A stretch of 64,000 nt of DNA, from assembly GCF_903853455.1 (NCBI RefSeq), contig NZ_CAINTR010000173.1:41308-105307 (forward strand), in the 5' to 3' direction. Below, one piece after another: positions 1 to 64,000 of the stretch. Both the position numbers and the translations under genes were made by a program. The notes below the pieces were generated by a model. It made no database searches and was not told where the DNA came from. It saw only the letters and a program-made list of their open reading frames with translations. This DNA comes from an uncultured Magnetospirillum sp. GTDB lineage: Bacteria; Pseudomonadota; Alphaproteobacteria; Rhodospirillales; Magnetospirillaceae. The stretch's first letter is position 1, and each line of letters begins with the position of its first letter.

Positions 1-2112
1 GCCCTGCTCGGCTACACCGCCGAACAGATCCTGGGGACCAATTGCCACCAGATGTTCCATTTCGCCTACCCCGACGGCAGCCCCTATCCCGAGGAGGATT
101 GCCCGATCAGGGTGACGTTGCGCGGCGGCAAGGGAGCCCGGTGCGAGGACGACGTGTTCTGGCATGCCGACGGCAGGGCCTTGCCGGTCAGCTATTCCAC
201 CCATCCCATGAGCCAGGACGGGCGCATCGTCGGGGCGGTGGTCAGCTTCGTCGATATCAGCGAGCGGCGGCGAAGCGACGATGCGCGGGAAGCCGCCCTG
301 GCCGAGGCCGAGCGCCTAGCCCAGGTGCGCCGTGAATTCCTCGCCAATATGAGCCACGAGATCCGCACTCCCTTGACCGCGGTGCTGGGCCTGGCCCAGG
401 TCGGCCGGCTCGATAGCGACGGACGCAAGACGGCCCAGACGTTCGGCAAGATCCTCGACGCCGGCCAGACGCTGCTGGGAGTGGTCGACGACATTCTCGA
501 CTTCTCCAAGATCGAAGCCGGCAAGTTCAAACTGGAACGCCAGCCGCTGTCGCTGGCCGAGGTCGTAGACCGGGCGGTCGGCCTGGTGGCGGTGAGGGCC
601 TATGCCAAGGGGTTGGACATGCGGGTCGCGGAGGCCTTCGACCTGCCGGCCGCCTGCCTGGGCGACGCCCTGCGTCTGGCCCAGATGCTGGGCAATCTGC
701 TGTCCAACGCCGTCAAGTTCACCAATCCGAACGGCGCCGTGGCGCTGACGGTCGGGCGGGATGGCGGCTGGCTGGTGTTCCAGGTCATAGACAGTGGAAT
801 CGGCATGACGCCCGACCAGATGGCACGGCTGTTCCAACCCTTCGAGCAGGCCGACAGTTCCACCACCCGGCATTTCGGCGGCACCGGGCTGGGGCTGGCC
901 ATCACCAAGGAAATGGTCGAACTGATGGGCGGCACCATCGCGGCGACCAGCAGCCTCGGCGAGGGCAGCACGTTCACCCTGCGGCTGCCGTTGTTGGAGG
1001 TGGTCGCCGAGGAACCGCCGCCGCTGTCGGTTCCGGACTCCGTCGTGCTGGCCGGCCTGAGCGAGGCGGAGGCCTCGCCGCTGCTCGCCACCCTGCGGCG
1101 GCATGGCGCCGAAGTGACGCTGCTGCCCTCCGGCAAGGCGGTTCCCGCCTCGGCCGGGCTGGTGGTCACCACCGCCGAGGTGGCCGCCGAGTGGTCGGGT
1201 CTGGTGGTGGTGGAATCCGCCTTGGTGCGCGGCCTGCGGGTGGTGGTGGCGACCACGCCGGGTGGCGTGGGGATCGCCGCCGACCTAGCTGAACGGGTGG
1301 CGGTGGTTGAACGTCCGTTGCGAGCCCGCCACCTGCTCGCCGTTCCGTCGACCGTGCCGTTGGTGTCGGTGCCGGGACGGCCGCGACTGGAGGGATACCG
1401 CGTCCTGGTGGCCGAGGACAACGAGGTCAACCGGCTGGTACTCGCCGAATTGCTGACACTGGAGGGAGCCGACCTCGATTGCGTCGAGAACGGTCGCCTC
1501 GCCATGGAGCGTCTCGGCCAACGGGGATCCGACGCCTACGACATCGTCATCAGCGACATCCAGATGCCGGACATGGACGGCTACGAAGTGGCGCGCCGCA
1601 TCGCCGCTCTCGACCCCTCCCTGCCGGTGATCGGCCTGACCGCCCATGCCATGCCGGAGGAGCGGGAACGCTGTATCGCCGCCGGCATGCTCGAGCATCT
1701 GGCCAAACCCGTCACCATGGACCGTCTGGTGCCGATCATCCTCCGCCATGCCCGGCAGGCTCCCCATGACCGCCGCCAGCCCCTGATCGACCGGAATCGC
1801 CTGAAAGACCGCTACGGCGACCGGGCCGCCTTCATCGCCAAATTGCTGGCGACGGTGCGGACCACGCATGCCGGAACCGCGGCGGAGCTGCGGGCGGCGG
1901 CCCGCGACGGCGACCTCCTCCGGCTGTCGGTCATGGCCCACACCATCAAGGGAAGTGCCGGCAATCTGGCAGCCTCGGCATTGCTGGACCTTGCCCAACA
2001 GACCGAGGACGCGGCTCGGGCCGGCCGGGGCGAGACGGCGGTGACGCTAGCCATCGAACTGGCCGCGACCATCGAGGCGCTGCTGGTGGAACTGGCGGAG
2101 GAGACGCCGTGA
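1..2112 (+). CDS. Hybrid sensor histidine kinase (PAS - HisKA - HATPase - REC - HPt), 5' end outside window
   Basis: Frame is open from base 1 (ALLGYTAEQILGTNCHQMF...). H-box FLANMSHEIRTPLTAVLG, G-boxes GTGLGLAITKEMVELMGG, receiver VLVAEDNEVNRLVL/SDIQMPDMDGYE, HPt motif AHTIKGSAGNL. Confidence 0.9.
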   Translation, partial: ALLGYTAEQILGTNCHQMFHFAYPDGSPYPEEDCPIRVTLRGGKGARCEDDVFWHADGRALPVSYSTHPMSQDGRIVGAVVSFVDISERRRSDDAREAALAEAERLAQVRREFLANMSHEIRTPLTAVLGLAQVGRLDSDGRKTAQTFGKILDAGQTLLGVVDDILDFSKIEAGKFKLERQPLSLAEVVDRAVGLVAVRAYAKGLDMRVAEAFDLPAACLGDALRLAQMLGNLLSNAVKFTNPNGAVALTVGRDGGWLVFQVIDSGIGMTPDQMARLFQPFEQADSSTTRHFGGTGLGLAITKEMVELMGGTIAATSSLGEGSTFTLRLPLLEVVAEEPPPLSVPDSVVLAGLSEAEASPLLATLRRHGAEVTLLPSGKAVPASAGLVVTTAEVAAEWSGLVVVESALVRGLRVVVATTPGGVGIAADLAERVAVVERPLRARHLLAVPSTVPLVSVPGRPRLEGYRVLVAEDNEVNRLVLAELLTLEGADLDCVENGRLAMERLGQRGSDAYDIVISDIQMPDMDGYEVARRIAALDPSLPVIGLTAHAMPEERERCIAAGMLEHLAKPVTMDRLVPIILRHARQAPHDRRQPLIDRNRLKDRYGDRAAFIAKLLATVRTTHAGTAAELRAAARDGDLLRLSVMAHTIKGSAGNLAASALLDLAQQTEDAARAGRGETAVTLAIELAATIEALLVELAEETP

Positions 2113-3284
2113 TGGAGCCGCGCGCCCGTATTCTCATCGCCGACGACCAGCCCGACAACCTGCTGGTGCTGGAAGACCTGCTGGGCGCGTTGTACGTCGT
2201 GGATGCGGTGGGGGGCGGGCAGGACGTGCTGACCGCCATGGCCGGACCGGTCCTTCCCGATCTGGTGCTACTCGACGTCGTGATGCCGGAACCCAACGGC
2301 TTCGAGGTGTGCCGCCGCATCAAGGAACAGGCGCGCAGCCGCGATATTCCCATCATCTTCCTCACCGGTCTCGACAGTGTTCGCGACGAGGAGCGGGGCC
2401 TGGCCCTCGGCGCCGACGACTTCATCCGCAAGCCGTTCGTGCCGCTGGTGGTGCTGGCCCGGGTCAGGAACCTCCTCGGCCGGCGCGAGGCCATGCGCCG
2501 CCAGAGCCAGCTGGCCGTCATCGAGGCCCGTCTGGCCGAACAGCAGAAGGTGGCCGAAACGCTGCAGGCCATGGTCGACAAGCTGACGGTGATGAACACC
2601 GAGCTGGAGCGCTTCGCGTTCGTCGCCGCCCACGACCTGCGGGAGCCGTTGCGCTCGGTGATCAGCTACAGCCAGATGCTCGACCGCCAATGCGGCGACC
2701 GGCTGGGGCCGGACGAGCGCGGGTCGCTGCGCTACATCGTCGATGGCGCCAAGCGCATGTACGACCTGATCGGCGGCCTGTTGGCCTATTCCCACATCCC
2801 CGCCAACATGGGGAATCCGCAGCGGGGCGACGCCGCCACCGCCTGTGCCCTGGCCGTGGAGAATCTGGCCGCCATCATCGCGGAGAACCACGCCACGGTC
2901 GCCATCGGCGAAGGCATGACCGAGGTCGAGGCCGACGAGTTGCAACTGGTCCAGGTGTTCCAGAACCTGGTCGGCAACGCCGTCAAGTTCCACCACCCCG
3001 AACGCCCCGCCTGCATCATGGTCTCGGCCCGCCGGATCGGCGCTGTGGTGGAGTTCAGGGTCGCCGACGACGGCATGGGCTTCGATCCCGAGGAGCAGGA
3101 CGTCTTCGAACTGTTTCGCCAGTTGCACCGCCTGGGCGGTTCAGGCGTCGGCTTGGCTATCTGCAAGCGCATCGTTCAGGGCCTGGGCGGCAAGATCTGG
3201 GCCGAATCGACGCCGGGGCAAGGCAGCACCTTCTTCTTCACCATTCCCAACACCGTCAAACCGGACACCGCCCAAGTTGGTTAG
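2109..3284 (+). CDS. Receiver-histidine kinase protein (N-terminal REC, then HisKA/HATPase)
   Basis: ILIADDQPDNLLVLEDLL/LLDVVMPEPNGFEV receiver; H-box FVAAHDLREPLRSVISYSQML; GVGLAICKRIVQGLGG. Start overlaps the stop of the preceding kinase. Confidence 0.88.
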   Translation: MMEPRARILIADDQPDNLLVLEDLLGALYVVDAVGGGQDVLTAMAGPVLPDLVLLDVVMPEPNGFEVCRRIKEQARSRDIPIIFLTGLDSVRDEERGLALGADDFIRKPFVPLVVLARVRNLLGRREAMRRQSQLAVIEARLAEQQKVAETLQAMVDKLTVMNTELERFAFVAAHDLREPLRSVISYSQMLDRQCGDRLGPDERGSLRYIVDGAKRMYDLIGGLLAYSHIPANMGNPQRGDAATACALAVENLAAIIAENHATVAIGEGMTEVEADELQLVQVFQNLVGNAVKFHHPERPACIMVSARRIGAVVEFRVADDGMGFDPEEQDVFELFRQLHRLGGSGVGLAICKRIVQGLGGKIWAESTPGQGSTFFFTIPNTVKPDTAQVG

Positions 3285-3324
3285 CCGGCTTGGGCGAATC
3301 GTCACGGTCCTCCCAGCACGTCAT

Positions 3325-3376
3325 TCTTCCCCCTCCCCCGGCTCCGCCGGGGGAGGGCCGGGGTGGGGGCAAGCCC
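3325..3376. repeat. GC-rich inverted repeat, CCCTCxCCC..GGGxGAGGG type, between convergent genes
   Basis: ccccctcccccggctccgccgggggagggccggggtggggg; similar cores at 7881-8045 and 9953-9993. Confidence 0.6.
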
Positions 3377-3380
3377 CAAA

Positions 3381-4415
3381 TCACATGGGCGTCAGGCCCA
3401 GCCGGCCGAACAGGCTCTTGTCCTGCCCCGGCTTGGCGTTCTTGGCGGTCAGCAGCTTCTGGCCGCAGAAGATGGAATTGGCGCCGGCCAGGAAGCACAG
3501 CGCCTGCATCTCCTCGCTCATGCCTTCGCGGCCGGCCGACAGGCGGACGAAGCTCTTCGGCATGATGATGCGGGCCACCGCGATGGTGCGGATGAAGTCG
3601 AAGGAATCGGGACGCTCGGCATCGGCCAGCGGCGTTCCGGCGATGGGAATCAGCAGATTGATCGGCACGCTGTCGGGATGCTTGGGCATGTTGGCGAGCG
3701 TCATCAGCATCTTGGCGCGGTCGGCGCGGCCCTCGCCCAGGCCGACGATGCCGCCGGAACACACATGCAGGCCGGCATCGCGCACCACGTCCAATGTGTC
3801 CAGCCGATCCTGGAAGGTGCGGGTGGTGATGACCTCGGAATAGTGTTCCGGGCTGGTGTCGATGTTGTGGTTGTAATAGTCGAGGCCGGCCTCCTTCAGG
3901 CGGCTCGCCTGCCACTTGTCCAGCAGGCCGAAGGTGGCGCAGGTCTCCATGCCCAGCGACTTGACGCCCTCGATCATGGCCACCGCCACCTCGAAATCCT
4001 CGCCCTTGGGACCGCGCCAGGCGGCGCCCATGCAGAAGCGGCTTGCCCCCTCCTCCTTGGCCTGACGGGCGGCTTCCACCACCTCTTCCACCGCCAGCAG
4101 CTTTTCCTTTTCCAGGCCGGTGGCGTAATGGGCGCTCTGCGGACAGTAGGAGCAATCCTCGGGACAGGCGCCGGTCTTGATGGAAATCAGCCGCGACACC
4201 TGGACCCGGTTGGGATCGAAATGGGCGCGATGAACGGTCTGGGCCTGAAACATCAGATCGTTGAAGGGCTGGGCGAACAGCGCCTCGACCTCGTCCGCCG
4301 TCCAGTCGTGGCGGACGCCGTCGCCGTTTACCGCCGTTACCGTCTTCGCTGCCTGTGTGGTCACCGGAATGTCCCTTTTGATCCATTCGAGGGGCCGCAA
4401 TGTAGTGCCGCGCAT
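3381..4415 (-). CDS. bioB: Biotin synthase (radical SAM)
   Basis: [17 protein letters not shown] radical-SAM CxxxCxxC motif, [26 protein letters not shown]. An alternative GTG start at 4364 has an AAAGGGA upstream; the longer ORF to 5597 is read-through across bioF antisense. Confidence 0.95.
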
Positions 4416-4460
4416 CCCCCCTTTGCAACAGGAGCGAAAACCCTCTATGACGGCTTGACG

Positions 4461-5639
4461 ATGCGCGGACTGAACGACAGCGTTAACCGGTTTCTCGCCG
4501 GCCTGGATCAGGCCGGGCGCAAACGCGCGCTTCGCCCGGTGGAGCCCATGCCCGGCGGGCGGGTGCGGGTCGGTGGCCGCGAGTTGATCAACTTCTCCTC
4601 CAACGACTATCTGGGGCTGACCCGCCATCCGGTGGTGGTCGAGCGGGCCAGCCGCTGGGCGCGGGAATTCGGCGCCGGCGCCGGCGCGTCGCAGTTGGTC
4701 ACCGGCCATCTCGCCGCCCTGACCGCCATCGAGGCCAAGATCGCGCGGGCCAAGCAGAGCGAGGCGGCGCTGGTCTTCGCCAGCGGCTGGCAGTGCAACG
4801 CCTCGGTGCTGCCGGCGCTGCTGGACAAGGCGCTGTGGGGGGCCGAGCCTCTGGTGCTGGCCGACCGCCTGATCCACGCCAGCATGCATGCCGGCCTTGC
4901 CCAAGGCCACGGCCGCTGCCTGCGCTACCGCCACGACGATCTCGGCCATCTGGAAGACCTGCTGCGAACCCATGCCAACCGGCCGGGACCGCGCTTTATC
5001 GTCAGCGAGACGGTGTTCAGCATGGACGGCGATGCCTGCGACGTGGGCGCGCTGAAGGCGCTGGCCGAGAGCTGGGACGCCTTCCTCTATCTCGACGAGG
5101 CCCATGCCACCGGCGTGCTGGGCGAGACCGGCTTCGGCCTTACTCCCGGTCATGGCGTCGACCTGACCATGGGCACCTTCTCCAAGGGGATGGGCGGATT
5201 CGGCGCCTATGTGGCCTGTTCCGCCGCTCTGCGCGACTATCTGGTCAACCGCGCCTCCGGCCTGATCTACGCCACCGCCCTGCCGCCCGCCGTGCTGGGG
5301 GCGATCGACGCGGCGCTGGATCTGGTGCCCGGCATGGTGGCCGAACGCACCCATCTGCGCATGATGGCCCAGCGGCTGCGCGGCGCGTTGCAGGCCGCCG
5401 GCCTGGATACCGGCGCCTCTTCCACCCAGATCGTGCCGGTGATCCTGGGCGACGAGCATCGCACCCTGGCGGTGGCCCGTGCCCTGGAGGATCGCGGCGT
5501 GCTGGGCATCGCCATCCGGCCCCCCACCGTGCCCAAGGGAACCAGCCGCATCCGCTTCGCCCTGTCGTCGGTCCATTCCGAAGCCGATATCGACCACCTG
5601 ATCGCGGCGGTGCTGGACGCGGTGAAGGAGGTTCCGTGA
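4461..5639 (+). CDS. bioF: 8-amino-7-oxononanoate synthase
   Basis: [42 protein letters not shown] (PLP lysine region); start ATG at 4461, internal to the longer ORF 3363-5639. Confidence 0.93.
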
Positions 5640-6268
5640 CCACTCTCCTCTGCGTCCACGGCTGGGGCTTCGGCGCCGGCTTCTGGGATAGCCTGCTGGA
5701 GCGCCTGCCCGACCTGGAGGCCGAGCGGATCGACCTGGGCTTTTACGGCGCGCCCCGGCAGCCGACGGTCGGCCGGCCGTTGGTGGTCGCCCATTCCATG
5801 GGGCTGGCCTGGGCGCTGGCCAACATCCCGCGCCCCTGGGCCGGGGTGCTGGCCGTCAACGCCTTCGCCCGCTTCACCCGCGCCCAGCACTTCATCGAAG
5901 GGGTGCCGCCCCGCATGGTCGAGCGCATGCAGAACCGCTTCGCCACCGAGCCCCAGGCGGTGACCGCCGAATTCCTTAGCCGCTGCGGCGTCGACCGCCC
6001 CGACACCAGCGCCATCGACCCCGAACCGCTGGGCAAGGCGCTGGCCTGGCTGGGCAAGTGCGACGAGCGCACCAGCCTGCGCATGCTGTCCTGCCCTCGG
6101 CTGGCCCTGGCCGGGCTGAACGATCCCATCGTGCCGCCGGCCATGAGTACCGCCAGCTTTCCCGCCGAGGACCTGATCCTAGCCGAGGGCGGCGGCCATC
6201 TGCTGCCGCTGACCCATCCCGACTGGGTGGCGGCCAATCTGCGGCTGCTGCTGGCGAGAACGGCATGA
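5636..6268 (+). CDS. bioH: BioH-like alpha/beta hydrolase (pimeloyl-ACP methyl ester carboxylesterase family)
   Basis: [15 protein letters not shown], nucleophile elbow [26 protein letters not shown] start overlaps the bioF stop; sits inside the bio operon. Confidence 0.8.
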
Positions 6269-7020
6269 AGGAGCGCAAGCAGCGGATCGCCGCCGCCTTT
6301 TCCGCCGCCGCCGCCAGCTACGATTCCCATGCCGAGGCGCAGATCCGCACCGCCGGGCTGCTGGCCGAGCGGCTGCCGCCGCTGCCCGCCGCGCCGCGCG
6401 TGCTGGAACTGGGCTGCGGCACCGGCATCCTGACCCGCCGCCTGCTGGACCGGCTCGGTCCCGACGCCGACCTGCTGGCCACCGATCTCAGCCCCGCCAT
6501 GATCGCCCGCAGCCGGGACACCCTCCACGATCCGCGCCTGCGCTTCGCCGTGATGGATGCCGAGGCCCCCACCGTGGCGCCGGCCGCGTTCGACCTGGTC
6601 GTCTCGTCGCTGGCGGCGCAGTGGTTCGCCGACCTGCCCGCCGCCCTGGACCGACTGGTCGGTCTATTGAAGCCGGGCGGGCATCTGCTGATCGCCACCC
6701 TGGGCGCCGGCACCTTCGCCGAGTGGCGGGCCGCCCATGCCGAGATGGGGCTGGAGGCCGGCATCGCCGACTATCCCGACGCCGCCGAACTGGCGGCCAT
6801 GGCGAAGGGAGCCCGGGTGGACTCGGTCCCCTTCACCCTCACCCATGACCATGCGCGAGCCTTTCTCTCGACCCTGTCCAGTCTCGGCGCGACCACGCCC
6901 AAGCCCGGCCACCGGCCCTTGCCCGCCGGTGCCCTGCGGCGCATCATGGCCCGCCTGGGGGGGCCTTTCGCCATCACCTGGGATATCCTGATCCTGAGCG
7001 TGACGAAGGGATTGAAGTGA
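6265..7020 (+). CDS. bioC: Malonyl-ACP O-methyltransferase (BioC family)
   Basis: IAAAFSAAAASYDSHAEAQ, SAM motif VLELGCGTGILTRRL; ATGA overlap with bioH. Confidence 0.85.
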   Translation: MKERKQRIAAAFSAAAASYDSHAEAQIRTAGLLAERLPPLPAAPRVLELGCGTGILTRRLLDRLGPDADLLATDLSPAMIARSRDTLHDPRLRFAVMDAEAPTVAPAAFDLVVSSLAAQWFADLPAALDRLVGLLKPGGHLLIATLGAGTFAEWRAAHAEMGLEAGIADYPDAAELAAMAKGARVDSVPFTLTHDHARAFLSTLSSLGATTPKPGHRPLPAGALRRIMARLGGPFAITWDILILSVTKGLK

Positions 7021-7039
7021 GATCAGACCGACCGAAGGG

Positions 7040-7168
7040 AGTTGCTGGCCCGCCGGCTTCGCCGGCAGACACGTCCGATGCGCGCCGGCGCGCGCAGGGC
7101 CGGCGCGCCTCATGGCGCGAAAACCAAGGGCGCGGGACGCGCCCGCCCGGCGCCTGAGGGACAAAAGC
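7040..7168. repeat. Dispersed intergenic repeat, copy A (within bioC-bioD gap)
   Basis: ...ccaagggcgcgggacgcgcccgcccggcgcctgagggacaaaag; matches copies at 13078, 22030, 43460, 52820 and 62410. Confidence 0.65.
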
Positions 7169-7169
7169 A

Positions 7170-7781
7170 ATGAAAGGCGTGTTCGTCACCGGCACCGATA
7201 CCGGAATCGGCAAGACCCTGGTTTCGGCCTGGCTGGCCCGCAACTGGGGCGCCGACTACTGGAAGCCGATCCAGACCGGCGCGGCGGAGGATTCCGATTC
7301 CGCCACGGTGGAACGGCTGGCCCCCGAGGTGACCATCCATCCGCCGTCGGTGGTGCTGCAAGCGCCGCTGTCACCGTACGACGCCGCCAAGCGCGAGCGT
7401 CTGCGCATCGATCTGTCCGCCCTGCAGCCCCCCGCCACCGCGCGGCCGCTGGTGGTCGAGGGCGCCGGGGGCGTGATGGTTCCCATCAACGAACTGGCCC
7501 TGATGGTCGATCTGATGGCCCGCCTCCAACTGCCGGTGGTGGTGGTGGCGCGCTCCGGCCTGGGAACCATCAACCACACCCTGATGACCCTGGAGATGCT
7601 GCGCCGCCGCCATGTGCCGGTGCTGGGGGTGGTGATGAACGGCCAACGCAATCCCGGCAACCGCCAGGCCATCGAGCATTTCGGCGGCACCCCCGTGTTG
7701 GCCGAGATCCAGCCGCTGCTGGCGGTGACCGCATCGGTGCTGGCCAGCCTGCCGCCCCCCGCTTTCTCCTGTCCCGGTTGA
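7170..7781 (+). CDS. bioD: Dethiobiotin synthetase
   Basis: VFVTGTDTGIGKTLVSAWLA P-loop, YWKPIQTG, VEGAGGVMVPIN. Confidence 0.93.
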   Translation: MKGVFVTGTDTGIGKTLVSAWLARNWGADYWKPIQTGAAEDSDSATVERLAPEVTIHPPSVVLQAPLSPYDAAKRERLRIDLSALQPPATARPLVVEGAGGVMVPINELALMVDLMARLQLPVVVVARSGLGTINHTLMTLEMLRRRHVPVLGVVMNGQRNPGNRQAIEHFGGTPVLAEIQPLLAVTASVLASLPPPAFSCPG

Positions 7782-7880
7782 CGCGCCCACCGTACCGGGT
7801 TCCAATGTAACGCGTTTCTCAGCGATGGAGGATTGCATGGCTCTCGCGGCGGAACGGATGAAGGCGATGAAGCTTTATTC

Positions 7881-8045
7881 CCCTCGCCCGCTTGCGGGAG
7901 AGGGTGCCGAGCGCCAGCGAGGTGGGTGAGGGCGCGCGCGTCTGCGCGCCATCCGACTCATTCGCTACCGCGAGGCCCGCGCATCCGCGCGAGCCGCCCT
8001 CACCCCGCCCCTCTCCCGCAAGCGGGAGAGGGAGAGGGAGAGAAA
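7881..8045. repeat. Large imperfect palindromic repeat bounded by CCCGCTTGCGGGAGAGGG / CCTCTCCCGCAAGCGGGAGAGGG
   Basis: Left arm ccctcgcccgcttgcgggagaggg and right arm cccctctcccgcaagcgggagaggg, between bioD and bioA. Confidence 0.7.
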
Positions 8046-8092
8046 GGCCATAACCGGAATCGGTGCCGACGAATGATGAAAGCAGTTTCCGC

Positions 8093-9421
8093 ATGACCAA
8101 AGCCCCCTCGACCCTGTCCTACGACGAGTTGCGCGCCCTCGACGCCCGCCATGTCTGGCATCCCTTCACCCAGGCCGGCACCGCGCCGCCGGCCATCCTG
8201 GCACTGGGCGCCAAGGGAGCGACCATCTATGCCGCCGACGGCCGCGAATACCTGGACCTGGTGTCGTCGTGGTGGGTCAACCTGCACGGCCATGGCAACC
8301 CGGCCATCGCCCAGGCCATCGCCGACCAGGCGCTACGGCTGGAGCAGGTGATCTTCGCCGACTTCACCCACGAGCCGGCGGCGCGGCTGGCGGCGCGGGT
8401 GACGCGGCTGCTGCCGGGCGACCTCGACCGGGTATTCTATTCCGACAACGGCTCCACCGCCGTGGAAGTGGCGTTGAAACTGGCCCACCAGTACTGGCGC
8501 AACCGGGGGCAACAGCGCAGCGTCTATGTCGCCTTCGAGGGCGGCTATCACGGCGACACCGCCGGAGCCATGTCGGCGGGTCATTCCTCGGGCTATTTCG
8601 AGCAGTGGAAGGAAATGCTGTTCCCGGTCCAGACGGTGCCCTTCCCCGCCACCTGGGACGACGACCCGGAGGTGGAGGCCAAGGAGCAGGCGGCGCTGGA
8701 CGCGCTGGACCTGATCTTCGCCACCCATCCCGACCACGTGGCGGCGGTGATCGTCGAGCCGCTGATCCAGGGCGCCGCCGGCATGCGCATGTGCCGGCCA
8801 CAATTCCTGCGGGCCTTGGAACAGCGAGTCCGCGACGCCGATTCCCTGCTGATCTTCGACGAGGTGATGACCGGGTTCGGCCGCACCGGCGCCCTGTTCG
8901 CCTGCGTCAAGGCGGGGGTGACGCCCGATCTGGTGTGCCTGTCCAAGGGCCTGACCGGCGGCTTCCTGCCCATGTCCCTCACCGTGGCGCGCGAAGCCAT
9001 CTTCCAGGAATTCCTCGGCCAGGACCTGACGCGGGCCTTCCTGCACGGCCATTCCTACACCGCCAATCCGCTGGGCTGCGCCGCCGGGCTGGCCTCGCTC
9101 GACCTGTTGCAGGCGTCCGACTGCCAGGAGCGGATCAAGGCCATCGAAGCCATCCACCGCGCGCGGCTCGACGGGTTGAGGACACGGCCGAACGTGGCTC
9201 GGACCCGGATCTGTGGTACAATCGCAGCCATGGACGTGATTGGGGACGGCGAAGGCTACGCCGCCGGAATCGGGCCTCGGCTGAAGGCGGCGTTCCTGGA
9301 GCGTGGTCTGCTGCTGCGGCCACTGGGCAATGTTTTGTACCTGCTGCCGCCCTACTGTATCGGCGAAGCCGATCTTCACCGGGCCTGGGACGTGATCGGC
9401 GAGGTCCTGGAGACACTGTGA
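8093..9421 (+). CDS. bioA: Adenosylmethionine-8-amino-7-oxononanoate aminotransferase
   Basis: HVWHPFTQ, FYSDNGSTAVEVALKLAHQYW, DEVMTGFGRTG, LSKGLTGGFLPMS, HGHSYTANPLGCAAG. Confidence 0.94.
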   Translation: MTKAPSTLSYDELRALDARHVWHPFTQAGTAPPAILALGAKGATIYAADGREYLDLVSSWWVNLHGHGNPAIAQAIADQALRLEQVIFADFTHEPAARLAARVTRLLPGDLDRVFYSDNGSTAVEVALKLAHQYWRNRGQQRSVYVAFEGGYHGDTAGAMSAGHSSGYFEQWKEMLFPVQTVPFPATWDDDPEVEAKEQAALDALDLIFATHPDHVAAVIVEPLIQGAAGMRMCRPQFLRALEQRVRDADSLLIFDEVMTGFGRTGALFACVKAGVTPDLVCLSKGLTGGFLPMSLTVAREAIFQEFLGQDLTRAFLHGHSYTANPLGCAAGLASLDLLQASDCQERIKAIEAIHRARLDGLRTRPNVARTRICGTIAAMDVIGDGEGYAAGIGPRLKAAFLERGLLLRPLGNVLYLLPPYCIGEADLHRAWDVIGEVLETL

Positions 9422-10110
9422 TGCTGCGAATCGAGGAAATCGTCGGCAATGTGGACGACGACTTCCGCGACCATCTCCTGGAGATGGGCGACGAGCGCCT
9501 GCGCGCCCTGCTCGACGATTCCCATGCGCTGCGCCATCTGCTGCCGCTGGGAGTGTCCTACCGGGAAGCGGTGACGGCGATCACCGCCATCCTCGAATAC
9601 CGCGCCAACCCGCCGGAGGAACCGGCGCCGCCTCCCCCCAAGAAGAAGCGCCCCGCCCGCAAGAAGAAGGTGGCGACCACCGAGCCCGACCCGGAGCCGG
9701 AACCGGAGCCCGTGCCGGTCGAAGCCCCTGATGGCCCCCCCCCATCCTCACCCGCGGGAAGACTCGAGGATTCACACATATCTTCGGATGATATCGGCGC
9801 GCCGAACCATCCCGCCGTCATGGCCGGGCCCGGTCCCGACCATCCACGCCGCGCCGCCCCCCCCGAATTCGAGGGCCGGATAGGCGTGGATACGCGGGAC
9901 AAGCCCGCGCATGACGATATTAAAGCCATTCAACCGGACGCGATCTGTGCCCCTCCTCTCCCTGAGGGAGAGGGTCGGGGTGAGAGGGATTTGCCAGCCG
10001 AGGAGCATCTCGCCCTGCCGCCGTTGCGTCCGCGCCGCCGCGACCATGTCATCCTGTTGTTGCCGATCCTCTTGGCGGCGGCGCTGGTCATCCTGCTGCT
10101 GCTCCGGTAA
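9421..10110 (+). CDS. Hypothetical protein: acidic N-terminal region, Pro/Lys-rich linker, repeat-encoded segment, C-terminal transmembrane helix
   Basis: ATG overlaps the bioA stop (TGATG). Protein MLRIEEIVGNVDDDFRDHLLEMGDERLRALL...PPPPKKKRPARKKK...RRDHVILLLPILLAAALVILLLLR. Confidence 0.65.
   Translation: MLRIEEIVGNVDDDFRDHLLEMGDERLRALLDDSHALRHLLPLGVSYREAVTAITAILEYRANPPEEPAPPPPKKKRPARKKKVATTEPDPEPEPEPVPVEAPDGPPPSSPAGRLEDSHISSDDIGAPNHPAVMAGPGPDHPRRAAPPEFEGRIGVDTRDKPAHDDIKAIQPDAICAPPLPEGEGRGERDLPAEEHLALPPLRPRRRDHVILLLPILLAAALVILLLLR
9816..9916. repeat. Palindromic element inside CDS (arms 9816-9850 and 9883-9916)
   Basis: cgtcatggccgggcccggtcccgaccatccacgcc ... ggcgtggatacgcgggacaagcccgcgcatgacg; minus-strand translation MRGLVPRIHAYPAL. 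Confidence 0.8.
9953..9993. repeat. CCTCTCCCTGAGGGAGAGGGTCGGGGTGAGAGGGA repeat inside CDS
   Basis: cctcctctccctgagggagagggtcggggtgagaggga; same class as the core at 7881-8045. Confidence 0.65.
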
Positions 10111-10121
10111 ATTCCCGGACC

Positions 10122-11129
10122 ATGTCCCACCGCCTGCTGTCCCGTCTGCCGCTGCTGTTGATCCTTGTCGCCCTGGCCGCCGGCGGCGGCTGGCTGTGGC
10201 AGCGCAGCCGCGTGATCGAGGTGATGGCGGCGGCGCCGCACCGGGGACCGGCGGTGGAGGCCATCTACGCCACCGGTACGGTGGAGGCCGAGAAATGGGC
10301 CCGCATCGCCTCGGTGGTGCCGGGGCGCATCGCCGAAATCCTGGCCTTCGAGGGCGACACGGTGCGCGCGGGCCAGCCGCTGGCCCGGCTCGACGACCGC
10401 GAGGCCCATGCCCGGGTCGCGGAGTTGGAGGCCAAGGCGGCCTATTGGCGGGAAGAGATGGCCCGCTCCGACCTGCTGGCGGCCCGCGGCATCCGGCCGC
10501 AGGAAAACGCGCAGAAGGCCCGCAGCGAGTATAACCAGGTGATCGCCGCCATCACCGCCGCCCGCCAGCGCCGCACCGACCTGTTGGTGACCTCGCCCAT
10601 GGACGGGGTGGTGCTGCGCCGCGACGGCGAGGTCGGCGAACTGGCCGAATTGAAGGACTCGCTGTTCTGGGTCGGCGCGCCGCGCCCCTTGCGCATCACC
10701 GCCGAGGTGGACGAGGAGGACATCGCCCGCGTCCGAACCGGCCAGAAGGTGCTGATCAAGGCTGACGCCTTCACCGACCGGGTGCTGGAAGCCCGCGTCG
10801 ACCGCATCACCCCCAAGGGCGACCCCGTCAACAAGACCTTCCGGGTCCGGGCGCTGCTGCCCGACGACACGCCCTTGATGGTGGGGATGACCACCGAGAT
10901 CAACATCATCACCCAGGAACACCCCGACGCCCTGCTGATCCCCGCCACCGCCGTGGTCGACGGTAAGGTGCTGGTGGTCGAGGACGGCGTCGCCCGCCCG
11001 GCGCCGGTGGTGCTCGGCATTCGCGGCCGAACCGTGGTGGAGGTGCTGGGCGGACTATCGACCGACCGCTCGGTCATAGTATCGCCACCCCCCGGCCTCA
11101 AGGACGGCGACCGCGTGCGGGTGAAGTAG
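10122..11129 (+). CDS. Efflux/ABC periplasmic adaptor (HlyD/MFP family)
   Basis: N-terminal TM anchor, GTVEAEKWARIASVVPGRIAEILAFEGDTVRAGQPLARLDD lipoyl-like motif, TSPMDGVVLRRDGEVGE. Confidence 0.85.
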   Translation: MSHRLLSRLPLLLILVALAAGGGWLWQRSRVIEVMAAAPHRGPAVEAIYATGTVEAEKWARIASVVPGRIAEILAFEGDTVRAGQPLARLDDREAHARVAELEAKAAYWREEMARSDLLAARGIRPQENAQKARSEYNQVIAAITAARQRRTDLLVTSPMDGVVLRRDGEVGELAELKDSLFWVGAPRPLRITAEVDEEDIARVRTGQKVLIKADAFTDRVLEARVDRITPKGDPVNKTFRVRALLPDDTPLMVGMTTEINIITQEHPDALLIPATAVVDGKVLVVEDGVARPAPVVLGIRGRTVVEVLGGLSTDRSVIVSPPPGLKDGDRVRVK

Positions 11130-11131
11130 CC

Positions 11132-12379
11132 ATGGCGCTGCCGCTCGGTCTCCACATCGCGCTTCAGCACCTGCTGCACCGACGCCGCCAGACCCTGGTG
11201 TCACTGCTGGGCGTGGCGCTGGGGGTGGCGTTCTTCATCGCCATCTCGGCCATGATGCAGGGCTTCCAGCGCGACTTCGTCGCCCGCATCATCGACGTGC
11301 AGCCCCACATCATCATCAAGGACGAGGTCCGCGAGGCGCCCATGCAGCCGGTGGAGCGCGCCTATCCCGGCGGCGCCGTGTCCCTGCGCGGCCTGAAGCC
11401 CATGGAAGAGGTGCGCGGCATTCGCGGCGCCCGCAACATCCTGGCGACGCTGGAAGACCTGCCGGGGGTCCATGTGGCCCCGGCGCTGTCGGGCAACCTG
11501 CTGCTGCGCTTCGGCGGCAAGGACCTGTCGGTCAACGTCACCGGCATCGACCCCGCCCGCGAGCGCAAGGTGACCCACATCGAGAAGGACCTGCTGTCGG
11601 GCTCGCTCGACGCGCTCTATACCACCTCCAACGCCATCATCCTGGGCGAGGGCGTCGCCAAGAAGGGCGGCATCCGTTCGGGCGACCTGATCTCGGCGGT
11701 GTCGCCGGTGGGCGTGGTGCTGAAGATGAAGGTGGTGGGAATCTTCAGCAGCGGCATCACCCTGATGGACAATTTCGACACCTATGTCCTGCTGAAGAAG
11801 GCCCAGGTGCTGCAAAACCGCACCAATGTGGTCAACCGGGTCAACCTGCGCCTGGACGACGTGGAGTTGGCGGCGCCGCTGGCCGCCCAGGTCGAGCGGC
11901 AGTTCGGCTATCGCTCGGAGCCATGGCAGGAACAGTCGCGCAACGTTCTCGGCATCTTCGTCATCCAGAACGCCATCATGTATTCGACGGTCGGCGCCAT
12001 CCTGATCGTCGCCTGCTTCGGCATCTTCAACGTCATTTCCACCGTGGTGTTCGAAAAGACCAAGGATATCGGCATCCTCAAATCCATCGGCTTCCGCGAC
12101 CGCGACATCCGCCGCATCTTCGTGACGGAAGGGCTGATCGTCGGCGTGATCGGCACCGTGATCGGCTGGGGCCTGGGCTGGGGCCTGATCGAGTTCATGG
12201 CCTCGCTGCACTTCGAGATGGAGGGCTTCGTCCGCGCCCAGGGCTTCATCCTCTACCGCACGCCGGTTCACTACATGGTCAGCGCCGCCATGGCCATCGC
12301 CTCGGCCACCCTGGCGGCCTGGGTGCCGGCGCGGCGCGCGTCCCGCCTCAATCCGGTCGACATCGTGCGGGGAAGCTGA
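11132..12379 (+). CDS. ABC transporter permease (FtsX/MacB-type)
   Basis: LVSLLGVALGVAFFIAISAMMQGFQRDF; C-terminal GILKSIGFRDRDIRRIFVTEGLIVGVIGTVIGWGLGW and PARRASRLNPVDIVRG. Confidence 0.88.
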   Translation: MALPLGLHIALQHLLHRRRQTLVSLLGVALGVAFFIAISAMMQGFQRDFVARIIDVQPHIIIKDEVREAPMQPVERAYPGGAVSLRGLKPMEEVRGIRGARNILATLEDLPGVHVAPALSGNLLLRFGGKDLSVNVTGIDPARERKVTHIEKDLLSGSLDALYTTSNAIILGEGVAKKGGIRSGDLISAVSPVGVVLKMKVVGIFSSGITLMDNFDTYVLLKKAQVLQNRTNVVNRVNLRLDDVELAAPLAAQVERQFGYRSEPWQEQSRNVLGIFVIQNAIMYSTVGAILIVACFGIFNVISTVVFEKTKDIGILKSIGFRDRDIRRIFVTEGLIVGVIGTVIGWGLGWGLIEFMASLHFEMEGFVRAQGFILYRTPVHYMVSAAMAIASATLAAWVPARRASRLNPVDIVRGS

Positions 12380-12381
12380 GC

Positions 12382-13053
<672 letters not shown>

Positions 13054-13077
13054 GGGGGGCCTCGGCCCAGCGCTTAA

Positions 13078-13192
13078 CGTTGCATCGACGAGCCGCAGGC
13101 TCGGAGTTGCGGCCAAAGGCCGGCGCCGCTCGTGCGGCGAAAGCCAAGGCGAACGGAGTTCGCCGCCCGGCGATTGAGGGGCAACCGAAAGC
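13078..13192. repeat. Dispersed intergenic repeat, copy B
   Basis: ...ggagttgcggccaaaggccggcgccgctcgtgcggcgaaagccaaggcgaacggagttcgccgcccggcgattgaggggcaa. Confidence 0.65.
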
Positions 13193-13195
13193 CTC

Positions 13196-14635
13196 CTACC
13201 CCCCGACGCCGCAGACGAATTTCAGCGTCTTCAGGCGCTTGAAGGCCCAGCGCAGGCGGGTGCGGGTACGCTTGTCGTAGCGCTTGGGATCGATGCGGGC
13301 CGAGGGCGGAATGTCCATGGCGAGGTCGGCCAGCTGCTGTTCCAGCATGACCCGCAGCACCACTTCGCGCACCTCGATGAAATCGCGCAGGTCATCCTCG
13401 TGCAACGCGCCGGATTCCTGTAGGGCGGCAAAGCGCTCGTCGGTGCTGGTTGCCGGGACACGGGCGCGGATGGCGCGCAGACGCGCCGCGCTCACCAGCG
13501 GCAGCAGACCGAATTTCTTGGCGTTCAGGCGGCCGTGCTTGGTGACGAAATTGCCGAACAGGCCGAGCGAGCCGTCCATGCCGGCGACGTTCTGGGCCAG
13601 ATAGCGCATGAAGAAGGCCGATTGCGACGCCTTGTCCATGGCCATGGTCCGCAACTCCTCGGCCAGGGCGCGGTCGCCCCACACCGGCTGGAAGTCGAAG
13701 AAGATGTCGCAGTACATCACGGTCTGGTTCTCGACCGAATAGACCCACCGATGCACCTCGTCGCGCCACTCGTCCAGGCTCTTGCGCCATTTGGGCTCGC
13801 GCGCCATCACGCCCCCCAGGCAGAACGGAATGCCGGCCGCCTGGAGAATGTCGTTGAGACGCTTGCCCAATTCGGCGAACCACACGTCGTCGGCGGGCTT
13901 GCCGTCATGGACGATGGCGTTGTCCTGGTCGAAGGCCAGCAGGCTTTCGCCGCGACCGCCGGAACCAAGGATCAGCACGGCATAGCGGGCGGGAGCGCCG
14001 CCCCAACCGTCGTCCAGCAGCGACAGTTCCGCCAGTTCGGCGGCCCGCGCCGTCATGTCGCGCAGCACCAGCGAAATCACCGAAGCGATGTTGCGGGCGG
14101 TGACGCCTTCGTCCAGCAAGCCGCGCGCCAGCGTGGGCAGCTTGTCCAGGATTCCGTGCATGTCGTGGCCGTCGCGGGCATTCTCGACCGAATCGCCCAG
14201 CACCAGCGCCTCGGTGGCGCGGACCTTCAGCAGCGCCCGGCCGGTGATCATGCCCAGCGGCCGCTTGTCGTCATCGACCACCACCAGATGACGCAGGCCC
14301 ATGCGGGTCATGCGGGCCAGCGCCACATAGACGAAGGCGTCGGCCGGAACGGTGGCCACCGGCTTGGTCATGGCCTCGGCCAGCGTCACCTCGAGCCCGG
14401 ACGGCCCGTCATTGGACAGAACACGCAGCAGATCCCGCTCGGTGAAGATGCCGGCGGTCCGGCCGCCGTCGTCGATGCCGACGATGGAAGAAACGCGGGC
14501 CTCGTACATCTTGCGCACCGCCTCGGCAAGCGTAAGCGTGTCCGGCGCGGTCAAGACAGGAGTGCTCATCACCTCGCGAAGGCGATGGCGATAAGGAAAG
14601 CTGTCAATCTTAGCAAGTGCGGCAATGTCGTTCAT
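13196..14635 (-). CDS. CBS-domain / DUF294 nucleotidyltransferase-like protein
   Basis: Two CBS repeats (VMSTPVLTAPDTLTLAEAVRKM; AMTKPVATVPADAFVYVALARM), GlnE/GlnD-like LGSGGRGESLLAFDQDNAIV. Confidence 0.88.
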   Translation of the reverse strand: MNDIAALAKIDSFPYRHRLREVMSTPVLTAPDTLTLAEAVRKMYEARVSSIVGIDDGGRTAGIFTERDLLRVLSNDGPSGLEVTLAEAMTKPVATVPADAFVYVALARMTRMGLRHLVVVDDDKRPLGMITGRALLKVRATEALVLGDSVENARDGHDMHGILDKLPTLARGLLDEGVTARNIASVISLVLRDMTARAAELAELSLLDDGWGGAPARYAVLILGSGGRGESLLAFDQDNAIVHDGKPADDVWFAELGKRLNDILQAAGIPFCLGGVMAREPKWRKSLDEWRDEVHRWVYSVENQTVMYCDIFFDFQPVWGDRALAEELRTMAMDKASQSAFFMRYLAQNVAGMDGSLGLFGNFVTKHGRLNAKKFGLLPLVSAARLRAIRARVPATSTDERFAALQESGALHEDDLRDFIEVREVVLRVMLEQQLADLAMDIPPSARIDPKRYDKRTRTRLRWAFKRLKTLKFVCGVGG

Positions 14636-15135
14636 GGCGCGATCACGATAGTGGCCAATTGGAATTTTTCAACGGATTTCTGTCGGATAATGAATGTTTG
14701 CGAGTACGACGCCATATGCCGCGAAATGCTCTACGAGAACACCATAGGGTGTTTACTGGATACCAGCCACTCAGTGACGAATGCATCCAGCGATAAGCAC
14801 AAGTGTCACTTTCGGGGGACTAAGCAAAAACTATGACAAGCACGGGCCTTGTCTTTAGTAAATCGACATCACCTCAAAGGTGAATACCTACTTTCTCATT
14901 AGAATAACCTGTTCATTAAATGGGATGCATTCGTACGGAGTTGACGCCAAAGAGCACGGATGTTAATGAGAGACATAGCCTCAGGCAAGCTGTGGGCGTA
15001 TGTCGGGCACGCATAGGTGCTCCCACGCGCTCGCACGCTCTGGAACATTCAAACCGGCACCAAGACCGGAAATGGAAAACATCATTCGTCAGCCCCCTAG
15101 CGGGGTGCGCGGCGGTGACAAAGTGGAGGGTCAAA

Positions 15136-15468
15136 GTGAAATCACCTGCACAAACAGCTCAGCATCTTGCGAGCGTGGACCACATTCGGAACAATCCGAA
15201 GTTCGCCGAACTCGTCCGCAAGCGGACGACGTTCGCCTGGACGCTGTCCATCATCATCCTGGTCATCTATTATGGCTTCATTGCCGTCATCGCCTTCGAC
15301 AAGGCATGGCTGGGCACTCCGTTGGGTGCCGGCATTGTCACCACCATCGGCTTCCCGATCGGCGTGGGCGTGATCCTCGCCGCCATCATCCTGACCGGCG
15401 TCTACGTCTATCGCGCCAATGGCGAGTTCGACGAGATCAATCGCCAGATCATCGAGGAATCCCGCTGA
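15136..15468 (+). CDS. DUF485-type small membrane protein (symporter partner)
   Basis: [44 protein letters not shown] start with GGAGGG upstream; overlaps actP start. Confidence 0.85.
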
Positions 15469-17153
15469 TGAAGACGATCAAGACCGCATTCGCGTCCATG
15501 CTCGCCACCGGCGGCGTGGCGCTCATGAGCACCGCCGCCCTGGCGGCCGGTGCCGATCTCGGCGGCGCCGAGAAGCAGCCCACCAACTGGCATGCCATCG
15601 TCATGTTCGTCATCTTCGTGGGCATGACGCTCGGCATCACCTATTGGGCGGCCAAGCGCACCAAGACGGCGGCCGACTTCTATGCCGCCGGCGGCGGCAT
15701 CACCGGCTTCCAGAACGGTCTGGCCATCGCCGGCGACTACATGTCGGCGGCGTCGTTCCTGGGTATTTCCGCCCTGGTCTACGGGTCCGGCTATGACGGC
15801 CTGATCTTCTCGGTGGGTTGGCTGGTCGGCTGGCCGATCATCCTGTTCCTGATCGCCGAGCGTCTGCGCAACCTGGGCAAGTACACCTTCGCCGACGTGG
15901 CCAGCTATCGCCTCGCCCGCATGCCGGTCCGCACCTTCGCGGCCACCGGTTCGCTGATCGTGGTGATCTTCTACCTGATCGGCCAGATGGTCGGCGCGGG
16001 TCAGTTGATCAAGCTGCTGTTCGGCATGGACTACATCTACGCGGTCATGATCGTCGGCGCGCTGATGATGGTCTACGTCACCTTCGGCGGCATGGTCGCC
16101 ACCACCTGGGTGCAGATCATCAAGGCCGGTCTGCTGCTGTGCGGCGCGACCTTCATCGCCTTCGGCGTCATGAGCAAGTTCGGCTTCTCGTTCGAGGCGC
16201 TGTTCGTCAAGGCGGTCGAGGTTCATCCCAAGCACGGCGCCATCATGGCTCCAGGCGCCCTGGTCAGCAATCCGGTCGACGCCATTTCGCTGGGCATGGC
16301 CCTGATGTTCGGCACCGCCGGCCTGCCGCATATCCTGATGCGCTTCTTCACCGTTCCCGATGCCAAGGAAGCCCGCAAGTCGGTGTTCTACGCTACCGGC
16401 TTCATCGGCTACTTCTACATCCTGACCTTCATCATCGGCTTTGGCGCCATCACCCTAGTGGCCACCAATCCGGAGTACATCGACGCGGTCAAGGGCGGCA
16501 TGAACCTGAAGGGCGGCAACAACATGGCCGCGGTGTGGCTGGCCCACGCCATCGGCGGCGACATGTTCCTCGGCTTCATCTCGGCCGTGGCCTTCGCCAC
16601 CATCCTGGCGGTGGTGTCGGGTCTGACCCTGGCGGGCGCGTCGGCGATTTCGCACGACCTCTATGCCAGCGTCATCATGCATGGTCAGGCCACCGAAGGT
16701 AAGGAAGTGACCGTTTCGAAGATCGCCTCCATCTGCCTCGGCGTCATCGCCGTGCTGCTGGGTCTGATCTTCGAGAAGCAGAACGTGGCGTTCATCGTGG
16801 CGCTCACCTTCTCGGTCGCGGCTTCGGCCAACTTCCCCGTGCTGGTGCTGTCCATGTTCTGGGGCGGCTTGACCACCCGTGGCGCCGTCATCGGCGGCTC
16901 CATCGGCCTGCTCATGTCGGTCATCATGGTGGTGCTCAGCAAGGCGGTTTGGGTGCAGAGCTTCGGTTTCCAGGCCGAAATCTTCCCCTATGCCTATCCG
17001 GCCCTGTTCTCGGTGCCGGCCGCGTTCTTCTTCTCGTGGCTGTTCTCGATCCTCGACAACAGCCCGCGTGCCGCTCAGGAGCGTGCCGCGTTCGAGGCTC
17101 AGGCGATCCGGTCCGAGACCGGCCTGGGTGCCGAAGGCGCTGCCGCTCACTAA
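15468..17153 (+). CDS. actP: Cation/acetate symporter (SSS family)
   Basis: [36 protein letters not shown], long multi-TM protein with N-terminal signal-like segment; TGATG overlap with DUF485 gene. Confidence 0.88.
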
Positions 17154-17182
17154 GGAACGGTTCAAAAATCAGGGTAAAAACT

Positions 17183-17217
17183 GGGCCGCCGGGAAACCGG
17201 CGGCCCTTTTCTTTTGG
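17183..17217 (+). terminator. Rho-independent terminator after actP
   Basis: gggccgccgggaaaccggcggcccttttctttt: GC stem with GAAA loop and T-rich tail. Confidence 0.85.
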
Positions 17218-17230
17218 CTGCCCCCCAACC

Positions 17231-18025
17231 TCACCGGGTCAGGATCAGCACCAGCATCAGGGCACCGAAAACGATGCGGTAATAGGCGAAGGGCGCGAAG
17301 CCATGCCGGCCGATGAAGGTGATGAAGGTCTTGACCACCACCAAGGCGGCGAAGAAGGCGGCGACGAAGCCGACCGCGATCAGGGCGGAACCGTCGAGCG
17401 ACAGGGTCGACCAGTTCTTGTAGAGCGAATAGACGGTGGCGCCGGTCATGGTGGGGATGGCGAGAAAGAACGAGAACTCGGCGGCGGTCTTGCGCTCGAC
17501 CCCCAGCAGCATGGATCCCATGATGGTGGCGCCGGCGCGCGACACGCCGGGAACCATGGCCAGCACCTGGCAAAAGCCGATGGCGACGGACATGCGCGGC
17601 GACAGATCCTCGACCTCGTGGACACGGGCACGCTTGACCATCTTTTCGATGATCAGGATCGCGAAGCCCCCGACCACCAGGGCGGTGGCGGCCACCAGCG
17701 GCGATTCCAGCATCTGCTTGATGTATTTGTAGGCGGTGGCGCCGATCACCGCCGCCGGCAGGAAGGCCAGCAGGACGTTGCGCACGAAGGCGAAGGAGCG
17801 CGGATTGGTCAGGGTGGTGGCGACGCCCCACAGCTTGTGCCAGTAAACCACGCAGACGGCGAGGATGGCGCCTAGCTGGATGACGATCTCGAAGGTCTTG
17901 CCGGGCGGTCCCTCGAATCCCAGCATGTCGCCGATCAACAGCAGGTGGGCGGTGCTGGAAACCGGCAGGAACTCGGTCAGCCCCTCGATGATGCCGAGGA
18001 GCAAGGCTTCAAGAAAAAGTTGCAT
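17231..18025 (-). CDS. uppP: Undecaprenyl-diphosphatase
   Basis: LGIIEGLTEFLPVSSTAHLLLIGDMLGF; MVPGVSRAGATIMGSMLLG. Confidence 0.94.
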   Translation of the reverse strand: MQLFLEALLLGIIEGLTEFLPVSSTAHLLLIGDMLGFEGPPGKTFEIVIQLGAILAVCVVYWHKLWGVATTLTNPRSFAFVRNVLLAFLPAAVIGATAYKYIKQMLESPLVAATALVVGGFAILIIEKMVKRARVHEVEDLSPRMSVAIGFCQVLAMVPGVSRAGATIMGSMLLGVERKTAAEFSFFLAIPTMTGATVYSLYKNWSTLSLDGSALIAVGFVAAFFAALVVVKTFITFIGRHGFAPFAYYRIVFGALMLVLILTR

Positions 18026-18176
18026 GATTCCCCTGAGGATGGCCGTGGTTGGGGCCGGATGATGCGTGGTCAAACCGTCCGGCGCAATCGGCAAAATGCG
18101 ACACGAAGCTGTCACTGGCCCGCCCCCGGGCGATCTGGTACCTCGGAGGTCGAACCCAACACGAGGAGCAGCCCTC

Positions 18177-18476
18177 ATGGACTACCAGATTCACTCCACC
18201 GGCTCCGACCTGCGGGTGATGCTGCACGGGCGTCTGACCTTCGCCGAGAACGGCCGGTTCCGTTCCATGCTGTCCAAACTGAAGGACAGCACGGCGACCA
18301 AGGTGATCCTCGACCTCGGCGACGTGGAATTCATCGATTCCGCCGGCCTCGGCATGCTGCTCTACACCCGCGACGCCATGCACCGGCGCCAGGGCGTGGT
18401 GGTCTTGGACGCCGCCACCGGGCAGGTCGACCGCATGCTGGACCTGACCCGCATGCGCGACCTGTTTGGCGCGTAA
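18177..18476 (+). CDS. STAS-domain anti-sigma factor antagonist-like protein
   Basis: KVILDLGDVEFIDSAGLGMLLYTRDAM STAS signature; upstream GAGGAG. Confidence 0.88.
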   Translation: MDYQIHSTGSDLRVMLHGRLTFAENGRFRSMLSKLKDSTATKVILDLGDVEFIDSAGLGMLLYTRDAMHRRQGVVVLDAATGQVDRMLDLTRMRDLFGA

Positions 18477-18519
18477 CCACCGGCTTGCGCCTGCCGGGGA
18501 AATCGCTACGGTAGGCGCC

Positions 18520-19029
18520 ATGAAGGTATTCGGAATCGCCGGCTGGAGCGGCAGCGGCAAGACCACATTGCTGATGCGCCTGATCCCGGCCTTGACCCGT
18601 CTGGGAATCGAGGTCGCCACCATCAAACACACCCATCACAATCCCGCCGTCGGCGACGACGAAAGCCGGGCGCTGGCCGAGGCCGGGGCGAGCGAGATCC
18701 TGCTGGCCTCACCGCGGCGCTTCGCCCTCATCCATGAATTGGGAGACCAGCCCGAACCGCCGCTGGAACACTTGATCGCGCACTGTCGCGGCGTCGATCT
18801 GCTGTTGATCGAGGGCTTCAAATGGTCGCCCCATCCCAAGCTGGAAGTGTGGGATCCCACCCTGGGCAAGCCCATGCTGGCCCCGACCGAGCCCTCGGTG
18901 GTGGCCTTGGCCACCGACCGGCCCGTCCTGGCCTCCGCCCTGCCGCGTTTCGCGCGCGACAACGCCGACGGCATCGCTGTTTTCATCGCCGCCCACTGCC
19001 AACTGACCGTCCGCACGCCGGTGGCGTAA
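18520..19029 (+). CDS. mobB: Molybdopterin-guanine dinucleotide biosynthesis protein B
   Basis: VFGIAGWSGSGKTTLLMRLIPAL, VATIKHTHH, LLLIEGFKWSPHPKLEV. Confidence 0.92.
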   Translation: MKVFGIAGWSGSGKTTLLMRLIPALTRLGIEVATIKHTHHNPAVGDDESRALAEAGASEILLASPRRFALIHELGDQPEPPLEHLIAHCRGVDLLLIEGFKWSPHPKLEVWDPTLGKPMLAPTEPSVVALATDRPVLASALPRFARDNADGIAVFIAAHCQLTVRTPVA

Positions 19030-19231
19030 GTCCCTCGTTGCCGGATCGGCCAAACCATGCTTAAGTTTTGCGGGTTTCGGGGATTGCCGGGTAAGCTGGC
19101 CGCTTGGGCGTGGTCATATTTCACTTGCTCGGAGGGAAGGTAATTCGTGCGTCGGCTGTGCCGCGCGGCGCGCGTGTGGTGTCGCTTGTGTTTCAAGCGA
19201 ACGCTGATGGTTTGATTTGGGGGCGAGCACG

Positions 19232-19867
19232 ATGAGGGTTCTTCTTGCTGACGATCACGCTCTGTTTCGGGAGGGCGTGCGCATGGTTCTGGAAAGCTTG
19301 GCCGACGAGCCGGTCGAGGCCTTCGAGGCCAGTGATTTCACGCAGGCCTTGGCGCATGTGCGGGCCAATCCGGGCATCGACATCGCCCTGATCGACCTCT
19401 CCATGCCGGGCATGGACGGTTTTTCCGCCATCGGAGCCATTCGACGGACGGCCCCCGACATCTATCTGGTGGTGGTTTCCGCCCTGGAAGACCCCCAGGC
19501 GGTTCGGCGCGCCTTGGATTGTGGCGCCCACGGCTATATCTGCAAGTCGGCCGGCAGCGCGTCCATGATGAAGGGCATCCGCTCGGTGCTGGAAGGCGAC
19601 ACCTTCGTCAGCCCCAACATCGCCGTGCCCGACACCTTGACCCAGACCCAGGGCGAGTTCGACGCCGAACGCCTGCGGAGCCTGCTGACACCCCGCCAGC
19701 GCGACGTGCTGGCCATGCTGCGCCAGGGAAAATCCAACAAGGAAATCGCCCGCGACCTCAATCTGGCCGAGATCACGGTGAAGCTGCACGTCACCGCCAT
19801 CCTGCGCGCCCTCAGCTGCGAGAACCGCACCCAGGCCGCCATCCTCGCCGCCAAGATGGGGCTGTAA
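19232..19867 (+). CDS. NarL/LuxR-family response regulator
   Basis: VLLADDHALFREGVRMVLE receiver; LTPRQRDVLAMLRQGKSNKEIARDLNLAEITVKLHVTAILRAL HTH. Confidence 0.92.
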   Translation: MRVLLADDHALFREGVRMVLESLADEPVEAFEASDFTQALAHVRANPGIDIALIDLSMPGMDGFSAIGAIRRTAPDIYLVVVSALEDPQAVRRALDCGAHGYICKSAGSASMMKGIRSVLEGDTFVSPNIAVPDTLTQTQGEFDAERLRSLLTPRQRDVLAMLRQGKSNKEIARDLNLAEITVKLHVTAILRALSCENRTQAAILAAKMGL

Positions 19868-19880
19868 AGGGACCTCCCCT

Positions 19881-21920
19881 CTACAGCACCCTTTGGCGCT
19901 CGTGCAGGATCATGGCGATGTCGAGGGTCTTGACCGCGTCGTCGAGGGTCAGGATGCCGCGCGCCTCCAGCGCCTCGATCTGGCGCAGCAGCACCGCCGC
20001 CGTCACCATGGAATCACCCAGCGCGGTATGACGCTCGGTGACGACGATACCGTAGCGGTCGCAGATCTCGTCCAGCGAGTGGCCGGCCTCGGCCCCATCC
20101 AGGAAGTTGGAGAAGATCATGGTGTCGAGTACCGGCGTGTCGAAACGGATCCCCATCTGACGCTCGCGCATGCGGAGGAACTTCAAGTCGAAGGCGGCGT
20201 TGTGCGCCACCAGGACCGAATCGGCGAGATAGGTGCGGAACTGGGGCAGCACCACGTCGAGCGGTGGCTTGTCCTTGACCATGTCGTCGGTGATGCCGTG
20301 GAAGCGGATCGACTCGGCGGGAATCGGCCGGCCGGGATTGACGATGCGGTTGAAGCTTTCCCCTGACAGGATGCGGCCGTTGACGATGCGCACGCCGGCG
20401 ATGGAGACCACCTGATCCCCCTGGGAGGGATGCAGCCCGGTGGTTTCGGTGTCGAACACCACGAAGGTCAGCGACCGCAGCGGCTGCGAGCCCATGGCGC
20501 CGGTGTCGCGCGCCTGCTCCAGCAGGGTCAGGTCGTAGAATTCAGGACGGCCGGGCAGAACCTGGCGGTCGTGGCCGTGCTGCTCGACCCCCTTGCGCAT
20601 GGGCAGCCGCAGGGCGCCACCGCCTTCGCGGCGTTCACGGATGATCTCGACGCCGCCGTGGTGCTGCAAGACATCGCGGACGGTCATGCCGCCCAGCGCC
20701 ACCAGCGGCTGGGCCAGCCAGCGGTCCAGCAACGCGCGCTCCACCGTGTCGCCGGCCCAGGAGAATTCGACCCAGGCGCCGCCGCCATCGCCGTCGCCGC
20801 TGCCGGCCGACAGATCGACCTCGGTCGCTCCGACCCGGTCGGCGGCGCGGCGGATCAGGGATTCCAGCGCCAGGACCAGCGAATGGGAATCGCCGTGCAG
20901 CCAGACCGGCAGGCCGGTCACCGTCCCCTTGAGATCCTCGCCCAGCCGGGTGACGATGAAGGACAGGAATTCGGTGGAGTTGATGTCGGCCATGGGCCAC
21001 CAGCCCGACAGCATCTTCTGGTAGCCTTCGGTCACCTGCTTGATGGCCTTGCCGATGGTGGCGCTTTCGCGGCGGACCACCGCCGCGTCATCGGCCGCCA
21101 TGAGGATGCGTTTCAGCGGCGCCTCCACTTCCTCGGCGACCTCGCGCAGCAGCGCCTCGCGGCTGACCAGCGCCGCCAATTGCGGTCCGGCATCGACCAG
21201 CGTCACCACATAGCCGGTCACCGCCCCGATCTCGTTGCGGATCAGGGTCATGCGCGCCTGCAACAGCGCCCGATCATCGACGCTGCCCACCAGGAACGGC
21301 ACCCCGCGCCCGCCCATGTCGGGACGGTTGCCCAGAACGTCGAACATGTGGATCACCGGGCCGCGCGCCATGGTCTCGAACAGCGAGCGCCCCAGCCCCA
21401 GCTCGGCGGTCTCGCGCAGGATGTCGAAGGCGACCTGGTTGTACAGCACCAGCTGATGGCGCTGGTTGCACACCACCACGCCCTCGTGCAGGTCGTTGAG
21501 GATGGCGGCCAGCCGGCTGGAGTTCTCCTCCGACTTGCGGGTCGCCGCCGACAGGCCCTCGGCCAGTTCGAGCCGCGCCTTGACCATGCGGACGCACACC
21601 TCGTTCACCGCCTCGGGCAGCGGCGAGACCACGAAATAGCGCTCGGGATCGACGCCGTCGCGGCCGCCGGTGCCGTAGGCGATGGCGCGCACCTCGGAGG
21701 CCATGCGGCGGATGCTGCGCATCACCAGAAAGTCGATGGTCTTCCATGAAACCGCGAACATGATGGCGGCGCCGGCCAGCGAGACCATCACCAGGGCCGT
21801 CAGTTCCTCGCGTACGCCACCGCCCTGGGACAGGCCGGAGGCGGCCGCGATGGTGACGACCACGTCGACGGCAAAAGCCGCCGCCAGCCAAGGAAAAGGC
21901 CCCCGCCATTTGACCGGCAC
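19881..21920 (-). CDS. Membrane PAS / degenerate histidine-kinase-like protein fused to DnaQ-type (DEDDh) 3'-5' exonuclease
   Basis: N-terminal TM segments, PAS-like ILNDLHEGVVVCNQRHQLVLYNQVAFDIL, kinase-like region with EEVEAPLKRI where HELRTPL is expected, C-terminal exonuclease VVFDTETTGLHP / LVAHNAAFDLKFL / HTALGDSMVTA. Confidence 0.85.
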   Translation of the reverse strand: MPVKWRGPFPWLAAAFAVDVVVTIAAASGLSQGGGVREELTALVMVSLAGAAIMFAVSWKTIDFLVMRSIRRMASEVRAIAYGTGGRDGVDPERYFVVSPLPEAVNEVCVRMVKARLELAEGLSAATRKSEENSSRLAAILNDLHEGVVVCNQRHQLVLYNQVAFDILRETAELGLGRSLFETMARGPVIHMFDVLGNRPDMGGRGVPFLVGSVDDRALLQARMTLIRNEIGAVTGYVVTLVDAGPQLAALVSREALLREVAEEVEAPLKRILMAADDAAVVRRESATIGKAIKQVTEGYQKMLSGWWPMADINSTEFLSFIVTRLGEDLKGTVTGLPVWLHGDSHSLVLALESLIRRAADRVGATEVDLSAGSGDGDGGGAWVEFSWAGDTVERALLDRWLAQPLVALGGMTVRDVLQHHGGVEIIRERREGGGALRLPMRKGVEQHGHDRQVLPGRPEFYDLTLLEQARDTGAMGSQPLRSLTFVVFDTETTGLHPSQGDQVVSIAGVRIVNGRILSGESFNRIVNPGRPIPAESIRFHGITDDMVKDKPPLDVVLPQFRTYLADSVLVAHNAAFDLKFLRMRERQMGIRFDTPVLDTMIFSNFLDGAEAGHSLDEICDRYGIVVTERHTALGDSMVTAAVLLRQIEALEARGILTLDDAVKTLDIAMILHERQRVL

Positions 21921-22029
21921 CGTCTCGCCTCCTCGTTCATTCTGGCCCTGCCTTTATCACGCCGTGCGGAGCGGTCCGCGTCAACCCCGGATATGGCCTC
22001 GACGCATGATCAAAGCGAAACAGATGCCT

Positions 22030-22078
22030 CCGACGGGCGAATTTAGGGGCGCCCGGCGACTGAGGGACGAAAAGGGTA
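22030..22078. repeat. Dispersed intergenic repeat, partial copy E
   Basis: gacgggcgaatttaggggcgcccggcgactgagggacgaaaag; shares CGCCGGGC..CTGAGGGAC core with copy A. Confidence 0.5.
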
Positions 22079-22079
22079 C

Positions 22080-22304
22080 TCACACCATGTCCGCGATCCC
22101 GTAGCGGGCGGAGATCAGTGACAACGCGGCCCCGACCGTCTGGCCGCCGTAATAGCTTTGCAGCATCAGCTTGGGCTCGATGCCCAGCGAGCGGAGCGAC
22201 TGCCCCAGTCGGTCCTTCAGGCGGGTGTCCACATCGGCCGCCCACAGAGTATAGCCGCTGTCGAACAGGGGGTAGGACATCTCCTCCTCCATCGGCCGGA
22301 CCAA
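22080..22304 (-). CDS. Small hypothetical protein
   Basis: MSYPLFDSGYTLWAADVDTRLKDRLGQSLRSLGIEPKLMLQSYYGGQTVGAALSLISARYGIADMV; coherent composition, several possible starts (22304, 22292, 22280). Confidence 0.45.
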   Translation of the reverse strand: MVRPMEEEMSYPLFDSGYTLWAADVDTRLKDRLGQSLRSLGIEPKLMLQSYYGGQTVGAALSLISARYGIADMV

Positions 22305-22357
22305 TCCCGAGCCATGAAGACAGCATGCCCCCCCATCATGACGTCATGACGGCAGGA

Positions 22358-23068
22358 TTAGGGCAATTGAGGCAGGGGAACGTCGTGTTCGGCAAGGCTC
22401 CGCGCCGTGCCCACATAGGCGCGCATGGCGTTTCTCGCCTCGGAACCGTTGCCGGCTGCCACCGCCGACACCACCCGGTGTTGCGCCGCCGCGCCCTGAA
22501 GGCTCCAGTCGGTCTTGCCCGCGTTCAGCAGGCGCCAATAGGGCAGCAGGCGGGACTCCACGGTCTGCGCCATCTCCGCCAGCACCGGATTACCGGATGC
22601 GCGGTGCAAAATGGACAGCAGCGTCTCCTCGGCACCGGCTTCAGCCAGGGCCGCGTTCGGCAAAGCCAGCAGCTTGCCGCGATCATCGTCGGACAACCCC
22701 CGCGCCGCCAGGTCGGCGCAGGCGGATTCCAGCTCCATCATGGCATCGAACAGGTCGAGCATGGCCCGGCGCTCCAGCGTCACCACGATGGCGCCGAAAC
22801 GGGGCCTGAACTGAACCAGCCCGATGGCGTCCAAATGGCGCAACGCTTCGCGTACCGGCGTGCGGGAACATCCCAGCCGGGCCGCCAACTCCTCCTCGAC
22901 CAGCTTTTTCCCCGGCCTCAGCCGCCCGGCCAGAATTTCGTCGATCAGAACCGCCCTGACCCGCTCGGCCTTGGACATTCTGCCGGTATCTCTCGGCTTG
23001 CGTCCGCCCAGGCTCATGAGGCCGCTGTTCGCGCGGGAAACGCGGTCACTCGTTATGATTGTATGCAT
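22358..23068 (-). CDS. GntR-family transcriptional regulator (FCD/FadR subfamily)
   Basis: KLVEEELAARLGCSRTPVREALRHLDAIGLVQFRPRFGAIV winged HTH; helical FCD-like C-terminus. Start may be further downstream. Confidence 0.88.
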   Translation of the reverse strand: MHTIITSDRVSRANSGLMSLGGRKPRDTGRMSKAERVRAVLIDEILAGRLRPGKKLVEEELAARLGCSRTPVREALRHLDAIGLVQFRPRFGAIVVTLERRAMLDLFDAMMELESACADLAARGLSDDDRGKLLALPNAALAEAGAEETLLSILHRASGNPVLAEMAQTVESRLLPYWRLLNAGKTDWSLQGAAAQHRVVSAVAAGNGSEARNAMRAYVGTARSLAEHDVPLPQLP

Positions 23069-23101
23069 GTGGCGCCATCATTCTGAGATAAGTGCATTCA
23101 G

Positions 23102-23117
23102 TGAGAATGCATTCTCA
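23102..23117. promoter_or_regulatory. Perfect 16-bp palindrome, candidate operator for the adjacent GntR regulator
   Basis: TGAGAATGCATTCTCA is its own reverse complement, located immediately upstream of the GntR gene. Confidence 0.5.
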
Positions 23118-23137
23118 GATTGCATACATCAAGACTT

Positions 23138-24949
23138 TTACATGTCGCGTACCGCGACTTTTGCGCTGGCCTGCCTCAGCATCGTAACAACCTCAGCGAT
23201 AACCGGCTCCCATCCCGCGTCGAGCCCTTTGCGCAACAGCCGCAGCGACGGATACCAGGCGGTGGTCTCGCCTTGCATCAGCCAGCGGAAGTCGGGAACC
23301 GGCGGCAGCAGCAGCCAAACCGGCTTGCCCAAGGCGCCGGCCATGTGGACCACGGCGGTATCGACCGAGATGATCAGGTCCATGGCCCCCACCACCGCCG
23401 CGGTATCGGCGAAATCGGCGCAGCGGTCGGCGGCCTCCAGCACCTTGTCGGCGGGGGGGCGTCCCAGCCGCTCGGCGATGGCGCCGCGTTGCAGGCTGTA
23501 GAAGGTGACACCCGGCACCGCCAGCAACGGTTCCAGCAACCGGGCCGGGATCGAGCGGTTCCAGTCGTCGCCGTGGGTCGGCCGCCCCGCCCAGGCGATG
23601 GCCACCTTGAGCCCGCCCGCGCCGGCCGGCAGGGCGACACCGGCGCCGTCGGGCACCTTCAGATAGGGGATGTCGGCTGGAATCGGGGCGATCCCGGCCT
23701 GAAACACCCCGGCCAGCGACATCAGGGTGACGGCCCGGTCGAACGGCGGCAATGGGCCGGTCTCCGACACCACCGCGTCCACGCCGGCGGCGCTGTTCAT
23801 CAGCCGGATCAGTTCCGGCTGGCAGGCCAGCACCACCCGGGTGACGCCACGCTGCTTGAGCATGGGGGCATAACGGATGAACTGGATGGTGTCGCCGTAG
23901 CCTTGCTCCGCCTGAAGCAGCAAGGTTCCGCCAGCCGGCAGGTCGGGCGGCAACGGGCCGCCGTCCCAAGCCTCGTCCTGCAGATAGGAGGGAAGGTTGG
24001 GATGCTCGCGCCAGCGCCATTCATACTCGCGCCAACCTTCCGCGAACTTGCCGGCAAGCAGCAGGTTGAGCGCCAGGTTGGTGTGGAACTTGGCCGCGTT
24101 CGGCGCCCCCTGGATCGCCCGGCGATAGGCCGCGTCCGCCTCGTCGAGCCGACCCTGGCGATGCAGGGCGTTGCCCAGGTTGCTCCAGGTCTCCATCCCC
24201 TTGCCGCCCAGCGCCAACGCCCGCCGGTGGCTCGCCTCGGCGCCGCGCGAATCTCCGGTCGACAGCAACGCGTTGCCCAGATTGTCTTGGATCGCCGGCG
24301 CGTCCGGCCGCACCAAGGTCGCCGTGCGCAGCACCGCCACCGCCTCCTCCCGCCGCCCCAGCCGCTCCAGCGCCACCCCAAGGTTGTTGAGCAGGTCGGC
24401 GGGATTGGGATCCGCCCAGGCCGAGATGGCCGAGCGATACGCCATGATGGCGTCGTCGTTGCGCCCCAGGCCCATCAACGCCGCGGCCAGGCCGGCCGGC
24501 GGCCGGGGATTGCCCGGCGACAGCCGGGCCGCCTTGAGGAAGGCGTCCACCGCCGCCTGTTGGCCACCGGGCCGCGCCGCCTCGATTTCACCCAGCCCCT
24601 CCCAGGCCGAGGCCAGATCGGGCATCAGTTTGACGGCAATCTCCAGATGGTGGCGCGCCTCGTCGAGCCGGCGCAGGACCAGCAGAACCCGCCCCAAGAC
24701 CTCGTGACAGCGACCGTCCTCGGACGCGATCTCCACCGCTTGGCGCGCCGGCTCCCGCGCCGCCTCGGCCCGGCCCAGTTTCAGGCGGACCGCCGCCAGA
24801 CGCCGGAGGATTTCCGGGCTGTCGGGATGGAGACGCTGGAGTTCCGCCAAAAACTGCTCGTCGGACATGTCGGCCGGATTGGGGGATTTCGATTTCGATT
24901 GCGGCATGTTCGGCCCCAGGTTGCTGCGGTAGCGGAGATAGTCGCCCAA
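23138..24949 (-). CDS. TPR-repeat protein with C-terminal glycosyltransferase-like (GT9/ADP-heptose-like) domain
   Basis: Repeated TPR units (RALALGGKGMETWSNLGNALHRQGRLDEADAAYRRAI); C-terminal DLIISVDTAVVHMAGALGKPVWLLLPPVPDFRWL. Confidence 0.85.
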   Translation of the reverse strand: MGDYLRYRSNLGPNMPQSKSKSPNPADMSDEQFLAELQRLHPDSPEILRRLAAVRLKLGRAEAAREPARQAVEIASEDGRCHEVLGRVLLVLRRLDEARHHLEIAVKLMPDLASAWEGLGEIEAARPGGQQAAVDAFLKAARLSPGNPRPPAGLAAALMGLGRNDDAIMAYRSAISAWADPNPADLLNNLGVALERLGRREEAVAVLRTATLVRPDAPAIQDNLGNALLSTGDSRGAEASHRRALALGGKGMETWSNLGNALHRQGRLDEADAAYRRAIQGAPNAAKFHTNLALNLLLAGKFAEGWREYEWRWREHPNLPSYLQDEAWDGGPLPPDLPAGGTLLLQAEQGYGDTIQFIRYAPMLKQRGVTRVVLACQPELIRLMNSAAGVDAVVSETGPLPPFDRAVTLMSLAGVFQAGIAPIPADIPYLKVPDGAGVALPAGAGGLKVAIAWAGRPTHGDDWNRSIPARLLEPLLAVPGVTFYSLQRGAIAERLGRPPADKVLEAADRCADFADTAAVVGAMDLIISVDTAVVHMAGALGKPVWLLLPPVPDFRWLMQGETTAWYPSLRLLRKGLDAGWEPVIAEVVTMLRQASAKVAVRDM

Positions 24950-25066
24950 TCATAACCTATGGTCATATCCCGGACGGCGAGGTAGGTTGAGTGGGGAGCG
25001 TCGGCAAGATGTTCACAAGCAAATATTTTCGGTGTATATCAGGCGGGCAGATCGGGGGCTAGCCAA

Positions 25067-26662
25067 GTGCATATCTGGGGCATCACTCGTCCAAGGACAC
25101 GCAAGACAAGGTATGTGGCGATGGTTGCGCTTGCCTGCCTGACTCCTGTCATGGCCGGCGCCGCCACGCTGGAAGAGGAAATGCGGGGCCTCATCGAGAA
25201 CCATCCGCAGATCCAATCCAAAACCAAGGCGGTCAATTCGGCCGAGGAAGGCATCCGCGCCGCCCGCTCCGGCTATCTGCCCACCGTCAAGGCCAGCAGC
25301 GACGGGGGTTACGAATATATCGACAGCCCCGACCGCCGCCTGACCTATGGCAAGCCGTACAGCAACAATCGCGACACCGCCAGCCTGACCGTCACCCAGA
25401 AGATCTTCGACGGCTTCGCCACCGATTCCGCCGTCGACGCCGCCTCGGTCAGCCACGACATTTCCACCTCGGACCTGCGGGCGACCCGGCAGACCACCCT
25501 GCTGGAAGGCGCCTTCGCCTATCTCGACATCCTGCGCTACACCCGGCTGATCGCCCTGGCGCGCGAGAGCCAGCGCAAGGTCACGGACCAGCTGCATATG
25601 GAAGATGAGCGCCTGGAAAAGGGCGCCGGCGTCACCTCGGACGTGCTGGCCGCCAAACAGCGCCTTCAGACCGCCAAGGCGCGCCGGGTCGAGTTCGAGG
25701 GCGGCTTCCAGACCGCCGTCGCCAAGTACTCCCAGGTCTTCGGCCATGCTCCGGAGGTGGCGGCCCTCAGCGATCCGCCGCTGCCGCTCGACCTGATTCC
25801 GGACACCATCGAAGCCTCGCTCGACGCCGCCGAGAAGGACAATCCCTCCTTGCTGTCGGCCACCAAGACCATCGACCTTAGCGACGCGCGACGCCACACC
25901 GCCGAGGCCGGCTATTGGCCGACCCTGGATCTGGTCGGCAAGGCCGACTACGAAAACGGCAAGAACGGCGTGGTCGGCCCTCGCCGCGACTGGTCCATGC
26001 TGCTGGTCGCCAACTGGGAGCTGTTCTCCGGCTTCAAGACCGACGCCCAGGTCGCCCAGGCCAGTTGGGATCACGCCGCCAGCAAGGACAATCGCCTTTA
26101 CACCAGCCGCAAGGTTTCCGAGGCGGTGCGGACCTCCTGGCACAAACTGGACACGGCGCGGCAACGCCTCGAGCTGCTGGACACCGCCGCCACCCTGGCC
26201 GAGGAAGTCTGGGAAGCCGAGAAGAAGAAGGAAGCCGCCGGCAAGGCCACCGTCCAGCAGGTGCTGGACGAGGAAAACAAGATCAACGACGCCCGCATCG
26301 CCTATACCGGCGCCTATTACGACATGTATCAGGCCGCCTACGAGCTGCTGTCGGGCATGGGCCGCCTGGAGGTCGACGGCCTGGTCCGGGCCAAGCCGAC
26401 CGCCTCGGCTCCGCCCCCGGTGAAGTCGTCCACCGGCCTGCCGCGTCCTCCCATGGCCAAGACCGCCAGCCCCGCTCCGGCGGCGCAGCAGCAGGCCAAG
26501 ACCGCACCGCCGCCGCCCGCAGCCCCTCCTCCCGCCATCGAGTCGCCTGCCGCCGTCAGCGACGAGCAGGCCGCCCAGTCCATCGCCGCCAACAGCGCCG
26601 TGACCGAGCGGGTCCGCAGCCTGATGGCGACCAAGGACGAATTCTGGACGGTCCGGCAGTAG
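25067..26662 (+). CDS. TolC-family outer-membrane efflux protein
   Basis: Signal peptide, ENHPQIQSKTKAVNSAEEGIRAARSGYLPTVKASSDGGYEY, RKVSEAVRTSWHKLDTARQRLELL, Pro/Ala-rich C-terminus. Confidence 0.87.
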   Translation: MHIWGITRPRTRKTRYVAMVALACLTPVMAGAATLEEEMRGLIENHPQIQSKTKAVNSAEEGIRAARSGYLPTVKASSDGGYEYIDSPDRRLTYGKPYSNNRDTASLTVTQKIFDGFATDSAVDAASVSHDISTSDLRATRQTTLLEGAFAYLDILRYTRLIALARESQRKVTDQLHMEDERLEKGAGVTSDVLAAKQRLQTAKARRVEFEGGFQTAVAKYSQVFGHAPEVAALSDPPLPLDLIPDTIEASLDAAEKDNPSLLSATKTIDLSDARRHTAEAGYWPTLDLVGKADYENGKNGVVGPRRDWSMLLVANWELFSGFKTDAQVAQASWDHAASKDNRLYTSRKVSEAVRTSWHKLDTARQRLELLDTAATLAEEVWEAEKKKEAAGKATVQQVLDEENKINDARIAYTGAYYDMYQAAYELLSGMGRLEVDGLVRAKPTASAPPPVKSSTGLPRPPMAKTASPAPAAQQQAKTAPPPPAAPPPAIESPAAVSDEQAAQSIAANSAVTERVRSLMATKDEFWTVRQ

Positions 26663-26701
26663 GGACGGCCTCGGCCTTCTCCCCCGACCGTAAGGGCGCG
26701 C

Positions 26702-29209
26702 CTAAAGCGCGCCCCAGATCTCGCGGGCGTATTCGGTGACGGTCCGGTCCGACGAGAACTTTCCCATGCGCGCCACGTTGAGGATGGCCTTGCGGGTCCA
26801 ATCCACCGGGTCGCGGTAGGTCTGGTCCACCCGCTCCTGCGCCGCCATGTAGAGCGGATAATCGGCGGTCAGCAGATAGTGGTCGCCTCCCACCGTCAGC
26901 ATGTCGACCAGCGGCTTATAGCGGTCCGGCTGATCCGCCGAGAAGAAGCCCGAGCCGATCATCTCCAGCGCCAGGCTCAGTTCCTTGTCGGCCTTGGCGG
27001 CGGCGACGGCGTCGAAACCGTCGATGCGGTAGCGCGCCACCTCCTGGGCGGTCAGGCCGAACAGGAACATGTTCTCCTCGCCGACCTCCTCGCAGATTTC
27101 CACATTGGCGCCATCCCAGGTGCCGACGGTCAGCGCCCCGTTCATGGACATCTTCATGTTGCCGGTGCCCGAGGCCTCGGTGCCGGCGGTGGAGATCTGC
27201 TCTGACAGGTCGGCGGCCGGCATCACCAGTTCGGCGGTCGAGACATTGTAGTTAGGCACGAACACCAGCTTGAGCTTGCCGCCCACCAGGGGGTCGTTGT
27301 TGACCACCTCCGAGATGTCGTTGACCAGCTTGATGATCAGCTTGGCGGTGTGATAGCCCGGCGCCGCCTTGCCGCCGATGATGACGGTGCGCGGCACCGG
27401 ATTCAGCAGCGGATTGGAGCGGATGCGGGCGTAGCGCGTCACCACGTGCAGCAGGTTGAGCAGTTGGCGCTTGTATTCGTGGATGCGCTTGACCTGGACG
27501 TCGAACAGCGAGTTGACGTCCACGTCCACGCCCAGCCGCTGCGACATCATCACCGCCAGGGCTTCCTTGTTGGCGCGCTTGACCGCCGCGAATTCGGCGC
27601 AGAAGGCGGGGTCGTCGGCCAAGGGCTCCAGCTTGCGCAGGTGATCGAGATTGGTGATCCAAGCGTCGCCGATGCGCGCGGTGATCAGCTTGGCCAGCCG
27701 GGGATTGGCCGCCAGCAGCCATCGCCGGGGGGTGACGCCGTTGGTCTTGTTGGTGATCTTGCCGGGCGACAGGTGTTCGAAGTCGGAGAAGATGGTGCTT
27801 TTCATCAGCCCGGTATGGATGGCGGCGACGCCGTTGACCTTGTGGCTGCCGATCACCGCCAGATGGGCCATGCGCACCCGCTGGCCACCCTCCTCGCCGA
27901 TCAGCGACACCCGGCGCAGCAGCTCGCTGTCGCCGGGATGGCGGTAGCGGACCCCTTGCAGGAATTCGTGGTTGAGTTGGAAGACGATCTCCAGATGGCG
28001 GGGCAGCACCCGCTGGAACAGCTCCACCGCCCAGGTTTCCAGCGCCTCGGGCAGCAGGGTGTGGTTGGTGTAGGCGCAACAGCGCTGGGTGATGGACCAG
28101 GCGCGGTCCCATTCGATCTGGTGTTCGTCCACCAGCACCCGCATCAGCTCGGCCACCACCATGGCCGGATGGGTGTCGTTCAACTGGATCGCCACCTTGT
28201 CCGGCAGCTTGTCCCAGTCCGAATGGCTTTTGCGGAAGCGGCCCAGGATGTCCTGGAGCGAGGCGGCGACGAAGAAGTACTCCTGCTTGAAACGCAGCTC
28301 CTTGCCCCGATCCGTCGTGTCGGAGGGATACAGCACCTTGGACAGGGTCTCGGACTCGTTCTTGTCGCGGACCGCCTCGATGTAATTGCCGGCGTTGAAA
28401 TATTTCAGGTCGAACTCGCGGGTCGACTTGGCCGACCACAGGCGCAGATTGTTGACCACCTTGCCGCCGTAACCGGGGACCGGCACGTCGAAGGCCATGG
28501 CCATGACCTCCTCGGCGTCCACCCATTGCGAACGGGTATGGCCGAGTACGTCGCGGAAGTGGATGACCCGGCCGCCGAACCGCACCGGATAGATCACGCC
28601 GGGACGCGGGAATTCCCACGGATTGCCGTAGCGCAGCCAGTTCTCCGGGCTTTCCACCTGCCAGCCGTTTTCAACATGCTGGGTGAACATGCCGTAATCG
28701 TAGCGGATGCCGTAGCCATAGCCGGCCACGCCGACGGTGGCCATGGAATCCAGCAGGCAGGCGGCAAGCCGCCCCAGGCCGCCATTGCCCAGCGCCGCCT
28801 CGACCTCCCAGGCGGCGACCTCGTCGAAGTCGTGGCCCAGTTCGGCGATGGCGTCGCGAACGTTCTGGTAGATGCCGAGATTGATCAGGCTGTTGACCAG
28901 GGTTCGCCCGATCAGGAACTCCATGGACAGGTAATAGACCCGCTTGCGGTCGTCCTGATAATAGCGGTTGAGGGTCGGCATCCAGTGTTCGGTGACCCGG
29001 TCACGCACCGCATGGGCGGCCGCCATGAACCAGTCGCGCGCCGTGGCGTTGATCGGCTCCTTGCCGACCGTGTAGAGAAGATGGCTGCACAGGGCGTATT
29101 TGATGCTTTCCACATCATCGCCCAGCAGCCTCACCACTGGAGGCCCGATCCGCTTCATGAAATTCCTTCCCGCCCATAACGAGCCAATCATCCCACCGCA
29201 TTCGGCCAT
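26702..29209 (-). CDS. glgP: Glycogen phosphorylase
   Basis: YYLSMEFLIGRTLVNSLINLG, NGGLGRLAACLLDSMAT, EASGTGNMKMSMNGALTVGTWDGANVEI (PLP site). Confidence 0.95.
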   Translation of the reverse strand: MAECGGMIGSLWAGRNFMKRIGPPVVRLLGDDVESIKYALCSHLLYTVGKEPINATARDWFMAAAHAVRDRVTEHWMPTLNRYYQDDRKRVYYLSMEFLIGRTLVNSLINLGIYQNVRDAIAELGHDFDEVAAWEVEAALGNGGLGRLAACLLDSMATVGVAGYGYGIRYDYGMFTQHVENGWQVESPENWLRYGNPWEFPRPGVIYPVRFGGRVIHFRDVLGHTRSQWVDAEEVMAMAFDVPVPGYGGKVVNNLRLWSAKSTREFDLKYFNAGNYIEAVRDKNESETLSKVLYPSDTTDRGKELRFKQEYFFVAASLQDILGRFRKSHSDWDKLPDKVAIQLNDTHPAMVVAELMRVLVDEHQIEWDRAWSITQRCCAYTNHTLLPEALETWAVELFQRVLPRHLEIVFQLNHEFLQGVRYRHPGDSELLRRVSLIGEEGGQRVRMAHLAVIGSHKVNGVAAIHTGLMKSTIFSDFEHLSPGKITNKTNGVTPRRWLLAANPRLAKLITARIGDAWITNLDHLRKLEPLADDPAFCAEFAAVKRANKEALAVMMSQRLGVDVDVNSLFDVQVKRIHEYKRQLLNLLHVVTRYARIRSNPLLNPVPRTVIIGGKAAPGYHTAKLIIKLVNDISEVVNNDPLVGGKLKLVFVPNYNVSTAELVMPAADLSEQISTAGTEASGTGNMKMSMNGALTVGTWDGANVEICEEVGEENMFLFGLTAQEVARYRIDGFDAVAAAKADKELSLALEMIGSGFFSADQPDRYKPLVDMLTVGGDHYLLTADYPLYMAAQERVDQTYRDPVDWTRKAILNVARMGKFSSDRTVTEYAREIWGAL

Positions 29210-29257
29210 GAAACAGCGGGATCGGCAAGAGACGACATGACGACAATCTGTAATCTT

Positions 29258-31498
29258 CTATGAATTTCGCCGCGTTGATCGGGTCTTCAACCCTTCGGCC
29301 AAGGCGAGGATGCGATTGTCTTTCAGTATCACCGCAACCTCGTCATTGAAGCGGCGCCGCCAATTGGGATGCTGAACCGTGGTGCCGGGAAGATTCATCT
29401 GGAGATCGAGCCCCATGGCGTCTTCCATCTGCACCATCGCCAGCCGCGCCGCCGACCGGCCGAGATAGGCATGGGCGGCGGCGGCCAGCTCGACCGCCTG
29501 GGCATCGGTCAAGACGCCGGAGGACGGGAAACCCCCGCCTTCCTCGCTCCGACCATCCAGCAGCCCTTCGCCGGCCAGGGCGGCGACCATGGCGATGCGG
29601 TCCCTGTGGCGGGCGTCGCGCTCCTCGGCGGCCTGATCGGCGCGGGGATAAAGGTCGAGCTTTTCCCGCTGGTCGATGTCCTTGCCCCCCCACCAGCCGC
29701 GCGCCGACGGCAGGTCGTGGGTGGCGAAGATGGCCAGCGCCTGGACGTCGAACCGCGACGGCGGGCGTATCCTGCCATCCTCGATCTTCTCGAACACCAT
29801 CACCCGGTAGGCGAAGATGCCCATGCGATCCATGCGCTCGCGGAAGCCCTCGGGTACGGTTCCCAGGTCCTCGCCGATCACCAGGCAGCGGTTGCGGCGG
29901 CTTTCCAGCGCCACCAGCCGGAACAGGTCGTCCACCGGATAGCGCACATAGGCGCCCTGATCCGCCGGCAGTCCCGGCGGCACCCAATAGAGCCGCTGCA
30001 ACGCCATGGCGTGATCGAGACGCAGGGCGCCGGCATGGCGCATATTGGCGGCCATCACCCCGATGAACGGGGCGTAGGCGTGTTCGCGCAGCGTGATGGG
30101 GTTGAACGGCACCAACCCCCAATCCTGCCCCTTGAGGGCCAGCGGATCGGGCGGCGCCCCCACCGAGACGCCCAGCGCCAGGGCGTCCTGCTCGGCCCAG
30201 GCCTCGCCGCCGTCGCCGGCGATGCCCACCGCCAGATCGCGGTAGAGCCCCAGGGCGGCGCCGGCCTCGGTGCCGGCCCGATGGGCCGCCGCCAACTGCC
30301 GGTCGGCGACGAATTGCAGCCACTGGAAGAACTCGACCCGCTCCATGTTCTGGGTGGCAAACGCCACCACCTCGGGCGAGCCCGGCCGCCGCAGACCTTC
30401 CGGCCATTGCCGCCAATAGCCGTCGCCGTCGCGCTCGAACTTTTCGTGCAGGGCCTCGAACACCGCGAAATTGCGTGCCCGCTCGCCGCCCGCCGCCTGG
30501 AAGTCACGGAACGCCTGCCCCCGCTCGGTGGTCTCCGGCTCCAGATGGGTCTTGCGGAACCAGCGGTACAGGACCTCCAGCATGGGCCGCGCCAGTTGCG
30601 CCACGTCCATGTACTCGATCAGGCCATAGCCGCGCACGCGGGCCAGCGACGCCTGGAAGCCGGGCGAGGCGAACATCCGCCGGGCTTCCTGGCACTCGGT
30701 GAATTCGGGGATGGCCTCCACGTCGATATAGGTGGTGTTGAGGAAACGGCGCGACGACGGCGAATAGGGGCTGAAGCGGTCGGGATGGCTGGGAAACAGC
30801 GCATGCAGCGGATTGACGCCGACGCACGACGCCCCCAGCCGGGCGGTGCCGGCCGCCAGCTCGGCCAGACCGCCATAGTTGCCCACGCCCCAATCGTCGG
30901 GCGTGCGCAGGGCGTAGACCTGGGTGGCGACGCCCCAGGCGCCGGGTCCGTCGGCCACGATCTCGGGAAGGAAGGCCCTGGCCGGGGTGACGATCAGCGC
31001 CATTTCGGCGGATTGGCCCCCGCTCCCCGCCTGTCCCTCGACGCCGGTCAGCACCAGACGGTGGTAGCCGATGGGCGGCAAGGCCGGCAGGTCGAGCCAG
31101 CGGCGATGGACCAGGGCGTCGTCGACCTCGTGTTCCTCGCCCCACCGCAGCTCGCGGGCGATGAAGCGTCCGCGATGGACGATGCCCAGTTCCTCTTCCA
31201 GGGCCCATTCGAATTCCTGATGGTCGGCGGCGTGCGGCAAGGTGATGGAGATGGCCGGCGGCGCCGAATGCTCCTCGATCACCAGCACCGATTCCAGCCA
31301 CCGCCGCCAGGGCCGCGCCAGCAGGTCGCGCAGCGAGGCGCGAACCTCGTCGTCGTCGCCGGCCGGCAACCCCATGGCGGCGAGGAATACCCGCTTGGTC
31401 TCGGCCGGCACCACCCGCCATTCGCCGAAGAAGTCCCACCAGCCATCCTCGATGCCCGCCAGCCGCGCCAAATGATCAAGCGCCGGTGTCCCGCTCAT
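29258..31498 (-). CDS. malQ: 4-alpha-glucanotransferase
   Basis: YALRTPDDWGVGNYGGLAEL, RLDHAMALQRLYWVP, VIGEDLGTVPEGFRERM, FATHDLPSARGWW. Confidence 0.93.
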   Translation of the reverse strand: MSGTPALDHLARLAGIEDGWWDFFGEWRVVPAETKRVFLAAMGLPAGDDDEVRASLRDLLARPWRRWLESVLVIEEHSAPPAISITLPHAADHQEFEWALEEELGIVHRGRFIARELRWGEEHEVDDALVHRRWLDLPALPPIGYHRLVLTGVEGQAGSGGQSAEMALIVTPARAFLPEIVADGPGAWGVATQVYALRTPDDWGVGNYGGLAELAAGTARLGASCVGVNPLHALFPSHPDRFSPYSPSSRRFLNTTYIDVEAIPEFTECQEARRMFASPGFQASLARVRGYGLIEYMDVAQLARPMLEVLYRWFRKTHLEPETTERGQAFRDFQAAGGERARNFAVFEALHEKFERDGDGYWRQWPEGLRRPGSPEVVAFATQNMERVEFFQWLQFVADRQLAAAHRAGTEAGAALGLYRDLAVGIAGDGGEAWAEQDALALGVSVGAPPDPLALKGQDWGLVPFNPITLREHAYAPFIGVMAANMRHAGALRLDHAMALQRLYWVPPGLPADQGAYVRYPVDDLFRLVALESRRNRCLVIGEDLGTVPEGFRERMDRMGIFAYRVMVFEKIEDGRIRPPSRFDVQALAIFATHDLPSARGWWGGKDIDQREKLDLYPRADQAAEERDARHRDRIAMVAALAGEGLLDGRSEEGGGFPSSGVLTDAQAVELAAAAHAYLGRSAARLAMVQMEDAMGLDLQMNLPGTTVQHPNWRRRFNDEVAVILKDNRILALAEGLKTRSTRRNS

Positions 31499-32576
31499 GC
31501 TTCGCCTCCGTCTTGTGGAATGGAAGCGACCCGTTCTTCCTGCCCATCCGCATAGGTCCTCTTCGTCCGGCTCTGGGCCTTGGCTTCGATCCGCCGCAGT
31601 TCCGCATCGATGTCCCGGTCATGCTCGACCTCGGCGGCTTGGCGCTCGGCCTCCTGGCGCGAGACATCGAAGCTGGCGTAGCGCTCATCGACAAGCTTCA
31701 ACATGTGGTCATGACTGACGCTGCCGGCATGCGTCAGCACCGCGCGGTCGGCCAGCTTCAGATACTGGTCAACGAAGCCGAGCCATTCGGCCATGGTGGT
31801 TTGCTGGCGGCGCATGGCGCGGTCGGTGGCGAGATCCAGGAAGGCGGATACCAGCAGGTTCAGTTCCTTGACCTCGGCCTCGCCCAGATAGTTCTTGGCG
31901 GTGGCGACGTCGATCTTACGCACGCGGCCTCCCGACCACGTGGTCAGGCCCATATTGGCCTTGGCCGGATCGGCGCGGTTCAGGATCAGTTCGGCGGCGG
32001 TATGGCCGGTCACCGCCCACAGCATCTTGTTCTGGATAGTCTGAAAGAACTGCCGGGCAGTCTCGTCGGTGCGGTCATAGTCCACGGCGGTCGCGAACAG
32101 GTCACGGATCTTCTGGTAGAACCGCTTCTCCGAGGCTCGGATCTCCCGGACCCGTTCCAGCAACTCGTCGAAGTAGTCCCAGCCATCCGCCGGTTCCTTC
32201 AAACGCCGGTCATCCAGGGCGAAGCCCTTGATCAGGTAGTCCTGCAAGACGGTGGTGGCCCACCGGCGGAACTGGGTGCCGCGTGGGCTGCGGACGCGAT
32301 AGCCCACGGCCAGGATCATCTCCAGCCGATAGGCGGTGATTCTGCGCTGAACCTGCCGCGCGCCCTCGGTTTGAACTGTCAAATATTCTTTGACAGTTGC
32401 CTCGCCGCGCAACTCGCCCTCAGCCAAGATGTTGCGAATATGGACGCTGACGTTCTGCTTGGTGGTCTGGAACAGGTCCGCCATCTCGGCCTGACTCAGC
32501 CAGACGGTGCCGTCCACGACCTCAAGGCGGAGCCGGGTGCGTCCATCCTCGGTGTTGTAGAGGATAACCTCCCCCG

Positions 32577-32580
<4 letters not shown>
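31495..32580 (-). CDS. RhuM-family protein
   Basis: VWLSQAEMADLFQTTKQNVSVHIRNILAEGEL, YRLEMILAVGYRVRSPRGTQFRRWATTVLQDYLIKGFALDDRRL; 4-nt overlaps with glgX stop and malQ start. Confidence 0.88.
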
Positions 32581-34732
<2,152 letters not shown>

Positions 34733-34736
<4 letters not shown>

Positions 34737-35131
34737 TCGGCGATCCTTGGGTCGTCATCATCGGGCGGCGGCACATTGGACAGACGGATGTCATCGACGG
34801 AATGAACCTCGATCACCCGGTTGATGGTATGATCGAGCCTCTCGATAAAATCCAGAGCCGCCTCGAACATCCGTACCTGCTCATGGGCGCGGGCCTTCGG
34901 CAACAGAAGGACGAGGCCGTCGTGGATGTCGATCCTGGAGAACAGCTTCAGGAAATCGCGGGCGTTCTGGGTGACGAAGAGGTAGCCCCCGTCCAGGATG
35001 ACATCGACGAGGTTGTAGTCCTGCACCCCGGCCTTGCCGATAAAGCGGACATGGGTGGCGTCCAGGCCCCTGGCCTGGGCCGACGCAACCAGATCAGCCG
35101 TCAGACATTCATCGACCAGGACACGCCGCAC
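34733..35131 (-). CDS. DUF5615-type PIN-like protein (putative toxin of a DUF433/DUF5615 pair)
   Basis: RRVLVDECLTADLVASAQARGLDATHVRFIGKAG...YLFVTQNARDFLKLF; GTG start 4 bp after the DUF433 stop; ATGA overlap with glgX. Confidence 0.75.
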
Positions 35132-35135
35132 CGGA

Positions 35136-35375
35136 TCAGTAATCCTCTTCCGGATGGTCTTCGGCGTAACGAACGGCCAGACGCACGTCGGCCAGGGTCA
35201 GCCAGGGATAGGTCCGCAGCACCTCCAACTCGCTGGCACCCTGGCCAATGATCGATCCGATCAGGTGGGCGGGAACCCGCGTGCCCTTGATCACGGGAAT
35301 ACCGCCCATGACGCTGGGATCCTTGATGATTTCCGACCTCATCCGGTGTGGCATGCCGAACCCTCCTTCCCTCAC
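35136..35375 (-). CDS. DUF433-family protein (putative antitoxin); start may be 35354
   Basis: SEIIKDPSVMGGIPVIKGTRVPAHLIGSIIGQGASELEVLRTYPWLTLADVRLAVRYA. Confidence 0.85.
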   Translation of the reverse strand: MREGGFGMPHRMRSEIIKDPSVMGGIPVIKGTRVPAHLIGSIIGQGASELEVLRTYPWLTLADVRLAVRYAEDHPEEDY

Positions 35376-35382
35376 TATACCC

Positions 35383-37575
35383 TCACCGGTCGCGCTTGAA
35401 CACGCAAGTCGCCAATGGCGGCAGGCGCAGGCGGATCGACCAGTCGTGGCCGTGCCACGGCACCTCCTCCGCCCAGACGCCGCCGTCGTTGTGGACGTTG
35501 GAGCCGCCGTACCATTCCGAATCGGTGTTCAGCGCCTCGCGGTAGAAGCCGGGCTCGGGCACGCCGATGCGATAGCCGTCGCGCACCACCGGGGTGTAGC
35601 TTCCTACTACCACCATAAAGTCGTGGGGATCCTGGCTGCGGCGCAGCCAGGACAGCACCGCGTTGTCGCGGTCGTTGCAGTCGATCCAGGCGAAGCCGCG
35701 CTGGTCGTTGTCCAGTTGGTGCAGGGCCGGTTCCATGCGGTAGAGCCGGTTGAGGTCGCGGACCAGCCGCCGGACACCCTCGTGCCGGGGATCATCCAGC
35801 AGGTGCCAGTCCAGGCTGGACTCCTCGTTCCACTCGCGCTCCTGGCCGAACTCACAGCCCATGAACAGCAGCTTCTTGCCCGGCTGGGTCCACATGAAGC
35901 CGTAATAGGCCCTTAGGTTCGCGAAACGCTGCCATGGGTCGCCCGGCATGCGTCCCAGGATCGAGCCCTTGCCGTGCACCACCTCGTCATGGGACAGCGG
36001 CAGCACGAAATTTTCGTGATAGGCGTAGAGCTGGGCGAAGGTCAGGTCGTCGTGGTGATAGCGGCGGTGGATGGGGTCCTTGCTGAAATAGTGCAAGGTG
36101 TCGTGCATCCAGCCCATGTTCCACTTGAAGCCGAAGCCCAAGCCTCCCAGATGCACCGGCCGCGACACCATGGGCCAAGCGGTGGATTCCTCGGCGATGG
36201 TCATGGCGCCGGGATGCTCGCCGTAGACCACCTGGTTCATCCGCCGCAGGAAATCGATGGCCTCCAGATTCTCGTTGCCGCCGTGGCGGTTGGGGTACCA
36301 GTCGCCCGGCTCGCGCGAGTAGTCGAGATACAGCATGGACGCCACCGCATCCACCCTGAGACCGTCCACGTGATACTGCTCCAGCCAGTACAGCGCGTTG
36401 GCGTAGAGGTAGTTCAGCACCTCGTTGCGGCCGTAATTGTAGATCAGGGTGTTCCAGTCGCGATGCACGCCCAGGCGCGGATCCTCGTGCTCGTAGAGAT
36501 GGGTGCCGTCGAACCAGCTGAGCCCGTGGGAATCGTTGGGGAAGTGCCCCGCCACCCAGTCGATGATCACCCCGATGCCTTGCTGGTGCATGGCTTCCAC
36601 CAGGGCGCGGAACTCCTCCGGGGTGCCGTAGCGGCTGGTGGGGGCGAACAGCCCCACCGGCTGGTAGCCCCACGACCCGCCGAACGGATGCTCGTGCACC
36701 GGCAGCAGTTCCACATGGGTGAAGCCCAGGTCGGCCACGTAGGAGGCCAACTGGTCGGCCATCTCCAGATAGGTCAGCGGCCGGTTGCCGTCCTCGGGCA
36801 CGCGCTTCCACGACCCCAGATGGACCTCGTAGATGCTGATGGGGGAATGGCGGTCGTTGCGGCCCGATTGGCCGCGCATCCACTCGCCGTCGCGCCAGTC
36901 GCGGTGGTCCATCTCCCACACCACCGAGGCGGTCTTGGGCGGAACCTCGGCGAAGTGGCCGTAAGGGTCGGCCTTCAACGGCAGCAGCATGCCGCCGCGC
37001 GCCAGGATCTCGAATTTGTAGACGGCGCCGTGGCCCAGGCCGGGAATGAAGATCTCCCACACCCCGGCATTGTGGCGCCGCCGCATGGCGTGGCGCCGAC
37101 CGTCCCAGCCGTTGAAGTCGCCCACCACCGACACCCGGTCGGCATTGGGAGCCCAGACCGCGAAATGGACGCCGTCCACGCCCTCGACGCTGCGCAGATG
37201 CGCCCCCAGCTTCTCGAAGGTCCGCAGATGGGTGCCCTCGGCCAGCAGGTGGATGTCGAGGTCGCCCAGCAGCGGCGCGAACCGATAGGGATCGTCGATC
37301 TCGAACATGGCGCCGTCATGCTGCTCGATCACCAGGCGATAGGGCTCGGACTTGGCGAGGCGCACCGCGAACAGGCCGTCGGCGTGGACCCGGTCCATCT
37401 CCACCTCGCCCGCCGCCACCAGCGCCCAGACGCGGTGGGCCTGGGGTTGCAGGGTTCGGACGACGACGCCGCCCTTGACCCGGTGCGGCCCCAACACGGC
37501 GAAGGGATCGCCATGCCGGCCGGCGGCGATGGCTTCGGCATCGGCGGCGGTCACCAGAATGACGGAATCGGGCAT
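35383..37575 (-). CDS. glgB: 1,4-alpha-glucan branching enzyme
   Basis: [90 protein letters not shown]. Confidence 0.95.
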
Positions 37576-37659
37576 GCGCCCCCCTTTTGTGAAAGTCCAG
37601 ACCGAGAGTTTCCCCGTCTTCGGCCAGAAAGACAAAGGGGGATTTCACAAGGGGGGCAC
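37576..37659. promoter_or_regulatory. Inverted repeat in the glgB 5' leader (arms about 37579-37598 and 37640-37659)
   Basis: gcgccccccttttgtgaaagtcc versus ggatttcacaaggggggcac; the G-rich arm overlaps the likely glgB ribosome-binding region. Confidence 0.4.
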
Positions 37660-37805
37660 GAGACCCTGGAATTGGAGGGATTTGACTTTCGCAAAGTCCC
37701 TAAATCTGGTAGTAGATTCCCTTGAGGGGACCGGTTCCTATGGGGGGGCCGGGTGTTCAATTCAGCCGGCCCCGCTGGCCGGTGGTTCAATCCATGGAGC
37801 GTGTA

Positions 37806-38033
37806 ATGGGCGTCCTTCCGAAGGTTCTGGGTCTTACCGTGGCCGGCGTAACGGTCATCGCTCTCTACCTGGCCGTTCCCGTGCTCGGCGCCCTGTTCGG
37901 CGGCGTCGCCAGCCCCAGCCCGGCCGCCAGCCCGCTCGGCATCGCCGTCTATCTCGGCCTGGCCCTGACCGCGGTGTTCGGCAGCCTGGTGATGTATCTG
38001 GCCTCGACCGGCGGCGGCTCGCAGCAGAGCTAA
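37806..38033 (+). CDS. Small two-TM membrane protein, hypothetical
   Basis: MGVLPKVLGLTVAGVTVIALYLAVPVLGALFGGVASPSPAASPLGIAVYLGLALTAVFGSLVMYLASTGGGSQQS; followed by a terminator. Confidence 0.6.
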   Translation: MGVLPKVLGLTVAGVTVIALYLAVPVLGALFGGVASPSPAASPLGIAVYLGLALTAVFGSLVMYLASTGGGSQQS

Positions 38034-38055
38034 GGTTGGCGTCAGACGGTTTTGA

Positions 38056-38088
38056 AACGCCCCGGCCTTTTGGTCCGGGGCGTTTTCG
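38056..38088. terminator. Terminator between convergent genes, probably bidirectional
   Basis: aaacgccccggccttttggtccggggcgttttcg: strong GC stem with A/T flanks. Confidence 0.8.
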
Positions 38089-38559
38089 TTACTGGCAAAC
38101 CTTGTAGTCGTCGATCACCTCGTTCTGGAGCAGCTTGGCCTGGGCGGAGAAGCCGCCATAGCCGCGCTTGTCCACCTCCTTCAGCAAATCGTCGATGTTG
38201 GCGCAAAACCCCTGGGTGCGGGGAAGGTTGCGGGCATAGGTCACCAGCCGTCCGTCGGCGTGGTTGATCTTGTACTGCCAATCATCGGGGAATTCGCGGC
38301 TCCAGGCCTTCTTGCGCCGGTCGACGGCCGACTTGAACTTGGTTCCGTTGGCGGCCTCGAACTTCTGCCATATGGCGTTCGACCCCTTGAGGTACTGCCC
38401 GTCGCAACGCTGCGACGCCTCGCGCAGATAGATGCCGTGGCGGACTTCACGCTCGGCGCTGATCTCGGGCGCCGAAAAGCAGTGTTTCGGCTTGGCCGCC
38501 GCCGGGCTGGGCGACAACACGGCGAAGGCTAGGAGGAGGATCGGGACTGAGCGGCGCAT
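38089..38559 (-). CDS. Secreted hypothetical protein
   Basis: Signal peptide MRRSVPILLLAFAVLSPSPAAAKPKHC, mature domain with paired cysteines. Confidence 0.65.
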   Translation of the reverse strand: MRRSVPILLLAFAVLSPSPAAAKPKHCFSAPEISAEREVRHGIYLREASQRCDGQYLKGSNAIWQKFEAANGTKFKSAVDRRKKAWSREFPDDWQYKINHADGRLVTYARNLPRTQGFCANIDDLLKEVDKRGYGGFSAQAKLLQNEVIDDYKVCQ

Positions 38560-39190
38560 GCGGACTCCGGCTTGGCGGCGGTGGTGCCGCCATTATGCCG
38601 CGCCGCCTTGCGCGCCGCCAGTACGCGCCATCCCAACAGCGCCGCCAGGATGGCGGCATGGATCATGGGCTCGGTCAGGTCCTTCTTGACCATCATCCAG
38701 TGATGGGTCACCCCCAGCGGCCCGATGAGGTAGACCAGCCGATGCAGGTTCCGCCAGCGCCGCCCCCCGAGGCGGCGGACCATGGCGTTGGTGGAGGTCA
38801 CCGCCAGCGGCAGCAGCAACACCACCGCCGCCATGCCGATGGTGATGTAGCGGCGCTTGACAATCTCGCGGCCGATAGAGGGCCAGTCGAAGAACTGGTC
38901 AAGGCCGATATACGAACTCAGATGGACCACCACGTAGAAGAAGGCGAACAGCCCCAGCATGCGGCGAAACCGCGCCAGCCCCGGCCAGCCGAATATCTGG
39001 CGCACCGGCGTCACCGCCAGGGCGATCAGCAGGAAGCGCAGCGCCCAGTCGCCGAGAAAGCGCACCGCCGCCTCGATGGGGTTGGCCCCCAGACCGTCGG
39101 TCAGCGCCCGCCCGGCCAACCAAGCCAGCGGCAACAGGCACAGGGCGAACACCACCGGCTTGGCCCAGCGCTGGCGCAGAAGCTTGTCCA

Positions 39191-39191
<1 letters not shown>
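38529..39191 (-). CDS. msrQ: MsrQ heme-binding membrane subunit of MsrPQ
   Basis: Multi-TM, FLGDWALRFLLIALAVTPVRQIFGWPGLARFRRMLGLFAFFYVVVHLSSYIGLD, WRNLHRLVYLIGPLGVTHHWMMVKKD; 1-nt overlap with msrP. Confidence 0.92.
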
Positions 39192-40126
<935 letters not shown>

Positions 40127-40190
40127 GTCTCAAGCTCCCGGCAGGGATTGCCAGCACGGCTTTGGTTACATGGGGAGTGCGATCACGGGA

Positions 40191-41258
40191 TCAAACACCC
40201 TTGCCGCAGATGCGCTTGATCGCCTGCCACTCCTCGTCGCGCAGGGCCGGCGGCAGCGTCCGGGGATCGGCGGCGGCTTCCACGGCGGCGATGCGGGACT
40301 TGGTCTCGGGATGGGTGCCCATCCAGGCCGGCAGCACGCCGCCGGACTCCTCCAGGGTTTCCAGGCGATGAAAGAAGGTGGCGAAGCCGGCATTGCCGAT
40401 CCCCGCCCGTTTCAGCCGCGCCAGCGCCCCCCGGTCGGCGGCGGCTTCGTCGTCGCGGCTGTAGGACGAGGCGGTGATGGTGGCGATGCCGCTGGCCACC
40501 GCGCCGGAGGCGTCGCCGGTGATTAGGGTGGCCAGGATGCCGACCCCCATGCCGCGAATCAAGGCGGCGGCGGGATGGCGCTCGGCCACATGGGTCAGCT
40601 CATGGGCCAGCACGCCGGCCAGCTCGTCCGGCCCGCCGGCCTGGTCGATCAGGCCGCGAAACACGATGATCTCGGCACCGGGCAGCGCCAGGGCGTTGAC
40701 CATCTTGCCGTCCAGCACCCGCACCGTCACCGGGCGGCGCTCGGGCGGAATGCCGACGGCCAGACGCTCCACCAACCCGCTCAGCGCCGCGTTGCCGGCG
40801 GGAGAGCGGCAGGCCCGCATCTGCTGTTCGAGGCCGGTGGCGATCTGGCGCCCCCAGGCCTGCTCGGTGTCGGCCGGAACCAATGTGGCGCCGAAGCGCG
40901 ACAGGTCGGGCAGGCTGAGATAGAGCCCGATCAGCACGCCCATGCCCAGGGTGAGACTGGCCGCCGCCCCCCACAGCAGCCGCCGGGGCTTGCGGGGCAA
41001 CGTCGGCAGCGCCTCGCGCACGAACATGGCGTCGGCGATGGTCAGACGGGCATCGGGCTCGGCACTGCACCGCAGCCGCACCCCCTTGCCGTCGGGCAGG
41101 TCGCCGTCGGCCAACAGGTCCTCGGTCCGCCACACCGCGACCAGAAAGCCATCCTCGCCACGGATTTCCACGCCGGTGGCCAGGACGCGCACCGACACCT
41201 TGCGGCTGGCGGCGTTGCGGCCGTCGTTGAAGCGGGCCGGACGGTCGTTTTTCTCCAT
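40191..41258 (-). CDS. M48-family metalloprotease
   Basis: VLAHELTHVAERHP (HExxH), NALALPGAEIIVFRGLI; single TM; overlaps the DUF898 gene stop. Confidence 0.88.
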   Translation of the reverse strand: MEKNDRPARFNDGRNAASRKVSVRVLATGVEIRGEDGFLVAVWRTEDLLADGDLPDGKGVRLRCSAEPDARLTIADAMFVREALPTLPRKPRRLLWGAAASLTLGMGVLIGLYLSLPDLSRFGATLVPADTEQAWGRQIATGLEQQMRACRSPAGNAALSGLVERLAVGIPPERRPVTVRVLDGKMVNALALPGAEIIVFRGLIDQAGGPDELAGVLAHELTHVAERHPAAALIRGMGVGILATLITGDASGAVASGIATITASSYSRDDEAAADRGALARLKRAGIGNAGFATFFHRLETLEESGGVLPAWMGTHPETKSRIAAVEAAADPRTLPPALRDEEWQAIKRICGKGV

Positions 41259-42355
41259 CAGAACTCCCCTGCCCCGTCCAGCACCGAGATCAGCCCCTCG
41301 CCGGTGCGGGGGCCTTTGTCGGCGGTCTGGTGGATGGCGGCGAAGTCCGGCACGCCGTCGATGGCGATGGCGGCGCAGGTGAAGCGGAAGACCCGCAACG
41401 CCGCCCAGGGCCGCAGGATGCCGAGGCTGAACAGCGAGATCAGGACATTGCCGACCGCGAGGCGCGCCAACGGCCAGGTCTTGACCTCGGCGGAAAAGCG
41501 GTGGCCCTCGAACGAGGTTCCCGCCGCCAGTTGGCGGAAGAAAGCGGCGCGGTACCAGGCCATGGGCAGCGACATGACGATCAAGCCCACCGGCAAGAAG
41601 GCGAGCAGCGCCATCCCAACCCCAAACGCCTGCGCAAGGGGGGGGCCATCCTGGTCCGGGGGGCCAGGGACCATCAAACCCAGGGTTATCACCGCGCCGA
41701 TCAGGGCCGAAACCGCGACGACGCAAAGCAGACCGGCCAACCAGACCAGCGCGAATCGCCCATACAGCCCCTTGGCCAAGGCCTCGCATTGGAAGCTGCG
41801 ATCACCGAAGGTGGTGTGGTTGAAGCGATAGCGGGCCAGCATCATCTCACCCCAGGGCAAGGCGAGGCCGAGCGACAGCGCCACCGCCAGCCACACCGCC
41901 AGACTGCGCAGGGCGTAACCCCAGGCCGAGCCGGTCTGGCCGCCGCGAATGCCCCGCCACACGGTGCGCGACAGCTGGTAGCGCCGGGCGCGGTACAGGC
42001 CGGCCGCCACCAGCAGCGCCGTCACCATGTAGAGAATCCCCGAGACGACCTGGCCGCGCGGATCGTGCGCGGCGATCAAACTCTGCGCCCAGCCGAACCC
42101 GGCCACCAGCGGCAGGTAGATCACCACCAGCGCCAACAGGAAGCCCTTGAACAGCTCCTTGCCGGTACCGGTGTACTCCAGCGGATCATCCCAGACGGTG
42201 GTTCCGTCCCACAGCAGGTGGCGCACCTTGGTGCGGCCCCAGAACCGCCAGAACGACAGGGTCACGATGTTCAGGCCCAGATTGGCCAGGGCAAGGCGGA
42301 TCATCGCGCCGGTCCGGCCATGATGGCGGAACGGATGAATGGGTTCTGTCGTCAC
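41258..42355 (-). CDS. DUF898 (YjgN-like) membrane protein
   Basis: LGLNIVTLSFWRFWGRTKVRHLLWDGTTVWDDPLEYTGTGKELFKGFL. Confidence 0.88.
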   Translation of the reverse strand: MTTEPIHPFRHHGRTGAMIRLALANLGLNIVTLSFWRFWGRTKVRHLLWDGTTVWDDPLEYTGTGKELFKGFLLALVVIYLPLVAGFGWAQSLIAAHDPRGQVVSGILYMVTALLVAAGLYRARRYQLSRTVWRGIRGGQTGSAWGYALRSLAVWLAVALSLGLALPWGEMMLARYRFNHTTFGDRSFQCEALAKGLYGRFALVWLAGLLCVVAVSALIGAVITLGLMVPGPPDQDGPPLAQAFGVGMALLAFLPVGLIVMSLPMAWYRAAFFRQLAAGTSFEGHRFSAEVKTWPLARLAVGNVLISLFSLGILRPWAALRVFRFTCAAIAIDGVPDFAAIHQTADKGPRTGEGLISVLDGAGEF

Positions 42356-42457
42356 GGCGGCCCCCTCTTCTCAACCGATTGGCGTTCCACACTACCAGGA
42401 TGATAAACGCCCCGCACGCTGTTAGACTTTCCCCTCCATTTTCCCAAGGAGGCCCCG

Positions 42458-43453
42458 GTGAGCGATTTCCCCGCCCTGATGCTGGACGAAGAGGCCGGCA
42501 AGGTCCGCGCTTCGATCCGCCGCCTGTCCGTGTCGGACCTGCCGGCCGGCGACGTCACCGTCGCCATCGACTACTCCACCTTGAACTACAAGGATGGAAT
42601 GATCCTCAACGGCCTGGGCCGGCTGGTGCGGACCTATCCCCATGTGCCGGGCGTCGATTTCGCCGGCACGGTCGAGGCCTCGGACTCGGCCGAATTCAAG
42701 CCCGGCGACAAGGTGATCCTCACCGGCTGGCGGGTGGGCGAGACTCATTGGGGCGGCTATGCCGGCAAGGCCCGCGTCAAGGCGGAATGGCTGGTGCCGC
42801 TGCCCGAGGCCCTGTCCGCCAAGCGGGCCATGGCCGTCGGCACCGCCGGCTTCACCGCCATGCTGGCGGTGATGGCGCTGGAGGAGCACGGGCTGCGGAC
42901 CGCCAACGAGGGCGAGGTGCTGGTCACCGGCGCCGCCGGCGGCCTGGGCAGCGTCGCCGTGGTGCTGCTGTCCAAGCTGGGCTATCGCGTCGCCGCCTCC
43001 ACCGGCCGCGCCAGCCAGCACGACTATCTGCGCTCGCTGGGCGCCTCCACCATCGTCGACCGCGCCGAGATCGGCGCACCGCCGGCCAAGCCGCTGCTGC
43101 CCGAGCGTTGGGCCGGCGTGGTCGACAGCGTCGGTGGCGCCACATTGGCCAACTGCGTCGCCTCGTTGCGCATGCGCGCGGCGGTGGCGGCGTGCGGCAA
43201 TGCCGGCGGCATCGACTTCGCCTGCACCGTGCTGCCCTTCCTGCTGCGCGGCGCCTCGATCCTCGGCATCGATTCGGTGATGTGCCCCCGGCCGCGCCGG
43301 CTGGCGGCGTGGAAGCGTCTGGCCGAGCTGCTGCCGCTGGACCTGCTGGACTCGCTTACCACCGAGGTGCGGCTGTCCGACCTGCCCGAACTGGGCGCCA
43401 AGATCCTCAAGGGCGAAGTCCGGGGACGGGTGGTCGTCGATCCTAACAGGTAG
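42458..43453 (+). CDS. acuI: MDR-family oxidoreductase, acryloyl-CoA reductase/YhdH-AcuI type
   Basis: VAIDYSTLNYKDGMILNGLGRLVRTYPHVPGVDFAGTV, VTGAAGGLGSVAVVLLSKLGY, GASTIVDRAE. Confidence 0.85.
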   Translation: MSDFPALMLDEEAGKVRASIRRLSVSDLPAGDVTVAIDYSTLNYKDGMILNGLGRLVRTYPHVPGVDFAGTVEASDSAEFKPGDKVILTGWRVGETHWGGYAGKARVKAEWLVPLPEALSAKRAMAVGTAGFTAMLAVMALEEHGLRTANEGEVLVTGAAGGLGSVAVVLLSKLGYRVAASTGRASQHDYLRSLGASTIVDRAEIGAPPAKPLLPERWAGVVDSVGGATLANCVASLRMRAAVAACGNAGGIDFACTVLPFLLRGASILGIDSVMCPRPRRLAAWKRLAELLPLDLLDSLTTEVRLSDLPELGAKILKGEVRGRVVVDPNR

Positions 43454-43459
43454 AGAGTC

Positions 43460-43622
43460 TTATTGCCCCTCATGCGCCGGGCGGGATGCGTTCGGCATCC
43501 CTTGGCTTTCGCGGCGGCACGCGCAGGCGTGCATCAATACGTTTGCCTGCGAAGCTGGCGGGCCGCGCCGGCCCTTGGCCGCAACTCCGAGCGAATGACA
43601 GGTGTCATTCGCTCGTCGGAAT
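43460..43622. repeat. Dispersed intergenic repeat, copy C, ending in a 28-bp palindrome (43588-43615)
   Basis: ttgcccctcatgcgccgggcgggatgcgttcggcatcccttggctttcgcgg...ggcccttggccgcaactccgagcgaatgacaggtgtcattcgctcg. Confidence 0.7.
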
Positions 43623-44471
43623 AAGTTCCCTTCGTCGCCTCACCGCCCCGATGAAGGCCAGCGCGGTCAGGTTCATCACGAAGGCGTAGACGATGCTGGG
43701 CACCATCATGGCCGGGTTGCCCAGCAGCGTCACCGCCACGAAGATGCCCAGCGCCCCGTTCTGCAAGCCGTTCTCCATCACCACCGCGATGCGGTCGGCC
43801 AGATCCAGCCGGCAGGCGCCGCCCAGCGCCCAGGCCCCCGCCATGGCCAGCAGGTTGAGCGCCAGCGCCGCCGGCACCACGTCGCCGAGATGGTCCATCA
43901 GCGCCTGACGCTGACCGACGAAGGCGCCGACCACGATGGCGGCGAACAGCAGGGTGGCGATGGGCCGCGCAACCCTGCCCGACCGGTCAGCCAACCTTGG
44001 CCAGACGTGCTGGACCGCCAGCCCCAGGGCCAGCGGCACCGTGTCCACCAGGAAAATCCCCAGGATCATCCGCCCCACCGGAATCTCGACTGACCGGTCA
44101 TACCCGGCGAACACCGTCAGCCCGAGATTGACCAGCAGCGGCACGGTCACCGCCGCCGCCAGACTGGTCAGGGCGGTGATGGCGGCGGCCAGGGCGATGC
44201 GGCCGCCGGCCAGATGGGAGAGCAGGGCCGAGGTCACCCCCGCCGGGCAGGCGGCCAGCAGGATCAGGCCGACGGCGAAATCGGACGGAAGCCGCCACAG
44301 GCTCACCACCGCCAGCCCGGCCAGCGGCACCAGCAGCAGCTTGGCCGCCAGTCCCGCCACCAGGGCCTTGGGCTGGCGGAACACCCGCCCGATATCGCCG
44401 GGAGCCATGGTGAGGCCCATGGCGAACATGATGAAGGCCAGCGCCGCCGGCAGCGCCGCCTGAAGGATCAC
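43605..44471 (-). CDS. Bile acid:sodium symporter (BASS)-family transporter
   Basis: FIMFAMGLTMAPGDIGRVFRQPKALV, LLAACPAGVTSALLSHLAGGRIALAAAITALTSL; GTG start overlaps menA-like stop. Confidence 0.85.
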   Translation of the reverse strand: MILQAALPAALAFIMFAMGLTMAPGDIGRVFRQPKALVAGLAAKLLLVPLAGLAVVSLWRLPSDFAVGLILLAACPAGVTSALLSHLAGGRIALAAAITALTSLAAAVTVPLLVNLGLTVFAGYDRSVEIPVGRMILGIFLVDTVPLALGLAVQHVWPRLADRSGRVARPIATLLFAAIVVGAFVGQRQALMDHLGDVVPAALALNLLAMAGAWALGGACRLDLADRIAVVMENGLQNGALGIFVAVTLLGNPAMMVPSIVYAFVMNLTALAFIGAVRRRRELIPTSE

Positions 44472-45418
44472 GAGACCATCACCAACCCCACCGCCAGCAC
44501 CACGGCCAGCAGCAGCTGGAACCGGGCGGTGGCGGCGAGGATGGAGTTGAAGGCCGGTCCGCGCGGCTCGGTGACGAAGCGGCGGAACAGGAACAGCGCC
44601 AACGGCGCCGCCCCCAGGGTCAGGATGCCGCCCGGCGGCCCCCAGGGCGAGGCCAGCAGGGCCATGGATGCCGCCAGCAAGGCGCCGTAGATCAGCTTGC
44701 TGGCCTCGACTCCCGCCTGGATGGCCAGGGTGCGGCGACCGGCAAGGCGGTCGGGCTCCATGTCGCGATAATTGTTGGCCAGCAGCACCGCCGCCGCCAC
44801 CGCGCCGATGGCGACACCGGTCACCACCGCCGCGAAGCTCAGCGTGTTGGTCTGGAGGTAGTAGGTCCCTCCCACCGCGCCGACACCGAAAAAGGCGATG
44901 ACGAACAGCTCGCCCAGCGGCGTATAGGCGATGGGACGCGGACCGCCGGAATAGGCCCAGCCCGCCACCAGCGAGGCCGCCCCCAGCGCCAGGATCGGCC
45001 AGCCGCCCAGATAGGCGAGGTAAAGCCCCACCAGCGCCGCCACGGCGAAGCTGACCAAGGCGGCGTGACGCACCCGCTCGGGCGAGGCCCAACCCAGGGC
45101 GGTGACGCGGGGCGGGCCCTGGCGCATGGGCTGGTCGCCGCCCCGGAGCGCGTCGCTCACATCGTTGAACAGATTGGTGCCGGCCTGGATCGCCAGGGCG
45201 CCGATCAGCGACGCCAACAGCGGCCGGACATCCAGCGACCCGGCATCCTGCCACCCCAAGGTGGTTCCCGCCACCACCGGCGCCACCGAAAGGGTGAGCG
45301 TGCGCGGCCGGATCGCCAGCCACCATAGCCGCCAGCCATCGGGCGGCTGGTCGGCGCGGCTGGCGGTCTGGCTTGCAATCGCCGACGGAGTTTCGGGCAG
45401 ACCGGTGTTCAGCTTCAT
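44468..45418 (-). CDS. menA: MenA-like prenyltransferase (1,4-dihydroxy-2-naphthoate prenyltransferase, UbiA superfamily)
   Basis: WWLAIRPRTLTLSVAPVVAGT, NLFNDVSDALRGGDQPMRQGPPRVTALGWASPERVRHAA, LLANNYRDMEPDRLAGRRTLAI. Confidence 0.85.
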   Translation of the reverse strand: MKLNTGLPETPSAIASQTASRADQPPDGWRLWWLAIRPRTLTLSVAPVVAGTTLGWQDAGSLDVRPLLASLIGALAIQAGTNLFNDVSDALRGGDQPMRQGPPRVTALGWASPERVRHAALVSFAVAALVGLYLAYLGGWPILALGAASLVAGWAYSGGPRPIAYTPLGELFVIAFFGVGAVGGTYYLQTNTLSFAAVVTGVAIGAVAAAVLLANNYRDMEPDRLAGRRTLAIQAGVEASKLIYGALLAASMALLASPWGPPGGILTLGAAPLALFLFRRFVTEPRGPAFNSILAATARFQLLLAVVLAVGLVMVS

Positions 45419-46155
45419 GGCGCGGGCTTGGCTCCTGAATGCAGGCAGGCGATGCCGGCCGAAAGATTGCGCCACTCCACCCGGGCGAAGCCGGCGGCGC
45501 GCATCAGCCCGGCCATCTCGCGCTGGTCGGGGAAGCGGCGGATGGATTCCACCAGATAGGAATAGGCCGAGGGCTGCCGCGCGATCCAGGCGCCCAGCCG
45601 GGGGATCACCGCGAAGGAATAAGCGTCGTAGAACGGCCGGATCACCGCCCAGGGGCGCGAGAATTCCAGGCAGAGGAACCGTCCGCCCGGCTTGAGCACC
45701 CGTAGGATCTCGGCGAGACCGGCCTCCGGGCTGGTGGCGTTCCGCAGGCCGAAGGCGATGGTGACCAGATCCACCGAAGCGTCGGCGAAGGGCATGGCCT
45801 CGGCCTTGCCTTCCACGAATTCGATGCCTGGGAATTCGAGGTTGGGTGACCGGGCCTTGCCCACCGCCATCATCTCCACCGACGGATCGCACACCACCAC
45901 CCGGCGGCCCTCGCCGGCCAGCAGCCGCGCCACGTCGCCGGTGCCGCCGGCCAGATCGACCACCAGTTCCCCCGGTTTCAGCATGGCCGCCTTGGCCATT
46001 CCCCGCTTCCACAGGCGATGGATGCCGAAGCTCATGACGTCGTTCATCAGGTCGTAGCGCGGCGCCACCGCGTTGAACACGGCGCGGATGCGACGCTCGC
46101 GCTCGTCCTCGGACACCTGCTCGTAGCCGAAGCTTTGCGACAGCGACGGGCTCAC
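45415..46155 (-). CDS. ubiE: UbiE/MenG-type quinone C-methyltransferase
   Basis: FNAVAPRYDLMNDVMSFGIHRLWKR, VVDLAGGTGDVARLL, AFGLRNATSPEAGLAEILRVLKPGGRFLCLEFSRP; GTG start overlapping nosY stop. Confidence 0.93.
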   Translation of the reverse strand: MSPSLSQSFGYEQVSEDERERRIRAVFNAVAPRYDLMNDVMSFGIHRLWKRGMAKAAMLKPGELVVDLAGGTGDVARLLAGEGRRVVVCDPSVEMMAVGKARSPNLEFPGIEFVEGKAEAMPFADASVDLVTIAFGLRNATSPEAGLAEILRVLKPGGRFLCLEFSRPWAVIRPFYDAYSFAVIPRLGAWIARQPSAYSYLVESIRRFPDQREMAGLMRAAGFARVEWRNLSAGIACLHSGAKPAP

Positions 46156-46979
46156 GGCAGGTCGCCGCGGCGGAACAGGTGGTAGCCGATCCCGGCGCAG
46201 ACGGTGCCCAGCGCCACCGGGTAAACCATGGCGAAGATCAGATAGCCGGTCCGCCCCAGCCCGTCGAGGATGACATAGGCCGCCGGTCCCAGCACCAGCA
46301 TCTGCGGATCGAACAGCAAGATGGCGGCGGTGCGGAAGCTTTGCAACGGATTGGCCACCGCGATGCCGACGATCACCTCCAGCGGCAGCTGCTCGCGGAT
46401 CATCACCCCCAGCAGGATGAGGTCGAGGAACAGCAGCAGCCCCAGCCAGATCAGGAAGGCGCCGGTCTGCGCCACGTCGGGCGACCGCGCCACGGTGGAG
46501 ATCAGCATGCCGATACCGAGGAAGGCCCAGGCCAACGCCACCAGCAGGCCGGTATAGAGCAGGAACAGGCTCCAATCGACGCCGATCTGGCGGATGGTGG
46601 CATAGGCCGCCGCCAGGGCCATGGCGCCGAACACCGGCAGGAACACCACCACGAAGCGCCCGATCATCTTGCCCCAGAACCAGGCGTAAAGCGGCACCGG
46701 CAGCGACAGCATGTATTCGAACACGCCGGCGTCGCGGTCCCCCGCCACCGAGCGCACGGTGGTGATCAGGATGAAGATGGGCAGGATGGCGACGCAAAGC
46801 TGGATATAGGTCACCAGCAGGCGCGACAGGCCGGTGAAGCCCAGGATGCGCGATTCGGTGAGGCCGAACACGAACAGCAGCACCACGATGCCGCCGAACA
46901 CCAGCGAGTAGAACAGGAACCAGCGGGCCCGCAGCGACTCGGCCATGTCGAGCCGGGCGGTCAGCCAAAGCGCGTTCAT
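46152..46979 (-). CDS. nosY: NosY-type ABC permease
   Basis: Six-TM permease, VAGDRDAGVFEYMLSLPVPLYAWFWGKMIGRF, downstream of nosF/nosL. Confidence 0.88.
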   Translation of the reverse strand: MNALWLTARLDMAESLRARWFLFYSLVFGGIVVLLFVFGLTESRILGFTGLSRLLVTYIQLCVAILPIFILITTVRSVAGDRDAGVFEYMLSLPVPLYAWFWGKMIGRFVVVFLPVFGAMALAAAYATIRQIGVDWSLFLLYTGLLVALAWAFLGIGMLISTVARSPDVAQTGAFLIWLGLLLFLDLILLGVMIREQLPLEVIVGIAVANPLQSFRTAAILLFDPQMLVLGPAAYVILDGLGRTGYLIFAMVYPVALGTVCAGIGYHLFRRGDLP

Positions 46980-47461
46980 CCCTGGCCTCCGCTCTGGCCG
47001 CTGGGCTCGCAGCGGCTGGTGGAGCCCTTGGCCAGGATGGCGACCTTGAGGGCGGCGAAGTCCAGCGCGCCGGCACGCGGCGCCGCCACCGCCCCGAAGC
47101 CGTGGGCCATGGGGGTGCGCTGGCCGCCCACGTAGAAGGCCTTGAACCCGTCCATCCACTGACCGGTCTCCAGCCCGCCCACCCAGAATTCGGTGGCGGG
47201 ATCGGAGGCCCAGCCCTGCTTGACCAGGAACAGGACGGCGTCGCCGAGATCGTCGAACTTATAGGCCTTGTGACCGGGACCGCCGCGCAGTTGGGCGGCG
47301 AAATGGGGATCGTCGACGATCATGCCGCAATAGTCGCAGGTGTCGCGGCCCCACTTGATCTCGCCGGGACCGGTGGTCTTCTGGCCGCAGCCCGAGGCCG
47401 CCAGGGCCAGCCCCGGAATCAGGGCGAGGACATGGCGGCGGCTGATCCGGTGATCGCACAT
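46976..47461 (-). CDS. nosL: NosL copper-binding lipoprotein
   Basis: Lipobox LAASGCG, DTCDYCGMIVDDPHFAAQL, AYKFDDLGDAV. Confidence 0.92.
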   Translation of the reverse strand: MCDHRISRRHVLALIPGLALAASGCGQKTTGPGEIKWGRDTCDYCGMIVDDPHFAAQLRGGPGHKAYKFDDLGDAVLFLVKQGWASDPATEFWVGGLETGQWMDGFKAFYVGGQRTPMAHGFGAVAAPRAGALDFAALKVAILAKGSTSRCEPSGQSGGQG

Positions 47462-47470
47462 AAGCCTCTC

Positions 47471-48316
47471 CTATTTCATCTCGATGCCGGCGACCAGGCC
47501 GGCATAGCGGGCGAGAACGCCGAGAAAGCGCAGCCGGTCGGGGCCGTTGACCACGCCGCGCCAGCCGATGCCGCCATCATCGGAGGCAAACCCCCACTCC
47601 GCCATGGCCTTGGCGAAGGCGGCCTCGGTCCGGGTCAGGCGCACGGTGCAGTCCAGCCGCGCATTCATGTCCACGTCGTCGGCCACCTTGTCGTCCAGCG
47701 CGATCCGGCCCTGATCCATCTCCACCACCCGGTTGACCAGGGCCGCCACCTCGTCGAGGCGGTGGCTGGTGATCAGCATGACGGCGCGCTCCTTGCGCTC
47801 GTGCAACTGGTGGAAAAAGATGTGGCGCGCCTCGGGGTCCAGATTGGCCGCCGGCTCGTCCATGATCAGGATGTCGGCGTCGCGCCCGAGCGCGATGCCG
47901 ATCAGCATCTTCTGCTTCATGCCGCCCGACAGCTTGACGAAGGGCAGCCGCCGCACCTGGTCCCAGTCCAGGCCCAATTCCCGCACCATGGCGACGATGC
48001 GCCCCGGGTCCGAGCCGCAGACGGCGGCGGCGAAATTCACCAGTTCGCCCACCGGCATCTTCAGGGGCGGCGGAATCTGCGGCACGAAGCCCACCCGCGA
48101 CAGCACCGCCTTGCGGTTGGACTTGGGGTCGAGGCCGCCCACCGTCACCGCGCCCTCGTGCAGGTACTCGCCCAGCAGGCAGCGGATCAGGGTGGTCTTG
48201 CCGGCACCGTTGGAGCCGACCAGAGCCACCCGCTCGCCGGTGGCGATGGACAGGCTGACCCCGTCGAGCACCTTGTGGCGCTTGAAGGTCTTGGAGACGT
48301 TGTCGAAGGAAATCAT
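47471..48316 (-). CDS. nosF: NosF-type ABC ATPase
   Basis: VGSNGAGKTTLIRCLLG, LSGGMKQKMLIGIALGRDADILIMDEPAANLDPEARH. Confidence 0.92.
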   Translation of the reverse strand: MISFDNVSKTFKRHKVLDGVSLSIATGERVALVGSNGAGKTTLIRCLLGEYLHEGAVTVGGLDPKSNRKAVLSRVGFVPQIPPPLKMPVGELVNFAAAVCGSDPGRIVAMVRELGLDWDQVRRLPFVKLSGGMKQKMLIGIALGRDADILIMDEPAANLDPEARHIFFHQLHERKERAVMLITSHRLDEVAALVNRVVEMDQGRIALDDKVADDVDMNARLDCTVRLTRTEAAFAKAMAEWGFASDDGGIGWRGVVNGPDRLRFLGVLARYAGLVAGIEMK

Positions 48317-48330
48317 GCGCGGTTCCGTAC

Positions 48331-49293
48331 CTACAACAACTTGTTCAGGCCCTTGACGTCGTACCGGAGCGAACCGGTCGGACAGGCGTCGATGCACAGG
48401 CCACAGCGGGTGCAGTCGGCGCCGATGGCCACTTCCACATCCTCGGCATAGGTCTTCTTGGTGCAGTCCAGCACATGCGGCACCAAGCATACCTTGCGGC
48501 AATCGCCCTCGTGCAGGCAATTTTCCAGATTGTACTTCACCCGCACCGGCGACACCGCGCCGACCAGACCGTAGGTCAGGCCGATGGGGCAGATGTAGCG
48601 GCACCACATGCGGCGGATGAACACCACCTCGTAGGCCAGCAGGCCCACCACCCAGATCATGGCCAGCCCCGGCCCGTAGATCAGGGCGCGCGACACGATG
48701 CCGGTGGGCGAGATCGACTCGAACACGGTATAGCCGCTGACCGCCGCCAGCAGGGCGAACACCACATACAGCACGGTGCGGGTGCCACGATGCAGGGGGT
48801 AATCCACCACCATGCGCCGCGCCGCCAGGACCAGGTGAAGCTTCTCGGCGATCTCGGCCAGCAGGTGATAGGGACAGACCCACGAGCAGAAGGTCCGGCC
48901 GCCGAACAGCCACCACATCAGCAGCACCGTGCCGGTGCCGATCACCAGATTGAGCAGGATCACCTTATAGGCCAGCATCACCTGCAAGGCCGAATTGAGA
49001 TCGGCCATGTGGAAGCCGACCACCCGCGACGCGGTCAACGCCCCTTCCACCAACTGGACGTCGAAGCGGTAGGACAGCACGAACACCAGATTGACGGCGA
49101 TCAGGGTGGCCCATCGGATGTTGCGCCACTTGTTGCTTTTGTACTCGGCATGGGCCGCCTTGATCTCGCGGGCGCGCTCCGGCCCCTTGATCAGGCGCTT
49201 GGCCTCGTGCATGGCCGCCGCCTCGGGGGTGGTGGTCTTGGGCCGCTCGGGCGCGGCGCCCAGCATGACCTTGAGGGAGGTGAGAAGGCTCAT
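48331..49293 (-). CDS. nosH: NosH/NapH-like polyferredoxin membrane protein
   Basis: TFCSWVCPYHLLAEIAEKL, RRMWCRYICPIGLTYGLVG, two 4Fe-4S motifs (IGADCTRCGLCIDACPTGSL). Confidence 0.88.
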   Translation of the reverse strand: MSLLTSLKVMLGAAPERPKTTTPEAAAMHEAKRLIKGPERAREIKAAHAEYKSNKWRNIRWATLIAVNLVFVLSYRFDVQLVEGALTASRVVGFHMADLNSALQVMLAYKVILLNLVIGTGTVLLMWWLFGGRTFCSWVCPYHLLAEIAEKLHLVLAARRMVVDYPLHRGTRTVLYVVFALLAAVSGYTVFESISPTGIVSRALIYGPGLAMIWVVGLLAYEVVFIRRMWCRYICPIGLTYGLVGAVSPVRVKYNLENCLHEGDCRKVCLVPHVLDCTKKTYAEDVEVAIGADCTRCGLCIDACPTGSLRYDVKGLNKLL

Positions 49294-50015
49294 CACGCAT
49301 CTCCCCACTTGCGCCGGATGTCGACGACGATGGAGGCGGCCTCGGTGGGGCAGATCATCTCGCACATGCCGCAGCCGACGCAGGCCTCGTGCACCACCGG
49401 GGTTCGCCGCTTGTCGGCGGGATCGGACGACATGGGCTCCAGGGTGATGGCGCCCTGGATGGGGCATTCGCGCACGCACAGATCGCAGATGGCCAAGTCG
49501 TAGGGGTACTCGGCCAACTTGACCGGCTTCCAGCGGTCGATCTCGGCATAGCGGTGCACCCCCTTGAACGGCGCCGGCCGCGCCGGCCCCTTATGCCCCT
49601 CGCCCTTGCGGGCCAGACAGGCGCCGGGGCGGTCGAGCCGCGCCAGCCCCATATGGACCTGCTCCTTCTTGACGATGGCATGGTTCAGCGCCCCGGTCGG
49701 GCAGGCCAGCACGCATTGCACCGCGTCGCAGGAAAAATCGCAGGCCTGCGCGCGCGCCGGAATGAAGGGCACCCCGACGCCGAAGCCCTCGTCGAGGTCG
49801 CCCAGTTCGATGGCCTTGACCGGGCAAACCTGGACGCATTGGCCGCATTTGATGCAGGCCGACAGGAAGTCGCGCTCGTCCAGGGCGCCGGGCGGCCGCA
49901 AACGCTGCGTCCATTTGCGCAGCACCGGGAAAAAGCCGAACAGCGAGGCGCCGATGATGGCGCCGCCCATGGTCAGCGACCGCATGACCTGGCGGCGTGT
50001 CTTGGAGTTAGTCAT
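49293..50015 (-). CDS. nosG: NosG/NapG-like 4Fe-4S ferredoxin protein
   Basis: CIKCGQCVQVCPVKAI, CDFSCDAVQCVLACPTGAL, CDLCVRECPIQGAI, CVGCGMCEMICPTEA; N-terminal membrane/export segment. Confidence 0.88.
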   Translation of the reverse strand: MTNSKTRRQVMRSLTMGGAIIGASLFGFFPVLRKWTQRLRPPGALDERDFLSACIKCGQCVQVCPVKAIELGDLDEGFGVGVPFIPARAQACDFSCDAVQCVLACPTGALNHAIVKKEQVHMGLARLDRPGACLARKGEGHKGPARPAPFKGVHRYAEIDRWKPVKLAEYPYDLAICDLCVRECPIQGAITLEPMSSDPADKRRTPVVHEACVGCGMCEMICPTEAASIVVDIRRKWGDA

Positions 50016-51292
50016 AACTTCGGCTCCAGAGAGGATCCCGCCTTGAAGGTTTTGTCGCTGCCCAGATGGGGATGGGGGTCTTCCAGCAGCAGGGTCGGCT
50101 CGCTGAACGGCGCCAGCCGGTCGAGGAAATCGAGCACTTCCAGCAACGGCGTACCCTTGAAGAAGCGCGTGTTGGGAACATCCATCCACACCTGCCCGGC
50201 ATAGCCGAACAGACGATGGGGCTTGTCACCGATGCCGTCGCCGTTGCGGTCGAAGCCCTGGTAGTCCTCCCAGCGATTGCCGTCCCACACATTGCGCTTG
50301 GCGCTGCCGCCGCCGTAGATGGCCACTTCGGTGATGTTGCCGGTGAACAGGTTGCCGGTGAAGATGCTGTCCTTCCAGTCGTTGATGAAGGACACGCCGA
50401 TATCGTTGAAGGCGATGCGGTTGCCGCGGATGCGGTTCTTGCTGTCCGGCTCGTAGGGGGCGACGTCGATGGCGATGCCCGAGGCGCAGTACATCAGGTC
50501 GTTGTTCTCGATCAGGATGTCGCTGCTCTCCTTGAGGGCCAGGCAGACCCCCACCGCGCCGTTGGCCTTGGCGATGTAGTTGTTCCGGATGACGTCGCCG
50601 CTGTCATACATCATGGTGATGCCGGTCATGTTGTCGATGAACTGGTTGTCCTCGGCGACATTGTCGGAGGCCTGCATGAGGTGCAGGCCGTAGCGGCCGC
50701 CGAACTCGCGGTTGCCCTTGAACAGGTTGCCGTTGGCGTACCAGAACACCACGTCGCGCCCTTGGCGGAAGTCGTTGTCCTCGATGCGGTTGTTGTGGGA
50801 GTACCACAGCTTGATGCCGTCGCCGCGCCGCTGCATGGTCAGAGGCTTGCCGACGAAGCGGTTGCGGCGGACCACGTTGCGGTTGGACTGCTCCAGGGCG
50901 AAGCCGAACAGAGTGTCCTCGACGACGTTGTCCTCGATGACGTTGTCGTTGCCCCGCACCTGGATGCCGGCATCCTGATTGGGATGATCGATTCCGCTGT
51001 TGACGATGCGCAGGTTGCGGATGGTGGCGCCGTCGGTCTGGACCCACAGCACCGAGTCGGTGCCCTCGCCGTCCAGCGTCACCTTGCCCTTGCCGTCGAG
51101 GACCACCGGCTTGGTGATCCTGAGATGGGCGCGGTAGTGGCCGGGCGGCGGCACGATTTCCTGACCCGGCTGGGCCATATCGATCAGGGCCTGCAGCAGC
51201 GAGGAATCCAGCAGCGGCTCCTCGGCCGAAGGCGCGGCGGCGGCGGCGACCGCCGCCAGACCAACGGAAACGAGGATGGCCATGAACCGCAT
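50012..51292 (-). CDS. nosD: NosD periplasmic copper-binding/beta-helix protein
   Basis: Right-handed beta-helix repeats (VIEDNVVEDTLFGFALEQSNRNVVRRNRF...), LWYSHNNRIEDNDFRQGRDVVFWYANGN. Confidence 0.92.
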   Translation of the reverse strand: MRFMAILVSVGLAAVAAAAAPSAEEPLLDSSLLQALIDMAQPGQEIVPPPGHYRAHLRITKPVVLDGKGKVTLDGEGTDSVLWVQTDGATIRNLRIVNSGIDHPNQDAGIQVRGNDNVIEDNVVEDTLFGFALEQSNRNVVRRNRFVGKPLTMQRRGDGIKLWYSHNNRIEDNDFRQGRDVVFWYANGNLFKGNREFGGRYGLHLMQASDNVAEDNQFIDNMTGITMMYDSGDVIRNNYIAKANGAVGVCLALKESSDILIENNDLMYCASGIAIDVAPYEPDSKNRIRGNRIAFNDIGVSFINDWKDSIFTGNLFTGNITEVAIYGGGSAKRNVWDGNRWEDYQGFDRNGDGIGDKPHRLFGYAGQVWMDVPNTRFFKGTPLLEVLDFLDRLAPFSEPTLLLEDPHPHLGSDKTFKAGSSLEPKL

Positions 51293-51301
51293 GGATGCAC
51301 C

Positions 51302-51958
51302 CTAGTCCTTGAGGGCCTTGCGTTGCAACAACAGGGCAAGGGTCAGACACAAGGCGCCCAGACAGAGCAGGCCGAAGCCGTAATGGGGATAGGAATAGGT
51401 GGTGAATTGCGCCACCTGCCCGTCACCGAACACGGTGGGCATGAAGGGTTTGACCGAAAACGCCGCCCAGGAGCGCAGATTATGGCCGAACCACCACAGC
51501 CAGGCGGAATAATCGATGACGAAGGCCACCGGAATGACCATGCCCGACAGCGGCAGCACCCACCAGAACGGACCGGAATAGACCAGGAAAGCCGCCAGCA
51601 TGACGCCGACCAGACTGAACAGATACGGCGCCGCCTTGATCTCCAGCGCCGCGCCCTTCTCGATGGGCTCCATGCCGATGAAGTGGTTGATCACGTTCAT
51701 CTCGTGGACGCAATCCAGGCCGCCCTCCTCGTCACCCCAGGTGTCGGACTTCTTCATCTGGCTGGTGCAGCCGTTGAACACGCCGTTGACGTGGAAGTGG
51801 ATGCGGATGCCGTCGGGGAAGGTCGCGGCCGGGTAGTTGGGCGCCTTCAGCGCCACCCACCAGATCGGCGACATATAGGCGCCACCGATCAACAACGCCG
51901 CGAGCACGGTGAGGATTCGCACGAGCGCCGGTTTGCTCCTGCTGCTTTTCTTGACCAT
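51302..51958 (-). CDS. nosB: NosB-like transmembrane protein of clade II nos clusters
   Basis: About five TM segments, VALKAPNYPAATFPDGIRIHFHVNGVFNGC...NVINHFIGMEPIEKGA; position between cytochromes and nosD. Confidence 0.78.
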   Translation of the reverse strand: MVKKSSRSKPALVRILTVLAALLIGGAYMSPIWWVALKAPNYPAATFPDGIRIHFHVNGVFNGCTSQMKKSDTWGDEEGGLDCVHEMNVINHFIGMEPIEKGAALEIKAAPYLFSLVGVMLAAFLVYSGPFWWVLPLSGMVIPVAFVIDYSAWLWWFGHNLRSWAAFSVKPFMPTVFGDGQVAQFTTYSYPHYGFGLLCLGALCLTLALLLQRKALKD

Positions 51959-52047
51959 GGGAAACCTCGATGGAGACTTGAGGGGAAGAGGGCGGCGATC
52001 CGATAAACCCCAGACGCCGCCCATTATTCCCACTATATCAGAAAAGC

Positions 52048-52797
52048 CTACTGGAAGTCGGGATTCTTCCAGCCCTTGGGCGCGACCTTGTCCTTGGGCG
52101 GAACCAGCCGGGACACGTAGTCGAGCACCGCATGGGTCTCGCGATCTGTGAAGTCGTGGATCTGCTTGACCATGTCCGGGTTGGCGTTGCGCCGCTTGCC
52201 GGCCTTGATCTCGTTGAACTGCCGCAGCAGATAGGCGTAGTGCTGGGCCTCGATGCGCGGGAAGAACTTGTCGTTGTCGCCCTGGCCGGTGGTCCCATGG
52301 CACTTGACGCAATTGTCGGCATAGAGCTTCTTGCCCAGCTCCTGATCCTTGCCGTCGCCCTTGCCGTTTTCCGGGCTCATCTTCAGGGTCTGGATATAAC
52401 CGGCGACATCGGCCACCGCCTGCGGCCCGCCGATCTGGCTGGGCAGGGCGAAGGGATACATGGTTGGATTCTCGCGGTTGAGGGCGCGAATGTCGGCCAG
52501 CTGCTTGATGATGACCTTGTAGTGCTGGCCGGCCAGCTGCGGGAAGGTTCCGTCCACCAAGCCCCAGCCTTCCGGCTGATGGCAGGCGGAGCAGACCTCG
52601 AAGACCTCCTTGCCGTTCTTGACGTCCGGCTTGAGGTTAAGGGCCTCGTCCTCCTCGCCGCCGCCGGCATTCCACTGGTAGCCGGCCTCACCCACCGACT
52701 TGCCCTTCTGGGGAGCTTCGGCGGCATACACCGCCCCGCCCGTCACCAAAGCCGAAATCGCGGCCGCCACGGCCAGGGAGTGCTTGAACTTCAACAT
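52048..52797 (-). CDS. Diheme c-type cytochrome of nos cluster
   Basis: Signal peptide; two CxxCH motifs (CSACHQ, CVKCHG). Confidence 0.9.
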   Translation of the reverse strand: MLKFKHSLAVAAAISALVTGGAVYAAEAPQKGKSVGEAGYQWNAGGGEEDEALNLKPDVKNGKEVFEVCSACHQPEGWGLVDGTFPQLAGQHYKVIIKQLADIRALNRENPTMYPFALPSQIGGPQAVADVAGYIQTLKMSPENGKGDGKDQELGKKLYADNCVKCHGTTGQGDNDKFFPRIEAQHYAYLLRQFNEIKAGKRRNANPDMVKQIHDFTDRETHAVLDYVSRLVPPKDKVAPKGWKNPDFQ

Positions 52798-52819
52798 CGT
52801 CTATCTCCGGAATTTACTT

Positions 52820-52862
52820 TCGTTGTCCCTCAGGCGCCGGGCGCCCTGCATCTTGAGCCGTA
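52820..52862. repeat. Dispersed intergenic repeat, partial copy F
   Basis: cgttgtccctcaggcgccgggcgccctgc shares GTCCCTCAGGCGCCGGGCG core with copy A. Confidence 0.5.
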
Positions 52863-52885
52863 CCCTAACGGAAGCCTAACCCGTC

Positions 52886-53497
52886 TCACTTGACTGTGGA
52901 CAAGTATTCGGCAATGGCGGTGATCTCGTCGTCGGAAACCAGATGCATCACCGGCTGCATGGCCAGGGCCTTGCCGTTGGTGCGCGCGCCGGTCTTGATG
53001 TCCTTGGTCTGGGCCAGGATATAGGCCTTGTCCTGTCCGCCGATGACCGGATAGCCGGGCAGCGGCTTCTTGCCTTCCTTGCCATGGCAGGCGACGCAGG
53101 TCTTGGTCAGGAACAGGGTCTTGCCGGGAGTGGCCGGCGCGGTGGAGGCGGCGGTGGGCGCTTCCCGCAGCGAGAACAGGTAGTCGGCCAAGGCCTTCAT
53201 CTCGTCGTCGGTCAACTCGGCCACGATCGGCTTCATGACTTCGACGGTCTGACCGTTGGTCCGCTTGCCGGACTTGATGTCCATCATCTGATTGAGCGCG
53301 TATTCGGCGCTTTGACCGGCCAGCTTGGGGAAGCCCTCCTGGAGGGGAGTCTTGGCGTCCTCGCCGTGGCAGGCGACACAGCCCTTGTCGGTGAACAGCG
53401 CCTTGCCGTCGGCGGCCAGCGCCGGGGCCAGGGTCATGACGCCGAAGGCAGCCGCCAGGGCCATGACGGGAAGCTGCCGCTTGACGCTCTTGAGCAT
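52886..53497 (-). CDS. Diheme c-type cytochrome of nos cluster
   Basis: Signal peptide MLKSVKRQLPVMALAAAFGVMTLAPALAA; two CVACHG motifs. Confidence 0.9.
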   Translation of the reverse strand: MLKSVKRQLPVMALAAAFGVMTLAPALAADGKALFTDKGCVACHGEDAKTPLQEGFPKLAGQSAEYALNQMMDIKSGKRTNGQTVEVMKPIVAELTDDEMKALADYLFSLREAPTAASTAPATPGKTLFLTKTCVACHGKEGKKPLPGYPVIGGQDKAYILAQTKDIKTGARTNGKALAMQPVMHLVSDDEITAIAEYLSTVK

Positions 53498-53608
53498 GTC
53501 TTCATCCTTCTTGAGGGAATTGGAAATCCGGGAGTGGGTCACCCCACCCCCGGTTCCAGGTCGTAGCACCAGGGCGGCTTGCGCCGCCCTGGCTTTGGTC
53601 AAGTCGTT

Positions 53609-55951
53609 TTACTTCGCGGCCGGAGCCGGAGCCGCGGCCGGAGCGGCCTCGACCTTCTTGGCACCGTTCTGCTCCAGGAAGGTCTTGGCGCGCAGACCGA
53701 TATCGGCGGCCTTGACCTGATACTGGAACCACTGCTCGGCCCACAGGAAGGCGGCGTTGTAGTCGCCCTTGGCGGCGAACTCTTCCGACTTTTTCTTGTT
53801 CTGATCGGCGTAGCCCAACTGCTCGGTGGCATCCTCGACCATGGCGACCACGGGCGGGAAGTCCTTGTAGTTGACGCTGGTGATGTAGCCGACGACGCTG
53901 TTGATGATGGCCTGGGTATCCACATTGGCCTTCACGCGGGCGTCATAATCGGTCTTGCCGTAGATTTGGCCTTCCTTGCCCTTGGCGCCGGTGGCCTTGT
54001 AGCTGGCCGGCTGGACCAGGAGATAGCCTTCCATTTCCAGATGCAGCGCCGAGCAGAACTCGGTGCAGTAGTAGGGATAGACGCCGGCCTTGCTGACCTT
54101 GATGGTCGCCGAGGCGGTCTTGCCCGGCTCGACCGACAGGTTGACGTTGTGCTTGGAGACGGCGAAACCATGGGTCTCGTCCTCGGCACGCTCCAGATTG
54201 GTGAGGTGGAAGGTGACTTCGTCGCCCTCGTTGGCCTCGACGATCTCGGGCGTGATGTGCGAGCGGATCAGGGTGCCGAACACCTCGACCTTGCCCGGCT
54301 TCTTGTCGGTATGCTCGGCGCCCGGACGCACCGCGAACGGCGACTTCTGCTCGGTACGGGAATCGGTGCCGAACGGATAGCGGACGTTGGGATGCAGCTT
54401 GCCCATTTCGATGGACACCGCGTAGTGGGGCTCGCCCAGCGGCAGCGGCATGTCGTAGAGCAACTGCATCTTGTCGCCGCTGATGTCGATCAGCTGGTGA
54501 TTCTGCGGATGCAGCGGACCCACTTGGGCGAACCGGTCGATGGCCAGCTTGTTCAGGGCGATCAGGTAGTGCCCCTTGGGCTTGGCGGTGTCGCCTTCCA
54601 TGGCCATCAGATGGCCGATGTTGTAGTGCACCGAAATTTTGTCGAGCACCTTGCCTTCGCAGTAATCCCACTTGGCGACCATGGAATCGACATAGAGCGA
54701 GGTGTAGGCGATGCAGGGCTTGGAGTCGTACTGGGTGTGAAGCGGGCCGAGACCCAGAGCGGTCTGGTTGTGGGCCGCCACGTCCAGGGCGATGATCGGA
54801 ATGCCGTAATCGTCCTTGCCGCTGAAGTTCTTGGCGGCGATGGCGGCCTGGATCTTGGCGACGTCGTAGACGGTGGTGTGGCTGTCCAGCTTGCCGGACA
54901 CGATGACCATCTTGCCGTCGGGGGTGACGTCGGCGCCATGGGGGCTCTTGGGCTCGGGGATGAGCACCAGGATGCCTTCCTTGATGGAGACGTCGAGCGG
55001 CAGGACGTTGTGGCCGTTGATCTTCTTGGCCTTGCCGGCCGCGACCAGCTCGGCGGCCTTCTTCCAGTTGATCACGTGCAGGAAGTCGCTGTCCTTGGCG
55101 GAACAGCCGGCTTCGAAGGGCGGACGGCCGCGCTCGATGCCACCCACATAGCGCTCGGTGCAGAACGAGTTGACGAAGGCCAAGCCATCGGACGGACCCT
55201 TGCCGAAATCGGCCAGATCCTGGCTGTAGGGAGGCAGTTCGAGCGAGAACGAGTTCTCGGGCTCGATACGGCCCTTCTCGCGGTTGAACTTCCAGAAGGT
55301 CGCCGCGCCGCGATACTTGTCGTTGAACTGCTCCACCGGAGCGAACTCGCCACCCAGCGGCGCCGGGTATTGGGAGGCCTCGATGATGTAGTCGGTGTTG
55401 GGGCTGACGAAGGCGCCGCCATGCTCGGAGGCCATGATCGGGTTCTGGACGATCTGCTTGGTCTCGAAGTCGCGCAGATCGACGACGGCGATGCGAGGCG
55501 TGTTCTTGTCGTTGATGAACAGCCACTGGCCATCGGACTCGCCGTTGGTCTCGGACAGCGCCGGGTGATGGGTGTCGCCCCACAGGACCGATTCGGACTG
55601 GCCCTTGACCTCGGAGCCTTCCTTCAGCACCCGCTTCGACTCGTCGTCGAAGCCGTAACCCTGCCAGGGCTCGGGGGTGAAGACGCCGATATACTTCAGG
55701 ATGCGCATGGACGGCACGCCGTAGACGATCACCTGACCGCTCTGGCCGCCGGAGCTGAACACCATGAACTCGTCGATCTTGCCGGTCGGATTGTAGGTCT
55801 TGGCGGCGGCCAGAACGTCGTTCTCGGTCAGGCCGCGACGCTTCATCACATCTTGCAGCGATTCGGCCGACGCGGCTCCTGCCACCAGGGCGCCAAAGCT
55901 CACCGTGGCGAGCAGTGTCGCCAGCTTGCGGGTCTTCGTCATATTCCCCAC
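53609..55951 (-). CDS. nosZ: Nitrous oxide reductase, clade II (Sec signal peptide)
   Basis: Signal without twin Arg (MTKTRKLATLLATVSFGALVAGAASA), WGDTHHPALSETNGESDGQWLFINDKNTPRIAV, CuA site YYCTEFCSALHLEMEGYLLV. Start may be 55942. Confidence 0.95.
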   Translation of the reverse strand: MGNMTKTRKLATLLATVSFGALVAGAASAESLQDVMKRRGLTENDVLAAAKTYNPTGKIDEFMVFSSGGQSGQVIVYGVPSMRILKYIGVFTPEPWQGYGFDDESKRVLKEGSEVKGQSESVLWGDTHHPALSETNGESDGQWLFINDKNTPRIAVVDLRDFETKQIVQNPIMASEHGGAFVSPNTDYIIEASQYPAPLGGEFAPVEQFNDKYRGAATFWKFNREKGRIEPENSFSLELPPYSQDLADFGKGPSDGLAFVNSFCTERYVGGIERGRPPFEAGCSAKDSDFLHVINWKKAAELVAAGKAKKINGHNVLPLDVSIKEGILVLIPEPKSPHGADVTPDGKMVIVSGKLDSHTTVYDVAKIQAAIAAKNFSGKDDYGIPIIALDVAAHNQTALGLGPLHTQYDSKPCIAYTSLYVDSMVAKWDYCEGKVLDKISVHYNIGHLMAMEGDTAKPKGHYLIALNKLAIDRFAQVGPLHPQNHQLIDISGDKMQLLYDMPLPLGEPHYAVSIEMGKLHPNVRYPFGTDSRTEQKSPFAVRPGAEHTDKKPGKVEVFGTLIRSHITPEIVEANEGDEVTFHLTNLERAEDETHGFAVSKHNVNLSVEPGKTASATIKVSKAGVYPYYCTEFCSALHLEMEGYLLVQPASYKATGAKGKEGQIYGKTDYDARVKANVDTQAIINSVVGYITSVNYKDFPPVVAMVEDATEQLGYADQNKKKSEEFAAKGDYNAAFLWAEQWFQYQVKAADIGLRAKTFLEQNGAKKVEAAPAAAPAPAAK

Positions 55952-56026
55952 CTTTGCATTGTTGAAATTCTAAGAATCTTACCCAACCTTCGCCGGCCAC
56001 GATGGGTTCGCCCCCATCGGAAAGCC

Positions 56027-56040
56027 TTAACTTTCGTCAA
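56027..56040. promoter_or_regulatory. Weak FNR/CRP-like inverted repeat upstream of nosZ
   Basis: TTAAC-TTTC-GTCAA (minus strand TTGAC-GAAA-GTTAA), about 90 nt from the nosZ start, in the nosZ/SCO1 divergent region. Confidence 0.35.
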
Positions 56041-56154
56041 GAAAGAGTATGTAAATTCCATGTCTGCATGCATGGCTGCCGCGTTATCATGGCATTCCCT
56101 TGCCGCCCCCCGACGGCGTCAAAAGGATAGCGTCCCTAAGGAGAGCAGGCCCCC

Positions 56155-56736
56155 ATGCGCCAGACCCTGATCGCGGCCCTCGCCGTCCTCGCCGCCTGGT
56201 GGACGGGGCCGGCCGGCGCCGACGACGCCGACCGCGCCGTGGTCGGCCGCTTCCTGCTGGTGGACATGACCGGGCGGCCGGTGACCGACGAGACCTATGC
56301 CGGCAAGATCCGGCTGGTGGTGTTCGGCTACACCTATTGTCCCGACATCTGCCCCACCGTCCTCAACACCCTGTCGGTGGCGCTGGAGCATCTGGGGGCC
56401 GACCGCGGCAAGGTCGTGACCCTGTTCGTCAGCGTCGATCCCGAGCGCGACACCCCCGCCCATCTCAAGGACTATCTGGTGTCCTTCCCGGAGGTCACTG
56501 GACTGACCGGCAGCGCCGCCCAGGTCGCGGCGGCGGCCTACAACTTCAAGGCCCGCTACGAGAAGCAGCCGGCGGCGGACGGCGACCCCGCCGCCTACAG
56601 CATCGACCACACCGCCTCCATCTACATCATGGACCGCGCCGGCAACTTCCTGGCGCGCATGCCGCACGCCTCGGCGCCCGACCGGGTGGCGGAGCGGGTG
56701 CGGTCTTATCTGTATCCGAAGAGAGACGACCAATGA
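56155..56736 (+). CDS. SCO1/SenC/PrrC-family copper chaperone-like protein
   Basis: VVFGYTYCPDICPTVLNTLSVAL (CxxxC), FVSVDPERDTPAHLKDYLVSF, IDHTASIYIMDRAGNFL. Confidence 0.92.
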   Translation: MRQTLIAALAVLAAWWTGPAGADDADRAVVGRFLLVDMTGRPVTDETYAGKIRLVVFGYTYCPDICPTVLNTLSVALEHLGADRGKVVTLFVSVDPERDTPAHLKDYLVSFPEVTGLTGSAAQVAAAAYNFKARYEKQPAADGDPAAYSIDHTASIYIMDRAGNFLARMPHASAPDRVAERVRSYLYPKRDDQ

Positions 56737-57314
56737 ACATGCCCCGCCGCGCCTTCCTCGCCGCCTTGGCGGCGCTCGGCCTCCCCCTCCCGGCGAGGGC
56801 CAAGGTCGCCCAGGGACTGGTGATCCACGACGCACCCAAGACGCTGCCGCCGCTGGACATCCGCGACGGCGACGGCAACCCCGCCGGCCTGGAAGCCTTG
56901 CGCGGTCAGGCGGTCCTGCTGAATCTGTGGGCCAGCTGGTGCATGCCCTGCGTCGCCGAACTGCCGGCCCTCGACCGCCTCAAGCCCAAGGCTGCCGCCA
57001 AGGGGATCGCGGTGGTGGCGCTGTCGCTGGATCGCGGCGGCAAGATCGCGGTGGTCAACACCTATGCCCGCCTCGGCATCTCCGCCCTGGCCATCCGCAC
57101 CGACGATGCCCGCGCCGCCGCCGAGAAGCTGAACGCCTCGGTGTTGCCCATCAGCCTGCTGCTGGACGCCCAGGGCCGCGAGGTCGCCCGCTATGTCGGC
57201 GGCGCCGACTGGGACGGCCCCCAGGCCGCCGCCATGCTCGACGCCCTGGCCGCCGGCCGGCCGCTGACGCCGGACATGGCCCCGCCGCTGGCCCGCGTGA
57301 CCATCGCGCCCTAA
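56733..57314 (+). CDS. TlpA/ResA-like thioredoxin-domain protein
   Basis: NLWASWCMPCVAELPALDRL, VLPISLLLDAQGREVARYVG; ATGA overlap with SCO1 gene. Confidence 0.9.
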   Translation: MNMPRRAFLAALAALGLPLPARAKVAQGLVIHDAPKTLPPLDIRDGDGNPAGLEALRGQAVLLNLWASWCMPCVAELPALDRLKPKAAAKGIAVVALSLDRGGKIAVVNTYARLGISALAIRTDDARAAAEKLNASVLPISLLLDAQGREVARYVGGADWDGPQAAAMLDALAAGRPLTPDMAPPLARVTIAP

Positions 57315-59296
57315 CCCACCACGCACTTTGCCGGGAATTTGACGGTGATGGCGGTGCCCTGGTCGGGCACCGAGACGATCTCCAGGATTCCGCCATGCAA
57401 CTCGGCCAGCGACTTCGCCAAGGGCAGCCCCAGGCCGACGCCTTCGAAGCGGCGGTCGAGGCCGCTATCGACCTGACCGAACGGCGACAGGGCGATGGCG
57501 ATGTCGCCCTCGGTCATGCCGATGCCGGTGTCGGCGACCCGGAAGAAGAAGCCGCCATCGGGCTCCGCGCCGCCGCTCAGGGTGACGCTGCCGCCGGCCT
57601 GGGTGAACTTGACGGCGTTGCCCAGCAGGTTGAGCAGGACCTGCTTGGTCCGCCGCACATCCAGATGCAGCATCGGCACGTCGTCGGGAACGGCATCGAC
57701 CAGCCGGATCGAGCCCTGGTCGGCGCGGGCCGCCACCAACCGCAAACAGGATTGCGCCAGGGTGTGCGGATCGGTGTCTTCCTCGCTGAGGGTGAAGGCG
57801 CCGATCTCGATGCGCGAAATGTCCAGGATGTCGTTGATCATTTCCAGCAGATGCTGGCCGGCGCCGTTGATGTCGTTGCCATAGGCGCGATAGCGCTCGC
57901 CCACCGGGCCGAACATCTCGCGGCTGATGATTTCGGAAAAGCCGAGGATGGCATTCAACGGCGTGCGCAATTCGTGGCTCATGGCCGCCAGGAAGTCGGT
58001 CTTGGTGCGGTTGGCGGTCTCGGCCAGCGCTTTGGCCTCGCGCAGGCGCTGTTCCGCCTGATGGCGATGGGTGACGTCGTGGGCGATCACCATCACCCGC
58101 GGGACGCCCTCCTGGTCGCCGGGATAGGGGGTGATGGTGGTCTCGAACCAGTGGCCGTCGCGCTCGTCCTCGAAATGGACGGCGCGGCCCTCGGCCACCG
58201 CCTGCTGGGCGAACTCGGCGCGCCGGGTCGCCACGTCCGACGGCATCATCCTCAGGATATTGGCGCCGATCAGATCGTCCTTCCGCCGTCCCAGGCTGGC
58301 GACCGCGCTCTCGTTGAGGTCGAGGATCAGGCCGTCCAGGGTCAGCAGCAGGACGATCAGGCCGGGCGCGTCCAGCATGGCCCGCGCCATGGTCGCCGCC
58401 TCGCGCAGGGCTTCTTCGGCCCGATGACGCGCCGTGATGTCGGTGAAGGTGCTGATGAAGCCCCGGCCGGGAATGGGATTGCCGCGAACCTCGATCACCG
58501 TCCCGTCGGGCCGCTCGCGATCGAAGGAATGCGGCACCATCTTGCGGGCCAGTTCCACCCGCTGGGCGGCCAGTTCCACCGGATCGCCGGGGCCGTATTC
58601 ACCGCGCTGGGCATTGAACAGCATGAAATCCGCGAACGCCTTGCCGGGACTGTTGAAGCTTTTGGGCAACTGGGTCGACTCGAAAAAGCCGTCATTGGCC
58701 ACCACCAGATTGAGGTCGGCGTCGAACACGCAAACGCCCTGGGGCATATGGCGCACGGTGGCTTCCAGCATTTCGGCATAGGCGCGGTGGCGGTCCTCGC
58801 TGGCCTGGAGCGCATGGGTGCGCCGCTCGACCATCTGGTCCAGCCGGTCGTTGGACTCGCGCAGGTTGCCCGACACCTGCCGGGCCACCGTCACGTCGCT
58901 GTAGGTGGTGACGAAGCCGCCGCCGGGCAGCGGGTTGCCGATGATTTCGATGATCGAACCGTCGGGGCGGATGCGATCCATGCGGTGCGGCTCGTACCGG
59001 CAGGCCTGGGCGACCCGCTGGCGGACCAGATCCTCCACCACGCCGGGGCCGTATTCGCCGCGCTCGGCGTTGTAGCGGACGATCTCCTCGAAGGCCATTC
59101 CGTATTGGATCATGTCCGGCGGCAGACGGAACAGGGTCAGGAAGCGCCGGTTCCACAACACCAGCCGCAACTGGGCGTCGAATACGGAAATGCCTTGATC
59201 CAGGTGTTCCAGGACACCTTGCATCATGGCGATATCGACGATTTCCGGTCCCTGACCCAACGGCTTTTCCCCAGCCTTCTTCTTTCGGTGGCCCAT
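57311..59296 (-). CDS. Multi-PAS sensor histidine kinase
   Basis: PAS_7-like LEHLDQGISVFDAQLRLVLWNRRFLTLF (two related units), H-box FLAAMSHELRTPLNAILGFSEII, HATPase VGLGLPLAKSLAELHGG. Confidence 0.92.
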   Translation of the reverse strand: MGHRKKKAGEKPLGQGPEIVDIAMMQGVLEHLDQGISVFDAQLRLVLWNRRFLTLFRLPPDMIQYGMAFEEIVRYNAERGEYGPGVVEDLVRQRVAQACRYEPHRMDRIRPDGSIIEIIGNPLPGGGFVTTYSDVTVARQVSGNLRESNDRLDQMVERRTHALQASEDRHRAYAEMLEATVRHMPQGVCVFDADLNLVVANDGFFESTQLPKSFNSPGKAFADFMLFNAQRGEYGPGDPVELAAQRVELARKMVPHSFDRERPDGTVIEVRGNPIPGRGFISTFTDITARHRAEEALREAATMARAMLDAPGLIVLLLTLDGLILDLNESAVASLGRRKDDLIGANILRMMPSDVATRRAEFAQQAVAEGRAVHFEDERDGHWFETTITPYPGDQEGVPRVMVIAHDVTHRHQAEQRLREAKALAETANRTKTDFLAAMSHELRTPLNAILGFSEIISREMFGPVGERYRAYGNDINGAGQHLLEMINDILDISRIEIGAFTLSEEDTDPHTLAQSCLRLVAARADQGSIRLVDAVPDDVPMLHLDVRRTKQVLLNLLGNAVKFTQAGGSVTLSGGAEPDGGFFFRVADTGIGMTEGDIAIALSPFGQVDSGLDRRFEGVGLGLPLAKSLAELHGGILEIVSVPDQGTAITVKFPAKCVVG

Positions 59297-59472
59297 GCTA
59301 GCCGATTATGGATCCGGTTTAATAGACGCCGTTTTCGTTGCAGAACAGAACGAGAGGGAGCGATACCAAAAGCACGGTTCAACTTACGATACAAAACAAC
59401 GGTATGGTGTCCTCGACGGGATCAAGATAGAAAAGCCGTGGGGTATTGGTAATCGACCAGGGGGGGGAAACC

Positions 59473-59907
59473 ATGACGCTTCTATGGCGCGAAGAAATGA
59501 GCGTCGGACAGGCCGACATCGACGGCGACCACCGCCAACTGATCGCCATCGTCAACGACTTCATGAACATGGCGAAACGCCTGCCGGGCGACCGCGCCCT
59601 GCACGAAACCTTGATCGGTCTCCACGATTACGCCGCGCTCCACTTCGAGCGCGAGGAGGCGATCCAACGCGCCTGCCACTACCCGTTCCACGAGGAGCAC
59701 AAGCACCAGCATCAGGTCCTGCTGGCCGAAATCCAGGCCATGGCCCGGCGTTATTTCATCGACCGGACCGCGCCGGTGACCAAGGCCTCCCTCGAGGAGA
59801 CCGCCCAGTTCCTTCGCCATTGGCTGGTGGACCACATCATCAAGAGCGACCTGCGCATGCGCGACCACATCGCCAAGCTGCCGCCGTCGTTCCGGCTGCC
59901 GGATTAG
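59473..59907 (+). CDS. Bacteriohemerythrin
   Basis: VGQADIDGDHRQLIAIVNDF, HDYAALHFEREE, HEEHKHQH, HWLVDHIIKSD iron ligand pattern. Confidence 0.93.
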   Translation: MTLLWREEMSVGQADIDGDHRQLIAIVNDFMNMAKRLPGDRALHETLIGLHDYAALHFEREEAIQRACHYPFHEEHKHQHQVLLAEIQAMARRYFIDRTAPVTKASLEETAQFLRHWLVDHIIKSDLRMRDHIAKLPPSFRLPD

Positions 59908-59909
59908 CG

Positions 59910-60821
59910 CTAATCCGTCGGTCCGTCGGCGCGGTAAAGCACCACTCGGTTACGACCGGCCCGTTTGCCGTCGTAAAGGGCGTTGTCGGCCCGCTCCAGC
60001 GATTCCTCCACCGAGTGGTCGGCGTTGAGCATGGCCAGACCGAAGGTGGCGGTGACGGCGATGGCCCGGCCGGCGGCGTCCTGCAGCTTCAACTGGTCGA
60101 CCGCCGCCCGCATGCGCTCCAGCACCTGGGTGCCGTCCTCCAGGGTGGCGGCGGGCAGGCAGACCAGGAACTCCTCGCCGCCGTAACGATACAAGATGTC
60201 GTAGGGCCGCACCGCCCCGCGCAGGCAATCGGCCACCGCCCGCAGCACCCGGTCGCCGGCGGCATGGCCGAAGGTATCGTTGATCTTCTTGAAGTGGTCG
60301 ATGTCGGCCAGACCGACGCAGCACGGCTGGTCGAGCCGGATGGCGCGGTCGCGCTCGCCGATCAACTGGGACATCATGGTCTGGCGGTTGCCCAGCCCGG
60401 TCAGGGGATCGACGGTGGCCAGGGTCCGCCAGACGTCGCGTTCCAGACTCTGGGCGGCGGTTCCGAAGGCCAGCACCAGGGCCATCATGGCCTCGTAATC
60501 CGAGGTGGTGATGGTCTGGCCGGTGGTGGCGCGGCCGATGATGCGTTCGGCGGTGTCGTGAACCTCGTCATGCAACTCGCCCAACCGGCCGAAACCGACG
60601 AAGCCGCCCAGCAGCGAGTCCTTGGCGCCGGTGAACCAGACGTCGAAGGCGCAGGTGCCGCGATCCGCCGCGTGCGGGTGGCCCTCGCCCCAGTTGAGGA
60701 TGGCGCTGTAGCAATGGCGCAACCAGTCCATATGGCTGCTGAGCGCATGCTGGTAGTCGCTGAGGCCGGCGAAGATCTGTTCGGCCTGAAGATGGGGAAC
60801 GGCCTCGTTCTGAATGCTCAT
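59910..60821 (-). CDS. Diguanylate cyclase with N-terminal CZB-like domain (DgcZ-like)
   Basis: CZB-like HMDWLRHCYSAILNWGE...CAFDVWFTGA...HDEVHDTAERII; GGDEF domain with YGGEEFLVCLP. Confidence 0.85.
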   Translation of the reverse strand: MSIQNEAVPHLQAEQIFAGLSDYQHALSSHMDWLRHCYSAILNWGEGHPHAADRGTCAFDVWFTGAKDSLLGGFVGFGRLGELHDEVHDTAERIIGRATTGQTITTSDYEAMMALVLAFGTAAQSLERDVWRTLATVDPLTGLGNRQTMMSQLIGERDRAIRLDQPCCVGLADIDHFKKINDTFGHAAGDRVLRAVADCLRGAVRPYDILYRYGGEEFLVCLPAATLEDGTQVLERMRAAVDQLKLQDAAGRAIAVTATFGLAMLNADHSVEESLERADNALYDGKRAGRNRVVLYRADGPTD

Positions 60822-61984
60822 GTCACGCCTTCGCGCCAAGACGCCATCGCCTGCTCGGCTTGAAGCGGCGGAGCGAAATGCAGTCCCTGCCCCATGGCGA
60901 AGCCCAGGTCGAGCAAGGCACGGGCGGTGCCGGCATCCTCGACCCCCTCGGCGATCACCTCGATGTCGAGGCGGCTGCACAGGTCCAAGATGCCCTGGAG
61001 CATCGCCCGTTGCCGCGCCGAGGTCTGACAGCCCTGCACCAGGCAGCCGTCGATCTTGACCATGTCGAACGGCAGGCGATGCAGGATGCTGAGCGACGAC
61101 AGGCCGGTGCCGAAATCGTCCAGCGCGATGCGCAGCCCCAAATCGTGCAGGTCGTCCATGGTCCGCTCGGCGGCGTCCATGTCGTCGATCAGCATGGTCT
61201 CGGTGACCTCCAGACAGATGCGCGACGGCGCCAGCCGGTGCTGGTCCAGCATCCGCCGCAAAGCGTCCACCAGGGAATGATCCTGGAACAGCCAGGCCGA
61301 GAAATTGACGCAGACGAACGGGGAATCCTCGCGCCGGCCCAGTTTGGCGCAGATGGCCATGGCCCGGTCGGCCATGGTCAGATCGATCCGGCGGATCAGT
61401 CCGGTGCGCCGCGCCAACGGCAGGAAGTCGGCGGGACGCATCAGGCCGAGCCGTTCGGACCGCCACCGGGCCAGCGTTTCGTAGCCCAGCACGGTTCCCT
61501 CGCCCAGGTCGATGACGGGTTGCAGATAGGGCTCGATCTCGCCGTCGATGATCGCCTCGGCGATGTCACGCTCGCGCACCACCTCGGCATAGCCCGGCCC
61601 CATGGCCGAGGCGTGAAGGCTGACGCCGTCGCGGCCCAGGACCAGCGCGTTCTGGGTATCGCGCAGACGGCCCACCAGCTTGCGCATCAACTCGGCGAAG
61701 AACGGGTCGGACCGCGCCACCACCTGCTGGATCTGCTCGGCCGAGACCACCACCAGCCGGCAGGTCTCGGTGGCGACGGCGGTGGCCGAACGCGGCAGGC
61801 TGTCGATGACCCCCATCTCGCCGAACACCTCGCCCGGCCCCAGCAGAGCCAGCACCTGACGCTGGCCGTCGCGGGTCAGGGCGATTTCCACCGCGCCGCG
61901 CTCGATCAGATAGGCGGCATCGGCAGGATCGCCTTCGGAAAAGATCAGGCTGCCGGCGACAACGTCCCTACTTAACATCCCCAT
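60818..61984 (-). CDS. EAL-domain phosphodiesterase with N-terminal cyclic-nucleotide-binding-like domain
   Basis: cNMP-like LIFSEGDPADAAYLIERGAVEI...GEVFGEMGVIDSLPRSATAVA; EAL motifs GYETLARW, EVTETM, LDDFGTG, KIDGCLV, IAEGVED. Confidence 0.9.
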   Translation of the reverse strand: MGMLSRDVVAGSLIFSEGDPADAAYLIERGAVEIALTRDGQRQVLALLGPGEVFGEMGVIDSLPRSATAVATETCRLVVVSAEQIQQVVARSDPFFAELMRKLVGRLRDTQNALVLGRDGVSLHASAMGPGYAEVVRERDIAEAIIDGEIEPYLQPVIDLGEGTVLGYETLARWRSERLGLMRPADFLPLARRTGLIRRIDLTMADRAMAICAKLGRREDSPFVCVNFSAWLFQDHSLVDALRRMLDQHRLAPSRICLEVTETMLIDDMDAAERTMDDLHDLGLRIALDDFGTGLSSLSILHRLPFDMVKIDGCLVQGCQTSARQRAMLQGILDLCSRLDIEVIAEGVEDAGTARALLDLGFAMGQGLHFAPPLQAEQAMASWREGVT

Positions 61985-62033
61985 GTCCCCCTACGTCTTC
62001 CCGCGACAGTGAACCACGCCGAACCGGTGCTGG

Positions 62034-62399
62034 CTAGGGCGGTGGTGGCAGGTCCAGGTCCACGTCGCCCCGCTCCTCCAGCGACGCGCGGGTCAGCAAG
62101 GTGCTGACCATGGCCATGGCGGTGTCCACCGCCCAGCGCAATTGCGCCTCGGCCGGGGCATGGCCGTGAGCCACCGCCTCGGGAAGGATCTGCTTTTGCA
62201 GGAAGGCGGCGAAACCGGCGAAGGCCCGCGCCGCCAGTTCCAGACGATCCGCCGTCACCGTGACGCGGGATCCGGCGTCCGCCGCCTCGGCTGCCAGGCG
62301 CAACTCGGCCATCATCGCCTGGGAGCGGGGATCGTCCAGGCCCGAGGATTTGTTGGCGACGAAGCGCAGCATGGCGGCGAAAAAGGAATGGTCGGACAC
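62034..62399 (-). CDS. Hypothetical protein
   Basis: MSDHSFFAAMLRFVANKSSGLDDPRSQAMMAELRLAAEAADAG...; helical, coherent composition. Confidence 0.55.
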   Translation of the reverse strand: MSDHSFFAAMLRFVANKSSGLDDPRSQAMMAELRLAAEAADAGSRVTVTADRLELAARAFAGFAAFLQKQILPEAVAHGHAPAEAQLRWAVDTAMAMVSTLLTRASLEERGDVDLDLPPPP

Positions 62400-62409
62400 G
62401 GAAAAGAGC

Positions 62410-62495
62410 CTTTTTTTGTCCCTCGCCGGGCGGGCGCGCTCGCGCCCTTGGCCGCCGCCTCAATGGCGGCTGGATTCCGGCGGAATGACAGGCCG
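62410..62495. repeat. Dispersed intergenic repeat, copy D
   Basis: ttttttgtccctcgccgggcgggcgcgctcgcgcccttggccgccgcctcaatggcggctggattccggcggaatgacag. Confidence 0.6.
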
Positions 62496-62526
62496 GTATG
62501 AACGGTAAGCGGAGGATGACACACAC

Positions 62527-62540
62527 TTGATCGCAGTCAA
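62527..62540. promoter_or_regulatory. FNR/ANR/DNR-like box
   Basis: TTGAT-CGCA-GTCAA, about 50 nt upstream of the DUF2946-like gene; consensus TTGAT-N4-ATCAA. Confidence 0.6.
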
Positions 62541-62590
62541 GTTCGAGGGCTACACTCCATGCCATCGTTCCCAGCCTGAGGAGGAGCGAC

Positions 62591-63028
62591 GTGAAGCAAT
62601 CCCGGCCGATCACTCTGACGCGCATCCTGAACGGCAAGCCGGCGACTCGGCTGCTGTTGACGGCGCTGACGGTGGCCGGCTTCATGCTTCAGGGCCTTCT
62701 CCCCGGTCTCGACCTCGCCTTCCGGGGCGATTTCCACCGAACCGCGTTCGGGATCGAGGCCGCCATCTGCCACGCGTCGCCTTCGGGCACGGCCGCGCCC
62801 ACCGCGGACCCTGCCGGTTCCGGCGACGAGGGGCAATCCGACAGTCACGGATGCTGCCTGGTGTGCCAGGTCGCCGGGCTGGCGAAAGGGGCGCCGCCGT
62901 CCCCGACCTTCACACGACCCACCGAAGGAACGGCAAGCCTTCTGACCGCCGCCAGCGCCTCGCGCCATGTCGACGGGCGCGCGTCCCGCCAACATCCCGC
63001 CCGCGCCCCCCCGGCCGACGTGGCGTGA
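62591..63028 (+). CDS. Secreted/membrane Cys-containing protein, DUF2946-like
   Basis: N-terminal hydrophobic segment, AICHASPSG...SHGCCLVCQVAGLA; adjacent to PCuAC chaperone; GGAGGAGCGACGTG upstream. Confidence 0.65.
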   Translation: MKQSRPITLTRILNGKPATRLLLTALTVAGFMLQGLLPGLDLAFRGDFHRTAFGIEAAICHASPSGTAAPTADPAGSGDEGQSDSHGCCLVCQVAGLAKGAPPSPTFTRPTEGTASLLTAASASRHVDGRASRQHPARAPPADVA

Positions 63029-63107
63029 CGCCACCGTTTCCCTCATCATTCCATGGGAACACCGCCATTGAGCCAATGGCGGATTTTCGAGTCTTATCGT
63101 CCGGAGC

Positions 63108-63614
63108 ATGCGTTTCATGAAGAAAGTCCTCATCGCCGCCGCCCTGCTGCTGCTCGGCAGCCAAGCCTACGCCGCCGACATCGAGGTGGCCGCCCCGTTC
63201 ATGCGAGCCGCGCCCGTGGCCGGCGGCAACGGCGCCGCCTTCCTGGTCCTCAACAACCACGGCGCCGACGACCGCCTGATCGGCGTCGAGGCCGACATCA
63301 GCAAGGCGGTGGAACTGCATACCCACGTCAAGGACGGCGACGTCTACCGCATGCGCAAGGTCGACGCCATTCCCGTGCCGGCCCATGGCACGCTTGAGCT
63401 GAAGCCGGGTGGCGACCACGTCATGTTCATCGGCCTGAACGCCCCGATCAAGGAAGGCGCCACCGTGCCGCTGACCCTGGTGTTCGAGAAGGCCGGCAAG
63501 GTCAAGGTCGACGTCCCGGTCCAGACGGCCGGCGCCATGGCGCCGGGTGGAGCCATGCCCGGCGGCATGATGCCGGGTGGCAGCATGGGCGGCATGATGC
63601 ACGACCATCACTGA
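63108..63614 (+). CDS. PCuAC-family periplasmic copper chaperone
   Basis: IEVAAPFMRAAPVAGGNGAAFLVLNNHGADDRLIGVEADISKAVELHTHVKDGDVYRMRKVD...GTLELKPGGDHVMFIGLN; Met/His-rich C-terminal tail. Confidence 0.92.
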   Translation: MRFMKKVLIAAALLLLGSQAYAADIEVAAPFMRAAPVAGGNGAAFLVLNNHGADDRLIGVEADISKAVELHTHVKDGDVYRMRKVDAIPVPAHGTLELKPGGDHVMFIGLNAPIKEGATVPLTLVFEKAGKVKVDVPVQTAGAMAPGGAMPGGMMPGGSMGGMMHDHH

Positions 63615-63616
63615 GG

Positions 63617-63946
63617 CTAATTGCCCTCGGCGACCCAGGGGATGCGCTGGACGGTGACGCCTTCGTCTTCCAGTTCACGCGCTTCCTCGGGCGAGGCCTC
63701 GCCATAGATGTCGCGGGCCTCGCTGTCGCCGTAATGGATCTTGCGCGCCTCCTCGGGAAAGCGCTCGCCCACGTAGTCGCAGCTGTCCTGAACCTTCTTC
63801 TTCAGGGCGACCAGGACCTTGCGCATCTCGCCCGCCGCCGCCTGGACGTCCAGGGTGGTGCCAGCGGTTCTAATTATAGAACGAAAAGGGATTTCCACGG
63901 CGGAGAAAGTCTGACTCAATAGGTTGTGTGGAACGGCTTGACTCAT
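63617..63946 (-). CDS. Small hypothetical protein; start uncertain
   Basis: VLVALKKKVQDSCDYVGERFPEEARKIHYGDSEARDIYGEASPEEARELEDEGVTVQRIPWVAEGN. Confidence 0.55.
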   Translation of the reverse strand: MSQAVPHNLLSQTFSAVEIPFRSIIRTAGTTLDVQAAAGEMRKVLVALKKKVQDSCDYVGERFPEEARKIHYGDSEARDIYGEASPEEARELEDEGVTVQRIPWVAEGN

Positions 63947-64000
63947 ACATAACTGCGCTACGAGAGCGGTGCGATTCCCTTCCGGACAAGCGGGAGGGGC

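Follow-up and report, generated by a model that had tools for sequence, protein, structure and literature searches.

The Pseudomonas putida protein PP_0353 belongs to the MxtR/ErdR (CrbS/CrbR) module, where its gene shares an operon with pp_0354, a CBS gene targeted by MxtR/ErdR; deletion of PP_0353 harms growth on pyruvate but not on acetate (PMC9927547), and ErdR binds the pp_0354 promoter (PMC8402216). DivL of Caulobacter is a pseudokinase that reads the phosphorylation of DivK, and its DHp-CA part is often absent from organisms without DivK (PMC4211667). The protein described here resembles both. It is encoded in a 64,000-nucleotide stretch of DNA from an uncultured Magnetospirillum sp. 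(contig NZ_CAINTR010000173.1), which we call the window.

The relative PP_0353 is, like the window protein, an RNase_T exonuclease beside a CBS/DUF294-type gene and is functionally tied to ActP/YjcH. Its published description is only that of an RNase_T protein, whereas the window protein has transmembrane (TM) helices, HAMP, PAS and a pseudokinase; the PP_0353 module also has MxtR/CrbS, whereas no SLC5-histidine kinase was found in the window genome. DivL shares with the window protein the TM/PAS parts and a DHp-CA fold in which the His is replaced (fold match 4q20), and with the wider family the frequent absence of DHp-CA where the receiver partner is absent; unlike the window protein it has no nuclease, and its His is replaced by Tyr. 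Receiver binding is experimental for DivL, and in the exonuclease family we infer it. The order and fold of HAMP-PAS-DHp-CA are those of WalK/VicK, from which the window protein differs in lacking the catalytic His and the N and G boxes and in its added exonuclease. That exonuclease has the DEDDh fold and all catalytic residues of the PolC exonuclease domain and DNA Pol III epsilon, but it stands outside any polymerase and is membrane-anchored. Proteins annotated as 'Exonuclease domain-containing protein' in Paracoccus, Cupriavidus, Marivivens and others share the whole architecture of the window protein, at about 30-34% identity; their public annotation names the exonuclease and leaves the pseudokinase unmentioned, and our literature search found no paper naming a pseudokinase-exonuclease fusion.

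Architecture of the protein

The features of the gene and its conserved neighbours are given in Table 1. The position in the preliminary description, 19881-21920, was correct, and the gene reads from the minus strand. Its start, VPVKWRGPFPWLA, is kept across the genus in the congeneric copies. An upstream ORF of 129 aa (21937-22326) was considered as a gene and rejected, being of odd composition and without a family match.

Table 1. Features of the pseudokinase-exonuclease gene and its conserved neighbours, in window coordinates
Feature	Position	Strand	Basis or remark
Whole gene, 679 aa, GTG start at 21920, stop at 19881	19881..21920	-	
TM helix 1, residues 8-29	21834..21899	-	hydropathy and model helix
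TM helix 2, residues 38-62	21735..21809	-	hydropathy and model helix
PAS domain, residues 147-243	21192..21482	-	model; Pfam PAS in homologues
Pseudo-DHp helical hairpin, residues 245-306	21003..21188	-	model, fold match, homologue alignment
Codon of Glu263, the phospho-acceptor His position	21132..21134	-	E/D in 47/60, His 0/60
Pseudo-CA (HATPase-like), residues 311-443, without N or G boxes	20592..20990	-	model and homologues
Linker motif RPEFYDLTL, residues 458-466	20523..20549	-	R and D each in 55/60 homologues
DEDDh exonuclease, RNase_T, residues 487-644	19989..20462	-	Pfam E 6e-37; catalytic residues invariant
DUF294 nucleotidyltransferase-like/CBS protein, conserved partner	13196..14635	-	
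DUF485 membrane protein (YjcH-like), domain at residues 91-179	14920..15468	+	
ActP cation/acetate symporter	15513..17153	+	ORF from 15000; homology from near residue 172

Pfam recognises RNase_T and, weakly, PAS in the window protein and gives no HisKA or HATPase match there. With a 17-member homologue alignment, PAS was found in 15 of the 17 (best E 1e-6) and HisKA weakly in three. A family profile run against the PDB matched VicK (4i5s) over profile positions 63-470, that is HAMP-PAS-DHp-CA, with E = 7e-18, and also WalK and EnvZ. The AlphaFold2 model, built with 60 homologues as input (mean pLDDT 87), runs in the order two TM helices, long helix, PAS, two-helix DHp, CA, disordered stretch and exonuclease; in model numbering, to which one is added to obtain protein numbering, the TM helices are 8-29 and about 35-58, the PAS is 146-242, the DHp helices are 244-273 and 278-305, the CA is 310-442 and the exonuclease is 484-652. 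Foldseek matched the first half of the model to WalK, VicK, FixL chimeras, EnvZ and DivL, and the C-terminal half to exonucleases (PolC, DNA Pol III epsilon, DinG), the DEDDh matches including 9qrn, 2gui and 2p1j. The DHp-CA fold is thus present by profile search, AlphaFold and Foldseek alike, and these comparisons, with Pfam, bear out the earlier suggestion that a membrane-anchored, degenerate WalK-like kinase is fused to an exonuclease. The region is confirmed as HAMP/coiled coil, PAS and kinase-like DHp/CA on two TM helices, followed by a linker and a DnaQ-type DEDDh exonuclease. In one congeneric copy (G008:C1:1671674-1673701) an in-frame TAA follows residue 246, where PAS meets DHp, and would split the protein unless it reflects a sequencing error.

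A dead kinase and an exonuclease with all catalytic residues

The preliminary description had read the phospho-acceptor His as replaced by Glu and the N and G boxes as missing, and the homologues agree on each count. At the phospho-acceptor position, Glu263 in the window protein, 28 of 60 homologues have Glu, 19 Asp, 13 another residue and none His. The N-box Asn occurs in 0/60, and the glycine-rich G-box pattern is absent from the same alignment. The H-box Arg is present in 51/60 homologues and absent from the window protein. Judged from these residues, the kinase is dead across the whole family, a point that the preliminary description of the single protein had missed. Five Desulfuromonadales loci likewise have a dead DHp, several of them with Gln for Arg at the H-box.

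The exonuclease looks alive: all five DEDDh residues (D490, E492, D578, H631, D636) are invariant in the 60 homologues, in keeping with the full set of motifs noted earlier. The linker motif, in the form RPEFYDF, is nearly invariant as well and is also retained in short forms that have no kinase. A membrane-anchored degenerate kinase joined to an exonuclease with full catalytic motifs makes a gated nuclease plausible.

An activity like that of oligoribonuclease (Orn), for example on pGpG, had been proposed for this domain. Relatedness does not support assignment to Orn or the pGpG hydrolases: among solved structures the domain is nearest to the exonucleases of PolC, DNA Pol III epsilon and DinG, and Orn is not among the PDB or NCBIfam matches listed. 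The same relationships make a polynucleotide 3' end a likelier substrate than dinucleotides. That polynucleotide might be RNA: the authors of the pp_0353 study proposed RNA decay for that protein (PMC9927547), and the window lineage retains the membrane and PAS parts that could sense a signal. The exonuclease would then lower particular mRNAs as the cell turns to acetate or pyruvate, and PAS/HAMP signals would gate it. We consider this unlikely, as the domain is most closely related to exonucleases that act on DNA and no RNA-binding part was recognised.

Distribution and variants of the family

At least 340 relatives were found in one scan of genome contigs, and the taxa among the matches listed include Alpha-, Beta- and Gammaproteobacteria, Desulfuromonadales, Acidobacteriota, Nitrospirota and Bacteroidota. 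The distribution is patchy at E 1e-75 (27/387 genomes of the window's class and 15/276 of a second proteobacterial class), while all 16 congeners tested have the gene. Since the same architecture recurs in many genomes, at about 29-89% identity, the fusion is not a matter of chance.

Other members are shorter or differently fused. Five loci encode TM-TM-linker-exonuclease, Rhodobacterales and others have a TM-HAMP-PAS-linker-exonuclease form, one locus encodes a soluble form, and L239 and L242 are fusions to an EamA transporter (Pfam EamA plus RNase_T in L239). The sensor modules are thus interchangeable, and the constant parts are the exonuclease and, as a rule, a membrane anchor. Related exonuclease domains lie C-terminally in proteins of about 500 aa at L239, L240, L242 and L243, the first of which is near DUF294-type genes. 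One congener carries a second full-length paralogue, 39% identical (G007:C6:308316-313301), and a further related exonuclease ORF about 2 kb from it (G007:C6:313439-313984).

The gene lies in an acetate/monocarboxylate neighbourhood

The family gene sits in an acetate/monocarboxylate signalling neighbourhood, which the preliminary description had also missed. In the window, the genes for the DUF294/CBS protein, DUF485 and ActP all lie within about 7 kb of the exonuclease gene, so that the PP_0353-type neighbours are present. The DUF485 domain begins at residue 91 of its ORF, and the true start of that gene may therefore be internal. The gap between the DUF294 and exonuclease genes is 5.2 kb in the window as against 17-199 bp in eight related loci, a difference that marks the locus as rearranged in the window and in its nearest relative. 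The adjoining minus-strand genes at 26702-34736 form a glycogen/maltodextrin cluster (glycogen phosphorylase, 4-alpha-glucanotransferase and an alpha-amylase-family protein).

We examined 157 loci with enough flank, selected on the exonuclease itself, whatever lay beside it. In raw counts, DUF294-type genes occur at 121, ActP/DUF485 at 84, SLC5-histidine kinases at 68 and adjacent single-domain receivers at 92; at least one of DUF294-type, ActP/DUF485 and SLC5-histidine kinase occurs at 140 of the 157, again a raw count. The SLC5 part of the neighbouring kinase matches PDB 10ED, the CbrA SLC5-STAC structure (PMC13022988), at E 9e-67. This kinase is of the CbrA/CrbS type, with HisKA and HATPase intact. 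The receivers keep the phospho-Asp in 94/95, the Lys in 95/95 and the acidic pocket. At the five Desulfuromonadales loci the usual acetate-module neighbours are absent within the flank.

The DUF294 protein combines a nucleotidyltransferase fold of the Pol-beta type with CBS or cNMP domains, and its frequency beside the exonuclease makes a nucleotide-adding and nucleotide-removing pair an attractive rival reading, if a somewhat unlikely one. The DUF294 protein would add nucleotides to RNA or protein, the exonuclease would trim them, and the sensor would only place the enzyme at the membrane and tune it. Besides being the commonest neighbour (121/157), the DUF294-type gene lies within 1 kb of the exonuclease gene in 18/18 PAS-only forms and 7/8 forms without PAS, and the partner is retained even where the exonuclease is soluble or fused to EamA; in Pseudomonas the exonuclease and partner genes form an operon (PMC9927547). 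Against this reading, a search of the flanks at 151 loci found no DUF294 gene at 36 of them.

Receiver genes accompany the dead DHp

With broken and duplicate loci removed, the test set held 104 loci with a recognisable DHp and 47 in which it was lost or eroded. A new observation is that adjacency of the receiver gene is tied to the presence of the dead DHp: a receiver is adjacent at 88/104 loci with the DHp and at 0/47 without it or with an eroded one, while 16 loci have the DHp and no adjacent receiver. The receiver might merely follow the SLC5 kinase. We rejected this as the whole story, since at loci lacking that kinase the receiver still tracks the DHp (26/40 with it, 0/44 with it lost or eroded). 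At two loci (L233, L234) the receiver sits beside the SLC5 kinase though the exonuclease has no DHp; it can thus remain with the kinase alone and must have at least one further partner.

On the best exonuclease tree, which is poorly resolved, 18 independent pairs could be drawn, of which 13 agree and none oppose (p = 2.4e-4). This count scored one locus, L199, as DHp-less, and its correction can remove only one non-informative pair. On strongly supported branches alone there are 5 independent pairs and joint loss is not significant (p = 0.125).

The window lineage lacks the proposed partners

A partner receiver, such as DivL has in DivK, accompanies the gene in much of the family; in the window's own genome none was found, the best match being a PhoB-like gene. 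A search of this genome with the SLC5 half of the SLC5-histidine kinase gave no match at E 1e-3, only kinase-core matches, so that the CrbS/MxtR control of the PP_0353-type module was not found. The histidine-kinase core matches number about a hundred in 5.2 Mb, which is high.

Compared with its homologues, the window protein has a DHp that is shorter by about 20 residues. On the window lineage dN/dS is highest in the DHp (0.41), followed by CA (0.29), PAS (0.23) and exonuclease (0.12), and the membrane and PAS parts are retained. The short DHp and its high dN/dS fit relaxed constraint after partner loss, with PAS/HAMP, linker and exonuclease still held. Loss of receiver and SLC5 kinase together with DHp erosion makes control by PAS/HAMP alone probable in this lineage, and the dead kinase probably arose as a docking site for a receiver since lost in the window bacterium.

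Purifying selection on PAS and CA also argues against a housekeeping or defence DNA exonuclease to which a decayed sensor became fused by accident. The exonuclease is related to DnaQ proteins generally, and PADLOC profiles of CRISPR-associated DEDDh proteins match it; that match, however, is to the generic DEDDh domain, and no defence genes were recognised nearby, the acetate neighbourhood being conserved instead. We regard this explanation as highly improbable.

Discussion

The reading we put first, tentatively and at a little under an even chance, is that the protein is a membrane DEDDh 3'-5' exonuclease of an acetate/monocarboxylate-response module, gated by a WalK-like sensor platform without kinase activity, the receiver being the ancestral input and PAS/HAMP the present one. 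Across most of the family, the stand-alone receiver would get its phosphate from the SLC5-histidine kinase of CbrA/CrbS type encoded next to it; the phosphorylated receiver would most likely bind the pseudo-DHp/CA, as DivK~P binds DivL, and its binding would switch the exonuclease via the linker. In the window lineage, which has neither receiver nor SLC5 kinase and whose DHp is short and under relaxed constraint, control would probably rest with PAS/HAMP alone and be coordinated with the DUF294 protein and ActP.

The specific wiring, in which a response regulator phosphorylated by the SLC5 kinase docks on the dead kinase and directly switches a membrane 3'-5' exonuclease, with the window lineage at a stage after receiver loss, is possible but doubtful. 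If it is true, the output of this two-component system would be nucleic-acid or nucleotidyl trimming and not transcription. The family sits with acetate and pyruvate genes and one member has a growth phenotype; that receiver and dead DHp are lost together points to a specific wiring that can be put to the test, in which a nuclease would be the direct two-component output.

Follow-up and report, generated by a model that had tools for sequence, protein, structure and literature searches.

The window, by which we mean the whole 64,000-nucleotide stretch of DNA analysed here, comes from a magnetospirillum-like genome and holds a nos operon of the Sec-type (clade II), the terminal genes of which are nosL, nosY, a ubiE-like gene, a menA-like gene and a gene for a BASS-family carrier (Table 1). 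The run from nosZ to BASS (55942 to 43605) lies on a single strand throughout, and the number of terminator-like sites within it is not above chance expectation. The genes are those of a clade II (Sec-dependent) NosZ system, with nosH above the NapH cut-off and nosG related to NapG at a score under its cut-off. The name nosB was given from a position that we take to be typical of clade II clusters; family profile searches with nosL gave no match above threshold.

Table 1. Genes and motifs of the nos locus, with positions in the window and the basis of each assignment.
Feature	Position	Strand	Basis
TlpA-like thioredoxin, overlaps SCO1-like gene	56733..57314	+	ORF and sequence; family read by eye
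SCO1-like protein, divergent from nosZ	56155..56736	+	ORF and sequence; family read by eye
nosZ, Sec-dependent (clade II) nitrous-oxide reductase	53609..55942	-	TIGR04246, 853 bits vs cut-off 625
nosC1, c-type cytochrome, CxxCH motifs	52886..53542	-	ORF; position after nosZ kept in relatives
nosC2, c-type cytochrome, CxxCH motifs	52048..52797	-	ORF; position kept in relatives
nosB, membrane protein	51302..51958	-	ORF and conserved position
nosD, periplasmic maturation protein	50012..51292	-	ORF and conserved position
nosG, NapG-type ferredoxin subunit, quinol dehydrogenase	49293..49985	-	best NCBIfam NapG, 141 bits, under cut-off 269
nosH, NapH-type quinol dehydrogenase membrane subunit	48331..49293	-	TIGR02163, 225.6 bits vs cut-off 213
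nosF, ABC transporter ATPase	47471..48316	-	ORF and conserved position
nosL, lipoprotein-type copper chaperone	46976..47461	-	ORF and position
nosY, ABC-2 permease	46152..46979	-	PF12679, 63.6 bits
nos-type ubiE/menG, demethylmenaquinone C-methyltransferase paralogue	45415..46155	-	TIGR01934, 262.6 bits vs cut-off 158.35
menA, DHNA polyprenyltransferase	44468..45418	-	TIGR00751, 170.7 bits vs cut-off 102.15; NF004751, 264.9 vs 264
MenA first Asp-rich motif, NLFNDVSDALRGGD	45134..45175	-	N82, N85, D86, D89 and D95 invariant in alignment A1
MenA second Asp motif, NNYRDMEPD	44750..44776	-	N215, N216, R218, D219 and D223 invariant in alignment A1
BASS-family (SLC10-like) carrier, proposed DHNA importer	43605..44471	-	PF01758, 114 bits vs cut-off 24.3
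BASS motif ENGLQN	43758..43775	-	aligned to E-x-G-x-Q-N stretch of ASBT_NM

Direct reading of the sequence reveals the four 4-nt overlaps from nosL to BASS that the preliminary description had claimed: the nosL TGA (46978-46976) overlaps the nosY ATG (46979), the nosY TGA (last base 46152) the ubiE-like GTG (46155), the ubiE-like TGA (last base 45415) the menA-like ATG (45418), and the menA-like TGA (last base 44468) the BASS GTG (44471). Among 39 menA-BASS loci the 4-nt overlap recurs between ubiE and menA in 31, between menA and BASS in 30 and between nosY and ubiE in 22. Since it is kept over these loci the coupling is not a product of chance.

The prenyltransferase is, by its sequence, a genuine MenA, with a predicted action on 1,4-dihydroxy-2-naphthoate (DHNA). 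It scores above the TIGR00751 (MenA) cut-off and barely over that of NF004751, the strictest one; its nearest solved relative is UBIAD1, not UbiA; and both Asp-rich motifs of the UbiA superfamily are present in their MenA form (NLFNDVSD...GGD and NNYRDMEPD). The peptide that had been read as fitting MenA rather than UbiA is present, and the TIGR00751 score and the UBIAD1 match agree with that reading; a UbiA identity was rejected on the same score and on the separate UbiA that the genome carries on contig C144. The ubiE-like product exceeds the TIGR01934 subfamily cut-off and lies under the NF001242 equivalog cut-off (278 vs 351), yet over that of NF001244 (217.7 vs 216). A second, housekeeping UbiE, on contig C142, passes NF001242 with 357.

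The genome is 100% complete, and profile searches for menD and menB, the steps before DHNA of the classical pathway that we tested in it, found neither: the best matches reached 66 bits against a cut-off of 244 for menD (genuine menD scores over 330) and 150 bits against 343 for menB (genuine menB scores over 419). The MqnA/MqnD family (PF02621) of the futalosine pathway, searched for in this genome and in those of its family, gave zero matches here and one weak match among 55 family genomes. DHNA, the substrate of MenA, is therefore not makeable by either known route, and a full menaquinone route within the genome was rejected, contrary to what had been expected. The earlier proposal, that the operon brings its own enzymes for a naphthoquinone pool, thus stands in part: MenA and the men genes found in the nos clusters of relatives speak for it, and the missing DHNA genes against it. 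Missing DHNA genes, combined with a prenyltransferase outside the MenA clade, had been named as what would overturn it; we find the former, while the prenyltransferase is a MenA.

In two relatives (G400 and G385) the cluster runs nosZ...nosY-(ubiE-menA)-menF-menD-menB and also includes menE, an arrangement that, judged from gene content, ties nos and menaquinone together. Because these relatives hold menF-D-B and menE within the nos cluster, the nos operon very probably serves a naphthoquinone pool. Within the family, MenA occurs in 30/31 genomes with clade II nosZ and in 14/24 of the others (p = 5e-4).

BASS stands at the site taken in these relatives by the DHNA genes menF-D-B. Its PF01758 score and ASBT fold place it in the BASS/SLC10 superfamily. 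The closest solved fold to the predicted structure (pLDDT 87) is that of ASBT_NM with pantoate (8oyg; Foldseek TM 0.87), at 23% identity over the structural match, and the protein lies below the cut-offs of the TIGR00841 subfamily (142.8 vs 326.3) and of the PanS pantoate/ketopantoate transporter, NF047939 (89 vs 400). The ASBT_NM stretch with which its ENGLQN motif aligns is presumably the Na+ site; in alignment A2, E233, G235 and N238 are invariant and Q237 is conserved at over 90%. The preliminary description had left undecided whether this gene shared the function of the operon or was just its end. A mere operon end is unlikely because menA-BASS is conserved outside the magnetospirillum lineage, and the position of the gene, where relatives have DHNA genes, suggests a putative DHNA carrier, the substrate being read from gene context.

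A survey covered 80 MenA loci in Alpha-, Beta- and Gammaproteobacteria, drawn from a set with some 480 further MenA relatives, and BASS and men genes occurred together in cis in 0/80. In 50 genomes of this survey, additional to those of the family, menD was found in none of the 15 with menA-BASS in cis and in 29 of the 35 without BASS in cis (Fisher p = 2.4e-8, a statistic that ignores relatedness and concerns genomes of unreported completeness). Within the family, a BASS orthologue is present in 28 genomes, each time adjoining menA or nos, and menB is present in one of these (G414, the exception, with a full men locus plus BASS; L115, L126) vs 9 of the 16 MenA genomes without BASS (p = 1.3e-4). 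The arrangement varies, menA-BASS lying after nosY, divergent from nosZ (L167, L172, L209) or convergent to nosY (L196), and G395 and G396 have BASS before nosZ and menA after nosY. The BASS-bearing groups include those of Magnetospirillum gryphiswaldense MSR-1 and of Denitromonas isolates. Further exceptions are fourteen rows of the MenA tree that lack both menD and a BASS gene in cis: one genome (G412) carries a menA-BASS locus elsewhere (L119), three rows (L203, L213, L215) are placed among menD-bearing relatives, and the rest are G043, G388, G392, G401, G409, G410, G170, L178, L192 and L195. Phylogenetically independent switches between BASS and menD number 2 on well-supported branches and 8 overall, and because they are so few a sign test on this tree of whether the two genes are gained and lost in concert (2 to 8 independent pairs, low power) was not significant.

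We consider it probable that the last three genes of the operon form a salvage module for a menaquinone pool dedicated to nos. BASS would import the aromatic acid anion DHNA that other organisms release; MenA would join it to the polyprenyl chain of the cell, with loss of CO2, giving demethylmenaquinone, and the nos-type UbiE would methylate this to menaquinone. The NapGH-like NosGH, for which ubiquinol would presumably not suffice, would oxidise the menaquinol and pass electrons by way of NosC1/C2 to NosZ. To respire N2O, the cell would on this view need a vitamin-like precursor from its neighbours.

It could also be that DHNA is made by an unrecognised or very divergent route, the operon making menaquinone for N2O respiration and BASS carrying pantoate or another organic acid. 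The searches cover known families, MenA is kept in about ten genomes without BASS and without menD, and the best solved match of BASS is bound to pantoate. However, a second DHNA route would not be parsimonious, since relatives within the family rely on the usual menF-D-B-C-E genes, and the regular replacement of men genes by BASS would be left unexplained, so that we hold this to be unlikely. Rather improbable, too, is that MenA and UbiE act on some other imported aromatic acid to give a non-menaquinone quinone for NosGH. Sequence does not reveal the substrate, MenA barely clears its strictest cut-off and the nos-type UbiE falls below that of NF001242, but MenA is 67-70% identical to the MenA of Phaeospirillum-type genomes (G418, G419, G425) having menD and menB, Q-9 and MK-9 have been reported for the genus Phaeospirillum (PMC7074854), and the equivalent MenA of G400 is fed by an ordinary DHNA set in the same cluster.

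Outward transport by BASS, of surplus DHNA or of a quinone by-product, would fit the inhibition of growth by high DHNA levels (PMC10746273), but BASS-bearing genomes lack the classical route to DHNA and would thus have nothing to export, while DHNA makers lack BASS; we regard an exporter as very improbable. The tail genes might, finally, have no function in this lineage and be remnants or passengers of a nos cluster that moved horizontally, as the MenA split across two frames in one assembly (G422) and the MenA retained without adjoining nos or BASS in G409 and G410 could suggest. This is quite improbable for genes that remain intact, with conserved synteny, in almost every member of the family, are coupled by 4-nt overlaps and, in the case of MenA, are missing from a single clade II nosZ genome of the 31.

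Many clade II nos clusters in ubiquinone-based Proteobacteria bring either DHNA genes or the candidate DHNA carrier. If salvage is true, DHNA would gain a named carrier, it would be explained how clade II nos could spread into these Proteobacteria, and the DHNA supply from neighbours would set a limit to the N2O sink strength of one widespread group of clade II reducers; laboratory N2O reduction by such strains is predicted to rely on yeast extract or co-culture. Our literature search, which covered open-access papers, turned up neither a description of ubiE-menA-BASS within a nos cluster nor a transporter named for DHNA. The DHNA importer proposed here, as part of an N2O-reductase operon, is apparently the first. 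We lean slightly towards the wider view that clade II N2O reduction in magnetospirilla, Denitromonas, some Rhodocyclales, Rhodoferax-like and Hyphomicrobiales organisms depends on a menaquinone precursor from the community.

Wolinella succinogenes makes its own menaquinone. Its clade II nos cluster has NosG/C1/C2/H (Hein et al. 2017, via PMC10653820) and, as summarised there, resembles ours in being a single operon with Sec-dependent NosZ, NosB, D, G, C1, C2, H, F, Y and L; the operon described here differs in its ubiE-menA-BASS tail and in an alphaproteobacterial host without a DHNA route. With the classical menF-D-H-C-E-B-A-G pathway it has the MenA and UbiE/MenG steps in common, and menF-D-B-E appear in the G400 and G385 nos clusters, whereas our genome is without menD and menB. 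BASS shares its fold and the E-x-G-x-Q-N stretch with ASBT_NM, ASBT_Yf and PanS, and differs in its low identity over the structural match, in scores below the TIGR00841 and PanS cut-offs and in belonging to a menA-coupled subgroup. Finally, Lactiplantibacillus plantarum, a Gram-positive, is a DHNA auxotroph with menA that uses the DHNA of its neighbours for extracellular electron transfer, no dedicated carrier being named in that work (PMC10746273). Both systems keep a MenA-type enzyme without DHNA-forming genes, and the use of foreign DHNA, established there, is proposed here, with a link to N2O reduction and a candidate carrier.

The nos operon of the window ends in ubiE, menA and a gene for a BASS (SLC10-like) carrier, and the preliminary description had joined nosL, nosY, ubiE, menA and the carrier gene by four overlaps, each of which measures 4 nt when read from the sequence. 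Between nosZ and the carrier gene the number of terminator-like sites is not above chance expectation, and NosZ itself falls into the Sec-dependent (clade II) group (TIGR04246, 853 bits). The prenyltransferase scores above the MenA family cut-offs (TIGR00751, 170.7 vs 102; NF004751, 264.9 vs 264), retains both Asp motifs and has UBIAD1 (8djk), a MenA-type enzyme, as its nearest solved structure; its nearest relatives among named records belong to Paramagnetospirillum, Phaeospirillum and Magnetospirillum. A separate UbiA and two heme O synthases are also encoded in the genome, and the methyltransferase of the operon is a second UbiE, additional to a housekeeping copy. Another MenA-like UbiA-family protein (contig C182) scores 101 against the TIGR00751 cut-off of 102.15, and many members of the genus have similar proteins.

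Gene order and coordinates of the features discussed
Feature	Genome or locus	Coordinates	Strand
nosZ, C1, C2, B, D, G, H, F, L, Y, ubiE, menA, BASS (order from ORFs)	window	55942 to 43605	minus
BASS carrier gene	window	43605..44471	minus
Pair resembling msrQ/msrP (periplasmic methionine sulfoxide reductase), by eye	window	38529-40126	
Second MenA-like protein	source genome (G000), C182, L223	13567-14421	
nosZ-C1-C2-B-D-G-H-F-L-Y-ubiE-menA-menF-menD-menB	G400, L095		one strand; menE divergent
nosZ...nosY-menF-menD-menB; menC-menA on separate contig	G385, L096, L097		ubiE and menE opposite
Lone menD	G415, L116	8972-10759	
menA split over two frames	G422, L043	C1:3324701-3325644	
COQ10/START-like gene	L178	6062-6541	
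COQ10/START-like gene	L102	9448-9975	

The source genome is a draft of 5.18 Mb in 223 contigs, rated 100% complete. Family searches found in it no menD (best match 66 bits, cut-off 244), no menB (150, cut-off 343) and no MqnA/D family protein; the best menB-search match looks, by eye, like an ordinary enoyl-CoA hydratase. As a positive control, the same searches recovered genuine menD (>380 bits) and menB (>419 bits) in relatives. The preliminary description had proposed that the operon serves a naphthoquinone pool feeding N2O reduction, and this core is supported; the rest of a menaquinone route, for which it would have the genome searched, is missing (menD, menB, MqnA/D). It had named absent genes for 1,4-dihydroxy-2-naphthoate (DHNA) and a prenyltransferase outside MenA as jointly contradicting its view: the former was found, while the MenA identity holds.

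In two relatives, G400 and G385, menaquinone genes are seen to form a functional part of a clade II nos cluster, the menE and menC of these genomes being best family matches below their respective cut-offs. In the source genome and most of the family, BASS occupies the position of the men genes, which are absent. Its orthologue occurs in 28 family genomes, every copy beside menA or nos, and menB in only one of these (G414) versus 9 of the 16 genomes that have MenA but no BASS (Fisher p = 1.3e-4). Only in G414 was a full menFDBCE locus seen together with a nos-linked menA-BASS module (L115, L126). The lone menD of G415 is above the family cut-off, with no menB in the genome. BASS precedes nosZ in G395 and G396, with menA immediately after nosY (L098, L134, L099), and the MenA of G409 and G410 has neither nos nor BASS adjoining. 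Phaeospirillum-type genomes, whose MenA is 67-70% identical to that of the window, contain menD and menB, and Q-9 and MK-9 are reported for the genus (PMC7074854). G170 (L111 / L024; about 0.9 Mb, rated 100% complete) encodes a 44% identical MenA, and no menD, menB or clade II nosZ was found in it.

Two variants were also seen. In the closed genome G422 (4,967,148 bases) the nos-ubiE-menA-BASS order is otherwise unchanged around the split menA, whose frame break may be genuine or an artefact of sequencing. A third accessory arrangement, without BASS or ubiE, is seen in G392 and in Azospirillum sp. TSO22-1: a COQ10/START-like protein (159-175 aa, by eye) immediately precedes menA, lying in the Azospirillum between nosY and menA, and a TlpA-like thioredoxin follows.

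Beyond the family, scanning a MenA alignment against 85,462 species genomes left 80 loci. Among these, ubiE-menA-BASS was seen in Denitromonas, in other Rhodocyclales-type bacteria, in Rhodoferax-like bacteria and in MAGs of Hyphomicrobiales, Magnetovibrio (one) and Sulfuritalea (one); in Denitromonas (L190, L219) the module follows a cytochrome and an SCO1-like gene, not nosY. Other loci pair menA with men genes, among them those of Sedimenticola, Sulfuricella and symbionts of vent tubeworms; several of these adjoin nos as well, and none of the 80 loci combines men genes with BASS. The 4-nt overlap is kept at menA-BASS in 30 of 39 loci and at ubiE-menA in 31 of 39. Across 50 of these genomes, with completeness not reported, menD is present in 0/15 with BASS in cis versus 29/35 without (p = 2.4e-8). 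Many of the genomes compared are MAGs, and about ten genomes with MenA lack both BASS and menD. The MenA tree shows eight BASS changes, with two well-supported independent pairs, and since trait switches are so few, shared ancestry accounts for part of these associations, strong though they are in counts.

The carrier is a PF01758 member that fits no named subfamily. Its AlphaFold model (pLDDT 87) best matches pantoate-bound ASBT_NM (8oyg; TM 0.87, 23% identity), with whose E-x-G-x-Q-N stretch its own aligns, and this stretch is kept in 24 menA-linked copies. From these genomic facts, we propose as the most likely mechanism that BASS would import DHNA made by neighbours, which MenA would prenylate and UbiE then methylate; NosGH would oxidise the menaquinol, and electrons would reach NosZ by way of the NosC cytochromes. 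With MenA and UbiE as the only steps left, DHNA would be the only known usable precursor; o-succinylbenzoate and other earlier intermediates would require MenE and MenB. As far as the open-access literature searched shows, such a putative DHNA salvage module within nos operons is a new proposal. N2O respiration in Wolinella reportedly requires the NosG-C1-C2-H module (title of Hein et al. 2017, cited in PMC10653820), and a precedent for the use of foreign DHNA with MenA-type genes is found in Lactiplantibacillus plantarum (PMC10746273).
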